Assembly: GCA_017624835.1 (NCBI GenBank)
Contig: JAGAMG010000030.1
Location: 1 to 47,721 of the forward strand
DNA length: 47,721 nucleotides
Direction: 5' to 3'
Source of the DNA: Lachnospiraceae bacterium
GTDB taxonomy: Bacteria > Bacillota > Clostridia > Lachnospirales > Lachnospiraceae
The translations under genes and the position numbers were made by a program. A model generated the notes under the pieces. The model saw only the letters and a list, made by a program, of their open reading frames with translations, made no database searches and was not told the DNA's origin. This document shows positions 1 to 47,721 of this stretch, piece after piece; the stretch's first letter is position 1; each line of letters opens with the position of its first letter.

Positions 1-1
1 A

Positions 2-169
2 TCAAACCTGACTTTGACGGAGGCGGCAGAGTATTTTAACATCGGAGAACACAAACTACGGGAGATTACCAACAATCACAAGTGCAATTTCGTCCTTTTC
101 ATTGGCACGAAACGGTTGATAAAGCGGAAGGAATTTGAAAAATATCTGGAACAGGTTAGTACAATCTAA
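2..169 (+). CDS. xis: Excisionase, Tn916 Xis-like (5' end outside window)
   Basis: The open frame enters from the window edge and stops at 167-169, leaving 55 residues. The visible protein reads as a small helix-turn-helix excisionase: a TLTEAAEYFNIGEHKLREI helix pair, then a basic FIGTKRLIKRKEFEKYL segment, which is the layout of Tn916 Xis. Xis proteins bend DNA at element ends and push the tyrosine integrase toward excision. An integrase gene follows 126 bases later on the same strand, the usual xis-int order. The true start and any upstream element genes lie outside the window. Confidence 0.8.
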   Translation, partial: SNLTLTEAAEYFNIGEHKLREITNNHKCNFVLFIGTKRLIKRKEFEKYLEQVSTI

Positions 170-199
170 ACCATATTCGTGGTTGTATATCTAGATAAA

Positions 200-244
200 A
201 CGAGCCTCATATGGTATGATATAGATACTGCATTTGAGGCTCGT
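200..244 (+). repeat. Inverted repeat between xis and int
   Basis: A perfect 10-base inverted repeat, ACGAGCCTCA at 200-209 and TGAGGCTCGT at 235-244, encloses a 25-base loop. No T-run follows, so it is not a classical intrinsic terminator. The loop contains TGGTATGAT, which resembles an extended -10 box (213-220), so int could have its own promoter inside the repeat. The function is inferred. Confidence 0.5.
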
Positions 245-295
245 TCCGTAGGAGAAAAGGTCTGTTACAGGTTTTTGAAGGAAAGGAGGCAATAG

Positions 296-1450
296 ATGCC
301 TAACAAGCGAAAGGACAACAAAGGCAGACTGTTAAAGACGGGAGAGAGCCAAAGAAAAGATTTGACATACATGTATCGTTACACCGATATGAGAGGGAAG
401 CGGCAGTGTGTCTACGCAGACGATTTGAATAAGTTGCGTGAAAAGGAAAAGAAAATACAGTTAGATACCTTGCAGGGATTGGATATATCCGGTGGCAGTA
501 TTACGGTGATTGAACTAGTAGAGCGATACGTCAGCCTCAGAAGAAATGTGCGTTACAATACCACAGTCGGCTACAATTTTGTACTGAATGTTTTACGCAA
601 AGAGGAATTCGGATACCAGCAGGTAAGCAAGGTCAGGGTGGTAGATGCCAAGAGATTTTTACTAAATCTGTATGACAAAGGACGGGGTTACAGTAGCATC
701 AATAGTATCAAAGGTGTGTTAAAACCTGCTTTTCAGATGGCTGTGAATGATGATTATCTCAGGAAAAATCCATTTGATTTCCGAATGGATTTAATACCGA
801 ATAACAGTCAGAAGAGAGTGGCAATGACCGAGGAAGAACAGAAACGCTATCTGGAATATGTTCGTAATGATGAGCATTTCAGTCGGTACTATGATGAGAT
901 AATAGTGTTGCTTGGAACCGGGATGCGAATTAGTGAATTCATGGGACTTACCTTTTCGGATTTGGATTTTGAGGAGCGAAAAATTAGAGTGGACCATCAG
1001 CTTGCCAGAACCCGGAATGGCAAATACTATGTGGAGAAAACCAAGACGGAGAATGGTGTCCGCTTTATCTACATGACGGATGAGGTAAAGGAAGCATTGC
1101 TGAATATTATTGCAAGCAGGCAGAAACCACGCAAAGAAGTGGTAGTGGATGGTTATAAGGGCTTTCTGCTGTTGGACAAGGATGGAAAGCCGAAAGTGGC
1201 AATGCATCTGGAGCATGTCATGAAGCGGTTGCTTGATAAATACAATGCCACTCATGAGGAGCAACTGCCGAGAATTACGCCACATGTGCTTCGGCATACC
1301 TTTTGTACCCGAATGGCAGAGCGTGGAATGAATCCCAAAACGCTGCAATATCTCATGGGACATGCGGACATTACGGTGACATTAAATGTGTACACCCATG
1401 CATCTTACACCAAAGTTGCAGACGAAATGGCGCAAATTACCGCTGTTTAA
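296..1450 (+). CDS. int: Site-specific tyrosine recombinase/integrase, Tn916 family
   Basis: 384 residues, close to the roughly 400 of Tn916 Int. The N-terminus (1-60) looks like the small arm-binding domain of Tn916-type integrases, followed by a SAM-like core-binding domain (about 70-165) and the catalytic domain. Catalytic residues are visible: Arg in GTGMRISEF, HxxR in HVLRHTFC, His in LMGHADI, and the nucleophile Tyr in LNVYTH. The ATG has a strong AGGAGG site just upstream. With the excisionase fragment before it and unrelated housekeeping genes after it, this marks the terminal part of an integrative conjugative element or relic. The cargo would lie upstream of this window. Confidence 0.93.
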   Translation: MPNKRKDNKGRLLKTGESQRKDLTYMYRYTDMRGKRQCVYADDLNKLREKEKKIQLDTLQGLDISGGSITVIELVERYVSLRRNVRYNTTVGYNFVLNVLRKEEFGYQQVSKVRVVDAKRFLLNLYDKGRGYSSINSIKGVLKPAFQMAVNDDYLRKNPFDFRMDLIPNNSQKRVAMTEEEQKRYLEYVRNDEHFSRYYDEIIVLLGTGMRISEFMGLTFSDLDFEERKIRVDHQLARTRNGKYYVEKTKTENGVRFIYMTDEVKEALLNIIASRQKPRKEVVVDGYKGFLLLDKDGKPKVAMHLEHVMKRLLDKYNATHEEQLPRITPHVLRHTFCTRMAERGMNPKTLQYLMGHADITVTLNVYTHASYTKVADEMAQITAV

Positions 1451-1471
1451 GCGGGTTGCAGGCACATTTTA

Positions 1472-1492
1472 TTTACACCAATTTTACACCAA
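1472..1492 (+). repeat. Tandem repeats downstream of int, candidate integrase arm sites
   Basis: TTTACACCAA occurs at 1472-1481 and again at 1483-1492, an 11-base period that places both copies on the same helix face just after the integrase stop. Tn916-type elements carry short direct repeats bound by the integrase N-terminal domain near their ends, so these may be such sites. The exact element/chromosome junction (between about 1450 and 1640) cannot be fixed without an empty-site comparison. Confidence 0.45.
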
Positions 1493-1608
1493 ATGACTGT
1501 AAAAATACGAAGAATTATGAAGATTTATGCCAAGATACGGTAAAAAAGTAATATGGCAGAAACATAAATCAATGGGAGTGGAGAAATACTCACAAACCCA
1601 GATAAATC

Positions 1609-1636
1609 AAGGGTTTACAAGAAATTGTAAGCCCTT
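1609..1636 (+). repeat. Hairpin near the presumed element end
   Basis: AAGGGTTTACA (1609-1619) can pair with TGTAAGCCCTT (1626-1636): 11 pairs with one G-U, 6-base loop, no T-run. It sits between the integrase and the phosphatase gene. It could be a weak terminator, part of an attachment site, or an upstream control element. Nothing in the sequence decides between these. Confidence 0.4.
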
Positions 1637-1666
1637 ATGGAAACGAAAAAGAGGAGAAAAACCATC

Positions 1667-2128
1667 ATGATAAAAGTATTATTCATCTGCCACGGCAATA
1701 TCTGCCGTTCCACCATGGCGCAAAGCGTCATGGTGTATTTAGTAACCCAACAAAACCTATCCCATGCTTTCTACATCGACTCCGCGGCCACCAGCCGCGA
1801 AGAAATTGGGAATCCGCCCCACTACGGCACGGTAGCCAAGCTGCGGCAAGTAGGCATACCCGTAATTCCCCACAGGGCGGTCCAGCTTACAAAGGAGGAT
1901 TACGCAAAATACGACTATCTGATAGGCATGGATAGCGCCAACATTCGCAATATGCACCGTATCTTAGGTGGCGACCCGGAGGGCAAGATTTACAAGCTAC
2001 CCACCTTCGCAGGCTCTGGCAGTGACATTGCAGACCCCTGGTACACCGGAAATTTCGATGAAACCTATGACGACGTGCTTGCAGGCTGCCAAGGGCTATT
2101 ACAACACATATTGAATCAAAGTAAATAG
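1667..2128 (+). CDS. Low molecular weight protein-tyrosine phosphatase
   Basis: 153 residues, the usual LMW-PTP size. The P-loop signature CHGNICRS (C-x5-R-S) lies at the N-terminus and the general-acid loop DPWYTGNF near the C-terminus, so both catalytic halves are intact. These cytoplasmic enzymes dephosphorylate tyrosine on proteins, in Firmicutes often in polysaccharide or stress signalling, but no substrate kinase is nearby. The start at 1667 was chosen because GAGGAG sits just before it; an in-frame ATG at 1637 lacks a ribosome site and overlaps a hairpin. It is the first gene after the integrative element end. Confidence 0.92.
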   Translation: MIKVLFICHGNICRSTMAQSVMVYLVTQQNLSHAFYIDSAATSREEIGNPPHYGTVAKLRQVGIPVIPHRAVQLTKEDYAKYDYLIGMDSANIRNMHRILGGDPEGKIYKLPTFAGSGSDIADPWYTGNFDETYDDVLAGCQGLLQHILNQSK

Positions 2129-2174
2129 CAGAAGCATGCTCATCCAACAAAAAATTACAAAGGAGTGAAAAACT

Positions 2175-3245
2175 ATGCGCACATTATCCTTCATCATCAT
2201 AGGCTCCGGCTGGCGTTCCCTATTTTTCGCAAGAATTGCCAAACGCTACCTGCAGCAATTCCATCTACAATACCTTCTTTGCCGCACTCAGGAAAAGGCG
2301 GACAAAATAGCAGCAGAATACGATATCCCTACTACCACATCCGTGGAAGACTGTGAGCTTGCCAAGCCGGATTTTGTGGTAGTGGCAGTGTCCAAGGCAT
2401 CCCTATTTGAAGAGACCCAAAAGTGGGCTAAAAAAGGCTTTCCGGTGCTCTGTGAGACTCCGGCGGCCAATACGGTTGAGGATTTAAAAGCACTGTGGGA
2501 ATTATTACAAAAAGGTGCCAAGATTCAAATTGCAGAGCAATACCATAGATATCCCATTATGGCAGCAGGCTTAAAGGCAATTCAGGAAGGGAAGCTTCAT
2601 GACCCCTACGCAGTGCATTTATCCATGGCACATGATTATCATGGCGTCAGCCTGATTCGGCGTATGTTGCAACCGGATGACCCCACGAGTCTGAAGCTGG
2701 ATTGTTTATGGGGAGAACAGTATGCATTTCCCGTAACTGAGACGGATTCCCGCTATGGAGCAATTACGGACGGTAGGATAAAGCAGGCTGATCGGAAAGT
2801 GATAACCCTGCAGTTTACCAATGGGAAAGTGGCCTTTTATGATTTCAGTGGTGTGCAGTATCATAGCTTTATCCGTGCAAGGCATGTAAATGTGCAGGGC
2901 AGGGACGGGGAATGGAATGACACCTTTTTGCGATATGTGGACGAAAATCATCAGCCTCATATGGAAGAAGTAAAAGCGTGGCTGAATCCGGCTTATGCCT
3001 GTCTTCACACGGAAACCTTGCAGGCACAAAGCCAAAATTGGCTGCCGGATGTGCAGATGGACAATGACCAGGATGAATATGCCATTGCTACCATGATGTT
3101 TGACATGAGGACATATATAGAACAGGGAAAAGAAGTATACCCTATGGCAGAGGCGTTGGAGGATGCCTACCTCTATCTGCTGATGCAGGAAGCAGTCGAT
3201 AACCCGGGCAGCAAAATCTCGCCCCAGCCCATGCCCTGGCAGTAA
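2175..3245 (+). CDS. Gfo/Idh/MocA-family oxidoreductase
   Basis: 356 residues. The N-terminus shows a Rossmann fold with a variant dinucleotide loop (IIIGSGWRS), then DFVVVAVSKAS and the family-typical GFPVLCETPAA segment, in which the usual EKP is changed to ETP. A C-terminal alpha/beta domain follows. Family members reduce or oxidise sugars and related alcohols with NAD(P). The altered EKP motif leaves it open whether the catalytic lysine is present, so this could be a divergent or non-canonical member. It is followed 35 bases later by the FG-GAP/VCBS gene and probably co-transcribed with it. Confidence 0.8.
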   Translation: MRTLSFIIIGSGWRSLFFARIAKRYLQQFHLQYLLCRTQEKADKIAAEYDIPTTTSVEDCELAKPDFVVVAVSKASLFEETQKWAKKGFPVLCETPAANTVEDLKALWELLQKGAKIQIAEQYHRYPIMAAGLKAIQEGKLHDPYAVHLSMAHDYHGVSLIRRMLQPDDPTSLKLDCLWGEQYAFPVTETDSRYGAITDGRIKQADRKVITLQFTNGKVAFYDFSGVQYHSFIRARHVNVQGRDGEWNDTFLRYVDENHQPHMEEVKAWLNPAYACLHTETLQAQSQNWLPDVQMDNDQDEYAIATMMFDMRTYIEQGKEVYPMAEALEDAYLYLLMQEAVDNPGSKISPQPMPWQ

Positions 3246-3280
3246 TGCAAGAAAACTCATAAAATTCAGGAGGTACCACA

Positions 3281-4531
3281 ATGAATCAACTCTACGAAAT
3301 CAGTAATTTTGACATCACCGCCGCCGGTGGTGGCAAAGGACTTTTAGGAGATATTGATGGTGACGGCCGCATGGAGGTGGTCTTTGTCCAGGCTGACGGT
3401 GATATTGATGACCGCTATGTACCCCATCAAATCACTTGTGTAACGGTGTATCGTCTTGACGGAACTCTTATGTGGCAGGTGGGAGAACCTGTAGAGATTC
3501 CCGGCAATTTTGGTTCGGACTTTCCGGCACAAATTTGTGATTTTGACGGGGATGGAGCCTTAGAAATTGTCTGTGTTATGAAGAAAAAGTTTTGTGTGCT
3601 GGATGGCAAAACAGGCACTTGTAAGAAACAGTATGATTTGCCCGGCGAGGAAGCCCATGACTGCATTATTCTGGCGGATTTAACCGGACGGGGAGCAAGG
3701 CGGGATGTGATTTTAAAAGACCGTTATTTTCACATGTGGGCATTGGATAATGATTTCAACTTATTATGGACTCATGAGGGCAATCTGGGACATTTCCCAT
3801 GGGTGTCCGATGTGAACGGGGACGGCTACGACGAGATTATGGCTGGTTATGATTTGTTAGACCATAATGGAAAGCTCCTTTGGTCCTGCAAGGATTTGGA
3901 AGACCATGCAGACTGTCTTTGGGTAGGAGATGTAAATGGTGACGGCAAGCCGGAAATTGTGGTAGGCGGCAGCGTTACCTGTCTTTACGATACGGAGGGC
4001 AAGGAGCTGTGGCGTTATGACGGTTCCATTGAATCCCAGCATGTGGCATTGGGTAAATTCTGTCCGGAGCTTCCCGGCTTACAGGTGGCAGGCTTAGATC
4101 GTATCCGCAGGGGCGATGGCTACAAGGGACAATGGGATGGGAAGGACGGCATGTTTTTGCTGGATTGTGAAGGTAAGGAAATGTGGAAGGAAGACCGCCA
4201 AACCGATGGTTGGCTAACCATTGTAGATGCCCTGTACAATTGGAATGGTGAAAATCAGGATTACATATTAGCCTACCGCAGAGGCGGTGGTGTAACCCCC
4301 GGGCTCTATGACGGAAAGGGAAACAGCGTAGTTTCCTTCCCGGAAGACGGCTATGTGCTCCATGGGGATTTGTTTGGTCGTGGCAAGGAGGAGGTTATCA
4401 TTTATTCCAAGGAAAAGGCCTATGTGTATTCCGGCACAGCCTATGATTTAAATGACCAACCCTCCGGGGAACCCATCCCCCAGACCCGCAGACTTTACTC
4501 CTCCACCCTTTATCCCGGCGGAGAGGTGTAA
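3281..4531 (+). CDS. FG-GAP/VCBS repeat beta-propeller protein
   Basis: 416 residues with at least four calcium-loop repeats of the DxDGDG type: DIDGDGRME near residue 26, DFDGDGALE near 86, DVNGDGYDE near 180 and DVNGDGKPE near 222. This is the pattern of FG-GAP/VCBS propellers, as also found in rhamnogalacturonan lyase-like proteins. No signal peptide or membrane segment is visible, so the protein appears cytoplasmic, unusual for Ca2+-loop propellers that mostly act outside the cell. AGGAGG precedes the ATG. Together with the upstream oxidoreductase it may belong to a sugar-processing pair; the substrate is unknown. Confidence 0.75.
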   Translation: MNQLYEISNFDITAAGGGKGLLGDIDGDGRMEVVFVQADGDIDDRYVPHQITCVTVYRLDGTLMWQVGEPVEIPGNFGSDFPAQICDFDGDGALEIVCVMKKKFCVLDGKTGTCKKQYDLPGEEAHDCIILADLTGRGARRDVILKDRYFHMWALDNDFNLLWTHEGNLGHFPWVSDVNGDGYDEIMAGYDLLDHNGKLLWSCKDLEDHADCLWVGDVNGDGKPEIVVGGSVTCLYDTEGKELWRYDGSIESQHVALGKFCPELPGLQVAGLDRIRRGDGYKGQWDGKDGMFLLDCEGKEMWKEDRQTDGWLTIVDALYNWNGENQDYILAYRRGGGVTPGLYDGKGNSVVSFPEDGYVLHGDLFGRGKEEVIIYSKEKAYVYSGTAYDLNDQPSGEPIPQTRRLYSSTLYPGGEV

Positions 4532-4571
4532 AAGAAAGCGGACAAAATGCAGTTGACATGACAAAATTTTC

Positions 4572-4601
4572 TTGACAAAGCACCGTTTTATATACTATAG
4601 T
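4572..4601 (+). promoter_or_regulatory. Probable sigma-A promoter of the valS leader
   Basis: TTGACA at 4572-4577 and TATAGT at 4596-4601 are separated by 18 bases. The predicted start would be about 4608, just ahead of the T-box stem I region. Confidence 0.6.
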
Positions 4602-4635
4602 CAACAATATAGAAAAAGAAACCAAACAAAGGCAT

Positions 4636-4912
4636 TGACGAAGAGGAGTATTCATTACCCCTTAAAAGAGAGAGCGGCTGCATATGCAAGTCATGTGCGC
4701 TGAAAGGCTGCTTAAAGGAAGGAATGAAGAAGGTAGCTTCTGAGCCGGAGGTCTGAAATCAGTAAGCCCTCACGCTTTATCCCCGTTACCGGATAGGACT
4801 TTAAGGTAGAAATACCCGAAGTCACTAAGGCAAGCACATATGCTTGTGAACAAAGGTGGTACCGCGTTAATGACGCCCTTTGCTGACGATTGTCAGTGAA
4901 GGGCTCTTTTAT
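4636..4912 (+). promoter_or_regulatory. T-box leader RNA controlling valS
   Basis: The hallmark T-box AAAGGTGGTACCGCG is present at 4852-4866, followed by an intrinsic terminator. Upstream lie stem I landmarks: GAGGAGTA (4643-4650) for the specifier-loop 5' side, an AGAGAG motif (4667-4674), and the 3' side AAGGTAGCTTC where GTA (4733-4735) is in position to act as the specifier codon. GUA is valine, matching the downstream valyl-tRNA synthetase. Uncharged tRNA-Val pairing with the specifier and with the T-box bulge would favour the antiterminator and switch valS on. The stem I fold was done by eye. Confidence 0.92.
4875..4910 (+). terminator. T-box attenuator terminator
   Basis: Thirteen-pair stem GCCCTTTGCTGAC (4875-4887) with GTCAGTGAAGGGC (4892-4904), two G-U pairs, loop GATT, then CTCTTTTATT. 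It competes with the T-box antiterminator. Confidence 0.9.
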
Positions 4913-4973
4913 TGCAATTCTCGCAGATTCTTTTAATGGATATTGTAATTTTGTTTGCTCAATGTACTAGAGG

Positions 4974-5136
4974 CTAGGCGGTTATATCTTTACAAAAGAC
5001 CCTTGAAAAACGCCGGCACTTAGCGAGGTCAAGACGAACAGCGTTCGTCTTCGAGCTTAGTGTCCGCTACGTTTTTTAGGTCAATTTATTGACCTTGGGA
5101 GCGAGAGCGTGTCGCTGTAAAGATATAACCACCTAG
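4974..5136. repeat. 163-bp palindromic element between T-box and valS
   Basis: Terminal inverted repeats of 20 bases (4974-4993 and 5117-5136, 19 of 20 paired) bound the element. Inside are a perfect 9-pair hairpin AAGACGAAC/GTTCGTCTT (5031-5051), an imperfect long stem around AAAAACG and CGTTTTTT, and AGGTCAA/TTGACCT (about 5078-5095). No ORF of note is present. Size, terminal repeats and internal hairpins resemble a non-autonomous mobile element or a processed intergenic repeat. It pushes valS 288 bases away from its attenuator. No target-site duplication was identified. Confidence 0.65.
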
Positions 5137-5200
5137 ACCCGGAACATTCAACAACTCCAAATTACAAAATCCACGGAAGAAAAATCAGAAAGGAGCAACT

Positions 5201-7879
5201 ATGAGCAAAGAATTAGCAAAGACCTACGACCCCAAGGGTCTGGAAGACAGACTCTATCAAAAATGGCTTGACAACAAATATTTTCACGCAGAGGTAGATC
5301 ACTCCAAGACTCCCTTTACCATCGTGATTCCCCCTCCAAATATTACAGGACAGCTCCACATGGGACATGCTCTGGACAACACCATGCAGGATATTCTCAT
5401 TCGTTTCAAGAGAATGCAGGGCTACAATGCACTGTGGCAGCCCGGTACCGACCATGCAAGTATTGCAACCGAGGTTAAAATTATCGAGAAGCTGAAGGAA
5501 GAAGGTATCGATAAGTGGGACCTTGGCCGTGAAAAATTCCTGGAGAGAGCATGGGATTGGAAGAAGGAGTACGGCGGACGAATTATCAGCCAGCTTAAGA
5601 AGCTTGGCTCTTCCTGCGACTGGGACAGAGAGCGTTTTACCATGGACGAGGGCTGCAACAAGGCAGTTACCGAAGTTTTCGTAAAGATGCATGAAAAAGG
5701 CTATATTTACAAGGGCTCCCGTATCATTAACTGGTGTCCTGTTTGTAATACCTCCATCTCCGATGCAGAGGTAGAATATCAGGAGCAGGGAGGACATTTC
5801 TGGCATATTAAGTATCCTCTTATGAACGAGGATGGCACACCCAGTACCACAGAGTTTTTGACCTTTGCTACCACCCGTCCTGAGACCATGCTGGGCGATA
5901 CTGCTGTGGCAATCCATCCTGAGGATGAAAGATATCAGCATCTCATTGGCAGAAAGGTAATGCTGCCTTTGATGAACCGTGAGATTCCCATCGTTACCGA
6001 TACTTATGTTGACAGAGAGTTTGGTACCGGTGTTGTAAAAATCACCCCCGCTCATGACCCTAACGACTTTGAGGTTGGAAAGCGTCACAATCTGCCCATT
6101 ATCAATGTGATGAATGATGATGCTACCATCAATGAAAAGGGTGGCAAGTTCGTTGGTATGGATCGCTACGAGGCTCGTAAAGCCATCGTAGAAGAGCTTG
6201 ACAGCATGGGACTGCTGGTTAAGATTGAGGATCATGTACACAATGTTGGTACTCATGATCGTTGTAAGACCACCATTGAGCCCATGGTAAAGGAGCAGTG
6301 GTTTGTAAAGATGGATGAGCTCATCAAGCCTGCAAGAGAAGCGGTAAAAAATGGTGAGATTCAGCTGATTCCTGAGCGTATGGAAAAGAATTACTTCAAC
6401 TGGACTGACAATATCCGTGATTGGTGTATCAGCCGTCAGCTTTGGTGGGGACACAGAATTCCTGCTTACTACTGCGATAAATGTGGAGAAGTAGTAGTTT
6501 CTAAAGAAGCTCCTACTACCTGTCCTAAGTGTGGTCACGACCACCTGACTCAGGATCCCGATACCTTGGATACCTGGTTCTCCTCTGCGTTATGGCCTTT
6601 TGAGACCTTGGGATGGCCGGAGCAGACAGAGGATTTGAAGTATTTCTATCCTACCGATGTATTGGTAACCGGTTATGATATTATTTTCTTCTGGGTTATC
6701 CGTATGATTTTCTCAGGCTTTGAACAGATGGGAGAGAAGCCCTTCAAGACCGTATTATTCCACGGTCTGGTAAGAGACAGCCAGGGACGCAAGATGTCCA
6801 AGTCCTTGGGCAACGGTATTGATCCTTTGGAGATTATCGACCAGTACGGTGCTGATGCCCTGAGACTGACACTGATTACCGGAAATGCACCCGGTAATGA
6901 TATGCGTTTCTATTATGAAAGAGTAGAAAACAGCCGTAACTTTGCAAATAAGGTTTGGAATGCTTCTCGTTTTATTATGATGAATATGGAACAGGTATTG
7001 GAAAAGACCGGAAAAGCTGTAACCACTCCTGCTGCCGGCGATTTAGAGCCTGTTGATAAGTGGATTCTTTCCAAGTTAAATACCTTGGTAAAGGATGCTA
7101 CCGATAATATGGAGCACTTTGAACTTGGTATTGCAGTACAGAAGGTTTATGACTTTATCTGGGATGAATTCTGTGATTGGTACATTGAGATGGTAAAACC
7201 CCGTCTCTACAATGCTGATGATGCGGCAAGCCAGAATGCAGCGCTTTGGACCTTAAAGACGGTATTGATTGATGCATTAAAGCTTCTTCATCCTTATATG
7301 CCATTCATTACTGAGAAAATTTTCTGCACCTTACAGAGTGAGGAAGAGTCCATTATGATTAGCAAATGGCCTGGGTTTACTCAGGACAGAAGCTTTGCAA
7401 AAGAGGAAAAGGATATTGAGACCATCAAGGAAGCTGTTCGCGGCATCCGTAATATCCGTACCGAGATGAATGTAGCACCCATCCGTAAGGCAAGCGTATA
7501 TGTAGTAAGTGAGGATGAGGGCATCCTGAATACCTTTACTGAGGGTAAGCTTTTCTTTGCTTCCCTTGCATATGCAAATGAAGTAACCATGCAAAAAAAT
7601 AAAGATGGAATTGCATCCGATGCGGTATCCGTAGTGATTGCCGGAGCAACCCTGTACATTCCTTTTGCTGAGCTGGTAGATATTGCACAGGAAATTGAGC
7701 GTCTGAAAAAGGAACAGAAGCGTCTGGAGGGCGAGCTTGCCCGTTCCAAAGGAATGCTGTCCAATGAGCGTTTCATTTCCAAGGCTCCCGAAGCAAAGAT
7801 TGCAGAGGAGAAGGAAAAACTGGCTAAGTATGAGCAGATGATGGCACAGGTAACTGAGCGTTTGGAGCAGTTACAGTAA
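5201..7879 (+). CDS. valS: Valine--tRNA ligase
   Basis: 892 residues, normal for bacterial ValRS. The class I motifs are clear: HIGH as HMGH within [15 protein letters not shown] near residue 50, and KMSKS within [14 protein letters not shown] near residue 530. An editing (CP1) domain with [18 protein letters not shown] lies between them, along with CDKCGE and CPKCGH, a possible zinc-binding pair. The C-terminal coiled coil (about 825-892) is the ValRS tRNA-binding arm. The enzyme charges tRNA-Val in the cytoplasm. Expression is controlled by the valine T-box upstream. AAAGGAG precedes the ATG. Confidence 0.98.
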
Positions 7880-7890
7880 GATTTTCCGAG

Positions 7891-7980
7891 TAGCCACGCC
7901 TGAGCCAAGTTACGACAGAAAACGTAGCTTGGCTTGGGCTGGTTATTGGAAAAACCACGATTTTGGGAATTGTGTGGCTA
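7891..7980. repeat. Palindromic intergenic sequence after valS
   Basis: An outer repeat TAGCCAC (7891-7897) / GTGGCTA (7974-7980) encloses a 12-pair stem AGCCAAGTTACG (7903-7914) / CGTAGCTTGGCT (7923-7934) with one G-U pair. No T-run follows the inner stem, so it is not a standard terminator, though it may act in 3' end processing. It is not the same sequence as the element before valS. Confidence 0.5.
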
Positions 7981-8023
7981 GATTAAAATGAATGATAGTA
8001 GCAAATTTGTAGGAGTGTGTGTA

Positions 8024-8473
8024 ATGAAGATACTAGAATACTTTAGCACGGATAATAAAGAATACTGGCTTTCCAAAATCAAAGAAAGTGATTGGGGAGC
8101 TGGTCAGTATTTGTATAAATTGCTGAAAGACCAAAAGCTAAAACAATTCGTTGGTGAAAATACAAAAGTGCTTATGCTGGTAGATGGAGAGAATTTAGTT
8201 TCCTTTTGTACCTTTGCTGAAAAAGATGATATTCAACCAACCGATTTGACTCCTTGGATTGGATGGGTATATACCTTTCCTGATTACAGAGGGAATCGTT
8301 ATGTTGGAAAATTGTTGAGTTATGCTGAAACATTGGCAACAGATATGGGAATGAAAAATATTTATATTTCAACAAATCATACCGGATTATATGAAAAGTA
8401 TGGTTATGAGTTTTTTGATATGATGAAAGACATAAATGGAGAAGATTCAAGAGTTTATGTAAGACATTTATAA
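8024..8473 (+). CDS. GNAT-family N-acetyltransferase
   Basis: 149 residues. The segment IGWVYTFPDYRGNRYVGKLL is the GNAT motif A acetyl-CoA loop (R/Q-x-x-G-x-G/A type, here YRGNRYVG), and NHTGLYEKYGYEFF is the usual C-terminal strand-helix. The acceptor substrate cannot be told from sequence. The start at 8024 is preferred because AGGAGTG lies seven bases upstream; an in-frame ATG at 7988 has no ribosome site. The gene follows the palindromic stretch after valS. Confidence 0.8.
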   Translation: MKILEYFSTDNKEYWLSKIKESDWGAGQYLYKLLKDQKLKQFVGENTKVLMLVDGENLVSFCTFAEKDDIQPTDLTPWIGWVYTFPDYRGNRYVGKLLSYAETLATDMGMKNIYISTNHTGLYEKYGYEFFDMMKDINGEDSRVYVRHL

Positions 8474-8532
8474 ATATTGATTTTAAGACTATTTTGCTAG
8501 CGGGAAGAAATATATAATGGGAGGTAATGAAG

Positions 8533-8892
8533 ATGGGTTTGTTTGATTTTTTGAAAAAGAAGGACGAAGTAAAGATTGACTTTGCGGAGGTGGATTCCAA
8601 TGAGAAGGCGATGGAGCTTGCAAAGAAGGGAATCTTGAGTCCGCTGTATTTGATGCCTCTTCGATTTAATGGGGAGGAGTCTGCAAGAAATAGATTATTT
8701 GTTCCGCCTGTGGTTGTGGAGTTGAAGGATAGATATGATGACATGGTGGAGGAGTTGCTGGTGCAGGGGAAGGTGTCCGGGTATTCCTGTACACCGGAGT
8801 ATAAGGGAAATAGCTTTATTCCTGCCAAGCTTATTATTGTAGCTTCTCAAAATCAGGAGCCGGTCTTTACCCAGACAATTAATATCTGGTAA
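8533..8892 (+). CDS. Conserved small protein of unknown function
   Basis: 119 residues, not recognised. It starts MGLFDFLKKKDE, an amphipathic N-terminus common in small cytoplasmic Firmicutes proteins, followed by an acidic stretch and an alternating beta-rich C-terminal half (VPPVVVELKDRY, SFIPAKLIIVAS, PVFTQTINIW). There is no signal peptide, membrane span or cysteine motif. GGGAGGT at 8519-8525 supports 8533 over an ATG at 8527, which would be too close. It lies between two acetyltransferase genes on the same strand; no functional link can be drawn. Confidence 0.65.
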   Translation: MGLFDFLKKKDEVKIDFAEVDSNEKAMELAKKGILSPLYLMPLRFNGEESARNRLFVPPVVVELKDRYDDMVEELLVQGKVSGYSCTPEYKGNSFIPAKLIIVASQNQEPVFTQTINIW

Positions 8893-8940
8893 GAAAAGCT
8901 AGGCATGTCTGTCAGCATGTGAAAAGTGAGTGAGAATGCG

Positions 8941-9489
8941 ATGTTTATTAAGGAAAAAGAATTCACTTTAAAAAACGGACAAAAGGTAATCCTCAGAAGC
9001 CCTTTTGAATCCGAGGCAAAAGTCTTAAATGACCACAAATATCTTACCTCCGGGGAAACTAATTTCTTGGCAAGATACCCTGAGGAAGTGGTCACTAAGG
9101 AAGAGATAACCAGGAAGCTGATTTCCATTGTGAATAAGGATGATAGGGATTTCTTCCTCTCTGCCTTTGTGGATGGCAAGTTGATTGCGGATTCCGGTAC
9201 TATGAAGCTCCGAAACAATCTAAAATATCGCCATAGAGGGTATTTTGGCGTTTCCATATTGCAGGCATATTGTGATTTGGGACTTGGAAGCATTATTTTG
9301 CAGGAGTCTATAAGACATGCCAAGGAGAATGGATTTGAGCAATTGGAACTGGGCGTGTTTGAGGATAATTACAGAGCCATTCATGTGTATGAAAAGGCAG
9401 GATTTCAAAAGGTTGGTGTCCAGCCCAGAGCATTTAAATTGAAGGATGGCACTTATCGGGATGAGGTGCAGATGGTGTTATTTCTATAA
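8941..9489 (+). CDS. GNAT-family N-acetyltransferase (RimJ/RimL-like)
   Basis: 182 residues. The N-terminus FTLKNGQKVILRSPFESEA is the usual entry strand of this family. HRGYFGVSILQAYCDLGLGS contains the acetyl-CoA loop region, and ELGVFEDNYRAIHVYEKAGF is the strongly conserved motif B (N-x-R-A-I-x-x-Y-x-K-x-G-F). It probably acetylates a small molecule or a protein N-terminus; the substrate is unknown. An in-frame GTG at 8926 would add five residues. Neither start has a strong ribosome site, so the start is uncertain. Confidence 0.82.
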   Translation: MFIKEKEFTLKNGQKVILRSPFESEAKVLNDHKYLTSGETNFLARYPEEVVTKEEITRKLISIVNKDDRDFFLSAFVDGKLIADSGTMKLRNNLKYRHRGYFGVSILQAYCDLGLGSIILQESIRHAKENGFEQLELGVFEDNYRAIHVYEKAGFQKVGVQPRAFKLKDGTYRDEVQMVLFL

Positions 9490-9676
9490 TAAATATGCTT
9501 TTTTGAGAGCGTGCACAATGCTCCGCGTAGTACAGTCGTGGAGCCGCTTGATTGGGCAGCGCGACATACATTTTCAGTCTCATGCCCACGCCGCCCATTA
9601 AAATACATGCAGGTATTATGCGCATTGCAAAAAAACAAAGCATACTAGAATATAAAACGTGCTAGAATATAAAGTC

Positions 9677-9685
9677 TGCTATAAT
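9677..9685 (+). promoter_or_regulatory. Extended -10 promoter element
   Basis: TGCTATAAT (TG-n-TATAAT) lies 22 bases before the start of the small membrane protein gene. No good -35 box is seen, as expected for an extended -10. The preceding stretch (9490-9670) holds no gene; it contains imperfect inverted repeats such as ATTGGGCAGCG with CGCCGCCCATT. Confidence 0.5.
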
Positions 9686-9706
9686 ATCAATCAAGAGGAT
9701 TTCAAA

Positions 9707-9979
9707 ATGGAAAACAAGTCAGCTGAAACAGAAAGAAAAGAGTTAAACAAGAAGCTTATCAAAAAAAGCTTCTTAAGTGAAATGAAGAATCAAAAGCATA
9801 TAGCAAGGCGATTTATAATAAATTTGATAGCAATTTTTCTGGGGCTTTGTTTATCCGATTGGGTAACTCAGTCCTTTGCCATTAACTCTGCGCCAATAGA
9901 AATGCTTATCACGGTTATTCTAATTGTGGTGATGGAATTTATTGCAGAGAGGCTGGTTGAAGCATTGTCAGGAAAATGA
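9707..9979 (+). CDS. Small membrane protein, two predicted helices
   Basis: 90 residues, family not recognised. A charged, lysine-rich N-terminus (1-32) is followed by two hydrophobic stretches: about 34-54 (FIINLIAIFLGLCLSDWV) and about 62-80 (IEMLITVILIVVMEFIAE), ending in LSGK. This fits a small inner-membrane protein with both ends in the cytoplasm. The start at 9707 is taken over 9659 because AAGAGGA sits just upstream and the longer form would begin inside the promoter. It stands alone between a GNAT gene and folC. Confidence 0.6.
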   Translation: MENKSAETERKELNKKLIKKSFLSEMKNQKHIARRFIINLIAIFLGLCLSDWVTQSFAINSAPIEMLITVILIVVMEFIAERLVEALSGK

Positions 9980-10102
9980 AAGCAAGATATCACAGAAGTT
10001 CAGACTCCACAGAAGCAAAGGTATCATAGAAACGAATAATTGCAAAAAAAGAAAATAGCATAAAATAAAACACAGCAATATAAAACAAAAAGGACGCATA
10101 CT

Positions 10103-11464
10103 TTGAAAAAACAAAATATCACTACCTTTGAGGAAGCGGTGAATTATCTTTACGATGTCCCACGCTTCACCAAGAAAAACACTTTGGAGGATACGAAGGC
10201 ATATCTACACCGCCTTGGAAATCCCGACACAAAAATGAAAATAATCCATGTTGCCGGCACAAATGGAAAGGGCTCCGTTTGTGCTTATTTGCGTAATATC
10301 CTGGAGGCTGCAGGTAAAAGGGTGGCAGTGTTTACATCCCCCCATCTGGTAGACATCAGGGAACGCTTTCTGGTAAATGGACAGATGATAGAGAAACAGA
10401 CCTTTTTGGATGCATTCCTGCAAACCTATGACAGTTTGGATTGGACATCTCTGAAAGAAAACAAAGCAGAGCAGGCGGACTGCCAGGCATCCACATCACC
10501 TTCTTTCTACCACCCCACCTTCTTCGAATACCTCTTCTTCATGGCAATGATTATCTTTTCCAAGGAGGATATCGACTACTGTATTCTGGAAACGGGGTTA
10601 GGAGGCAGACTGGATGCCACCAACGCAGTGAGCAAGAAGGAATTAAGCGTAATCACCCGTATCAGCCTAGATCATGTGGAATATCTTGGAAACACGGTAA
10701 CGCAGATTGCAGGGGAGAAGGCTGGGATTATGCAGGCAGGGGTGCCGGTAGTCTTTTTAGATGGTGGGCAGGAAGCTACTGCGGTTTTTGTAGAAAAAGC
10801 AGCAGAGCTTGGAAGTCCCGTGTATATGGTGTCGAAAAGTGACTACGCTTTTCAGAATTTTAAAAATAAAATCATTGATTTTTCTCTTCATACTAGGTAT
10901 TATGGTTATGTTAGTCTTACTTTGCATACCATTGCACGGTATCAGATGGAAAATGCTGCCTTAGCAGTGCGTGCCATTGAAGTATTGGATGAGGGACGCA
11001 CCATTACCAAAGAAGCAATATGTCAGGGCATCAGTGCCTGTAAATGGGCAGGCAGAATGGAAGAGATTCTTCCGGAGGTATTTGTGGATGGTGCTCATAA
11101 TGAGGATGGTATCCGGGCATTTTTGGAAACAGTCAGAGAGGACGGTATTCAAAGTGGGGGCAGCAGAAGTCTGCTTTTCAGTGTGGTTTCCGATAAGGAT
11201 TATGCTCCCATGATTCGTGGTGTAGCAGAGTCGGGACTTTTTGAGCGGATAGCCATTGCCCATATGCGGACGGGGAGAGCAGCATCGCTGGACAGCCTGC
11301 AGGAACTCTTTGAGGCATATCCGTCCTGTAATTATAGCTTGCATACAAAGGTAGATACCGCCCTGCAGTTTTTGCTTGGCTCAAGAAAGGAGTCTGAGCG
11401 CATTTATATTGCAGGTAGCTTGTATCTTGTTGGTGAAATAAAGGAGTCGTTGGACTATGATTAA
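10103..11464 (+). CDS. folC: Bifunctional folylpolyglutamate synthase/dihydrofolate synthase
   Basis: 453 residues starting at a TTG, with AAAGGAC placed upstream. The Mur-ligase-type P-loop VAGTNGKGSVCAYL is near residue 50, and SPHLVDIRERF and ETGLGGRLDATN follow as the family's second and third signatures. The C-terminal ligase domain has VDGAHNEDGI. The enzyme adds glutamate to folates (and dihydropteroate) using ATP in the cytoplasm. An insert around residues 120-135 (polar, poorly conserved looking) lengthens it slightly. Its last codons overlap the start of a 50-residue gene. Confidence 0.95.
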   Translation: MKKQNITTFEEAVNYLYDVPRFTKKNTLEDTKAYLHRLGNPDTKMKIIHVAGTNGKGSVCAYLRNILEAAGKRVAVFTSPHLVDIRERFLVNGQMIEKQTFLDAFLQTYDSLDWTSLKENKAEQADCQASTSPSFYHPTFFEYLFFMAMIIFSKEDIDYCILETGLGGRLDATNAVSKKELSVITRISLDHVEYLGNTVTQIAGEKAGIMQAGVPVVFLDGGQEATAVFVEKAAELGSPVYMVSKSDYAFQNFKNKIIDFSLHTRYYGYVSLTLHTIARYQMENAALAVRAIEVLDEGRTITKEAICQGISACKWAGRMEEILPEVFVDGAHNEDGIRAFLETVREDGIQSGGSRSLLFSVVSDKDYAPMIRGVAESGLFERIAIAHMRTGRAASLDSLQELFEAYPSCNYSLHTKVDTALQFLLGSRKESERIYIAGSLYLVGEIKESLDYD

Positions 11465-11609
11465 TTTTGAAGAGGAACTGAAGAAATTTCATCCCAGCCT
11501 GGAAGTAGAGGATGCTGCGGAAGCAATTTACAATCAGGATTTGACGGATGTTGCAGATTTATTGATAAAGATGATAGTGGAAGCCGAAGAGATGGAAGAG
11601 AAGAAGTAG
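11457..11609 (+). CDS. Small acidic protein coupled to folC
   Basis: 50 residues, below most ORF cut-offs. It overlaps the end of folC by 8 bases, has AAGGAG ten bases ahead of its ATG, and its stop is followed directly by the ribosome site of the next gene, so translational coupling is likely. The sequence is acidic and helical: INFEEELKKFHPSL, then DLTDVADLLIKMIVEAEEM. No known domain was recognised. The tight packing between two real genes argues that it is a true gene. Its role is unknown. Confidence 0.65.
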   Translation: MINFEEELKKFHPSLEVEDAAEAIYNQDLTDVADLLIKMIVEAEEMEEKK

Positions 11610-11619
11610 GAGGAAAAAC

Positions 11620-13029
11620 ATGTTTTGTTATAACTGTGGCTGCTATTTATCAGAACATGATTTTTGTACCGCCTGTGGAGCCGATGTGGCAACATACAAA
11701 AAAATAATGAGTGTCTCCAATCTGTTTTATAACGAAGGTCTGGAAAAGGCCAATGTCAGAGATTTATCAGGTGCAATTAACAGTTTACGGCAGAGTCTAA
11801 AGTTTAATAAAGTTAATATAGATGCCCGTAATTTACTTGGTTTGGTATATTTTGAAATGGGCGAAGTGGTTGCGGCATTAAGTGAGTGGGTAATCAGTAA
11901 AAATCTGCGTCCGGAAAAGAATGTTGCAGATGATTATATAGAGATGGTACAGTCCAATGCCGGGCGCCTGGATTCCATCAATCAGACTATTAAGAAGTAC
12001 AATCAGGCATTATTATATTGTACACAGGATAGCAAGGATTTAGCAGTAATTCAGCTAAAAAAGGTGCTTTCCATGAATCCTAAGTTTGTACGTGCCCATC
12101 AGCTTTTGGCATTGTTATACATGGATAGAGAGGATTGGGAGCGTGCCCAAAAGGAATTAAATAAGTGTATTGCCATTGATTGTAATAATACCCAGACCTT
12201 ACGTTATCTTAAGGAAGTAGAGCTGATGCTGATGCCGGATGAGGCGGTAAAGCAGACAGGCAAACGTAAGAAGGAGGATGCAGTACGCTATCAGAGTGAT
12301 AATGAAATTATCATTCAGCCCCTTAATGTAAAGGAACCCAAGGGGGGCGGACTATCCACCTTGGTAAATATCGGTATCGGTTTGGTAATCGGTTTGGCAA
12401 CCATGTATTTTATGGTGGTTCCGGCAGCAGTTTCCAATGCCAATAATGAAGCAAAACAAGCCTACACGGAGTTGGGCAATCAGTTAGATACTAAGACCTC
12501 CAGGATTCAGGAATTGGAAAGTCAGATTGCCGGTTATGAGGAACAGATTGAGGAATTAAATCTGGAATTGCAGGGCTATGTGGGAGACGATGGTGCACTA
12601 AAGGCATTTGATACCTTATTGCTGGCTGCATCCACTTATGTGGAAACAGGGGATATTCAGCAGACAGCAGCTAATCTGGAAAGTATTGCTGCAAGTATTT
12701 CCGTGGAAGAGACTACGGAAGCGTTTCAGACCTTATATAATACTCTGTTGAGTACTGTCGGGGAAGAACTGTCAACCAGCTACTATACGGAAGGTTCCAC
12801 TGCATATCGCAGTGAGGATTATGCCGTAGCCATAGAAAATTTGTCTAAGGCAGTGTATTATGATGAGACCAATGCGGATGCGCTCTATACCTTGGGGCAT
12901 GCATATCGTAAGAGTGGTGACAATGAAAATGCCATTGCTACCTATACCAAGGTGGCAGAGCTGTTCCCGGATACTGAGATGGGACGAAAGGCATTGGAAT
13001 ATTGTGATGAATTAAGTGCAGTACAATAA
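11620..13029 (+). CDS. Membrane-anchored TPR protein with N-terminal zinc ribbon
   Basis: 469 residues. A zinc-ribbon CYNC...CTAC (Cys 3, 6, 16, 19) opens the protein. TPR-like helices fill about 35-200, including FVRAHQLLALLYMDREDWERA. A single membrane helix lies near 248-270 (LVNIGIGLVIGLATMYFMVV). A coiled coil follows (about 280-315), and further TPR units come near the C-terminus (ALYTLGHAYRKSGDNENAIA). The layout suggests a cytoplasmic TPR module linked through the membrane to an external TPR module, a scaffold rather than an enzyme. AGGAGG precedes the ATG. Confidence 0.8.
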   Translation: MFCYNCGCYLSEHDFCTACGADVATYKKIMSVSNLFYNEGLEKANVRDLSGAINSLRQSLKFNKVNIDARNLLGLVYFEMGEVVAALSEWVISKNLRPEKNVADDYIEMVQSNAGRLDSINQTIKKYNQALLYCTQDSKDLAVIQLKKVLSMNPKFVRAHQLLALLYMDREDWERAQKELNKCIAIDCNNTQTLRYLKEVELMLMPDEAVKQTGKRKKEDAVRYQSDNEIIIQPLNVKEPKGGGLSTLVNIGIGLVIGLATMYFMVVPAAVSNANNEAKQAYTELGNQLDTKTSRIQELESQIAGYEEQIEELNLELQGYVGDDGALKAFDTLLLAASTYVETGDIQQTAANLESIAASISVEETTEAFQTLYNTLLSTVGEELSTSYYTEGSTAYRSEDYAVAIENLSKAVYYDETNADALYTLGHAYRKSGDNENAIATYTKVAELFPDTEMGRKALEYCDELSAVQ

Positions 13030-13067
13030 GCAGTCGAAGGATAAAAGCATAAAAGATACAAAGGAAA

Positions 13068-13103
13068 AGAGCTTGTAGAAAAATTTCTACAGGTTCTTTT
13101 TTG
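13068..13103 (+). terminator. Intrinsic terminator after the TPR gene
   Basis: Fourteen-pair stem from 13068-13081 to 13084-13097 with two G-U pairs, a 2-base apex that would open to a small loop, and a run of six T. Confidence 0.85.
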
Positions 13104-13158
13104 TGCTTGAAAATGGGGAAAACAAATCAATACTGTAAACAGGAGGAATGAAAAATTT

Positions 13159-13461
13159 ATGGAGGAATTTCAGGTAATTGAGAATTGTTTGATGGTAAAG
13201 CTTCCTGAGGAGGTGGATCATCACCGAGCAGCATATATCTGTGAGAATGCTGACCGTTTGATTATTCGAGAGGATGTAAATCATGTGGTGTTTGATTTTG
13301 AGGATACCCGGTTTATGGATTCCTCGGGAATCGGAATTATTATGGGCAGATACAAAAAGATATCCTGCTTTGGGGGTAAGGTATATGCCATTCATGCGGA
13401 CAAGCAAATACAGAGAATCTTAAGAATGTCCGGGTTAAACAATATTGTGGAGGTAATGTAA
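13159..13461 (+). CDS. spoIIAA: Anti-sigma F factor antagonist (STAS domain)
   Basis: 100 residues, a single STAS domain. The phosphorylation site is the serine in FMDSSGIGIIMGRY, the SpoIIAA signature. In the forespore, dephosphorylated SpoIIAA binds SpoIIAB and frees sigma F; SpoIIAB kinase inactivates it by phosphorylating this serine. It is the first gene of the three-gene spoIIA operon, with the next start two bases after its stop. AGGAGGA precedes the ATG by a slightly long spacing. No clear sigma-H promoter could be fixed by eye. Confidence 0.94.
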   Translation: MEEFQVIENCLMVKLPEEVDHHRAAYICENADRLIIREDVNHVVFDFEDTRFMDSSGIGIIMGRYKKISCFGGKVYAIHADKQIQRILRMSGLNNIVEVM

Positions 13462-13463
13462 GG

Positions 13464-14012
13464 ATGATAATGGAGACGCTGAAAACAGAAAATAATCAGA
13501 CAGAGACAAGAGCCGGTATGAAAAATGAAATGGAAATTGTATTTGATGCAGTATCCAGCAATGAAAGCTTTGCAAGAACTGCAGTAGCTGCCTTCGCTGC
13601 CCATATGAATCCCACCATGGAGGAATTGGCTGATATTAAAACTGCAGTGTCGGAAGCGGTAACCAATGCCATTATTCATGGTTATGAAAATTTTTATGGT
13701 TATAGCAGGCATGGGGAAAGTCAGCCGGCGTATTTCATTATACATCCCGGAAAAGTAAAAATACATTGTACCCTGGAAAACGGAATTCTTACAGTGGAGA
13801 TTACGGATAACGGAAAAGGAATTGCCGATTTAGACAAAGCCATGGAACCCTTGTATACCACAAGACCTGAATTGGAACGCTCCGGTATGGGCTTTGCTTT
13901 TATGGAAGCCTTTATGGATGAACTGGATGTAAAAAGTGTTGTGGGAAGAGGAACCTGCGTACATATGAAAAAGAAATTAGGCACCGGTGCATGGATAGAC
14001 GGAGAGGAATAG
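13464..14012 (+). CDS. spoIIAB: Anti-sigma F factor, serine kinase
   Basis: 182 residues, longer than the roughly 146 of Bacillus SpoIIAB. The GHKL kinase boxes are present: N-box in AVSEAVTNAIIHGYEN, G1 in EITDNGKGIADL, and G2-like RSGMGFAFMEAFMD. The extra length comes from an N-terminal extension of about 18 residues and an insert after the N-box (FYGYSRHGESQPAYF region). It holds sigma F inactive and phosphorylates SpoIIAA. The start at 13464 is set by GGAGG ten bases upstream inside the end of spoIIAA; an ATG at 13470 is also possible. Confidence 0.93.
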   Translation: MIMETLKTENNQTETRAGMKNEMEIVFDAVSSNESFARTAVAAFAAHMNPTMEELADIKTAVSEAVTNAIIHGYENFYGYSRHGESQPAYFIIHPGKVKIHCTLENGILTVEITDNGKGIADLDKAMEPLYTTRPELERSGMGFAFMEAFMDELDVKSVVGRGTCVHMKKKLGTGAWIDGEE

Positions 14013-14015
14013 TCT

Positions 14016-14780
14016 ATGGAAGAGGTGTCAGTACTGATTGAAAAATCGCAGGCAGGGGATAAAGAGGCAAGGGAAGTACTGATAGAAAAGAATTTGGGAC
14101 TGGTGCATCACATCGTAAGGCGCTTTGCGGGCAGAGGTTATGATTTGGAGGATTTATTTCAAATTGGTGTGATTGGATTAATGAAGGCAATTGATAAATT
14201 TGATTTGCAAATGGAGGTAAAATTTTCCACCTACGCAGTGCCCATGATAGCCGGAGAAATCAAAAGGTTCCTACGGGATGATGGAATGGTTAAGGTTTCC
14301 CGTACCATTAAGGAAAATGGTTTTAAGGTAAAAATGGCAAGGCAGAGATTACAAAGCCGATTAAACAGAGAACCCACATTGCAGGAACTGGGGCAGGAAG
14401 CAGGGCTTTCCAGAGAAGAAATTGTACTGGCTATGGAGGCTGCCATTGAGGTGGAATCTATTTACAGCGCAACCTATCAGGATGACGGCAGCGAGGTTTA
14501 TTTGGTGGATAAGGTGGTACAGGCGATGCCCGGCTGTGTGGGAAGCAGTGTGGTCAACTGTGGAAGTGTCAGTAGCGATGCGGAAAAGGATCAGTTGTTG
14601 GACAGGCTCTTATTAAAGCAGCTATTAGACAGTTTGGAGGAGAGGGAGCGCAAGCTGATAGATATGCGATATTTTCAAAATAAAACCCAAACTGAGGTGG
14701 CAGTGGTGTTTGGAATCAGTCAGGTGCAGGTAAGCCGTCTGGAAAAAAAGATTCTTTTGCGTCTTCGGGAAAAGGTGTGA
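14016..14780 (+). CDS. sigF: RNA polymerase sporulation sigma factor SigF
   Basis: 254 residues. Region 2 carries NLGLVHHIVRRFAGRGYDLEDLFQ and the core-binding AIDKFDLQMEVKFSTYAVPMI, typical of the SigF/SigG group. Region 3 has LNREPTLQELGQEAG, and region 4 ends in the helix-turn-helix FGISQVQVSRLEKKIL. It directs early forespore transcription and is controlled by the two upstream gene products. It starts three bases after the spoIIAB stop. A linker of about 20 residues (AMPGCVGSSVVNCGSVSSD) before region 4 is unusual in being cysteine- and serine-rich. Confidence 0.94.
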   Translation: MEEVSVLIEKSQAGDKEAREVLIEKNLGLVHHIVRRFAGRGYDLEDLFQIGVIGLMKAIDKFDLQMEVKFSTYAVPMIAGEIKRFLRDDGMVKVSRTIKENGFKVKMARQRLQSRLNREPTLQELGQEAGLSREEIVLAMEAAIEVESIYSATYQDDGSEVYLVDKVVQAMPGCVGSSVVNCGSVSSDAEKDQLLDRLLLKQLLDSLEERERKLIDMRYFQNKTQTEVAVVFGISQVQVSRLEKKILLRLREKV

Positions 14781-14903
14781 ATCATAAATATTTTATAAAA
14801 ATATAATTTCCGGCTTTTTTTTCTTGTGATTTTCGATTATTATGGTAGATGTGACAATTAATTGTAAAAGAATGTCGAAGAAAGAAAACGGAGATTGCAG
14901 AGG

Positions 14904-16091
14904 ATGAATGATTATAATAAAGATTTAAATGATGAATACGGTGCAATATATAATAGTAAGCGAATGGTAGAGAACCGTTTGGAGAAACGAAAAAAGAAAA
15001 AGAAAAATAATGCCATTGCTACTATTTTAGTAATGTTTTTTTGTGTGCTTGTGTTGGTGGTGGTAACCTATCTGGCAGGTATGCTGTATATGTGGATTGA
15101 CAAGGAATTCCAGCAAAGTGCCAATGATATAGCGGCTGCAGTGGAACAGTCGGAAAGGGAAGCTTCAGCTACCGTATATTATACTCAGGAGGAAGTGGAT
15201 GCCAAGGTGGAAGCAGCGGTTATTTCGGCAGAGGCGGCTGCAAAAGAGGAGACCACTAATGAAATTCTGGATGGCATCAAGGCTGCATTGTCCGGCGGAG
15301 ACACCACTATGGTGGAAACCCTTCGCCCCTATTATAAGGATGAACTAGTAGTGGTAAGTAATGGAAAATTTAATTTTGTGCCCATTCAAAAGAATTTGAA
15401 GATGCATGACCATAAGGAAGAAAACTTGCAGATTTTGGAAAGTGGGGAGATTCAGTATGTACTGGATGGACAGGTGGTTTCCCACAAGGGAATTGATGTT
15501 TCCAAATATCAGGGCAAAATTGACTGGAAGGCAGTTGCTGAGGATGGTGTGGAATTTGCATTCATCAGAGTGGGAAACAGAGGCTATGGCTCCGAGGGTA
15601 AGCTGTTAGAGGATGATCGCTTTGAGGATAATGTGGAAGGTGCTTTGGAAGCCGGTATTAAGGTAGGTGTTTACTTCTATACACAGGCTATGAATGAGGA
15701 CGAGCTTTTGGAAGAGGTTAATCTGATATTAAAGAAGATTGCTCCTTATAGGATTGAGTGTCCGGTAGTATTTGATGTGGAGAAGGTGAGCGGTGACAAC
15801 GGCAGAATGAACGCATTGTCCCCGGAGGAAAGAACCAATTTGGCAAAGCTATTCTGTGATTCCATAGCTGACGCCGGCTATAAGCCCATGCTCTATTATA
15901 ATATGGAGATGGGAGCATTGATGTTGAATGTAGAAGAATTGGAAGCCTATGACAAGTGGCTTGCATATTTTAATCCTGATTTCTATTATCCTTATGATTA
16001 TAAAATCTGGCAGTATAGTCAGACAGGACATGTAAATGGTATTGACGGCGAGGTGGATTTGAATATCAGCTTCGGACCTGTTTGGGAATAA
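14904..16091 (+). CDS. Membrane-anchored glycoside hydrolase family 25 (lysozyme-like) protein
   Basis: 395 residues. A basic cytoplasmic tail is followed by one membrane helix (about 40-62, ATILVMFFCVLVLVVVTYLA), a helical linker, then a GH25 domain from about 195 to the end. GH25 landmarks are GIDVSKYQGKIDW, FAFIRVGNRGYG, CPVVFDVEKVSG with the acidic pair, and KIWQYSQTG. Such enzymes cut muramic acid linkages in peptidoglycan. Its position between sigF and spoVA genes suggests a role in the sporulating cell, such as engulfment or cortex remodelling, which is inferred. ATG at 14904 is chosen over a TTG at 14895 because of GGAG spacing. Confidence 0.85.
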   Translation: MNDYNKDLNDEYGAIYNSKRMVENRLEKRKKKKKNNAIATILVMFFCVLVLVVVTYLAGMLYMWIDKEFQQSANDIAAAVEQSEREASATVYYTQEEVDAKVEAAVISAEAAAKEETTNEILDGIKAALSGGDTTMVETLRPYYKDELVVVSNGKFNFVPIQKNLKMHDHKEENLQILESGEIQYVLDGQVVSHKGIDVSKYQGKIDWKAVAEDGVEFAFIRVGNRGYGSEGKLLEDDRFEDNVEGALEAGIKVGVYFYTQAMNEDELLEEVNLILKKIAPYRIECPVVFDVEKVSGDNGRMNALSPEERTNLAKLFCDSIADAGYKPMLYYNMEMGALMLNVEELEAYDKWLAYFNPDFYYPYDYKIWQYSQTGHVNGIDGEVDLNISFGPVWE

Positions 16092-16152
16092 TTGAATTAA
16101 GTATGTATATAACAGAAAAAAAAGCGGAAACTAACCTTTGAGGGTGATGAAA

Positions 16153-16632
16153 ATGAAGCTTTTTTTTCTGTTTTTATTAGGAGGCAGTTTTGGCTTGCTT
16201 TCTGCGGCAGGGGTTTTTACTGTGCTTACAGCAGTGGGATTGGTACCTAGATTTGCAGGGAAAACTCATACTGCCAAAAAAGTATTTCTCTATGAAGAGA
16301 TGGTTATTTTTGGTACCTTGATTGGGTGCTTTGTCAGTGTGTTTTCTGAATATAGTCAGGTTGCCGCTATGCTGCAAACCTATTTTCCGAAACAGATAAT
16401 GTTATGGAATGGTTTGGGCATTGTCATACAGATAATCTTTGGTTTATTCAGTGGTATGTTCATCGGCTGTCTTGCTTTGGCTATTGCGGAAATGCTGGAC
16501 AGTATTCCCATTTTTGCAAGAAGAATTTCTTTTCGTCACGGCATTGGTTTGGTAATTCTTGGAGTTGCCATAGGTAAGCTTTGCGGCTCTGTTTTTTATT
16601 TTGTTACAGAGCTTCATAGAGTGATGGAGTAA
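16153..16632 (+). CDS. spoVAB: Stage V sporulation protein AB
   Basis: 159 residues, four or so membrane helices. The sequence LTAVGLVPRFAGKTHT, the following YEEMVIFGTLIG helix, and the motif EMLDSIPIFARRISF match the SpoVAB pattern of a small integral membrane protein. SpoVA proteins move dipicolinic acid into the forespore and out at germination; SpoVAB itself is an accessory subunit. ATG 16153 has GAGG at a good distance; upstream in-frame TTG, GTG and ATG codons do not. Here it precedes spoVAA, the reverse of the Bacillus order. Confidence 0.82.
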   Translation: MKLFFLFLLGGSFGLLSAAGVFTVLTAVGLVPRFAGKTHTAKKVFLYEEMVIFGTLIGCFVSVFSEYSQVAAMLQTYFPKQIMLWNGLGIVIQIIFGLFSGMFIGCLALAIAEMLDSIPIFARRISFRHGIGLVILGVAIGKLCGSVFYFVTELHRVME

Positions 16633-16645
16633 GGGAGAAGTCGGA

Positions 16646-17275
16646 ATGCAAAAGGTCAAGGTATATTTTAAGTGTGAACGATGTGTGGAGGTGCAGTCGC
16701 CGGAGGTGTTTCTTAGCGATTTGGGAAGTCTGCGTTGCAGGGATAAAAATCGGACAGATAAATTGAAAACCATTAAGGTTAAGCATTTTCAGGCAAATGG
16801 GGAAAAACGATGTGTTATCAGTTGCATTCGACTGATTCAGTTGATGGAGGAGACGTGTCCGGATATTGAGGTAGAGCTTCTCGGTGAAACGGATGTGTTG
16901 GTAGAGTGGATTTCTGTAAATAAACACAAGGGTTGGCAGCAGTGGTTAAAGTGTGCTCTGGTTTGTCTGGTCAGCTTTTTTGGTACTGCCTTTACCATTA
17001 TGGCATATCATAATGATATCGGTATCAATGATTTGTTTACAGAGGTTTATCGTATGGTAATGAATCGGGAGCCCGGGGGTATCAATATATTGGAGATATC
17101 CTATTCTGTGGGATTGGCAGCGGGAATTATTGTTTTCTATAATCACATTGGAGGAAGGAGACTGACCAAGGATCCTACCCCTATAGAGGTGGCTATGCGA
17201 AATTATGAATATGATGTGGACATGGCATTGATAGAGCTGGCGGACAGAGAGGGAAAAGAAGAGGATGTGACGTAA
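16646..17275 (+). CDS. spoVAA: Stage V sporulation protein AA
   Basis: 209 residues, close to Bacillus SpoVAA (about 206). An N-terminal soluble domain (1-95) is followed by two membrane segments (about 100-122 and 152-170). The C-terminal signature is strong: ISYSVGLAAGIIVFYNHIGG, then DPTPIEVAMRNYEYDVD. The gene starts 13 bases after spoVAB and presumably shares its transcript. Its stop codon lies within a 10-pair hairpin shared with the convergent plsC. No spoVAC, AD or AE follows directly; spoVAC is 900 bases further on, past an opposite-strand gene. Confidence 0.87.
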   Translation: MQKVKVYFKCERCVEVQSPEVFLSDLGSLRCRDKNRTDKLKTIKVKHFQANGEKRCVISCIRLIQLMEETCPDIEVELLGETDVLVEWISVNKHKGWQQWLKCALVCLVSFFGTAFTIMAYHNDIGINDLFTEVYRMVMNREPGGINILEISYSVGLAAGIIVFYNHIGGRRLTKDPTPIEVAMRNYEYDVDMALIELADREGKEEDVT

Positions 17276-17285
17276 GTCACATCCT
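17262..17285. terminator. Shared hairpin between convergent spoVAA and plsC
   Basis: A perfect 10-pair stem AGGATGTGAC/GTCACATCCT with loop GTAA, which includes the spoVAA stop. Only a weak T-rich tail follows on the plus strand (TTGGTTGATT), so termination strength is uncertain. Confidence 0.55.
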
Positions 17286-17293
17286 TGGTTGAT

Positions 17294-18010
17294 TTATGCA
17301 CAGGTAATTTGTTCAATGGTGCTGATAATTTGTTTTCTGACTAAGTCCGAAACCTCTCTGGTGGACAAATCCTTGTAATCCTCATAATAAAGGGGCTTTA
17401 GGAAATGAACCTGGGTGGTAACAGGCTTCAGAGAATTCATACCGAAGGGCTTGTAGGAATCAATCAGCGCTACCGGTACAATAGGGCTTTTGGCTTTCAT
17501 GGCACACTTAAATGCTCCGGGCATAAATTCCTGTACATTATTCTGGTTGTGTTCATAGCCGCCTTCCGGGAAGATAATATAGCGTCTGCCGTCCTTTACC
17601 TCGGAAATTACATTTAAAATGGTATTCAACTGAGCCTTCATACTGCTTTTGTCCAAACGGGTGCCCTTTAACAGAGTTACAAACTGGTCTGCCAGGAAAA
17701 GGTGGGAGCGTTTTTCGTCCATCAGTACGGTGCAGGGTTTCTTATGTGCACCGATGATGCCAAGGGAATCATATTTGCCCTGGTGGTTGGCATACATTAC
17801 ATAACCGCCCTCCTCGGGAAGGGTATCTTCTCCGTATACATTAGTATGTATGAGACCATTGTGCTTCATAATGGTAATCATGCGTCTTGCAATTCGATAA
17901 CGTTTGGCTTCGGAATACCTCCAGCCGTGACGTTCCACATAACCAACCTTCCAAAGATAATATAAGATGAATGGTAATGATACCAGACAGATATAAAATA
18001 GTCTAAGCAT
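17294..18010 (-). CDS. plsC: 1-acyl-sn-glycerol-3-phosphate acyltransferase (PlsC family)
   Basis: 238 residues. After an N-terminal membrane helix (about 1-20) comes the acyltransferase HX4D motif in YANHQGKYDSLG, then TRLDKSSM and the IIFPEGGYEHN motif, the usual substrate-binding FPEG block. It transfers an acyl group to lysophosphatidic acid to make phosphatidic acid at the membrane. The gene is read against the sporulation genes on both sides and separates spoVAA from spoVAC. AAAGGGA lies before the ATG. Paralogues with other acyl acceptors cannot be excluded. Confidence 0.88.
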   Translation of the reverse strand: MLRLFYICLVSLPFILYYLWKVGYVERHGWRYSEAKRYRIARRMITIMKHNGLIHTNVYGEDTLPEEGGYVMYANHQGKYDSLGIIGAHKKPCTVLMDEKRSHLFLADQFVTLLKGTRLDKSSMKAQLNTILNVISEVKDGRRYIIFPEGGYEHNQNNVQEFMPGAFKCAMKAKSPIVPVALIDSYKPFGMNSLKPVTTQVHFLKPLYYEDYKDLSTREVSDLVRKQIISTIEQITCA

Positions 18011-18136
18011 ACACTTTGTCCCTTTCTTAACTTCTTTTGTAAATCATACCTAATATACCACAGATAGAGCTGTTTTTCAAAGGAATATCATTCCTTTCAT
18101 TAAAAATGTAAAAATAGATTGTAAAAGCCCGGTTGC

Positions 18137-18165
18137 GAATAGGATAGTTGCAATTGCATATACTG
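18137..18165 (+). promoter_or_regulatory. Candidate forespore (sigma-G-like) promoter of spoVAC
   Basis: GAATA (18137-18141) and TATACTG (18159-18165) are spaced by 17 bases, close to the sigma-G pattern gHATR-N17/18-CATWMTA with two mismatches in the -10. It lies 42 bases before the gene. This is a by-eye match only. Confidence 0.35.
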
Positions 18166-18207
18166 AAATTAGAATAAGAAATAAGGAAAGTGAAAGGGAG
18201 GCTTCAC

Positions 18208-18675
18208 ATGGCAAATATAGATCAGCAGAAACAACAGGAATATGAACAGTATGTAAAGAAAATGACCCCTACCCACAATATCTGGCTTCAGATGGCGAAG
18301 GCATTTCTGGTAGGAGGGAGTATCTGTGTATTAGGACAATTTATCCTGAATTATACTACAAATACATTGGGAATGGACAAGCAGACAGCGGGTAGTTGGT
18401 GCTCTTTGTTGTTGATACTTTTGTCTGTATTGCTGACTGGCTTTAATATTTATCCCAGTATTGTAAAATGGGGTGGAGCAGGTGCTTTGGTGCCCATTAC
18501 CGGCTTTGCCAATTCAGTTTCCGCTCCGGCAATTGAGTTCCAAAAGGAGGGGCAGGTATTTGGTATCGGCTGTAAGATTTTTACCATTGCGGGGCCGGTG
18601 ATTTTGTATGGGATTTTTGCAAGCTGGGTGCTGGGATTGGGGTATTGGATACTTAAGCTGTTTGGCGTGATGTAG
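18208..18675 (+). CDS. spoVAC: Stage V sporulation protein AC
   Basis: 155 residues with four membrane helices. The family signatures KKMTPTHNIWLQMAKAF, VKWGGAGALVPITGFANSV and SAPAIEFQKEGQVFGIGCKIFTIAGPVI are all intact. SpoVAC forms the membrane channel for dipicolinic acid and is osmotically gated. ATG 18208 has GGGAGG seven bases ahead; an upstream GTG at 18190 overlaps that site. spoVAD and spoVAE, which normally follow at once, are absent: the next 4.7 kb is accessory DNA. Confidence 0.93.
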   Translation: MANIDQQKQQEYEQYVKKMTPTHNIWLQMAKAFLVGGSICVLGQFILNYTTNTLGMDKQTAGSWCSLLLILLSVLLTGFNIYPSIVKWGGAGALVPITGFANSVSAPAIEFQKEGQVFGIGCKIFTIAGPVILYGIFASWVLGLGYWILKLFGVM

Positions 18676-18862
18676 TGGGCGAGATATAAATTATAATGCA
18701 AGTTTTGGGTGTCGGAAAACGCAGGAGAGTAGCGGGTTCCGGCATCTTTATGCAAATTATATCAGAAGGGGATTGCTGAACCTTATTTGCGAACCACGCA
18801 TTGCGTTTCGGCACGATTCATGTTATTATAAGGTATGTTATATTATAAATTGGAGAATACAT

Positions 18863-19063
18863 ATGGATACAGCAAATAAAATTAAAAATCTTAGAGCAAG
18901 TGTGGGAATGAATCGGAAAGATTTCTCAGAACATACAGGAATACCAATTCGTACATTAGAGGATTGGGAAGCAGGAAGGCGTATTCCACCAGAGTACGTG
19001 CCAAGAATGTTGGAGTATATGCTTAAGTATGAGGAGTTAGTCCGCAGAAAGGAGACTGAATGA
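18863..19063 (+). CDS. Small HTH protein coupled to antirepressor gene
   Basis: 66 residues, one helix-turn-helix domain: IKNLRASVGMNRKDFSEHTG followed by IPIRTLEDWEAGRRIPPEYV, an XRE-like fold often seen in phage and toxin-antitoxin regulators. The C-terminus is short and charged. GGAGA precedes the ATG at 18863; the longer frame from 18773 has no ribosome site. Its TGA overlaps the ATG of the next gene (TGATG), a coupling typical of operons. It likely comes from a prophage or other mobile element and may have lost its partner's function. Confidence 0.75.
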   Translation: MDTANKIKNLRASVGMNRKDFSEHTGIPIRTLEDWEAGRRIPPEYVPRMLEYMLKYEELVRRKETE

Positions 19064-19962
19064 TGAATGTGTATGTATATGATGCTAAAAGAGAAAAAAC
19101 TGAAATGGTATCATTAGAAAATAGTGAATTTGCGGAATATAATGAGGATGAGTTTTTTGAAGATAATAGCATTCGTAAAGTTTAGCATTCCGAATTAGAA
19201 GAATGGTATTTATCAATTTTTGATGTTGTAAAGGTATTAACAGATAGTAAAGATCCAAAACAATACATAAAGAAAATGCGTACACGCGATAAGGAATTAG
19301 AATCCAAGTGGGGTACAATTTGTACCCCACTTCAAATGCTCGCACCTGATGAAAAGATGAGAAAAACACAGACGGCTAATATAGAAGGTATTTTGAGAAT
19401 TATTCAATCCATTACATCTCCTAAAGCTGAGCCTTTTAAAGCGTGGCTTGCAAAAGTTGGAGCCGAACGTTTAGATGAAATAGCAGACCCTGAAAAAGCA
19501 ATGGAGAGAGCTGTTTCTACATATAAAGCAAAAGGATATTCGGATAAATGGATTTCACAAAGACTGCGTTCTATTGAAATTCGTAAAGAATTAACAGATG
19601 AGTGGTAAAATGCCGGAATAAATAATCCTAAAGAGTATGCGGCACTTACGAATATTTTAACTATGGCCTGGTTAGGAAAATCTGTTCAAGCATATAAACA
19701 ACTAAAAGGATTAAAAAAGGAAAATTTAAGAGACAATATGACAAACACGGAACTGGCATTAAATCTTCTTGCAGAGGTGTCAACAACTGAGTTATCACAT
19801 ATGCAAAAGCCTAGTGGATATGATGAGACAAAAGAAGTTACTATATCTGGTGGAGAAATAGCAGGTAATGCCAGAAAAGAATTAGAAGCAAAGCTGGGGC
19901 GGAGTGTTATTTCAAGTTCTAATGCTACTATTCCCGAATTGTTAGATGATACGAAGAAATAA
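19063..19962 (+). pseudogene. BRO-family phage antirepressor-like gene with two in-frame stops
   Basis: One reading frame of 300 codons encodes a recognisable BRO/antirepressor protein but is broken by TAG at 19183-19185 and TAA at 19606-19608. The first falls where a Trp is expected (RKV-stop-HSELEEW), the second directly after ELTDEW. No frameshift is involved. The pieces show WYLSIFDVVKVLTDS, RIIQSITSPKAEPFKAWLAKVG and GLKKENLRDNMTNTELALNLL, all typical of the family. Full-length relatives bind DNA and counteract phage repressors. Normal stop use elsewhere in the window makes decay, not recoding, the likely reason. Confidence 0.82.
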
Positions 19963-20089
19963 TATATTACTTTGCGCACTATTGGTATTTTGCTGACACG
20001 ATACTTTGTGTACTATGTAGAAAAAAGATGAAATATTACATTTGAATAAGAATTGCAATTTTAAGTTGCTTTTTTGAACGCTAATTTAT

Positions 20090-20098
20090 TGGTATACT
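20090..20098 (+). promoter_or_regulatory. Extended -10 promoter of the HTH-GpsA gene
   Basis: TGGTATACT (TG-n-TATACT) ends 19 bases before the GTG at 20118. The predicted transcript start (about 20105) would make the ATG at 20103 unusable and supports the GTG start with a very short leader. Confidence 0.5.
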
Positions 20099-20117
20099 CT
20101 GAATGAGAGGTGATTAT

Positions 20118-21338
20118 GTGAATAATGTAAAGATAGGAGAATACTTATCAACGTTACGGAAATACTATAAAATTACCCAAGATGAATTAGCAGACAGACT
20201 AAGTGTGACGAGACAAGCTGTTTCAAAATGGGAAACAGGCGCTACGATTCCGGATATTGAACTGCTTATGAAACTATCGGAATTATATGGCGTATCAATT
20301 AACGACATATTATATGCAGACATTGCAAGTATAAAGTTTCAGAAAGAAATAGTTTTTCCGAGCAAGAATAAGAAATCAAAGAATGTAATGGTAATTGGCT
20401 GCGGGCGTTGGGGGGCGTTTATTGCGTGGTATTTGAATGAAATCGGGCACAGAGTATCCTTGTATGGAAGAGAAACATCTGTTAAGATGCAAAAATTGTT
20501 GGCAACGAGAGAAAATGAGTATTTGCAACTAAGCAATAGTATTGAATTGATTACAACTTTTGAAAATATAGAGGATGCAGAGTATATTATTATTTCCATA
20601 CCTGCTCAGAATTTACAGGATGTTGTAGCTGAATTGGCAATGTATACAATAGAAAATAAAACCATAGTTCTTTGCATGAAAGGGATAGAGATTACAACGG
20701 GGCGAAGATTGTCTCAAATTGTATCAGATGGGTTGAAATGTAATAATAGCGTGGCGGTATGGCTTGGACCAGGGCATGTGCAGGAATTCTATAGAGGTGT
20801 ACCGAATTGCATGGTAATTGATAGCAATAAGGAACTTGTTAAAGATATGTTGATACATGATTTTTCCAGCGGTTTAATTCGGTTCTATTATGGTACGGAT
20901 TTAGTTGGAAATGAGATTGGTGCAGCTGCAAAAAATGTAATTGGAATAGCGGCAGGAATGTTGGAAGGATTAGATTTGGCATCGTTAAAAGGAGCACTGA
21001 TGTCGCGTGGTACAAATGAAATTGCAAAACTGATTGTTGCAATGGGAGGTAAAGCAAGTACTGTATATGGATTATGCCATTTAGGAGATTATGAGGCGAC
21101 GCTATTTTCTGAACATAGTCATAATTTAACCTTTGGTAAGGCCCGGGTGTTGAAAAGGGATTATGACAAACTTGCTGAAGGATATTATACAGTAAAAGCA
21201 CTACGTAATTTAGGCAAAGCTTATGGTGTAGAATTGCCGATTTGCGAAGCGGTATATCAGATTCTATATGAAGACGCAAACCCACAAAAGATTTTGGAAA
21301 AGTTGTTTTCCAGAAGTCTACGAAATGAGTTTATTTAG
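20118..21338 (+). CDS. Fusion of XRE helix-turn-helix and NAD-dependent glycerol-3-phosphate dehydrogenase
   Basis: 406 residues in two clear parts. Residues 1-68 are an XRE/Cro helix-turn-helix (LRKYYKITQDELADRLSVTR, AVSKWETGATIPDIELLMKL). After a 20-residue basic linker, 89-406 match GpsA: nucleotide loop VIGCGRWGAFIAWYL at 92, CMKGIE, GPGHVQEFYRG in place of the usual GPSHAEE, the catalytic lysine in GAAAKNVIGIAAGMLEGLD, and SEHSHNLTFG. GpsA interconverts dihydroxyacetone phosphate and glycerol 3-phosphate. Here it may act as a ligand-sensing domain, an enzyme, or both; this is inferred. GTG 20118 is chosen for its GAGAGG site. No target genes are obvious next to it. Confidence 0.88.
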   Translation: MNNVKIGEYLSTLRKYYKITQDELADRLSVTRQAVSKWETGATIPDIELLMKLSELYGVSINDILYADIASIKFQKEIVFPSKNKKSKNVMVIGCGRWGAFIAWYLNEIGHRVSLYGRETSVKMQKLLATRENEYLQLSNSIELITTFENIEDAEYIIISIPAQNLQDVVAELAMYTIENKTIVLCMKGIEITTGRRLSQIVSDGLKCNNSVAVWLGPGHVQEFYRGVPNCMVIDSNKELVKDMLIHDFSSGLIRFYYGTDLVGNEIGAAAKNVIGIAAGMLEGLDLASLKGALMSRGTNEIAKLIVAMGGKASTVYGLCHLGDYEATLFSEHSHNLTFGKARVLKRDYDKLAEGYYTVKALRNLGKAYGVELPICEAVYQILYEDANPQKILEKLFSRSLRNEFI

Positions 21339-21345
21339 TATAAAT

Positions 21346-21359
21346 TTTTTACCACATTT
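21346..21359 (+). repeat. 14-bp sequence shared with the tRNA-Arg island edge
   Basis: TTTTTACCACATTT occurs here, just after the HTH-GpsA gene, and again at 36953-36966 beside tRNA-Arg. Both copies stand at the edges of accessory DNA. This may be a common attachment-site or integrase-tail relic, or chance in AT-rich DNA. Confidence 0.3.
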
Positions 21360-21369
21360 GACAGCATGG

Positions 21370-21388
21370 CATTACGTTCATATTACGG
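21370..21388 (+). repeat. Left flanking direct repeat of the IS30-type element
   Basis: CATTACGTTCATATTACGG. The right flank (23291-23310) has the same sequence plus one extra G. The motif itself holds two ATTACG copies 12 bases apart. It may be an old, diverged target-site duplication, longer than the 2-3 bases usual for IS30. Confidence 0.55.
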
Positions 21389-21640
21389 GGTCAAATGAAA
21401 AACTAAATTCCGGTTCAAACTGATTTGACCTCGTATTTTCGATTTTGAGCAACTTTTTTGAAGATACCCTATACAAAAGTACCCTGAAAAGTGCTATAAT
21501 TCGTTGTACCAAGTCTGTTTGTTTGCATGGCAAACAGACAGCTGGAGAAAATTGAGCAAAAATAAATTCCACCTGTCTTGGAGTAAAATTTGAGATTTTG
21601 GTGGTTATCTATCTGCTCATGTGTTTAAGATTTGATTGGT

Positions 21641-21814
21641 TTATATGAGACCGTGCTCCATTAGAATGTCAGCATAGTCTTCATAGGCTTTTTGCCAGGT
21701 ATCAAGTTCTTCATTTAATGAAGATATTTTATATTCCAAGTATTCGATATCTCTTTGGGCTTCTAAATATTTATCCAGAAGAATGTCGTATGGAATGGTA
21801 GGATTATTGTTCAT
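21641..21814 (-). CDS. Small coiled-coil protein encoded in the IS30-type element
   Basis: 57 residues, family not recognised. The sequence is helical and acidic with heptad spacing: YDILLDKYLEAQRDIEYLEYK, then ISSLNEELDTWQKAYEDY. It overlaps the 3' end of the transposase by 11 bases and has GAGAGG ahead of its ATG, so it is likely coupled to it. It could assist transposition or be a passenger. A longer frame from 21838 lacks a ribosome site. Confidence 0.6.
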   Translation of the reverse strand: MNNNPTIPYDILLDKYLEAQRDIEYLEYKISSLNEELDTWQKAYEDYADILMEHGLI

Positions 21815-23174
21815 GGCGGGCCTCTCTTTCTTTGACACTATTTTCTATGAGTACCGGTTTTAGCATGACTTCGTCTGGGGAGACTTTAAACTGTCCTGCT
21901 AAGAGCGGTATTTTTTTGTCCAGAAGAAGGGCTGCCAAATCAAACGGACAGGCACCATTTAGACTGTCTCGGGAAGTAGAGTTGATGTGGCTTGCCATGA
22001 GGCTTATATCTTCCTGCGTGTATTTATGCATGCTGCGCCCTTTTGGGATAACATAGCGTATGTATTCATGATTCTTCTCCAGTCGGGCTTTCTGATTGGA
22101 AACATACGGATCACAATAGAATACATAGGTACGATATGTTCCGGTTTCGGTTTTTTCGATATCCCACGGATTTTTGAATTCCGAGCCGTTATCCGTCAGT
22201 ATGACGGGAAAGTATTTTTTAAACCTACGGATTCCAAGAGCTTCCGTTAAATCGTTGATAGCATTAATAACGCTTTTCTGCGTGCAGTCAGGCATGAGAA
22301 TCACAAGCATAAAGCTGCAGCTTCGAAACAGAAGTGTAAGGAGACATTTTCCTTTACCGCGTCCGCCTTTGACGGTGTCCATTTCAACAACTTCTGTATC
22401 GGGATGAGCTTCCATAAAGCGTTCAAAATCCACATAGGTACGTTTGTTACGATATACCTGTTGAAGCTGTTTGCTTTTTCTTGGTTCTGATTTCTTCTTC
22501 CGTTTTTTATAACGAACTCGACGGGGAAGGTCAATGTTTCTAGCCTGAAACACACGTTGATCCAGATAGTTGTAAAGAGTCCGCCGACAAACAGGAATCT
22601 CGTCCGAATGTACTGCAAATATATGACTTAATGGTTGTCCTTTCAGGATAAGCGGTGATATCAGGTCGTTTAGTTCCTGTAATTCTTCAGGAGTCATGTT
22701 GATGCCTTTTCTGGAATCATACAGTTTCTTTTCGTATTGTCTTTGGGCATAAGCAGCCTCATAGATTTTCTTGTCGATAGGACAATGCTTATAATCTTCG
22801 CAGTAGTTGCACACATAAGGAACTTTGTCGATTTTATCACAGGTGTAAGGTAAGAAATACGGACAGACTTCAGTAGCATTTCTTCTGTAACACTTTTTAC
22901 AGTAGTAAGCACAATAACGTGAATTCTTCAGATAGCTGTAGCACTTTAGTTCCCTGCTCATCAAATCACAATCCTTGAAATGTTTGCAAATACAACAGTG
23001 ATAGCTGTGTTTGGCAGGAATAATTTTACGATAACGTTTTACTTCCTTAGAGATAGTTGTAGGATCTTTGTGAAGATTCCTTCCAATAGAAGTAAAAGTA
23101 CTTTTTTGCAACAGTTCCTGTTCGATATAGGTTCTGTCAGATAAGGTTAAATGTTTTTGATTATGTTCATTCAT
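21804..23174 (-). CDS. IS30-family transposase with cysteine-rich insert
   Basis: 456 residues. The N-terminal helix-turn-helix (HLTLSDRTYIEQELLQKSTF, RNLHKDPTTISKEVKRY) is the IS30 type. The DDE core is complete: D in VVEMDTVKGG, D in VILTDNGSEFKNP, and E in ARLEKNHEYIRYVIPKG. Between the two lies a region (about 55-125) with about 14 cysteines in CxxC-like pairs (HCCICKHFKDC, YYCKKCYRR, VCNYCEDYKHC), suggesting bound zinc; most IS30 transposases lack this. ATG 23174 has AAAGGA upstream; a TTG at 23234 would add 20 residues without a site. Confidence 0.92.
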   Translation of the reverse strand: MNEHNQKHLTLSDRTYIEQELLQKSTFTSIGRNLHKDPTTISKEVKRYRKIIPAKHSYHCCICKHFKDCDLMSRELKCYSYLKNSRYCAYYCKKCYRRNATEVCPYFLPYTCDKIDKVPYVCNYCEDYKHCPIDKKIYEAAYAQRQYEKKLYDSRKGINMTPEELQELNDLISPLILKGQPLSHIFAVHSDEIPVCRRTLYNYLDQRVFQARNIDLPRRVRYKKRKKKSEPRKSKQLQQVYRNKRTYVDFERFMEAHPDTEVVEMDTVKGGRGKGKCLLTLLFRSCSFMLVILMPDCTQKSVINAINDLTEALGIRRFKKYFPVILTDNGSEFKNPWDIEKTETGTYRTYVFYCDPYVSNQKARLEKNHEYIRYVIPKGRSMHKYTQEDISLMASHINSTSRDSLNGACPFDLAALLLDKKIPLLAGQFKVSPDEVMLKPVLIENSVKEREARHEQ

Positions 23175-23290
23175 ATGGTAATCCTTTCCAACAGACAGAT
23201 AACCAAAAGAGATTGTACCAAAAACTATGTGCAAGAGTAAATTCCGGATTTGAATATTTTGGGGGTAAAAAACTGGAATTTAAAAATTCA

Positions 23291-23310
23291 CATTACGGTT
23301 CATATTACGG
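23291..23310 (+). repeat. Right flanking direct repeat of the IS30-type element
   Basis: CATTACGGTTCATATTACGG, matching 21370-21388 except for one inserted G. Confidence 0.55.
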
Positions 23311-23325
23311 TGGGAAAATATAATC

Positions 23326-23365
23326 GAATAGCAAAATGTAATATATATATTGCATTTTGCTATTC
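23326..23365. repeat. 40-bp near-perfect palindrome, possible terminator
   Basis: GAATAGCAAAATG at the left pairs with CATTTTGCTATTC at the right, through an alternating AT centre; only one position is a wobble. TTTAT follows on the plus strand. It may be the terminator of a gene once upstream of the insertion. Its right half also contains the -35 box of the next gene. Confidence 0.6.
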
Positions 23366-23378
23366 TTTATGTTATGCT
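23350..23378 (+). promoter_or_regulatory. Probable promoter of the membrane protein/XRE pair
   Basis: TTGCAT (23350-23355) and TATGCT (23373-23378) with a 17-base spacer, 57 bases before the gene. Confidence 0.45.
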
Positions 23379-23435
23379 TTATTCAGCTGATACAGAGTAG
23401 AGGGCTGTGTGAGTGGGATGAAGGAGGAGAAAAAC

Positions 23436-24140
23436 ATGTGGAAATGGAAAAGAAAAGAGAAAAAATTTGTAGATGAGAGGATTTTAAAAGAAAGCAACGC
23501 TTTGGCTGCAAAATTATATTATGCCACAACGATTTTAACCATACTGACTTTAGCGACAAAGGTAATTTGTAAGCTTCCGGTTTATGTGTATGCCCTAGAT
23601 TTGATAGTGCTTTTGGCAGGAATTGGCTACATTTGTGTGTGTGAGCTGCGAAAAGGTATTCTCTTTATGAAAGAAAAGGATGAAGCACTGAAAAACATTC
23701 ATCAGGAGATTTTGGCAAAAGCTTGGAATATAGAGTTTTCAATTGTTATTTTTGGAGAGCTTGTGTTTTTATTTGTGGCAGGGAAATATTTTTTCTGGGT
23801 ACTTTCCTATTTGGTGGTATGGTTTGTTCCGGCATTGGTATATACGATTGCAGCTATAAAAAATGGCTGGCTCATCTGGGGAAGCAAAAAGCGTGAAAAG
23901 GATGGCAAAAAGAATTTTAAGAAACGAGTAGTAATCGGTGCCCTTTTCTATGGTGTTTTCATGGGCTTTCCCATGTTGTTTAAAGGGGGAACTTTTCATC
24001 CGGAAGGATTTCTTTGGATTTTGGGCATGGCCGCAGGCTGGGGAATCCCCTTTTATCTGATATTCATGCTAATGATGAAGGTGGCAGAAAAGCGAGCTGA
24101 CAAGAAATTAGAAGAGAAGGAATTGCAAATTGAAGAATAA
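23436..24140 (+). CDS. Integral membrane protein, DUF6773-like
   Basis: 234 residues. A charged N-terminus (KWKRKEKKFVDERILKESNALAAKL) is followed by about six hydrophobic segments in pairs (about 28-75, 100-150, 170-220). The opening 'ERxLKESNxLAAKLYY' resembles the uncharacterised DUF6773 group; this is from memory and moderate. AAGGAGGAGA precedes the ATG at 23436; GTG 23409 lacks a site. The following XRE-type regulator overlaps its end, a pairing seen for many small Firmicutes membrane proteins, where the regulator probably controls the pair. Confidence 0.7.
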   Translation: MWKWKRKEKKFVDERILKESNALAAKLYYATTILTILTLATKVICKLPVYVYALDLIVLLAGIGYICVCELRKGILFMKEKDEALKNIHQEILAKAWNIEFSIVIFGELVFLFVAGKYFFWVLSYLVVWFVPALVYTIAAIKNGWLIWGSKKREKDGKKNFKKRVVIGALFYGVFMGFPMLFKGGTFHPEGFLWILGMAAGWGIPFYLIFMLMMKVAEKRADKKLEEKELQIEE

Positions 24141-24327
24141 AAGAATGAAGATTGCCAGAATAGAATGTGATTTAACCCAGGAGCAGCTTGCTGAGAAGGT
24201 GGGAGTTGCCAGACAGACCATCGGTCTCATAGAGGCAGGAAATTATAATCCCAGCATTAGTCTATGCATTGATATTTGTAAGGCGTTGAATATGTCCTTG
24301 GATGATTTGTTTTGGCCTCAGGAATAA
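24130..24327 (+). CDS. Small XRE-family transcriptional regulator
   Basis: 65 residues, essentially one helix-turn-helix: IARIECDLTQEQLAEKVGVA, RQTIGLIEAGNYNPSISLCI, ending DICKALNMSLDDLFWPQE, the YozG/YgzD-like short regulator form. It starts at a TTG overlapping the membrane protein stop by 11 bases, with GAAGG ten bases upstream. An ATG at 24145 would cut the first helix and has no site. It likely regulates its own operon. Confidence 0.88.
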   Translation: MKNKRMKIARIECDLTQEQLAEKVGVARQTIGLIEAGNYNPSISLCIDICKALNMSLDDLFWPQE

Positions 24328-24353
24328 AAACTTGACGTTTTTGGAAAAAACAC

Positions 24354-24384
24354 TTGACTGTAAACCTTGTTTATACTTTATTTT
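24354..24384 (+). promoter_or_regulatory. MerR-type promoter/operator of the membrane MerR gene
   Basis: TTGACT (24354-24359) and TATTTT (24379-24384) are 19 bases apart, the over-long spacer used by MerR activators. The spacer holds a dyad GTAAAC-CTT-GTTTAT (24360-24374). This suggests autoregulation by the gene product that follows, and possibly control of the alcohol dehydrogenase downstream. Confidence 0.65.
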
Positions 24385-24417
24385 GAGGGAACAGTATGAG
24401 TTTTAGGAGGAAAAAAC

Positions 24418-25167
24418 ATGACCATTAAGGAAGTGGAACAGGAATTAGGAATTCCCAGAGCAACAGTAAGATTTTATGAGAAGCAACAATTGATTCAACC
24501 AAAGAGAGGAGAAAATTCCTATCGGGATTACCGTGCTGAGGATGTTGCAATTCTTAAGAAAATAATTATTTTTCGGAAAATAGGATTATCCGTTGCTGAG
24601 GTAGAAGAGGTATTGGAGGGAAGTACTTCTTTGGCAGAGGCAATGGAAAAGAATATACGGCAGCTACAGGAACAGATTAATGAATTAGAGGACGCCTTAA
24701 GAGTTTCCAAGCAGATTTCTGATAGACATGAGAGCATAGAAGCTTTTGATGAAAAGTATTATTGGGAAGAGATACATCAACAGGAAAAGGCAGGAAATAA
24801 ATTTTTGGATATTGCCAATGATGTAATAAAATTTGAGAAAAGAGTGATTTTGGAGCAGTTTGATATTGCTGATACGGAGGGAAATCTTCGGTTCGGCAAA
24901 ACGGAATCGTTCATAAGAGCCTTAGCAGTATGTATTGTGTGTGGAGTTTGCCACTATTTTTTGCATGATCGGACATGGAAAGATTTTTGGTTGGGGTGTG
25001 GTATTCCCTTTGTGTATATAGTACTTCATAGTATTTGGGAATTACCCATTCATTTTATAGAAAAGAAGAATCCTAAACTTGCAAGGAAAATTCGAAAAGC
25101 AGGAAATATTTCTGCGATTATATTTGTGGTTTTGATTTTTGTATTCCTTATTGCACTTGCAGCATAA
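24418..25167 (+). CDS. MerR-family regulator with C-terminal membrane domain
   Basis: 249 residues. Residues 1-70 are a MerR winged helix (EVEQELGIPRATVRFYEKQQ, then ENSYRDYRAEDVAILKKI), followed by a coiled-coil dimer helix (about 75-105). From about 160 onward there are three hydrophobic helices (AVCIVCGVCHYFL, LGCGIPFVYIVLHSIW, ISAIIFVVLIFVFLIALAA). Soluble MerR proteins end after the coiled coil, so this one appears anchored in the membrane and may sense an envelope signal. AGGAGG precedes the ATG. The upstream 19-bp spacer promoter fits autoregulation. The alcohol dehydrogenase gene follows after 36 bases. Confidence 0.85.
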   Translation: MTIKEVEQELGIPRATVRFYEKQQLIQPKRGENSYRDYRAEDVAILKKIIIFRKIGLSVAEVEEVLEGSTSLAEAMEKNIRQLQEQINELEDALRVSKQISDRHESIEAFDEKYYWEEIHQQEKAGNKFLDIANDVIKFEKRVILEQFDIADTEGNLRFGKTESFIRALAVCIVCGVCHYFLHDRTWKDFWLGCGIPFVYIVLHSIWELPIHFIEKKNPKLARKIRKAGNISAIIFVVLIFVFLIALAA

Positions 25168-25203
25168 AAAAAGTAAAATAGAAAGAAAAACAGGAGGCTG
25201 CAT

Positions 25204-26361
25204 ATGAATAATTTCAGATATCACGCATACACGGACATTCGTTTTGGTAAGGGACAGGTAAATTGTTTACCGGAATTAGTAGCACCCCACGGTAAGAAGG
25301 TGCTGATGGTTTACGGTGGAGGAAGCATTCGTAAAAATGGTTTATATGATAAGGTAAAGGAACTGCTTGCAGATTTTGAAGTATTTGAATTGGGTGGAGT
25401 GGAGCCCAACCCCAAGATTACCTCTGTACGGGAGGGTGCGGCTATCTGTAAAAAGGAAAAGATTGATGTGGTGCTGGCGGTAGGTGGTGGCAGTACCATT
25501 GATGCGGCAAAGGTAATGGCAGCAGCTGCTTATTATGAAGGAGAGCCCTGGGATTTGGTGGTGGACAGCAGTAAAATCGGAAAAGTACTTCCCATTGTAA
25601 CAATACTGACTTTGGCGGCTACCGGCTCTGAAATGAACAAAAATGCGGTAATTTCCAATATGGAAACCAATGAAAAGCTGGGAACCAGCTCCCATTATTT
25701 TAAACCCCAGGCATCCATTTGTGACCCGGAATATTTATATTCACTGCCGGCAATGCAGACGGCAGCAGGAACTGCGGATATTATGTCCCATATTTTTGAA
25801 CAGTATTTTCAAAAGGACAGCGGAGCTTTTATTTCAGACAGATTTGCAGAAAGCCTGTTACAGGCATGCATTAAGTATTGTCCCATTGCTTTAAAGGAGC
25901 CGGATAATTATGAGGCAAGAGCAAATCTGATGTGGGCAAGTACTCAGGCGCTTAACAGTCTGATTTCCTGTGGAAAGGGCGGAGCGTGGACCTGTCATCC
26001 CATTGAGCATGAGCTCAGTGCTTATTATGATATTACCCATGGTGTGGGTTTGGCGATTGTAACACCCCGCTGGATGCGTTATATTTTGAAGGATGAAACG
26101 GTGGAGAAGTTTGCTGAGTACGGGCGAAATGTTTGGAGCATTACCGAAGAGGATGCTTACAAATGTGCCAATATGGCAATTGATGCAACGGAGCAGTTTT
26201 TCAAGGATTGCGGAATCCCCATGACTTTAAGGGAAATCGGAATTGATGAGTCCAAGATTGATATTATGGCAGAGGATACCATCAAATATAATGCCATGGA
26301 TAAGGCATATGTGGCACTTGATAAAGAGGATGTGGCAAATATCCTGAGAGCCTGCTTATAG
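25204..26361 (+). CDS. Iron-containing alcohol dehydrogenase (butanol dehydrogenase type)
   Basis: 385 residues, the usual length. NAD binding: MVYGGGSIRKNGLYD and VLAVGGGSTIDAAKVMAAA. Metal ligands are the Asp and His in GTADIMSHIFEQYF and the two histidines in HPIEHELSAYYDITHGVGLA. ATGSEMNKNAVISN is also typical of the BdhA/YugJ group, which reduces aldehydes to alcohols with NAD(P)H. It ends in a strong bidirectional terminator. It follows the membrane MerR gene on the same strand and may be under its control. Confidence 0.92.
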   Translation: MNNFRYHAYTDIRFGKGQVNCLPELVAPHGKKVLMVYGGGSIRKNGLYDKVKELLADFEVFELGGVEPNPKITSVREGAAICKKEKIDVVLAVGGGSTIDAAKVMAAAAYYEGEPWDLVVDSSKIGKVLPIVTILTLAATGSEMNKNAVISNMETNEKLGTSSHYFKPQASICDPEYLYSLPAMQTAAGTADIMSHIFEQYFQKDSGAFISDRFAESLLQACIKYCPIALKEPDNYEARANLMWASTQALNSLISCGKGGAWTCHPIEHELSAYYDITHGVGLAIVTPRWMRYILKDETVEKFAEYGRNVWSITEEDAYKCANMAIDATEQFFKDCGIPMTLREIGIDESKIDIMAEDTIKYNAMDKAYVALDKEDVANILRACL

Positions 26362-26390
26362 AGAATGGTTATAAAGAGTATTTAGAAAGA

Positions 26391-26425
26391 AGAAAATAGA
26401 GGAGCGTTTGTCTCCTCTATTTTCT
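26391..26425. terminator. Bidirectional intrinsic terminator
   Basis: Perfect 14-pair stem AGAAAATAGAGGAG (26391-26404) / CTCCTCTATTTTCT (26412-26425), 7-base loop, A/T-rich on both sides. It separates the convergent dehydrogenase and MerR genes. Confidence 0.9.
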
Positions 26426-26436
26426 ATTTATCAAAG

Positions 26437-26811
26437 TTATTTAACAAGGTTTGCCTTGATTTCCTGATAATGGCGAATTTTGTCCTGAATATGTAATAAA
26501 TCATTCTGCATTTTGTCAATTTGCTTGCGGGTATTTTCCTCATGTTCGCATACGAGCTTTAGAATGGAATCAATATTTCCCTCCAAATCACTTTCGTATA
26601 CATAAAATTCCTGAATTTTAGCAATGGGGAGACCTGTATTTTTAAAGCAGTGAATCCCATCCAGACGTCGGATATGTTCTTCGGTATAAATACGCTGTTT
26701 GTTTTCTGTGCGTCCGACATGAACCAACAATCCGATGTCCTCATAATACCGGAGCGTGGAGGCGGGAACATTGTATCTTTGGGAAAGCTCTTTGATGGTA
26801 TAGGTTGGCAT
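26437..26811 (-). CDS. MerR-family transcriptional regulator
   Basis: 124 residues, typical short MerR. The DNA-binding domain reads YTIKELSQRYNVPASTLRYY, EDIGLL, then RIYTEEHIRRLDGIHCFKNT. A dimerisation coiled coil occupies about 75-118. No cysteines suited to metal sensing are visible in the C-terminus, so the signal is likely not a metal. The target may be its own promoter or the divergent VTC gene. A consensus promoter lies upstream on the minus strand. Confidence 0.87.
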   Translation of the reverse strand: MPTYTIKELSQRYNVPASTLRYYEDIGLLVHVGRTENKQRIYTEEHIRRLDGIHCFKNTGLPIAKIQEFYVYESDLEGNIDSILKLVCEHEENTRKQIDKMQNDLLHIQDKIRHYQEIKANLVK

Positions 26812-26835
26812 AGCGTTGTTTTCCTTTCTGATTGT

Positions 26836-26875
26836 GCATAAGAGTGTTAGATTGCAGTTAGCAATTCTCTTATGC
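26836..26875. repeat. Inverted repeat in the merR leader
   Basis: GCATAAGAG (26836-26844) and CTCTTATGC (26867-26875), perfect 9-pair arms 22 bases apart, between the minus-strand promoter and the MerR start. It may be a leader hairpin or an operator. Confidence 0.5.
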
Positions 26876-26878
26876 TCA

Positions 26879-26907
26879 AGTATACTTGAAGAAGGTTTTC
26901 TTGTAAA
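26879..26907 (-). promoter_or_regulatory. Consensus promoter of the MerR gene with palindromic -10
   Basis: On the minus strand TTTACA (26907-26902) and TATACT (26884-26879) are 17 bases apart. The -10 lies in the perfect palindrome TCAAGTATACTTGA (26876-26889), which could serve as an operator. Confidence 0.6.
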
Positions 26908-26971
26908 GTATCGTAAAAAACTTTAAAAACCATAAAAGTGCTGCTATGAAAAATGGTAGCAGTTCTTTGAG

Positions 26972-26986
26972 GAGTATGCTATACTC
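26972..26986 (+). promoter_or_regulatory. Extended -10 promoter of the VTC operon
   Basis: TGCTATACT (26977-26985) within the dyad GAGTAT-GCT-ATACTC (26972-26986). It lies about 50 bases before the VTC gene start. Confidence 0.5.
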
Positions 26987-27034
26987 TATTAGAGTAAAAA
27001 AGTAAAGGTTGTGAAAAGCAACAGGAGGATAACC

Positions 27035-27727
27035 GTGGATAAAGAAAGTTATCGCCACGAGCTGAAGTTTATCTGTTCGGAGACAGAGCTACAGTTAATA
27101 GAAAATCGGATAAAGCATCTGTGCAGAAGAGATTCCCATGCAGGTCCCGATGGGATATACTGTATCAAGAGTCTCTATTTTGATACTTATGGAGACTCTT
27201 GTCTGATGGAAAATCTGGCAGGTGTGGATAATCGTCACAAATATCGTATCAGAACCTACAATGATTCTACGGATGTGATAAAGCTGGAGCGAAAAAGCAG
27301 TTTGCGTGGTTTAAAGAGAAAGGAAGCCTGTCTTATTACCAAGAAGCAATGTGAACAGATTATAAATGGGACGGATGTGGAAGAGATTACCGAAGAGCAG
27401 GAGGTTTTAAAGGAATTTTTGTTGGAGCAGAAATTAACCTTATTAATGCCCAAGGTAATTGTAGAATACAGAAGAACTCCCTATGTATATCCCATAGGAA
27501 ATGTCAGAATCACTTTTGACAGGGATATAACATCCTCTGACTGCAGGGATTTTTTTGACAAGGAAATTCCCAGGAGATGTGTGATGCCTCATTATAAGCA
27601 CATTCTGGAAGTGAAATATGATGAAATATTACCATCAGCCATATTGGAACTGATAAACAGCTCCTTTGATTTGCAGAGGACATCTTTTTCTAAATATGCC
27701 CTGTGCAGAGAATATAGTATTCAATAA
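27035..27727 (+). CDS. VTC-domain protein (polyphosphate polymerase-like)
   Basis: 230 residues starting at GTG, with AGGAGGA six bases upstream; a GTG at 27011 lacks a site. The VTC tunnel-fold motifs are YRHELKF, IKSLYFDTYGDS, KYRIRTYND, KLERKSSLRGLKRKEA, VEYRRTPYV, VRITFDRDI and HILEVKYDE, giving the basic residues and acidic metal ligands of the fold. In yeast this domain makes polyphosphate from ATP. In bacteria it sits beside DUF4956 and often CotH proteins. Here DUF4956 follows at once but no CotH is seen, so the substrate is uncertain. Confidence 0.87.
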   Translation: MDKESYRHELKFICSETELQLIENRIKHLCRRDSHAGPDGIYCIKSLYFDTYGDSCLMENLAGVDNRHKYRIRTYNDSTDVIKLERKSSLRGLKRKEACLITKKQCEQIINGTDVEEITEEQEVLKEFLLEQKLTLLMPKVIVEYRRTPYVYPIGNVRITFDRDITSSDCRDFFDKEIPRRCVMPHYKHILEVKYDEILPSAILELINSSFDLQRTSFSKYALCREYSIQ

Positions 27728-27753
27728 AACAATACCCCGGGAGGAAATAAAAA

Positions 27754-28428
27754 ATGAGTGTTAAGGATGTCATTAAGAAATCTTTTTTGGAAGGCTTTGG
27801 CGGAGCCAATATGACTATGAAAAACATGGTGTTGTGTCTGGTGGTGGCAGCACTTTTAGGTATTTTTATTTATTTGATATATCGTATAATGACCACCAAT
27901 ACCTTTTATTCCAAAACCTTTAATTTATCGTTGTTGCTGCTTACTGTAATCACCGCTTCCATTATTCTGACCATTCAAAGCAGTGTCATTGTGTCTTTGG
28001 GTATGGTAGGTGCGTTGTCCATTGTAAGATTTCGTACAGCGGTAAAGGAGCCATTGGATTTGATTTTCCTGTTTTGGGCTATCAGTGTAGGTATTATCAG
28101 TGGTGCAGGAATGATTGGTCTTGCAATTGCAGTTTCCGTAATTGTAACCGGACTTATGATGGTATTTTATCAGGTGCCGGAGCTTCGTAAATCCATGATA
28201 CTGGCAATCAATATCGGTGAATATGAAAAGGTTGCCGAAGTGTTGGAGATTGTCAAGAAATATGATGCACATTATAGTGAGAAGTCCAGAAATATTTCTA
28301 AGGGAAGAGTGGACATGCTTTTGGAAATCCGCTTGAAGGATTATGAACCCCTGCTTTTGGAATTAAACAATGTGGAAAGTATGCAGTCCGTTTCCTTGAT
28401 TGCTCACAGGGGAGATGCCAATGTATAA
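27754..28428 (+). CDS. DUF4956 integral membrane protein
   Basis: 224 residues. Three to four membrane helices fill about 25-140. The family signature VSLGMVGALSIVRFRTAVKE followed by PLDLIFLFWAISVGIISGAG is intact. The C-terminal 80 residues are soluble. The partner VTC gene lies 26 bases upstream; the two families co-occur widely and probably act together at the membrane, perhaps in polyphosphate or protein phosphorylation. Function is not established. GGGAGGA precedes the ATG, and the gene's end overlaps the acetyltransferase start. Confidence 0.9.
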   Translation: MSVKDVIKKSFLEGFGGANMTMKNMVLCLVVAALLGIFIYLIYRIMTTNTFYSKTFNLSLLLLTVITASIILTIQSSVIVSLGMVGALSIVRFRTAVKEPLDLIFLFWAISVGIISGAGMIGLAIAVSVIVTGLMMVFYQVPELRKSMILAINIGEYEKVAEVLEIVKKYDAHYSEKSRNISKGRVDMLLEIRLKDYEPLLLELNNVESMQSVSLIAHRGDANV

Positions 28429-29203
28429 GAAAGAGGATTTAAAAAAAGATTTAGAGGAGATGGGATTAAAGTCTACGGACACCCTTATGGTACATTCTTC
28501 CATGAAGTCCATAGGTTCGGTAGAAGGCGGCGCAGATACGGTGATAGACGCGTTGCTGGAATATTTGAAAGATGGTCTTGTGATGGTGCCCACCCATACA
28601 TGGAAGCAGATGAGTGAGGAATACAATGTATTTGACCCTGCTACGGAGCCTGCCTGTGTAGGAATTATTCCTAATCTATTTATGAAAAGACCGGGTGCTG
28701 TGCGTTCCCTGCACCCCACCCACAGTATTGCTGCCATAGGAGAGGAAGCGGCAGAATATGTAAAGGGAGAAGACTCTGTAACAACCCCCTGTGCCCCCGG
28801 TGGTTGCTGGGATAGGCTCAGGGAAAGAAATGCCAAGATTTTGCTGGTAGGGGTAACCCATGCCAGAAATACCTTTATCCATAGCGTGGAAGAGGTATTT
28901 GATGTACCGGAGCGTTTTACAGAGGTTCCAACAACCTTTCAGATTAAAATGCCCGATGGGAGCTTGAAATCTGTGGAAATGTATCGCCATTATAATCAGC
29001 ACACTGCTCATATTTCAGAAAGCTTTGATAAGATGCTGGAGGGATATTTTGAAACCGGAGCGGCAAAGCCGGTTCGGCTGGGAGATGCGGAATGCATTTT
29101 GTGCGATGCAGTAAAACTCTTTGAGGTTACCGGTAAAATTTTAGAGAAAAAAAGAAATTGTTTTATAGAATGTGAAGAAATTCCCGCAGAGTGGTATTTG
29201 TAA
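28421..29203 (+). CDS. AAC(3)-family N-acetyltransferase
   Basis: 260 residues. Family motifs are TLMVHSSMKSIG near the start, LVMVPTHTWKQ, the catalytic histidine block RSLHPTHSIAAIGEEA, and LLVGVTHARNTFIHSVEE. Relatives include aminoglycoside 3-N-acetyltransferases and the YokD group of unknown substrate. Its overlap with the DUF4956 gene (8 bases) and its place in a VTC operon argue for a housekeeping acetyl transfer rather than drug resistance. GGGGAG seven bases ahead sets the start at 28421. Confidence 0.87.
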   Translation: MYKKEDLKKDLEEMGLKSTDTLMVHSSMKSIGSVEGGADTVIDALLEYLKDGLVMVPTHTWKQMSEEYNVFDPATEPACVGIIPNLFMKRPGAVRSLHPTHSIAAIGEEAAEYVKGEDSVTTPCAPGGCWDRLRERNAKILLVGVTHARNTFIHSVEEVFDVPERFTEVPTTFQIKMPDGSLKSVEMYRHYNQHTAHISESFDKMLEGYFETGAAKPVRLGDAECILCDAVKLFEVTGKILEKKRNCFIECEEIPAEWYL

Positions 29204-29266
29204 AATATGAGATATTCGTGGATAGAGCCATATGGCTTGATATAAAATAGAAAGGTAGAAATCACA

Positions 29267-29926
29267 TTGAAAATCACATACGAAGACATTAGACAAAATG
29301 AAGCAGTAAAAACCTACATACAAAAAGCGGATGAATCCCTGATAGCATTGGGCTATACGGAGCACAGCTTTCCCCATGTATGTAAGGTGGCAAAGGTGGC
29401 AAGTGATATTCTTTTGACTTTGGGCTATAGTGAGAGGGAAGCAGAGCTTGCCAGAATTGCGGGATATCTCCATGATATCGGAAATGTAATTAATCGTGTG
29501 GATCATGCCCAATCCGGTGCGGTTATGGCATTTCGTATTTTGGATAATATGGGAGCCGACCCGGAGGATATCGCAACCATTATTACTGCCATTGGTAATC
29601 ATGACGAATCCACTGCATTTCCGGTAAATGCTGTGGCAGCAGCATTGATTTTGGCAGATAAGACGGATGTACGTTATACCCGTGTACGAAATCAGGCTTT
29701 TGCTAACTTTGACATCCATGACCGTGTAAATTATTCAGTAAAGGAAAGCGAAGTAGAAATCGTAAAGGATTCCCATTTGGAGCTTCGGCTTACCATTGAT
29801 ACACAGATGTGTGCAGTAATGGATTATTTTGAAATCTTCTTAAACCGTATGATTCTTTGTCGTAAGGCAGCAGAAAAGCTGGGCTTGGAATTTTGGCTGG
29901 TAATTAATGGTCAGAGATTGATTTAA
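29267..29926 (+). CDS. HD-domain phosphohydrolase
   Basis: 219 residues from a TTG start with AAAGG upstream. Metal ligands of the HD fold are visible: His in HSFPHVCKVAKVA, the HD pair in GYLHDIGNVINRVDHA, His in GNHDES and the Asp in ILADKTDVRYTR. Such proteins hydrolyse phosphates of nucleotides or related molecules in the cytoplasm; the substrate cannot be told. The gene ends in a hairpin shared with the convergent nifJ. Confidence 0.87.
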   Translation: MKITYEDIRQNEAVKTYIQKADESLIALGYTEHSFPHVCKVAKVASDILLTLGYSEREAELARIAGYLHDIGNVINRVDHAQSGAVMAFRILDNMGADPEDIATIITAIGNHDESTAFPVNAVAAALILADKTDVRYTRVRNQAFANFDIHDRVNYSVKESEVEIVKDSHLELRLTIDTQMCAVMDYFEIFLNRMILCRKAAEKLGLEFWLVINGQRLI

Positions 29927-29932
29927 AATGAT

Positions 29933-29961
29933 GAAGAGGAAGCCTGTCAGGCTTCCTCTTC
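29933..29961. terminator. Bidirectional hairpin between the HD gene and nifJ
   Basis: Perfect 12-pair stem GAAGAGGAAGCC (29933-29944) / GGCTTCCTCTTC (29950-29961), loop TGTCA. It includes the nifJ stop and its last codons. T-tails are weak. Confidence 0.7.
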
Positions 29962-32900
29962 CGGTTCATATAATTGTGACAGCTTTTGCAGATAACGATA
30001 ACGTTTACGGGCATTTTCAGCAGCTCTGCTAAACAATACATCGGCTTCCTTGGGGTGCTGGCGTTTCAGTACATCATAACGGATTTCGCCGGATAGGAAA
30101 TCAGTATAATCGGCGGTTGGTTCCTTGCTGTCTAAGATAAAAGGATTTTTCTTTTCTGCGATTAAGGAAGGGTTGTAGCGGAACAGGTGGAAATAGCCTG
30201 CCTCTACAGCTTTTTTTTGCTCCTTAGGGGTGCAACCCATACCTTCTCTGATACCATGGGCGATACAGGTTGCATAGGCAATTACCAGGGAAGGTCCCGG
30301 ATAAGCAGCGGCTTCCTTCAGCGCAGTGATGGTCTGGGCATAGTTGGCACCCATTGCAATTTGCGCCACATACACATCCTTGTAGGTAAGCGCCATGGAT
30401 GCCAAATCCTTCTTGGCAGTTTTCTTACCACCTGTAATGAATTTACCGGTGGAGCCGGTGGGAGTGGATTTGGAAGCCTGACCGCCGGTATTGGAATAAA
30501 CCTCTGTATCAAGCACCAAAATATTAATATTTTTGCCACTGGCAAGAACATGATCCAGACCGCCGTAGCCAATATCGTAAGCCCAACCGTCACCACCGAT
30601 TACCCATTGAATGGTGTCAGCGTTTTTGTCAGAGTCATGCATACGATTTACTTCCTGTCCCATTAGCATACCAAAACCAAATTCAGCAGCATCCTCAAAA
30701 AGGGAATTTGACCAAGCTGGTCCATGTCCATTTTCATCCACAGTATATGCCATGGAGGGAGCAGAGTTTGCCCAAATGGAGGAGCAGCCGGTAGCATTGG
30801 CAATATACATTCTGGGACCAAATAACTGGGTTAAAAGCTTTACATAAGGTGTTTCTCCACAGCCGGCACAGGCACCGGAAAATTCCATCAGAGGCTTTTG
30901 GAACTGACTGCCCTTTACGGTGCTGTCTTTAAAGCGTGCCACCACATCTGCTTTCGGAGGGAGGGCTTTATTGTAATCAAAGATTTCCTGTTGCTCAGTA
31001 TGCTCATGGATGGGCTGCATTTCCAATGCTTTTTTACCCTGCTTACCGGGACAGATTCCTGCACAGGTGCCGCAACCGGTACAGTCAACGTGGGAAACGG
31101 TGACTGCAAACTGATATTCAGGCATACCATTCATAGGAATGGTTTCAGTGCCCTTAGGGGCATTATCCGCTTCTTCCTGAGTTAAAGCGGCAGGACGAAT
31201 AACCGCATGGGGGCAGACATAGGAGCAAAGATTACATTGAATACAGTTTTCCGGTATCCATACAGGCATTTCCGTAGCCACATTTCTTCTCTCGTGAGCA
31301 GTGCTTCCAGGAGGGGTATAACCATCCGCATAGGGAAGAAAGGTGGAGACAGGAAGCTCATCCCCTTTTTGTTCTGTTACCGGACGCTGTACTTTTTCTA
31401 CATAATTTAATAGGTCATCGGAGCCGGGCAATAGAGGGTGAGTGTCGTTGACTTTGGTAGTCAACTCTTTCCAATGGTCAGGAACGGAGTACTCATGGAC
31501 TTCATCCAACCCCTTATCGATGGCGGCATAGTTCATTTGAATAATAGCATCGCCCTGCTTTCCATAGCTTGCAAGAGCTGCTTCCTTCATTAAGCGACGG
31601 GCTTCTTCAAGGGGAAGGAGCTTGGAAACGGCAAAAAAGGCAGCCTGCAAAATGGTACTGACTTTATTGTTCAATCCCACTTCCTTGCCGATACGGATGG
31701 CATCGATAAGGTATAGATGGATATTGTGAGTGGCAATATATTGTTTTACTGCTTCCGGGAGATATTGTTCCAAATCCTCTTCCTGATAATAGCAATTCAG
31801 TAGGAAGCTGCCACCATCCTTCAGTTCCTGAACCATGTCATATTTGTGCAGATAAACCGGATTATGACAGGCTACAAAATCTGCCTTGTTAATCAGGTAG
31901 GTGCTACGGATGTGGCTTTGTCCAAAACGCAAGTGGGAAATTGTTAAGCCACGGGATTTTTTGGAATCATATTCAAAATATCCCTGAGCTGTCAGGTCGG
32001 TATGATTACCTATGATTTTAATGGCATTTTTGGTGGCGCTGATAGTTCCGTCTCCGCCCAGTCCCCAGAATTTACAGGAAACCACATCTTGGGGTGTAGT
32101 ATCTACAAGGGGCGGCAGGGGAAGGGACAAGTGGGTTACATCATCCTCAATGCCTACCGTGAAATATTTCTTATCTTTATTGGCATATACGGCAGCGATT
32201 TGGGTGGGAGTGGTATCCTTGGAGCTTAAGCCGTAGCGTCCGCTAAAAAGAGTTACTCCTGCAAAAGGGCTGTCCTGTAGCGCAGCGAGCACATCCAGAT
32301 AAAGAGGTTCTCCAATGGCGCCGGGTTCCTTGGTGCGACTTAAAACACTGATTTGTTGTACGCTTTTAGGTAAAGCAGCCAGTAAGTGTTTGGCACTGAA
32401 GGGACGATAAAGGTGAACATTTATTAGTCCGATTTTTTGCTCAGGAAAGGCGTCGAGATATTCTCGAATAGTCTCACAAACACTGCCCATGGCAATAATT
32501 ACATGGGTGGCATCCGGTGCACCATAGTAATTGAATAAGCCATAGTTGGTTCCCAGCTTTTGATTTATTTTTTCCAGATTTTGCTCCACAATATCCGGTA
32601 AGGCATCATAGTAAGGGTTAGAGGCTTCTCTTGCCTGGAAGAAGATATCGGGATTCTGTGCGGAACCATAGGTTTTTCCATGATGGGGATGGAGGGCTGA
32701 GGCGCGAAATCGTTCAACAGCTTCCTGATTTACCATGTCTGCCAAGTCCTGATAATCCCAAACAGCAATTTTGTGAAGCTCATGGGAGGTACGAAAACCG
32801 TCGAAGAAATTCAAAAAGGGAACTCGACCTTCTATGGCGGATAAGTGAGCCAAGGGTGACAAGTCCATAACCTCCTGAACACTGCTTTCTGCCAGCATGG

Positions 32901-33318
32901 CAACGCCGGTCTGACGGCAGGCGTAGATGTCTGAATGGTCACCAAATATGGAAAGGGCATGGGTGGCAATGGTACGGGCTGCCACATGGAATACGCCGGG
33001 TAATAATTCACCGGCAACCCGATAGAGATTGGGAATCATAAGTAATAATCCCTGGGATGCGGTAAAGGTAGTGGCAAGAGCACCGGAAAGCAGGGCACCG
33101 TGAACAGCACCGGCAGCACCGGCTTCAGATTGCATTTCAGAAACGAGAACAGGGTTACCAAAGATGTTTTTTCGGTCAGCCCCTGTCCATTCATCCACCA
33201 GCTCGGCCATGGGTGAGGATGGAGTGATGGGATAGATGGCAGCGGCTTCCGTATAGGCATAAGCCACATGTGCGGCGGCTTGATTGCCATCCATAGTTTT
33301 GTAGGTTCTGGAAATCAT
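29947..33318 (-). CDS. nifJ: Pyruvate:ferredoxin (flavodoxin) oxidoreductase
   Basis: 1123 residues, a single-chain homodimeric PFOR. In order: N-terminal pyruvate/TPP domain with IYPITPSSPMAELVDEW, gamma domain with GLGGDGTISATKNAIK, a two-cluster ferredoxin domain with CIQCNLCSYVCPH and CTGCGTCAGICPG, the medial-cluster CAGCGETPYVKLL, and the TPP loop GGDGWAYDIGYGGLD with NTGGQASKSTPTGSTG. It oxidises pyruvate to acetyl-CoA and CO2, passing electrons to ferredoxin, the main pyruvate route of anaerobic clostridia. AAGGAGG precedes the ATG. It is transcribed divergently from the CheX-like gene. Confidence 0.98.
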   Translation of the reverse strand: MISRTYKTMDGNQAAAHVAYAYTEAAAIYPITPSSPMAELVDEWTGADRKNIFGNPVLVSEMQSEAGAAGAVHGALLSGALATTFTASQGLLLMIPNLYRVAGELLPGVFHVAARTIATHALSIFGDHSDIYACRQTGVAMLAESSVQEVMDLSPLAHLSAIEGRVPFLNFFDGFRTSHELHKIAVWDYQDLADMVNQEAVERFRASALHPHHGKTYGSAQNPDIFFQAREASNPYYDALPDIVEQNLEKINQKLGTNYGLFNYYGAPDATHVIIAMGSVCETIREYLDAFPEQKIGLINVHLYRPFSAKHLLAALPKSVQQISVLSRTKEPGAIGEPLYLDVLAALQDSPFAGVTLFSGRYGLSSKDTTPTQIAAVYANKDKKYFTVGIEDDVTHLSLPLPPLVDTTPQDVVSCKFWGLGGDGTISATKNAIKIIGNHTDLTAQGYFEYDSKKSRGLTISHLRFGQSHIRSTYLINKADFVACHNPVYLHKYDMVQELKDGGSFLLNCYYQEEDLEQYLPEAVKQYIATHNIHLYLIDAIRIGKEVGLNNKVSTILQAAFFAVSKLLPLEEARRLMKEAALASYGKQGDAIIQMNYAAIDKGLDEVHEYSVPDHWKELTTKVNDTHPLLPGSDDLLNYVEKVQRPVTEQKGDELPVSTFLPYADGYTPPGSTAHERRNVATEMPVWIPENCIQCNLCSYVCPHAVIRPAALTQEEADNAPKGTETIPMNGMPEYQFAVTVSHVDCTGCGTCAGICPGKQGKKALEMQPIHEHTEQQEIFDYNKALPPKADVVARFKDSTVKGSQFQKPLMEFSGACAGCGETPYVKLLTQLFGPRMYIANATGCSSIWANSAPSMAYTVDENGHGPAWSNSLFEDAAEFGFGMLMGQEVNRMHDSDKNADTIQWVIGGDGWAYDIGYGGLDHVLASGKNINILVLDTEVYSNTGGQASKSTPTGSTGKFITGGKKTAKKDLASMALTYKDVYVAQIAMGANYAQTITALKEAAAYPGPSLVIAYATCIAHGIREGMGCTPKEQKKAVEAGYFHLFRYNPSLIAEKKNPFILDSKEPTADYTDFLSGEIRYDVLKRQHPKEADVLFSRAAENARKRYRYLQKLSQLYEPEEEA

Positions 33319-33380
33319 GTGAATCCTCCTTTATTATGCAAGATATGTAATAGCATTGGCAAAAAATGCTGATTTATGCG

Positions 33381-33415
33381 AGCCTGTCTGATAAAGTCGC
33401 TTGCTTGACAGGCTC
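33381..33415. repeat. Hairpin in the nifJ / CheX-like divergent region
   Basis: GAGCCTGTC (33380-33388) pairs with GACAGGCTC (33407-33415), an imperfectly bounded 9-pair stem. The right arm overlaps the TTGACA of the plus-strand promoter. It could be an operator or a nifJ leader structure. Confidence 0.45.
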
Positions 33416-33433
33416 CCTAAAAAAAGATATACT
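33405..33433 (+). promoter_or_regulatory. Consensus sigma-A promoter of the CheX-like/CheY operon
   Basis: TTGACA (33405-33410), 17-base spacer, TATACT (33428-33433). The gene starts 80 bases on. Confidence 0.7.
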
Positions 33434-33512
33434 CAAAATTATAAAAAAATTCCAAATGATTCCATGAAAAAGTAATAGATACAATTTTATATACGAAGGA
33501 CGGAAGCAATGT

Positions 33513-34391
33513 ATGGTAGATTATATATTTGGAAATTATCTGGTGGAATGTGGTAAGCTCTCCAAGCTGGAGCTACAGCAGGTTTTGCAGACGCAGGATT
33601 CTGTAAGAGTAAAGCTGGGATTGATTGCGGTAGCTGAGGATTTGATGACTCAGGAGCAGGCAGAGGAAATTAATCGTCTGCAGGCTGTTTTGGATAAAAG
33701 ATTTGGTGATATTGCTGTGGATAAGGGATATCTGACCCAGGTACAGGTATTGGAGCTTTTGAAAAAACAGGGGGATACCTGGCTTACTTTTGTGCAGGCA
33801 ATGGTGGATGCAGGCTATGTATCCGCAGAAGAAATGGCATGGCTGTTGGATGATTTCCGAAGAGAGAACGGCTATACAGACGCTCAGATAGAGGATTTTA
33901 AGAGTGATGAGGTGGATCGAATTATTCCTTTGCTACTGCCCAAGGATGCACAAAAGTATAAAGACATAATTTGTACTGTGGTGCGTACCATGGTGCGATT
34001 GATTGACAGACATGTTTATGCCAGCCATGGAGCGTTGGTGGAGGAGATGCCTGTGGAGGATATGGTAAGTCAATGCCTGACAGGAGAGAACGGCTTTATG
34101 GATTGTTTGGCAGAGAGGGACGGAGCGTTGCTAAATACTTGCGCCATCTTTGGACAGGAGGAATTCCCCAGATTAAATATGGATGCCATAGATGCAGCAG
34201 GGGAACTGTTAAATTGTATGAATGGCTTGTATGCCTCCGCACGTAGCAGGGAAGGGCATTTTTTGGAGCTGATGCCCCCGGAATATCGGTTGAATGCCTA
34301 TGGACAGCCCCAAGTGGTAAAGGATGTGTGCAGGATTCCTATTTTTATTGGTAATAAGGGACTCTATTTTGCAGTGGGTGAATTAGTATAA
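33513..34391 (+). CDS. CheX-like chemotaxis protein with N-terminal MshEN-like repeats
   Basis: 292 residues. The first 125 residues hold helical repeats resembling the GspE/MshE N-domain: FGNYLVECGKLSKLELQQ, then RFGDIAVDKGYLTQVQVLEL, matching the R-L-G...G...L...Q pattern that binds c-di-GMP in MshEN domains (residues 63 onward fit best). The C-terminal half resembles CheX/CheC phosphatases, with LNMDAIDAAGELLNCMNGLY and a final beta-strand pair. A CheY gene follows 82 bases later, so it may dephosphorylate that regulator. The c-di-GMP link is inferred from motif likeness alone. Confidence 0.65.
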   Translation: MVDYIFGNYLVECGKLSKLELQQVLQTQDSVRVKLGLIAVAEDLMTQEQAEEINRLQAVLDKRFGDIAVDKGYLTQVQVLELLKKQGDTWLTFVQAMVDAGYVSAEEMAWLLDDFRRENGYTDAQIEDFKSDEVDRIIPLLLPKDAQKYKDIICTVVRTMVRLIDRHVYASHGALVEEMPVEDMVSQCLTGENGFMDCLAERDGALLNTCAIFGQEEFPRLNMDAIDAAGELLNCMNGLYASARSREGHFLELMPPEYRLNAYGQPQVVKDVCRIPIFIGNKGLYFAVGELV

Positions 34392-34473
34392 TTGAAATAG
34401 GATAAGAAAATGGGGTAAGAATATTGTAGAGAAGGAATGAAACAATATTTTAAAGACGGAAGGACGAAAAAAG

Positions 34474-34836
34474 ATGGCATCAATATTAATTGTGGATGAT
34501 TCCAGAACCTCAAGAAGAATTTTAAGAAATATTTTAGAAGCAGGTGGCTTTCAGGTAATCGGAGAAGCCTGTAACGGACAGGAAGCGGTGGAGCTTTATC
34601 AACAGCTTAAACCGGAAATGGTAACCATGGATATCACCATGCCTGTTATGGATGGTTTAGCGGCATTGCAATGTATCAGGGAAAAGGACATCAATGCAAA
34701 GGTTGTTATGATAACTGCAGCGGGGCAAAAGGAAAAAATGACGGAGGCAGTAAAGTATGGTGCCATGGAATTTTTGACCAAGCCTTTTGCGGCAGAGGAT
34801 GTGATTGAGGTAGTGAATAAGGTAGTAGGGAATTGA
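34474..34836 (+). CDS. cheY: CheY-like single-domain response regulator
   Basis: 120 residues, a receiver domain only. Acidic pocket VDDS (Asp 8-9), phospho-acceptor Asp in MVTMDITMPVMDG, Thr in VMITAAGQ, and the invariant lysine in LTKPFAAEDV are all present. It would receive phosphate from a CheA-type kinase not in this window. It pairs with the CheX-like gene upstream. The run of basic residues SRTSRRILRNIL after the acidic pocket is common in this group. Confidence 0.92.
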   Translation: MASILIVDDSRTSRRILRNILEAGGFQVIGEACNGQEAVELYQQLKPEMVTMDITMPVMDGLAALQCIREKDINAKVVMITAAGQKEKMTEAVKYGAMEFLTKPFAAEDVIEVVNKVVGN

Positions 34837-34881
34837 TGATAGCGTTATGGAATTGGCAGAATGGAGATAATATGAAAAAGG

Positions 34882-34930
34882 AAAAGCCGGGTGTGTAGTT
34901 ACCATGGAGTAACAAACATGCCCGGCTTTT
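34882..34930. terminator. Bidirectional terminator between cheY and the suf-like genes
   Basis: AAAAGCCGGG (34882-34891) pairs perfectly with CCCGGCTTTT (34921-34930); an inner GTTAC/GTAAC stem can also form. Confidence 0.85.
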
Positions 34931-34943
34931 GAATTGTTCTTTT

Positions 34944-35861
34944 TTATTTTAGGAAACCATTGACAATTTGTGCTTCCGCCTCTGCTTCGGTCAAGCCCAA
35001 TGTCATCAGCTTGATAATCTGGTCTCCAGCAATTTTGCCGATAGCAGCTTCGTGAATCAAGGCAGCATCCAAATGATTGGCGGTAATTTCCGGAATGGCA
35101 CTGATTTTTGCATTGTCCATAATAATGGCGTCACATTCGGAGTGACCGGCGCAACGGTTATTACCATTGATTTTTGCCAAAAACAATTGCTTGGAATCCT
35201 CTCTGGCAACTGCGCGGGAAATCAGATTTGCACTGGAATCTGCACCATTTAAGTCCACGTTAAAGGAAGATTCTGCATATTGTGTGCCGTGAGTCATCAA
35301 ACGCTCTGTAATAACCAGCTTAGCACCATCAGCCAGACGGGCTTCGGTAAAACGCTTGGTGGAGTCCACACCCTTAATTTGTACGGTTTCCATTTCCATA
35401 TAGCTGTTTTCCCCAAGTTCAAGTACGGTCTGGGGATTCATAATGCGTTCTCCCTTGCCGTCACCGCTGCCGTAATGCTTCTCTACATATTTGATATGGG
35501 AATTCTTTCCCACATAAAAGGTGTGAATGCCATCGTGCTTGCTGGCAAGGTCGCCACCATTGTGGATACCACAGCCTGCCACGATGGTTACATCGCAGTC
35601 ATCCCCAATATGAAAATCATTGTATACCATTTCTGTCAAGCCGCTTTGACTTAACACAACAGGAATGTGAACGCTTTCTCTTTTGGTACCGGACTTGATA
35701 ATGATATCAATGCCTTCCTTATCTTCCTTGGTTACAATATCAATATTGGCAGTGGTATTGCGTCCTGCACTTTGCCCGTTGGCACGAATATTAAAGGCAC
35801 CGGCAGGGATTTCGTGAAGGTCTGCCACCTGCTCAAGTAATGTTTTTTGAATCTCGTCCAT
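34944..35861 (-). CDS. SufB/SufD-like Fe-S assembly scaffold (SmsB type)
   Basis: 305 residues, much shorter than classical SufB (about 470). The beta-helix core is preserved: IHNGGDLASKHDGIHTFYVG, HYGSGDGKGERIMNP, and the C-terminal block GHSECDAIIMDNAKISAIPE with Cys, followed by LIHEAAIGKIAGDQIIKLMT. It pairs with SufC to form the two-subunit minimal system found in many Clostridia and Archaea. It assembles Fe-S clusters in the cytoplasm. No sufS, sufU or sufD is adjacent. It follows sufC by 55 bases on the same strand. Confidence 0.88.
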   Translation of the reverse strand: MDEIQKTLLEQVADLHEIPAGAFNIRANGQSAGRNTTANIDIVTKEDKEGIDIIIKSGTKRESVHIPVVLSQSGLTEMVYNDFHIGDDCDVTIVAGCGIHNGGDLASKHDGIHTFYVGKNSHIKYVEKHYGSGDGKGERIMNPQTVLELGENSYMEMETVQIKGVDSTKRFTEARLADGAKLVITERLMTHGTQYAESSFNVDLNGADSSANLISRAVAREDSKQLFLAKINGNNRCAGHSECDAIIMDNAKISAIPEITANHLDAALIHEAAIGKIAGDQIIKLMTLGLTEAEAEAQIVNGFLK

Positions 35862-35916
35862 ATCTGCCTCACTTATTATTTTTATTCAAATTCTATTTGT
35901 TGTTTTTTTATTAGAT

Positions 35917-36636
35917 TTATTGATAAAACTTACAGCCACCGGTGCCTTTCAAAAGCTCCGGTAAGATGTCTTCCTTTTTGCCCTTTGCCTGAACGCTTCC
36001 GTTTGCAATAACCACGATTTCATCCGCAATATTCAGGATACGCTCCTGATGGGAAATGATAATCAGAGAATTCTCCGAGGTGTCGTGGAGCTCTTCAAAT
36101 ACCTTTATCAGATTGTTGAAGCTCCAAAGGTCAATACCTGCCTCCGGCTCGTCAAATACGGAAAGCGGAGTATTGCGTGCAATAATCGTAGCAATTTCAA
36201 TACGCTTTAACTCACCACCGGACAGACTGGCATCAATTTCCCGGTTAATATAATCTCTGGCGCAAAGTCCTACCTTGGACAAATATTCGCAGGCACCGGC
36301 GGTAGAAATCTTTTCTCCGGCAGCCAACATAATTAAATCCTTTACCTTGATGCCCTTAAAACGCACGGGCTGCTGAAAGGCAAAGCTGATGCCCAGCTTG
36401 GCACGCTCCGTAATACTCATATAGGTAATATCCGTTCCGTTAAAAAGAATACTGCCGGAGGTGGGCTGTTCAATACCCATAATCAATTTAGCAAGGGTAG
36501 ATTTGCCGCCGCCGTTGGGACCGGTAATGGCAGTAAAAGTATGATCATCCAATTTCAGACTGATGTCCTTAATGATTTCTTTTTGCTTTGCATTTTCATC
36601 AGCTACCTGAAAGGAAATATTCTTAAGCTCTAACAT
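35917..36636 (-). CDS. sufC: SufC-like Fe-S assembly ATPase (SmsC type)
   Basis: 239 residues, a soluble ABC ATPase. Walker A is GPNGGGKSTLAKLIMG, the signature SLSGGELKRIEIATIIAR, Walker B LSVFDEPEAGIDLWSF, and the switch histidine is in IIISHQERIL. SufC drives conformational change of its SufB-type partner during cluster assembly. The order C then B fits the minimal system. The start is at AAGAGCTTAAGAATATT reversed; TTACTT-type ribosome site AGAGAGGTTACTT precedes the ATG. An extended -10 (TGGTACAAT, complement near 36684) may be the promoter. Confidence 0.93.
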   Translation of the reverse strand: MLELKNISFQVADENAKQKEIIKDISLKLDDHTFTAITGPNGGGKSTLAKLIMGIEQPTSGSILFNGTDITYMSITERAKLGISFAFQQPVRFKGIKVKDLIMLAAGEKISTAGACEYLSKVGLCARDYINREIDASLSGGELKRIEIATIIARNTPLSVFDEPEAGIDLWSFNNLIKVFEELHDTSENSLIIISHQERILNIADEIVVIANGSVQAKGKKEDILPELLKGTGGCKFYQ

Positions 36637-36738
36637 AAGTAACCTCTCTATGTGTTCCTAAAATAATCAACTTAGAACATTGTACCACAAAAACTTTATT
36701 TACCATACTATTTTTTCAAAAAAATATAAAAAATAGGC

Positions 36739-36767
36739 TTGACATTTTGGAATATAGAGGTTAAAAT
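36739..36767 (+). promoter_or_regulatory. Consensus promoter of tRNA-Arg
   Basis: TTGACA (36739-36744), 17-base spacer, TAAAAT (36762-36767), 29 bases before the tRNA. Confidence 0.7.
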
Positions 36768-36796
36768 AGTCAATGTTGTAAGTGATTGCAACGAAT

Positions 36797-36870
36797 GTGC
36801 GTTTAGCTCAGCTGGATAGAGCGTTTGGCTACGGACCAAAAGGTCGGGAGTTCGAATCTTCTAACGCACG
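36797..36870 (+). tRNA. tRNA-Arg(ACG)
   Basis: 74 bases fold to a full cloverleaf. Acceptor GTGCGTT/AACGCAC; D stem GCTC/GAGC; anticodon stem TTTGG/CCAAA around loop CTACGGA, giving anticodon ACG (read as ICG, for CGU/CGC/CGA); T arm GGGAG-TTCGAAT-CTTCT with two G-U pairs. Discriminator is G. CCA is not encoded. A terminator follows after six bases. Accessory DNA begins just downstream. Confidence 0.96.
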
Positions 36871-36876
36871 CTATTG

Positions 36877-36913
36877 AAAAACCTCGTAAACTCAAGGGTT
36901 TGCGAGGTTTTTT
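36877..36913 (+). terminator. Intrinsic terminator of tRNA-Arg
   Basis: AAAAACCTCGTAAAC (36877-36891) pairs with GTTTGCGAGGTTTTT (36898-36912) with one G-U, loop TCAAGG, then a T-run. Confidence 0.9.
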
Positions 36914-36947
36914 GCTGTGCTTTGGAAAATTCGAAGAAGTCTGTTAG

Positions 36948-36966
36948 CCACATTTTTACCACATTT
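36948..36966 (+). repeat. Tandem CCACATTT repeat beside tRNA-Arg
   Basis: CCACATTT at 36948-36955 and 36959-36966, period 11 bases. The same spacing is seen in the repeat pair after the integrase at 1472-1492. It could be a relic of integrase arm sites at a former attachment region. Confidence 0.3.
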
Positions 36967-37174
36967 AGGCAATGTTTGGGCAAGGTTTTTGCTGTTGCTG
37001 TCTAAACAATTCATTCAGCCATTTGTATATGCAATAGGTAATTACACTTGCTATGACGGATAGTTCAAGTGAATTAGAGAGAATCTTTTTTATTGCAGAT
37101 TTTGTAACGATATAGTAATATAATAATACAGCTATTGGGGAATGATGATTGCTTATGTAAATGGGAAAAGACAA
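36965..37174 (-). pseudogene. Possible remnant of a membrane protein gene (acyltransferase-like tail)
   Basis: 69 codons on the minus strand, hydrophobic in the middle: MSFPIYISNHHSPIAVLLYY, and SVIASVITYCIYKWLNELF near the end. The FPIYISNHHSPI opening and the closing basic tail resemble the last two helices of acyltransferase-3 family proteins. No ribosome site lies before the ATG, and the frame is short, so if real it is a 3' fragment. It could be chance. The rest of 36914-37218 holds nothing else recognisable. Confidence 0.25.
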
Positions 37175-37218
37175 CTTTTAATGTTGTATTATTATAATAT
37201 TTGTGAATGCGTATGATG

Positions 37219-37248
37219 ACCACCAAGGCTTTGGCTTTGGTGGTTTTT
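37219..37248 (+). terminator. Intrinsic terminator upstream of the STAND gene
   Basis: ACCACCAAGGC (37219-37229) pairs with GCTTTGGTGGT (37234-37244), loop TTTG, one G-U, followed by TTTTTGT. It isolates the STAND gene from upstream transcription. Confidence 0.8.
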
Positions 37249-37260
37249 GTATAATTCATT

Positions 37261-37290
37261 TTGTGACATAGAATATTAAAATTATATTAT
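37261..37290 (+). promoter_or_regulatory. Possible promoter of the STAND gene
   Basis: TTGTGA (37261-37266) and TATTAT (37285-37290), 18-base spacer, 46 bases before the start codon. Modest match. Confidence 0.4.
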
Positions 37291-37336
37291 TGTAAATGCC
37301 TAATAAATCAGAAAGATACATATGTGGAGGATGAAT

Positions 37337-40300
37337 ATGCCATTAGAAAAAGGTGGAAGAGCTGACAAAGCGGGTAACAGATATGAGATAAAGTGTATTA
37401 TTTGTGAGTTACTTAATCTTATTAATGAAACCAATTATAGTGTTGTGGTAGAGGCTCTTGGTGAGGACGAGCGGGGCACGGACATTCTTGTTACTTATTT
37501 TGATGGTGTGAAAGAACATCAACAATGTAAAGTTCGTAATGCAAGTAAAGAATATTGGGAAATGTCAGATTTGAAAGCGCGTAAAATACTTAAAACATGG
37601 AAATACCAATTAAGTAGGGACACTAATCGCCAGGTAGCATTGGTTAGTCCTATAGGGTGTACATTTTTAGTGGATTTACATGATAGGGCGCTAAATACCA
37701 ATGGAACCCCAATAGATTTCTATGACATTCAAATAAAAAAGAATAGTAAAGAGTTTGGCAAATTTTATGAAGATTTTTGTGCAGAAATGAATTTGGATTA
37801 CACAGATGAAAAAGATATTTTATCAAGTATCGAGTTTTTGAAGCGGATTAAGTTGAAACAAATATCGGAGTATACAATAAAGGAAAGAATATATGACAAA
37901 ATCGAATTTTATTTTTGTTCAGACAAAAACGCAGTATATAATGCATTGGTAACATTCATTATTGATGGAGATATTTTAGGAAAAGAAATTACTGCATCAA
38001 TATTACTTGATTATTTGGCAGGGCAAAAAATAGAGTTGCGCTTGATGGATGGAGATAAAAGAATTATTCCGCAAATGATTGCAATAAATCAAGAATATAG
38101 AACTAGTTTTAAATCATTAAAAGAAGGTTTAATTCAGAGACGTGAGTTTGAAAAATGTATAGATGCGATAAAAAGTGAGCAGAACCTTATTATTTCAGGA
38201 AATGCAGGATATGGGAAAAGTGGATGTACAGAGGCAATCTTGGATTATTGTGAGAACGAAAAAATACCATACATTGCAATCAAATTAGATAGAAAAATGC
38301 CACATAAAAGTTGTGAAATATGGGGGCAGGAATTAGGATTTCCTGGTTCTATTTCTTATGCGTTGCATTCTATGTCAAAGAATAAGAAAGCTGTTATTAT
38401 TTTAGACCAATTGGATGCATTAAGGTGGACACAGGCAAATTCTAGCGAAGCCTTATCTGTGTGTATGGAGTTAATTAGACAAGTTAGATGTATTAACTAT
38501 GAAAGAACGCAAAAGATAGTAGTGATTTTTGTGTGTAGAGAGTATGACCTACAGAATGATAATAATATAAAAACTTTGTTTAAAACAGAATCGAAGCCAA
38601 TAAAAGATACATGGCATAAGGTGATGGTGCAAAATTTTGATGAAGATGTGGTAAAAAAAATTGTAGGAGATAGGTATGCGAAATTAACTGTAAAAACAAG
38701 ACGATTATTGCAAATACCGAGTAATCTTTATATATGGCAGCATTTGGACGAAGAAGAAACTTATGATGATTGTGTTACAACAAGTCATTTGATTGAAAAA
38801 TGGTATCAACAAATATGCAAAAGAGGTTTGGATGTAGGTGTTCAGGAATCAGTTGTTAAAGCGACACAAGAGCATATTGTAAAGGCATTGGATAAAATGG
38901 GGCGTTTGTATGCACCTAGGAATATCTTAAATGTAGAAGAAACAGGTTTTGATTATTTAATATCAGCAGAGATGATTGTTGTTGATGGTAATAGGGTTGG
39001 TTTTGTACATCAATCAATATTGGATTATTTTATTTCAAAAAGGATGATGGAGCAATATTTCAATGATGTAAGTATTGATGTAATTATAGGAGAGAAAAGC
39101 AAACAATCGCCAAGTAAACGTTATCAAATTCAAATGTTTATGCAAAATCTTCTAGAGTTTGATAGTGCTATTTTTGTGGATGCTGGCAAAAAAATGTTGG
39201 AATCGGACGGAGTAAGATACTATGTCAAGTTTGTCTTTTACGAAATACTTGGTCAAATATTGGAGCCTGATGAAGATATAAAGACATTTATTGTAGAAGG
39301 CTGCAAAAATGACATAAGTGCAAATTATTTACTAAATAATGTCATTTGCGGAAATCAGGCATACGTTAAGATGCTGAGAGAATACGGCATTTTAGATAAA
39401 TGGTTTGAGGATCCCAATAGAAAAAATACAGTATTTATATTGCTTAGAAGTATTAGTCCGAATTTGGATTCGCAAGACGTTGCATTTATTAAAGCGCGTT
39501 CTTTAAAAACTGAAGAGGATGATAAACAGTTTTCAGGATGTTTTTTGCATGATATTATGCGAGAAAGCGATGAATTATTTGAACTTAGAATGATGTTTTA
39601 TGAACATTATCCGGAGTGGGCACAAGAATTATATATAGATATGAAATCTATGATGAAGAACTGTGAAAAGAGAACTATCAGATTAATTTCTTTTTGGTTA
39701 AGGAACAAGATTAAATCAAAAGGAAAAATTATATATCGCTATGAAGAAGAATTGGTAGATGAAAATGATTCATTTTTAGTAGAGAATGGTTGTTATGTGC
39801 TTGACGAATTATTGCCGTATGTACCCTTAGATGATTCTTGGGAAATTCGCTATAGTGAGTGGTCCGGTAGATATATGCATATGCGTGGTCTGGAACGTGC
39901 TACGGTAGGACTTATTAAAAAGGCAAATAAGGCAATTATAAATCAAAATCCAGCTTTATTTTGGTCTTATTATCACCCATATATGGGTAAAAATTATTCG
40001 CTCTTTAATGAGATTATTTTGCATGGATTGCAGTTTTTGCCTAAGTTTTATAGTAACGAAATTATTTTGTATATATCAAGTGATTTGGATAAGAATGCAT
40101 TTGATTATACTAGTGGTAGAGACAACCAATTAGGACTTGTAGCAGAAGTGATTAAAGAGCATGCTGCTTGGTGTGAACAGCCATATTTGAGAACTCTTGA
40201 AAGTGCAATTATAAAATATATTTCACCTATGGCTAGCGAATGGTATAAAAGCAGGATTGAGCAAAATAAGACCAAGGAATATGAGCCAATATACTGGAGT

Positions 40301-41884
40301 TTTTGGGGAGATTTACAGTATCAGCTGCTGCAGTGTATTCCTTGTGAAAAACTTTCCTGTGAAGGCATAAATTTATTAAAAGTACTTGAAAGAAGATTTG
40401 AAGGAAAATCATATCATTATAAAAATGGAGGAGGTCATTCGGGTTGGGTAACGTCTCCGGTATCGGGAAAGAAAATAGGGAAAAAACAATGGCTTCAGAT
40501 AATTACAAATAAGAAATTAAAGAATAGAAAACATTCAAACTGGAAAGAAGTGAAGGGAGGATTTATTGAAAGTTCACTTGAAATGTATTCTAGCGCTTTT
40601 AATTCAGCAGTTAAGGAAGAACCGGAAGCAATGATTCGGATGGTTTTGGAAAACAAAGATACTGTTACGCCAATCTTTATTGATTCATTATATTCCGGTG
40701 CAGAGTTTTCAGAGCACATTAACGAAGTTAATCAACAAACGTGGGAAGAACTGTTTAGAATGTTTTCTTGTGATTTGGAAAGTTATAGAGCGTCATATTT
40801 TTGTGGAATATTAGAGAAAACGAAAATATATACATGGTCACCAGAGGTTATAGAACAATTGAAAAATATAACTCTTAATTATAAAGGGATGACAGAAAAG
40901 TCAGCTTCTGATGAAGATGTAGTGTTTGATAGCGAAAAATTATATAGCAACGCATTAAACAGTGTTAGGGGTAATGCGGTAAGAGCAATAGGTCATTTGT
41001 TATGGGATAAAAGGGAATTGTTTTCGGTGTTTTGTGAAGTGATTGATAAACTTACCTTAGATGATAATCCAGCAATAAAGATGGCTTCGTTCTATGCGTT
41101 ATGGCCATGTTATAATATTGATAAAGAATGGGCAGAGGAGCGAATATTGCGACTGTATGAAGCGGATATTCGACTGGCTGGTTTTCGTGATACTAAGGAT
41201 ATGCTTTTTCGATTATATACTAAATATACGGAACGTGTTCTTTCAATAATAATAAAATGTTATGTGGTAAAGGATAAGCGTCTCATAGAAGTGGGAGGAA
41301 ATTCTTTATGTGAATTTTATATAAGGTTTGGGGAGTTTGAGGAAGTTATTTCAAAAAGTGAAGAAGCGAATGAAGAACAGACAAAAGCGGTACTTCATAT
41401 GGCAGTTCTTTATTTAAAATATGAAGAATATCGTAATAAGTCTAAGGAAATTATACTTAAATATAAAAATTCAGATAATAACGTTGAATTTCCGTTATCA
41501 AAAATATTTTATAATAAATTAGTTGACGTGGAGCAAGATGCTGAGTTTTTATTGGAAATTATGAGATCAAAAGTCAGTAAAAGGATGGTGTATTCTTTTG
41601 TGAGTTTTTTGGAAGAAAATGCGTGCTCAGTTAAAGATTATGCGGAAATTATTCTTTCTTTATGTGAGAGCGTGCTAAAAATGTCAGCTGAAGCAATTGA
41701 AAAACAATGGGGAATTGAATCTGATATCTCTAAGCTTATTATTGCTTTATACGATGAGTGTGCATATTCAGAAAAGGCAGACGATAGACAAATTGCTGAA
41801 AAATGTTTGGAATTATGGGATATTATGTTTGAAAAGCAATTAGGAAGAGTACGAGAAATAAGTCGTCAGTTAATGGAACGGTAA
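37337..41884 (+). CDS. Large STAND-type ATPase with N-terminal nuclease domain, probable anti-phage defence protein
   Basis: 1515 residues, three parts. Residues 1-150 look like a PD-(D/E)XK nuclease of the Cap4/DUF4297 or Mrr kind: GGRADKAGNRYE, then Glu 39, Asp 49 in ERGTD, and QQCK with Lys 65. Residues about 265-590 are a P-loop ATPase: Walker A GNAGYGKS at 288, Walker B AVIILDQLDALRW near 352, and an arginine-bearing VIFVCREYDL. The remaining 900 residues are helical and repeat-like, as in STAND sensors such as Avs. Such proteins detect phage products and cut DNA. GGAGG six bases ahead sets the ATG at 37337. AT-rich codon use contrasts with its neighbours. Function is inferred. Confidence 0.8.
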   Translation: MPLEKGGRADKAGNRYEIKCIICELLNLINETNYSVVVEALGEDERGTDILVTYFDGVKEHQQCKVRNASKEYWEMSDLKARKILKTWKYQLSRDTNRQVALVSPIGCTFLVDLHDRALNTNGTPIDFYDIQIKKNSKEFGKFYEDFCAEMNLDYTDEKDILSSIEFLKRIKLKQISEYTIKERIYDKIEFYFCSDKNAVYNALVTFIIDGDILGKEITASILLDYLAGQKIELRLMDGDKRIIPQMIAINQEYRTSFKSLKEGLIQRREFEKCIDAIKSEQNLIISGNAGYGKSGCTEAILDYCENEKIPYIAIKLDRKMPHKSCEIWGQELGFPGSISYALHSMSKNKKAVIILDQLDALRWTQANSSEALSVCMELIRQVRCINYERTQKIVVIFVCREYDLQNDNNIKTLFKTESKPIKDTWHKVMVQNFDEDVVKKIVGDRYAKLTVKTRRLLQIPSNLYIWQHLDEEETYDDCVTTSHLIEKWYQQICKRGLDVGVQESVVKATQEHIVKALDKMGRLYAPRNILNVEETGFDYLISAEMIVVDGNRVGFVHQSILDYFISKRMMEQYFNDVSIDVIIGEKSKQSPSKRYQIQMFMQNLLEFDSAIFVDAGKKMLESDGVRYYVKFVFYEILGQILEPDEDIKTFIVEGCKNDISANYLLNNVICGNQAYVKMLREYGILDKWFEDPNRKNTVFILLRSISPNLDSQDVAFIKARSLKTEEDDKQFSGCFLHDIMRESDELFELRMMFYEHYPEWAQELYIDMKSMMKNCEKRTIRLISFWLRNKIKSKGKIIYRYEEELVDENDSFLVENGCYVLDELLPYVPLDDSWEIRYSEWSGRYMHMRGLERATVGLIKKANKAIINQNPALFWSYYHPYMGKNYSLFNEIILHGLQFLPKFYSNEIILYISSDLDKNAFDYTSGRDNQLGLVAEVIKEHAAWCEQPYLRTLESAIIKYISPMASEWYKSRIEQNKTKEYEPIYWSFWGDLQYQLLQCIPCEKLSCEGINLLKVLERRFEGKSYHYKNGGGHSGWVTSPVSGKKIGKKQWLQIITNKKLKNRKHSNWKEVKGGFIESSLEMYSSAFNSAVKEEPEAMIRMVLENKDTVTPIFIDSLYSGAEFSEHINEVNQQTWEELFRMFSCDLESYRASYFCGILEKTKIYTWSPEVIEQLKNITLNYKGMTEKSASDEDVVFDSEKLYSNALNSVRGNAVRAIGHLLWDKRELFSVFCEVIDKLTLDDNPAIKMASFYALWPCYNIDKEWAEERILRLYEADIRLAGFRDTKDMLFRLYTKYTERVLSIIIKCYVVKDKRLIEVGGNSLCEFYIRFGEFEEVISKSEEANEEQTKAVLHMAVLYLKYEEYRNKSKEIILKYKNSDNNVEFPLSKIFYNKLVDVEQDAEFLLEIMRSKVSKRMVYSFVSFLEENACSVKDYAEIILSLCESVLKMSAEAIEKQWGIESDISKLIIALYDECAYSEKADDRQIAEKCLELWDIMFEKQLGRVREISRQLMER

Positions 41885-41912
41885 TATTTATATGTTTTTT
41901 TCAGAAGATTTA

Positions 41913-41941
41913 TTGACTTTTAATGCTACCGTGGGTATATT
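41913..41941 (+). promoter_or_regulatory. Promoter of the structured leader and NYN gene
   Basis: TTGACT (41913-41918), 17-base spacer, TATATT (41936-41941). The predicted start is about 41948, at the base of the first hairpin. Confidence 0.6.
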
Positions 41942-41943
41942 AT

Positions 41944-42044
41944 AAATATGAATCCACATTTGTGGTGTTCATATTTGTTGAGAGTATATCCCTAGTAGTA
42001 ATCCTCCCACCATAAGGGAAGTGATGAATCTAGGGATATTTTTT
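41944..42044 (+). ncRNA. Structured leader or small RNA ending in a terminator
   Basis: About 100 bases with two stems. Hairpin 1 pairs AAATATGAA (41944-41952) with TTCATATTT (41968-41976), with inner CCAC/GTGG. Hairpin 2 pairs ATATCCCTAG (41986-41995) with CTAGGGATAT (42030-42039), with an inner CCC/GGG around 42006-42018, and is followed by six T (42039-42044). The NYN ribosome site begins three bases later. It is thus either an attenuator for the NYN gene or an independent small RNA. No known riboswitch class was recognised. Confidence 0.55.
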
Positions 42045-42059
42045 ACAAAGGAGAATGAA

Positions 42060-42734
42060 ATGATTAGGACAGCTATACTTGTTGATGGAGCTTTTTATAG
42101 AAAACGAGCATATAATCTTTTTGGAGATAAAAATCCTGCAGAACGCGCAAAAGAATTGTCGTCATATTGCCATAGACATATAAAGGAAGAAAAAGATGGT
42201 GCGTCATTGTATAGAGTGTTTTATTATGATTGTCCACCGGTCAATAAACAGGTTTATCATCCTTTATTAAAAAAGTCAATTGATTTGGGAAAGACGAGTG
42301 ATTATGCTTGGGCGAATGAGTTTTTTAAAGAACTGAAACATCAGAGAAAATTTGCATTACGTTTAGGAAGATTAGCAGAAGAACAGGCCATCATTAACAT
42401 AAAACCTGAATCTTTTAGAAAAGTAATAAATGGCACTATGGAGCTTAAGGATTTGACGGAGAGAGATTTTGCATTATCAGTTTCGCAAAAAGGGGTTGAT
42501 ATGCGAATTGGTGTTGACATATCAGCTTTAGCATTTAAAAGTCAAGTAGATCGTATTATTTTGATATCAGGAGATAGTGATTTTGTACCGGCTGCTAAGC
42601 AGGCGCGGAGAGAAGGAATCGATTTTATATTAGATCCTATGCGTTCACCGATAAAAGATGATTTATATGAACACATAGATGGTATCCGAACCAAGGCTCC
42701 CAAATTATCTGTAGGAGCAGAAATGAAGGACTAA
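42060..42734 (+). CDS. NYN-domain protein (LabA/DUF88-like, PIN-related)
   Basis: 224 residues. NYN motifs are AILVDGAFYRKRAYNLFG at the start (first Asp), GVDMRIGVDISALAFK with two acidic residues, and IILISGDSDFVPAAKQARRE with the GDSD block. These form the metal site of a PIN-like RNase fold. A middle segment (about 80-130) is variable. Proteins of this kind cut or bind RNA; some accompany defence genes. AAAGGAG six bases ahead sets the start at 42060. It follows the STAND gene by 175 bases, with a structured RNA between. Confidence 0.87.
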   Translation: MIRTAILVDGAFYRKRAYNLFGDKNPAERAKELSSYCHRHIKEEKDGASLYRVFYYDCPPVNKQVYHPLLKKSIDLGKTSDYAWANEFFKELKHQRKFALRLGRLAEEQAIINIKPESFRKVINGTMELKDLTERDFALSVSQKGVDMRIGVDISALAFKSQVDRIILISGDSDFVPAAKQARREGIDFILDPMRSPIKDDLYEHIDGIRTKAPKLSVGAEMKD

Positions 42735-42791
42735 ATTATATGGGCTTAGACCATATTGTTTTCGAGAAAAATACTATGGACGTGACAATAT

Positions 42792-43499
42792 ATGTATCAG
42801 TCGATAAAAAACGAAATTTTTCATGTACATACATGGAGATGTAAGCATGCGGCAGATGACCGGGATTATGAATATGTTGAAAAGGCAATTGACTTAGGTG
42901 CTGGTAGAATTGTTTTTACAGACCATTGTCCTTTTCCGGGTGACCCATTCAGGAGTCGTATGGATATGGCACAATTGGAAGAGTATATTTCAACATTGAG
43001 TCAATTAAAAGCGAAATATGCTTCAAGGATAGAACTTGTAGCAGGACTTGAAACGGAGTATCTGCCATCATATAATAATTATTATTCAGAATTGAAAAAA
43101 ACGGAGGGACTTGACTTACTGATTTTGGGTCAGCATATGTTTGAACATGATGATGGAAGCCTGAGCTTTGGGGATGAGGATAAGTCCGTAGAATATGTTG
43201 GATTGTGCAGGGCAATTGTGGATGGAATAAAAACAGGATATTTTGATGTTGTAGCACATCCGGATCGAAGCTTTAGAAGATGCAAAACCTGGACTGCTGA
43301 TATGGAACGTGCAGGTCTTGAAATTATTAGGGAAGCTCAGAAAAATAATGTTTTGTTAGAGAGAAATTTTTCTTCCATGAAACATAAAAAGCATTATTGG
43401 AAACAGTTCTGGAGTGAGGAAACATTAGAAATCAGTATATATGGTTATGATGCACATTCTGTTGAGGAGATGGAAGCTTTTTGGAAAAAGAAAAAATAA
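42792..43499 (+). CDS. PHP-domain phosphoesterase (histidinol-phosphatase-like)
   Basis: 235 residues. PHP metal ligands: HVHTWRCKHA near residue 11, FTDHCPFPGD near 42, GLETEYLP near 85, LGQHMFEHD near 112, VVAHPDRSF near 154 and YGYDAHSVEEM near the end. This is the HisK-type fold. It hydrolyses a phosphate ester; with no his genes nearby the substrate is open. No strong ribosome site lies before the ATG. It may be the last gene of the AT-rich island. Confidence 0.85.
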   Translation: MYQSIKNEIFHVHTWRCKHAADDRDYEYVEKAIDLGAGRIVFTDHCPFPGDPFRSRMDMAQLEEYISTLSQLKAKYASRIELVAGLETEYLPSYNNYYSELKKTEGLDLLILGQHMFEHDDGSLSFGDEDKSVEYVGLCRAIVDGIKTGYFDVVAHPDRSFRRCKTWTADMERAGLEIIREAQKNNVLLERNFSSMKHKKHYWKQFWSEETLEISIYGYDAHSVEEMEAFWKKKK

Positions 43500-43516
43500 T
43501 CGGAGGTACCAAAGAA

Positions 43517-44581
43517 ATGACCCAAACCATCAAAATAGCCCCCTATTACGGAAGCCTTCAAGGCATGACAAGAAAATTCGACAAATATGCCAGACAGGAC
43601 TTCTTCAAAGGCTCAACCATAGAAGAATTTGAACAATGGAAAACAGAAACCAGAAATAAATTATCAGACATCATCGGACTGCAATATATGGAAGAATGTC
43701 CTTTAAATCCTGTTGTTTTAGAAAGCGTGGAGGTTGCACCGGACATCCTTAGACAAAAAGTGCTTCTTCAGGTGGAGCCGGAGGTCTTTATGCCCGTATT
43801 CATTTTGATTCCCCGGAAGCCCCTTTTGACCAAGGCTGGAAAAGAGAAATGCTTCCTTGCTCTGCCGGGACATATGGGAGCAGGAAAATACAGTGTGGCA
43901 GGCTGTTATGATATTCCGGCAGTAAAAGAAAAGATTGAGTTTTTCAACTACGATTATGGTATGAAATTAGCCACATTAGGATATGTAACCTTCTGCCCGG
44001 ATTGCCGTGGCTTTGGAGAACGACGGGATGAAGCAGTGCAGGGGGATGAGGAAGGGAAGTTCCTAAATAGCAGTTGTTTTCACCTGGCTCATATGGCGGA
44101 GCCCATGGGACAGACTGTAATCGGTATGCTTACCTGGGATTTTATGAGACTGATTGATTATATTGAAACCAATGACAGCTGGGATACTGAGGAGTTGGGC
44201 TGTGTAGGATTTTCAGGCGGCGGTATGCAGACGCTCTGGTTATCTGCATTGGATGAAAGAGTAAAGTGTGTCATTATCAGCGGCTACATGTATGGCTATA
44301 AGGATTCCCTGATGATTTTAAACGGAAACTGCAACTGCAATTATGTGCCCGGACTTTGGCGGCATTATGATATGGGGGATATCGGTTCCTTGATTGCTCC
44401 CAGAGAGTTAACAGTGCAGTCCTGTAGGGAAGATAAATTAAACGGTCCCAGGGGGCTGGATAATGTGTACGAGCAGGTAGATATTATACGAGCTGCTTAT
44501 GCATTGTACGGAAAAGAGGAATTATTGACACATGATATCCGGGAAGGTACCCATTGCTTCCATCAGGAGATTTTGAAATAA
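43517..44581 (+). CDS. Alpha/beta hydrolase, acetyl esterase-like
   Basis: 354 residues. Nucleophile elbow is GFSGGGMQTLWLSALD (Ser in G-x-S-x-G), with FCPDCRGFGERRD before it and the likely catalytic His in REGTHCFHQEI at the end. LALPGHMGAGKYSVAG forms the oxyanion region. The fold matches dienelactone hydrolase/acetyl xylan esterase relatives; the substrate is unknown. The start at 43517 has GGAGG upstream; a longer frame from 43481 overlaps the PHP gene. Codon use shifts back toward the chromosomal type here. Confidence 0.8.
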   Translation: MTQTIKIAPYYGSLQGMTRKFDKYARQDFFKGSTIEEFEQWKTETRNKLSDIIGLQYMEECPLNPVVLESVEVAPDILRQKVLLQVEPEVFMPVFILIPRKPLLTKAGKEKCFLALPGHMGAGKYSVAGCYDIPAVKEKIEFFNYDYGMKLATLGYVTFCPDCRGFGERRDEAVQGDEEGKFLNSSCFHLAHMAEPMGQTVIGMLTWDFMRLIDYIETNDSWDTEELGCVGFSGGGMQTLWLSALDERVKCVIISGYMYGYKDSLMILNGNCNCNYVPGLWRHYDMGDIGSLIAPRELTVQSCREDKLNGPRGLDNVYEQVDIIRAAYALYGKEELLTHDIREGTHCFHQEILK

Positions 44582-44590
44582 AACAACAAC

Positions 44591-44619
44591 AGGGGAGAAT
44601 GGCATCACCATTCTCCCCT
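44591..44619. terminator. Bidirectional terminator between hydrolase and oad genes
   Basis: Perfect 12-pair stem AGGGGAGAATGG (44591-44602) / CCATTCTCCCCT (44608-44619), loop CATCA. Confidence 0.85.
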
Positions 44620-44645
44620 GATTTTCGCATATACATTCAATTCTA

Positions 44646-44768
44646 TTATTTCGCTTCGGGCTTCTTGTTATCAATCTTTTTTAATACGGTAGTTACTAAC
44701 ATAATAACGATCATTGCGGTAAAGATACCAAGCATACCCATTCCCATAATTTCTAAAGCAATCTGCAT
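44646..44768 (-). CDS. OadG-like small transporter subunit
   Basis: 40 residues, missed by longer ORF cut-offs. One membrane helix (about 3-28: IALEIMGMGMLGIFTAMIVI) and a short basic tail ending KKPEAK. This is the form of the small OadG-related subunits that accompany OadB in Clostridia. AGGAGGAA stands eight bases before the ATG, and the gene follows oadB by 15 bases. It probably stabilises the Na+ pump in the membrane. Confidence 0.75.
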   Translation of the reverse strand: MQIALEIMGMGMLGIFTAMIVIMLVTTVLKKIDNKKPEAK

Positions 44769-44783
44769 ATCAGTATTCCTCCT

Positions 44784-45920
44784 TTACATGAAAGATGTTA
44801 CCAGGTTAATCAGTAATCCGCCTGCGATAGCAGAAGCAACCTGACCTGCTACGTTTGCGCCGGCAGCATGCATCAGAATAACATTACCGGGACTTTCCTC
44901 CTGAGCAATCTTCTGTACAACACGGGATGCCATGGGGAATGCAGAAATACCTGCTGCACCAACCATGGGGTTAACCTTGTTTTTGGTAAACAGATTTAAG
45001 AACTTAGCAAATAATACACCACCGATGGTATCGAATACGAATGCAGCAAGACCGATTACCATGATGAACAAGGTATCAGGGCGAACAAATGCCTCAGCCT
45101 GCATACTAAAGGAAATGGTAATACCAAGTAATAATGTAATCAGGTTGGTAAGTGTGGTCTGAGCAGTGTCGGATAAGGACTGCAGAACACCACATTCACG
45201 AATCAGGTTACCAAACATCAAAAATCCTACTAAGGAAGCGGAAGAAGGAGCAATTAAGCCTACGATAATGGTAACAAAGATGGGGAACAGGATTCTGGTT
45301 CTCTTGGAAACAGAACTGCTCTCATAAGGCATGCGGATGCTTCTTTCCTTCTTGGTAGTAACCAGCTTGATAGCAAAGGGCTGTACGATAGGAACCAATG
45401 CCATGTAGGAATATGCGGCTACTGCAATAGCGCCTATGTAATTAGATTTCAGTACCTGGGATACCAATAAAGCGGTAGGACCATCCGCAGCACCGATGAT
45501 ACCGATGGAAGCTGCATCCTTCAAATCGAAGCCCAAAAGTACTGCAATTAACAATGCGGCAAAGATACCGAACTGTGCTGCAGCACCATATAAAAACATG
45601 GAGGGTTTGGAAAGAAGGGGACCAAAGTCAATCATTGCACCAATACCGATGAATAACAATAAAGGCAGTGCCTCGGATGCTGCAATACCGGTGTCATAAA
45701 GCCAGGTTACGATACCGTTAACCTCGCCCACACCCTGAAGGGTCTGATTAATGGCATTACTACCGGGCAGGTTTACCAGAATGGCACCAAAGCCCATGGG
45801 TAATAACAGTGAAGGCTCATACTGTTTTTTGATGGCAACCCAGATAAGGATTCCTCCTACTGCGTACATAACTAATTGTTGCCATGTGATGGCGAGAATT
45901 CCTTCCCACAAGAATGACAT
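44784..45920 (-). CDS. oadB: Na+-transporting decarboxylase beta subunit (OadB/GcdB/MmdB)
   Basis: 378 residues, about ten membrane helices. Family marks are PLLLFIGIGAMIDFGPLL, GIIGAADGPTALLVSQVL (first conserved Asp), FGNLIRECGVLQSLSDTAQT, and NPMVGAAGISAFPMASRVVQ. The beta subunit couples decarboxylation of oxaloacetate, methylmalonyl-CoA or glutaconyl-CoA to Na+ export. No alpha (biotin carboxyltransferase) subunit is nearby, so the substrate is unknown. GAGG eight bases ahead sets the start at 45920. The gene is preceded by a riboswitch-like leader. Confidence 0.93.
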   Translation of the reverse strand: MSFLWEGILAITWQQLVMYAVGGILIWVAIKKQYEPSLLLPMGFGAILVNLPGSNAINQTLQGVGEVNGIVTWLYDTGIAASEALPLLLFIGIGAMIDFGPLLSKPSMFLYGAAAQFGIFAALLIAVLLGFDLKDAASIGIIGAADGPTALLVSQVLKSNYIGAIAVAAYSYMALVPIVQPFAIKLVTTKKERSIRMPYESSSVSKRTRILFPIFVTIIVGLIAPSSASLVGFLMFGNLIRECGVLQSLSDTAQTTLTNLITLLLGITISFSMQAEAFVRPDTLFIMVIGLAAFVFDTIGGVLFAKFLNLFTKNKVNPMVGAAGISAFPMASRVVQKIAQEESPGNVILMHAAGANVAGQVASAIAGGLLINLVTSFM

Positions 45921-46003
45921 AATATTACCTCTGTGCGTTGCGTCGCACATGTACACCCGAATACGCATTTTTTATTCGGATGGGGAGTATGGCTTATTGG
46001 CAT

Positions 46004-46045
46004 AAAAAAAGACCCTTATCACAACACCTTTTTGTGATAAAAGTC
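46004..46045 (-). terminator. Attenuator terminator of the oadB leader
   Basis: Read on the minus strand, GACTTTTATCACAA (46045-46032) pairs with TTGTGATAAGGGTC (46024-46011), two G-U pairs, then seven T (46010-46004). Its 5' arm overlaps the 3' arm of the aptamer-like P1 stem. Confidence 0.88.
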
Positions 46046-46128
46046 TCGCCATTTCAATTTTAAGCGGACGGCTTATCCGTCGTTCTGACGCTTAAAATCC
46101 ATATAAATATGGTGGCTACTCCCTTTTT
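46039..46128 (-). promoter_or_regulatory. Riboswitch-like leader of oadB, resembling yybP-ykoY (Mn2+)
   Basis: The transcript begins AAAAGGGAGTAGCCA and, 65 bases on, has TGGCGAGACTTTT. These pair as AAAAG/CTTTT and GCCA/TGGC, leaving GGAGTA opposite GAGA. That matches the yybP-ykoY aptamer core (GGGGAGUA ... GCAAGACCUUU). Between them are a perfect ATTTTAAGCG/CGCTTAAAAT stem and a GACGG/CCGTC hairpin. P1 and the terminator are mutually exclusive, as in an ON switch. The class call is from memory and by eye. Confidence 0.55.
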
Positions 46129-46132
46129 CGCC

Positions 46133-46161
46133 ATTATACAGCGAAAAATATCAAAATGCAA
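46133..46161 (-). promoter_or_regulatory. Promoter of the oadB leader
   Basis: Minus strand TTGCAT (46161-46156), 17-base spacer, TATAAT (46138-46133). The start would fall near 46126, the first bases of the aptamer-like RNA. Confidence 0.75.
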
Positions 46162-46235
46162 TATTATTTTAATAAAACTTTTATATTTTAACATATATTT
46201 AACAGGAGAATCAAAAGTTAGCATGGGCTAACAGA

Positions 46236-46264
46236 TTGCTTTTGCTGCATAAAAAAAGTATAAT
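46236..46264 (+). promoter_or_regulatory. Promoter of rubrerythrin
   Basis: TTGCTT (46236-46241), 17-base spacer, TATAAT (46259-46264), 50 bases before the gene. Confidence 0.65.
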
Positions 46265-46313
46265 AAAGTAGTAGAAATTTTTCAAAAAAAATGAATAATC
46301 GGAGGATAAGACT

Positions 46314-46853
46314 ATGGCAGAATTAAAAGGAAGCAAGACAGAAAAAAATCTCATGGAAGCCTTTGCAGGAGAATCCATGGCACGCAATAAATATTCTTAT
46401 TTTGCGTCCAAGGCAAGAAAAGACGGTTATGTGCAGATTGCAGAGCTTTTTGAAGAAACAGCAGCAAATGAAAAAGAGCATGCAAAAATCTGGTATAAGC
46501 TGTTACATGATGGTATTGGTTCTACCGTAGAGAACTTAAAGGCAGCAGCAGAGGGTGAGAACTACGAGTGGACGGATATGTATGCTACCTTTGCTAAGGA
46601 GGCAAGAGAGGAAGGCTTTGATACCATTGCAGACTTGTTTGAAGGCGTAGCAGCTATTGAAAAAGAGCATGAGGAAAGATATTTAAAGCTTCTGAAAAAT
46701 ATAGAAGATGGTATTGTATTTTCCAGAGACGGAGATATGATTTGGAAATGTAAGAATTGTGGTCATATTTGTGTGGGCTCAAAGGCTCCTGAAGTATGCC
46801 CTGTATGTAATCATCCCCAGTCCTATTTTGAGATTAAGGCAGAAAATTACTAG
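46314..46853 (+). CDS. rbr: Rubrerythrin
   Basis: 179 residues. The ferritin-like domain (1-140) has the di-iron ligands in [41 protein letters not shown] and [11 protein letters not shown]. The C-terminal rubredoxin domain carries CKNCGH and CPVCNHP. It reduces hydrogen peroxide with electrons from rubredoxin or NADH systems, protecting anaerobes from oxygen. GGAGGA precedes the ATG. A small DUF6171 gene follows after 31 bases and may share the transcript. Confidence 0.96.
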
Positions 46854-46884
46854 AAGTATATAAATATAATAGGAAGTATTACAA

Positions 46885-47157
46885 ATGAATGAGATACAAA
46901 AAGATGGTTCGGGACGGGTTTGTCGCAGATGTCTTACCAGAGATATGATTGGACAGGAGGAATATTTTTCCAATTTGCGAGATTATATTGATAATCTTGA
47001 CATAGATATCAAAGCAGAGCCTGTATTATATGAATCCAGATTGGATATTTGCAAGGAATGCGACCTGTTATTTCAGGGAATGTGTCGCAGCTGTGGCTGT
47101 TATGTTGAACTTCGGGCAGCAGTAACAAAAAACACATGCCCTAATAAAAAATGGTAA
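46885..47157 (+). CDS. DUF6171-like small cysteine-rich protein
   Basis: 90 residues with four or so CxxC-type pairs: CRRCLTRDM, ICKECDLLFQGMC, RSCGCYVELRAA, and a final CPNKKW. The pattern fits two zinc ribbons or a small Fe-S protein. It resembles the DUF6171 group from Clostridia (from memory). No function is known. Its place behind rubrerythrin could hint at redox work, but the pairing may be accidental. The ATG lacks a strong ribosome site (AGGAAG at a loose spacing). Confidence 0.75.
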   Translation: MNEIQKDGSGRVCRRCLTRDMIGQEEYFSNLRDYIDNLDIDIKAEPVLYESRLDICKECDLLFQGMCRSCGCYVELRAAVTKNTCPNKKW

Positions 47158-47222
47158 ATTGTGTCGGTTTTATAAAAAGTTTAGAAATACTTCCCAATCC
47201 GTATATTTACTGATGTTAAGAG

Positions 47223-47270
47223 ACATGCTAAACTGTTCGTATAGTAATGAATGGTTTGGCATGTTTTTTT
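47223..47270 (+). terminator. Intrinsic terminator after the rubrerythrin/DUF6171 genes
   Basis: ACATGCTAAAC (47223-47233) pairs with GTTTGGCATGT (47254-47264), one wobble, 20-base loop, then TTTTTTT. Confidence 0.8.
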
Positions 47271-47306
47271 ATGTAAGCTGTTTGTAAGGATACGGAAGGA
47301 ATGCCT

Positions 47307-47721
47307 ATGAATAAACAGGAATTTATTGATAGATTAAGAAGTGCATTAAATGGCAGGGTGACGCCGGCACTGGTAACGGAGAATGTCAATTATTATGAAG
47401 ATTATATAAATATGGAAATCCGCAAGGGCAAAAGTGAGGAAGAGGTTTTGCAGATGCTGGGAGATCCAAGGCTGATTGCAAGAACCATCATTGACACCAA
47501 TGGTGGAGAGGAACAGGCAAATAACAGGAATTCTGCTTATGAGAACAGAAATTATCAAGGCTCGGACCCTTACAATGCTCATTATACAACAGCGGGGTAT
47601 CAAAGCAGCGGTTATCAGAATTCCAATAGAAATGCGAATCCCGGTACAGACCCAAAGGTTAGGGGTTATCAAATGCCCGGATGGCTTTGGGGAATTATTG
47701 TTGTATTAATTATAGTAGTCA
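47307..47721 (+). CDS. DUF1700-like membrane protein (3' end outside window)
   Basis: The first 138 codons are visible. The N-terminal helix bundle MNKQEFIDRLRSALNGRV, YYEDYINMEIRKGKSEEEVL and MLGDPRLIARTIID is typical of DUF1700/HAAS proteins, which often sit beside PadR-type regulators. A Gln/Asn/Tyr/Gly-rich, low-complexity linker (about 70-125) leads to a membrane helix starting PGWLWGIIVVLIIVV at the window edge. AAGGA six bases before ATG 47307 sets the start; ATG 47301 is in frame but too close. Confidence 0.75.
   Translation, partial: MNKQEFIDRLRSALNGRVTPALVTENVNYYEDYINMEIRKGKSEEEVLQMLGDPRLIARTIIDTNGGEEQANNRNSAYENRNYQGSDPYNAHYTTAGYQSSGYQNSNRNANPGTDPKVRGYQMPGWLWGIIVVLIIVV

Follow-up and report, generated by a model that had tools for sequence, protein, structure and literature searches.

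What is a DNA-binding domain doing on a protein that resembles glycerol-3-phosphate dehydrogenase (GPDH), the enzyme that supplies lipids with their glycerol backbone? The question is raised by one open frame of 406 codons on the forward strand (20118-21338) of the 47,721-nucleotide stretch of DNA analysed here, which comes from a gut-type bacterium of the Lachnospiraceae and which we call the window. The initial annotation had read this frame as an XRE-type helix-turn-helix (HTH) joined to a GpsA-like enzyme, and domain searches bear this out. We take GTG 20118 rather than ATG 20103 as the likely start, because homologues begin at the aligned position. The HTH occupies residues 1-68 (20118-20321), with VTRQAVSKWE as recognition-helix region, and matches Pfam HTH_3 at residues 13-63 (3.2e-14, 53.1 bits against a cut-off of 23). 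It is followed by a linker, residues 69-87 (20322-20378), which is KFQKEIVFP-like in eight of 12 fusions and modelled with low confidence at residues 76-79, and by a GPDH-fold domain, residues 88-406 (20379-21335). The latter matches NAD_Gly3P_dh_N (PF01210) at residues 90-239 (6.6e-24, 85.1 bits) and NAD_Gly3P_dh_C (PF07479) at residues 261-394 (4.8e-38, 131 bits), well above the curated cut-offs of 23.1 and 25. An AlphaFold2 model of the protein, built on an alignment of 65 relatives (pLDDT 89.7, pTM 0.78), retrieves GPDHs at Foldseek ranks 1-26 in the PDB. Among NCBIfam models, NF000940 is passed (204.2, cut-off 202) and NF000942 is not (250.7, cut-off 257), and the listed equivalog models score far below their cut-offs. 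The protein hence has an enzyme fold and a DNA-binding domain in one chain, as trigger enzymes do. In PutA and similar trigger enzymes, this arrangement makes regulation follow the substrate or redox state. PutA-type proteins use other DNA-binding and enzyme domains than the HTH-GPDH fusion.

A join of this kind might be an error of sequencing, or its homologues might always be separate genes, as the initial annotation had cautioned. A scan of genome contigs disposes of both. Among the best 80 of 389 relatives, 11 are HTH fusions with 58-82% identity to the window protein, which makes 12 genomes including the window. Ten of these frames are uninterrupted (L023-L032) and one is broken near residue 322 (L035). 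Since at least 11 other genomes carry the fusion, ten of them uninterrupted, the one in the window is neither a sequencing join nor a pair of separate genes. The HTH is wholly absent from most proteins related to the enzyme half. In the genus of the window, the subfamily was found in six of the 121 genomes searched, always as a fusion. Samples of 392 genomes from the order and 398 from the phylum contained no further fusions; they gave another 11 and 17 relatives, respectively, in which the match does not extend over the HTH, and one of these (G303) is a fragment. No fusion appeared among the plasmid matches listed (20 of 629 rows) or among the phage matches listed (20 of 58). A viral contig (L162) carries an HTH-less relative.

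On the tree, fusions are interspersed with HTH-less forms. Eleven of the 12 fusions have HTHs that are 55-95% identical to one another and only 31-38% identical to that of L030, which looks separately acquired. No same-strand HTH gene that could be a split-off half was found in the 1.5 kb before the HTH-less relatives (80 loci). The nearest HTH matches to such genes lie behind them on the opposite strand, at 65 bases in L090 and 460 bases in L041, and L041 has one same-strand HTH match about 1.5 kb upstream of the HTH-less gene.

We compared 17 fusion rows (12 distinct genomes), 13 canonical clostridial GpsA and 70 relatives lacking an HTH in one alignment, which places the enzyme half in a divergent, mostly HTH-less GpsA lineage of the Bacillota. 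The nucleotide loop reads GxGR[W/F]G in all 87 subfamily rows, with an Arg (R97 in the window protein, codon 20406-20408) where the 13 canonical proteins have Ser, Thr or Gly. The same 87 rows, including the 70 without HTH, read GPGH where all 13 canonical proteins read GPSH, and the subfamily is set apart at other positions too. The GPGHVQE motif, proposed earlier as the one altered motif and as a change that might tune the enzyme, is therefore a mark of the whole lineage and not a peculiarity of the fusion; nor is it the only alteration, because a more important residue is also replaced. This is the Arg of the SRN motif, present in 13 of 13 canonical proteins and substituted by His, Gln or Asn in all 86 alignable subfamily rows (five duplicates). 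In the window protein it is H335 (codon 21120-21122), at the position of human GPD1 R269 (human GPDH numbering from PMC12874384). The SRN of 1z82, 1evy and 3k96 aligns to an SHN of the window protein in the PDB comparison. A weak alignment with human GPD1, locally ungapped, sets H333 opposite R269, but we take residue 335 as the equivalent because an invariant Asn is found only at residue 336. Of 20 further relatives taken from the samples of the order and the phylum, the 19 that cover the site have R97, and all 20 have His or Asn at the 335 position. R337 is retained in 65 of the 70 HTH-less relatives; 11 of 16 fusion rows have Leu there.

The catalytic residues are kept. K188, K272, D324, T328 and N336 correspond to human K120, K204, D260, T264 and N270, and none of them is replaced in any fusion row that extends over its position. 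The earlier description of a complete GPDH thus holds for the catalytic Lys/Lys/Asp, but the window protein cannot be classed as a canonical GpsA, because H335 replaces the Arg that binds the substrate phosphate. Canonical GpsA (PDB 1z82, 3k96, 1evy) shares the fold and the catalytic Lys/Lys/Asp/Thr/Asn with the fusion, but is only about 26-31% identical to it, keeps the SRN Arg, has Ser, Thr or Gly in place of R97 (clostridial set) and lacks an HTH. The HTH-less R97/H335 proteins, such as those of Lachnoclostridium phytofermentans (L050), Coprococcus catus (L055) and L069, are much closer. They have the same active-site signature, and enzyme halves are mostly about 57-69% identical among fusion and HTH-less loci (best 80 of 389), against about 50% for the phylum sample. 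The HTH-less genes differ in lacking the HTH and in their surroundings, some being located between metG and tatD (metG adjacent in 11 loci, tatD in 10) and others behind plsY (five loci).

According to PMC12874384, R269 of human GPDH forms ion pairs with the substrate phosphate and with a phosphate of NAD, and the R269A change lowers kcat/Km 4.5 million-fold, with partial rescue by free guanidinium. Since R97 belongs to the GxGxxG loop, which touches NAD, it is natural to suppose that the guanidinium has been relocated. Perhaps the R97 guanidinium, reaching in from the nucleotide loop, stands in for R269.

Does such a lineage still work as a GPDH? A single PF07479 protein is present in 17 of the 28 genomes holding the subfamily and in 20 of 28 genomes with HTH-less members, three of these 20 being one-contig assemblies at 99% completeness. 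The HTH-less gene is directly behind plsY in five loci (L058, L068, L069, L070, L073), as is canonical gpsA in 11 of 13 canonical loci; a plsY more divergent than our query could have escaped this search. Because the lineage is often the sole GpsA-like protein and follows plsY in these five loci, it probably still reduces dihydroxyacetone phosphate (DHAP) to glycerol-3-phosphate (G3P). Glycerol kinase, another source of G3P, scores above cut-off in 18 of the 21 genomes checked, so glycerol-derived G3P is open to many of them, though not to G217 and G222 as assembled.

The fusions themselves are less clear-cut. We examined the genomes of 11 of them, all but that of L035: seven also encode a canonical GpsA, three have only the fusion (G055, G199 and G201, which are incomplete or small) and G200 has two divergent homologues. 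The genome of the window, about 85% complete, encodes a second, canonical GpsA (G000:C54), 31% identical and directly behind plsY. In the genome of L029, the fusion has a second, divergent GPDH-like gene (G200:C32:4034-4489) about 1 kb away.

With a canonical GpsA encoded alongside it in seven of 11 genomes, the fusion does not have to act as an enzyme in those. The GPDH domain might then be a pure sensor that has lost catalysis and binds NAD(H), a phosphometabolite or both only to control the HTH. The missing R269 equivalent would fit such a role, as would the replacement of R337 by Leu in most fusion rows, a position kept in nearly all HTH-less relatives. There is also a precedent in BzdR (PMC3602430), the closest described analogue that we met, where an HTH is joined to a shikimate-kinase-like domain whose ancestral enzyme activity was lost. 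The parallel is incomplete, because the effector half is here a GPDH and not a shikimate-kinase-like domain, its catalytic residues are kept, and only its own promoter is implicated, whereas BzdR controls a set of benzoate-degradation genes. Moreover, the change at R269 is common to HTH-less relatives that are often the sole GpsA-like protein of their genome, and only the fusion was found in G055, G199 and G201. We thus regard a catalytically dead sensor as unlikely, even if it is the most serious of the competing explanations. Open-licence literature on GpsA with HTH, XRE or repressor, or on enzyme-HTH fusions, yielded no HTH-GpsA protein; one paper that matched concerns gpsA and EVE as separate genes.

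The suggestion of a one-protein sensor or regulator, made before any comparison, is rendered plausible by a conserved element at the promoter of the fusion. Comparison of promoters between fusions revealed a candidate operator, ATTGCAATTTTAAGTTGCT (20052-20070, forward strand), with the dyad GCAA-N7-TTGC. Comparison of nine promoters gave a candidate -10, TATACT (20093-20098, forward strand), which is preceded by TG and has no recognisable -35. The pattern WTGC-N9-TTGCW is found upstream of nine of the 12 fusions and of only two of 68 HTH-less relatives (L044, L058), an enrichment with a Fisher probability of 5e-8 when relatedness is ignored. In one clade, it accompanies nine of ten fusions and none of the seven nested HTH-less members. 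In all nine cases a TANANT hexamer lies 22 bases downstream of the element, and the dyad is centred at -43 from the inferred start. None of the nine promoters has a -35 better than four of six at spacings of 15-19, whereas the three element-less fusions have better -35/-10 pairs, matching 9-10 of 12 positions. A generic scan of the window for promoters and terminators listed neither the candidate -10 nor a terminator. In several fusion promoters a TTRCA-like half-site can be seen by eye about 17 bases before the dyad, in the window at approximately 20036-20040.

The element was first spotted by eye, and we therefore corrected for the search by testing every 3-mer/gap/4-mer pattern. In the real promoters, the best one occurred in seven of the nine chosen fusions. 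The best pattern never exceeded six of nine in 200 order-2 shuffles (six was reached four times), nor in 200 draws of nine HTH-less relatives (six was reached six times). With a leave-one-group-out matrix that includes the -10, seven of nine fusions outscored all 240 shuffled sequences, whose maximum was 8.0. L025 (1.5) and L028 (5.1) scored below this maximum, but their best position was still the same site. The top HTH-less relative reached 4.4.

The HTH might nevertheless be a passenger with no role at this promoter, the element being bound by another factor or inherited with the locus. Close relatives nested in the same clade do without the HTH, and some fusions have an HTH but no element: its absence from L030 goes with an unrelated HTH, but it is missing also from L031 and L032, whose HTH is related (55-66% identity). 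Strong purifying selection on the HTH speaks against a passenger. Both halves of the fusion are under purifying selection: dN/dS between L023 and L024 is 0.067 for the HTH and 0.087 for the enzyme, most other pairs being synonymously saturated. An element inherited with the locus is also difficult to reconcile with its absence from all seven nested HTH-less relatives, and with flanking promoter DNA that is otherwise dissimilar between fusions. We consider a passenger HTH quite improbable.

If the fusion binds this element, does it act elsewhere in the genome? We inspected one by one the sites matching the strict pattern AWTGC-N8-RTTGCT in three of the eight genomes scanned with it, G000, G003 and G072, a search that degenerate sites would escape; the reversed pattern was set aside as a control because it contains CG, which we expect to be depleted. 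There were 11, eight and 13 strict sites, respectively. Besides the fusion's own site, only one in G000 and one in G072 fall outside gene bodies, and one intragenic site of G000 also falls 81 bases ahead of the gene that follows. These three genomes thus offer no convincing regulon beyond the fusion's own promoter. The near-confinement of the other strict sites to gene bodies points to autoregulation with few other targets.

The neighbourhood gives little guidance, since no neighbour is constant among the fusions and function cannot be deduced from it. Genes of spoVA are near the fusion in the window, L023 and L024, spoVT is within about 4.3 kb in four cases, and a metG-like gene is near L035. 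In the window, as in L023 and L024, the upstream neighbour is spoVAC (18190-18675, forward strand). Between it and the fusion are, on the same strand, a small HTH gene (18773-19063) and a broken gene for a phage-type BRO-N protein (19063-19956); the same pair is found in L023, with an intact 298-residue BRO-N homologue (87% identical) in the same place, and an AbiEii-type gene is found in L024. An IS30-family transposase gene follows on the reverse strand (21804-23234; NF033563, 114.5 bits, cut-off 80). The setting is variable DNA beside an IS30 element and a phage-gene relic, much as had been noted from the outset. In L023, the fusion is followed by 130 bases (9247-9376) that copy the 3' end of a spoVAC and are 86% identical to window positions 18546-18675, whereas the full spoVAC of L023 is 73% identical to the window gene over that stretch. 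The window has no such copy. The arrangement in L023 suggests that a cassette entered at the end of spoVAC and pushed the old end aside. A PlsC-type acyltransferase gene lies between spoVAA and spoVAC in the window, on the opposite strand (17294-18010), and is not between them in L023. Downstream of the fusion in L031 (4019-5823) are plsY-family and MGDG-synthase-like genes (Pfam), and plsY occupies the same place in L032.

These surroundings raise the possibility that the fusion chiefly controls other genes, either of a mobile cassette behind spoVAC or of lipid metabolism. The displaced spoVAC end of L023 and the exchange of small HTH and BRO-N genes (window, L023) for an AbiEii-type gene (L024) would suit the former, the plsY-family and MGDG-synthase-like genes of L031 and the plsY of L032 the latter. 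Yet no neighbour is shared by all fusions, and in G000, G003 and G072 the strict sites other than the fusion's own are intragenic, apart from one each in G000 and G072. This explanation is the least probable of those that we considered.

We favour instead, with a confidence just short of even, a bifunctional enzyme, one whose second task is to regulate the gene that encodes it. The join of HTH and GPDH, together with a matching promoter mark kept in some relatives, suggests that the enzyme may control its own production. The fusion, its conservation, the pattern of active-site residues and a promoter element that for the most part accompanies the HTH are observed; DNA binding, sign of regulation, coupling to a ligand and catalysis we infer as follows. 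The divergent C-terminal GPDH would probably still reduce DHAP to G3P. The N-terminal HTH, probably as a dimer, would bind the short dyad near -43 of its own promoter and thereby adjust transcription of the fusion gene. The signal would be the closure of the GPDH domain upon a ligand, NAD(P)H, DHAP or G3P, altering DNA binding. Because the dyad is centred at -43 and no -35 is recognisable, activation fits somewhat better than repression. Activation from such a position has a precedent in lambda CI at PRM. The most specific version of this bifunctional-enzyme reading, a GPDH acting as its own transcription factor in which ligand closure switches a single-target positive autoregulation and the phosphate Arg has moved from R269 to R97, can be advanced only tentatively.

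Part of the interest of these proteins is independent of the HTH. The detailed phosphodianion-activation model developed for human GPDH can be put to a natural test in a GPDH lineage that lacks R269 and provides the sole GpsA-like protein of near-complete genomes, and this Bacillota-wide group of R269-less GpsA (such as the HTH-less L050, L055, L069 and L173-L182) merits its own enzymological study. If self-regulation of the fusion is true, a central enzyme of lipid and redox metabolism would join the short list of enzymes that double as transcription factors, and the HTH-less relatives on the same tree would allow the gain and loss of the HTH to be tracked together with the gain and loss of the operator.
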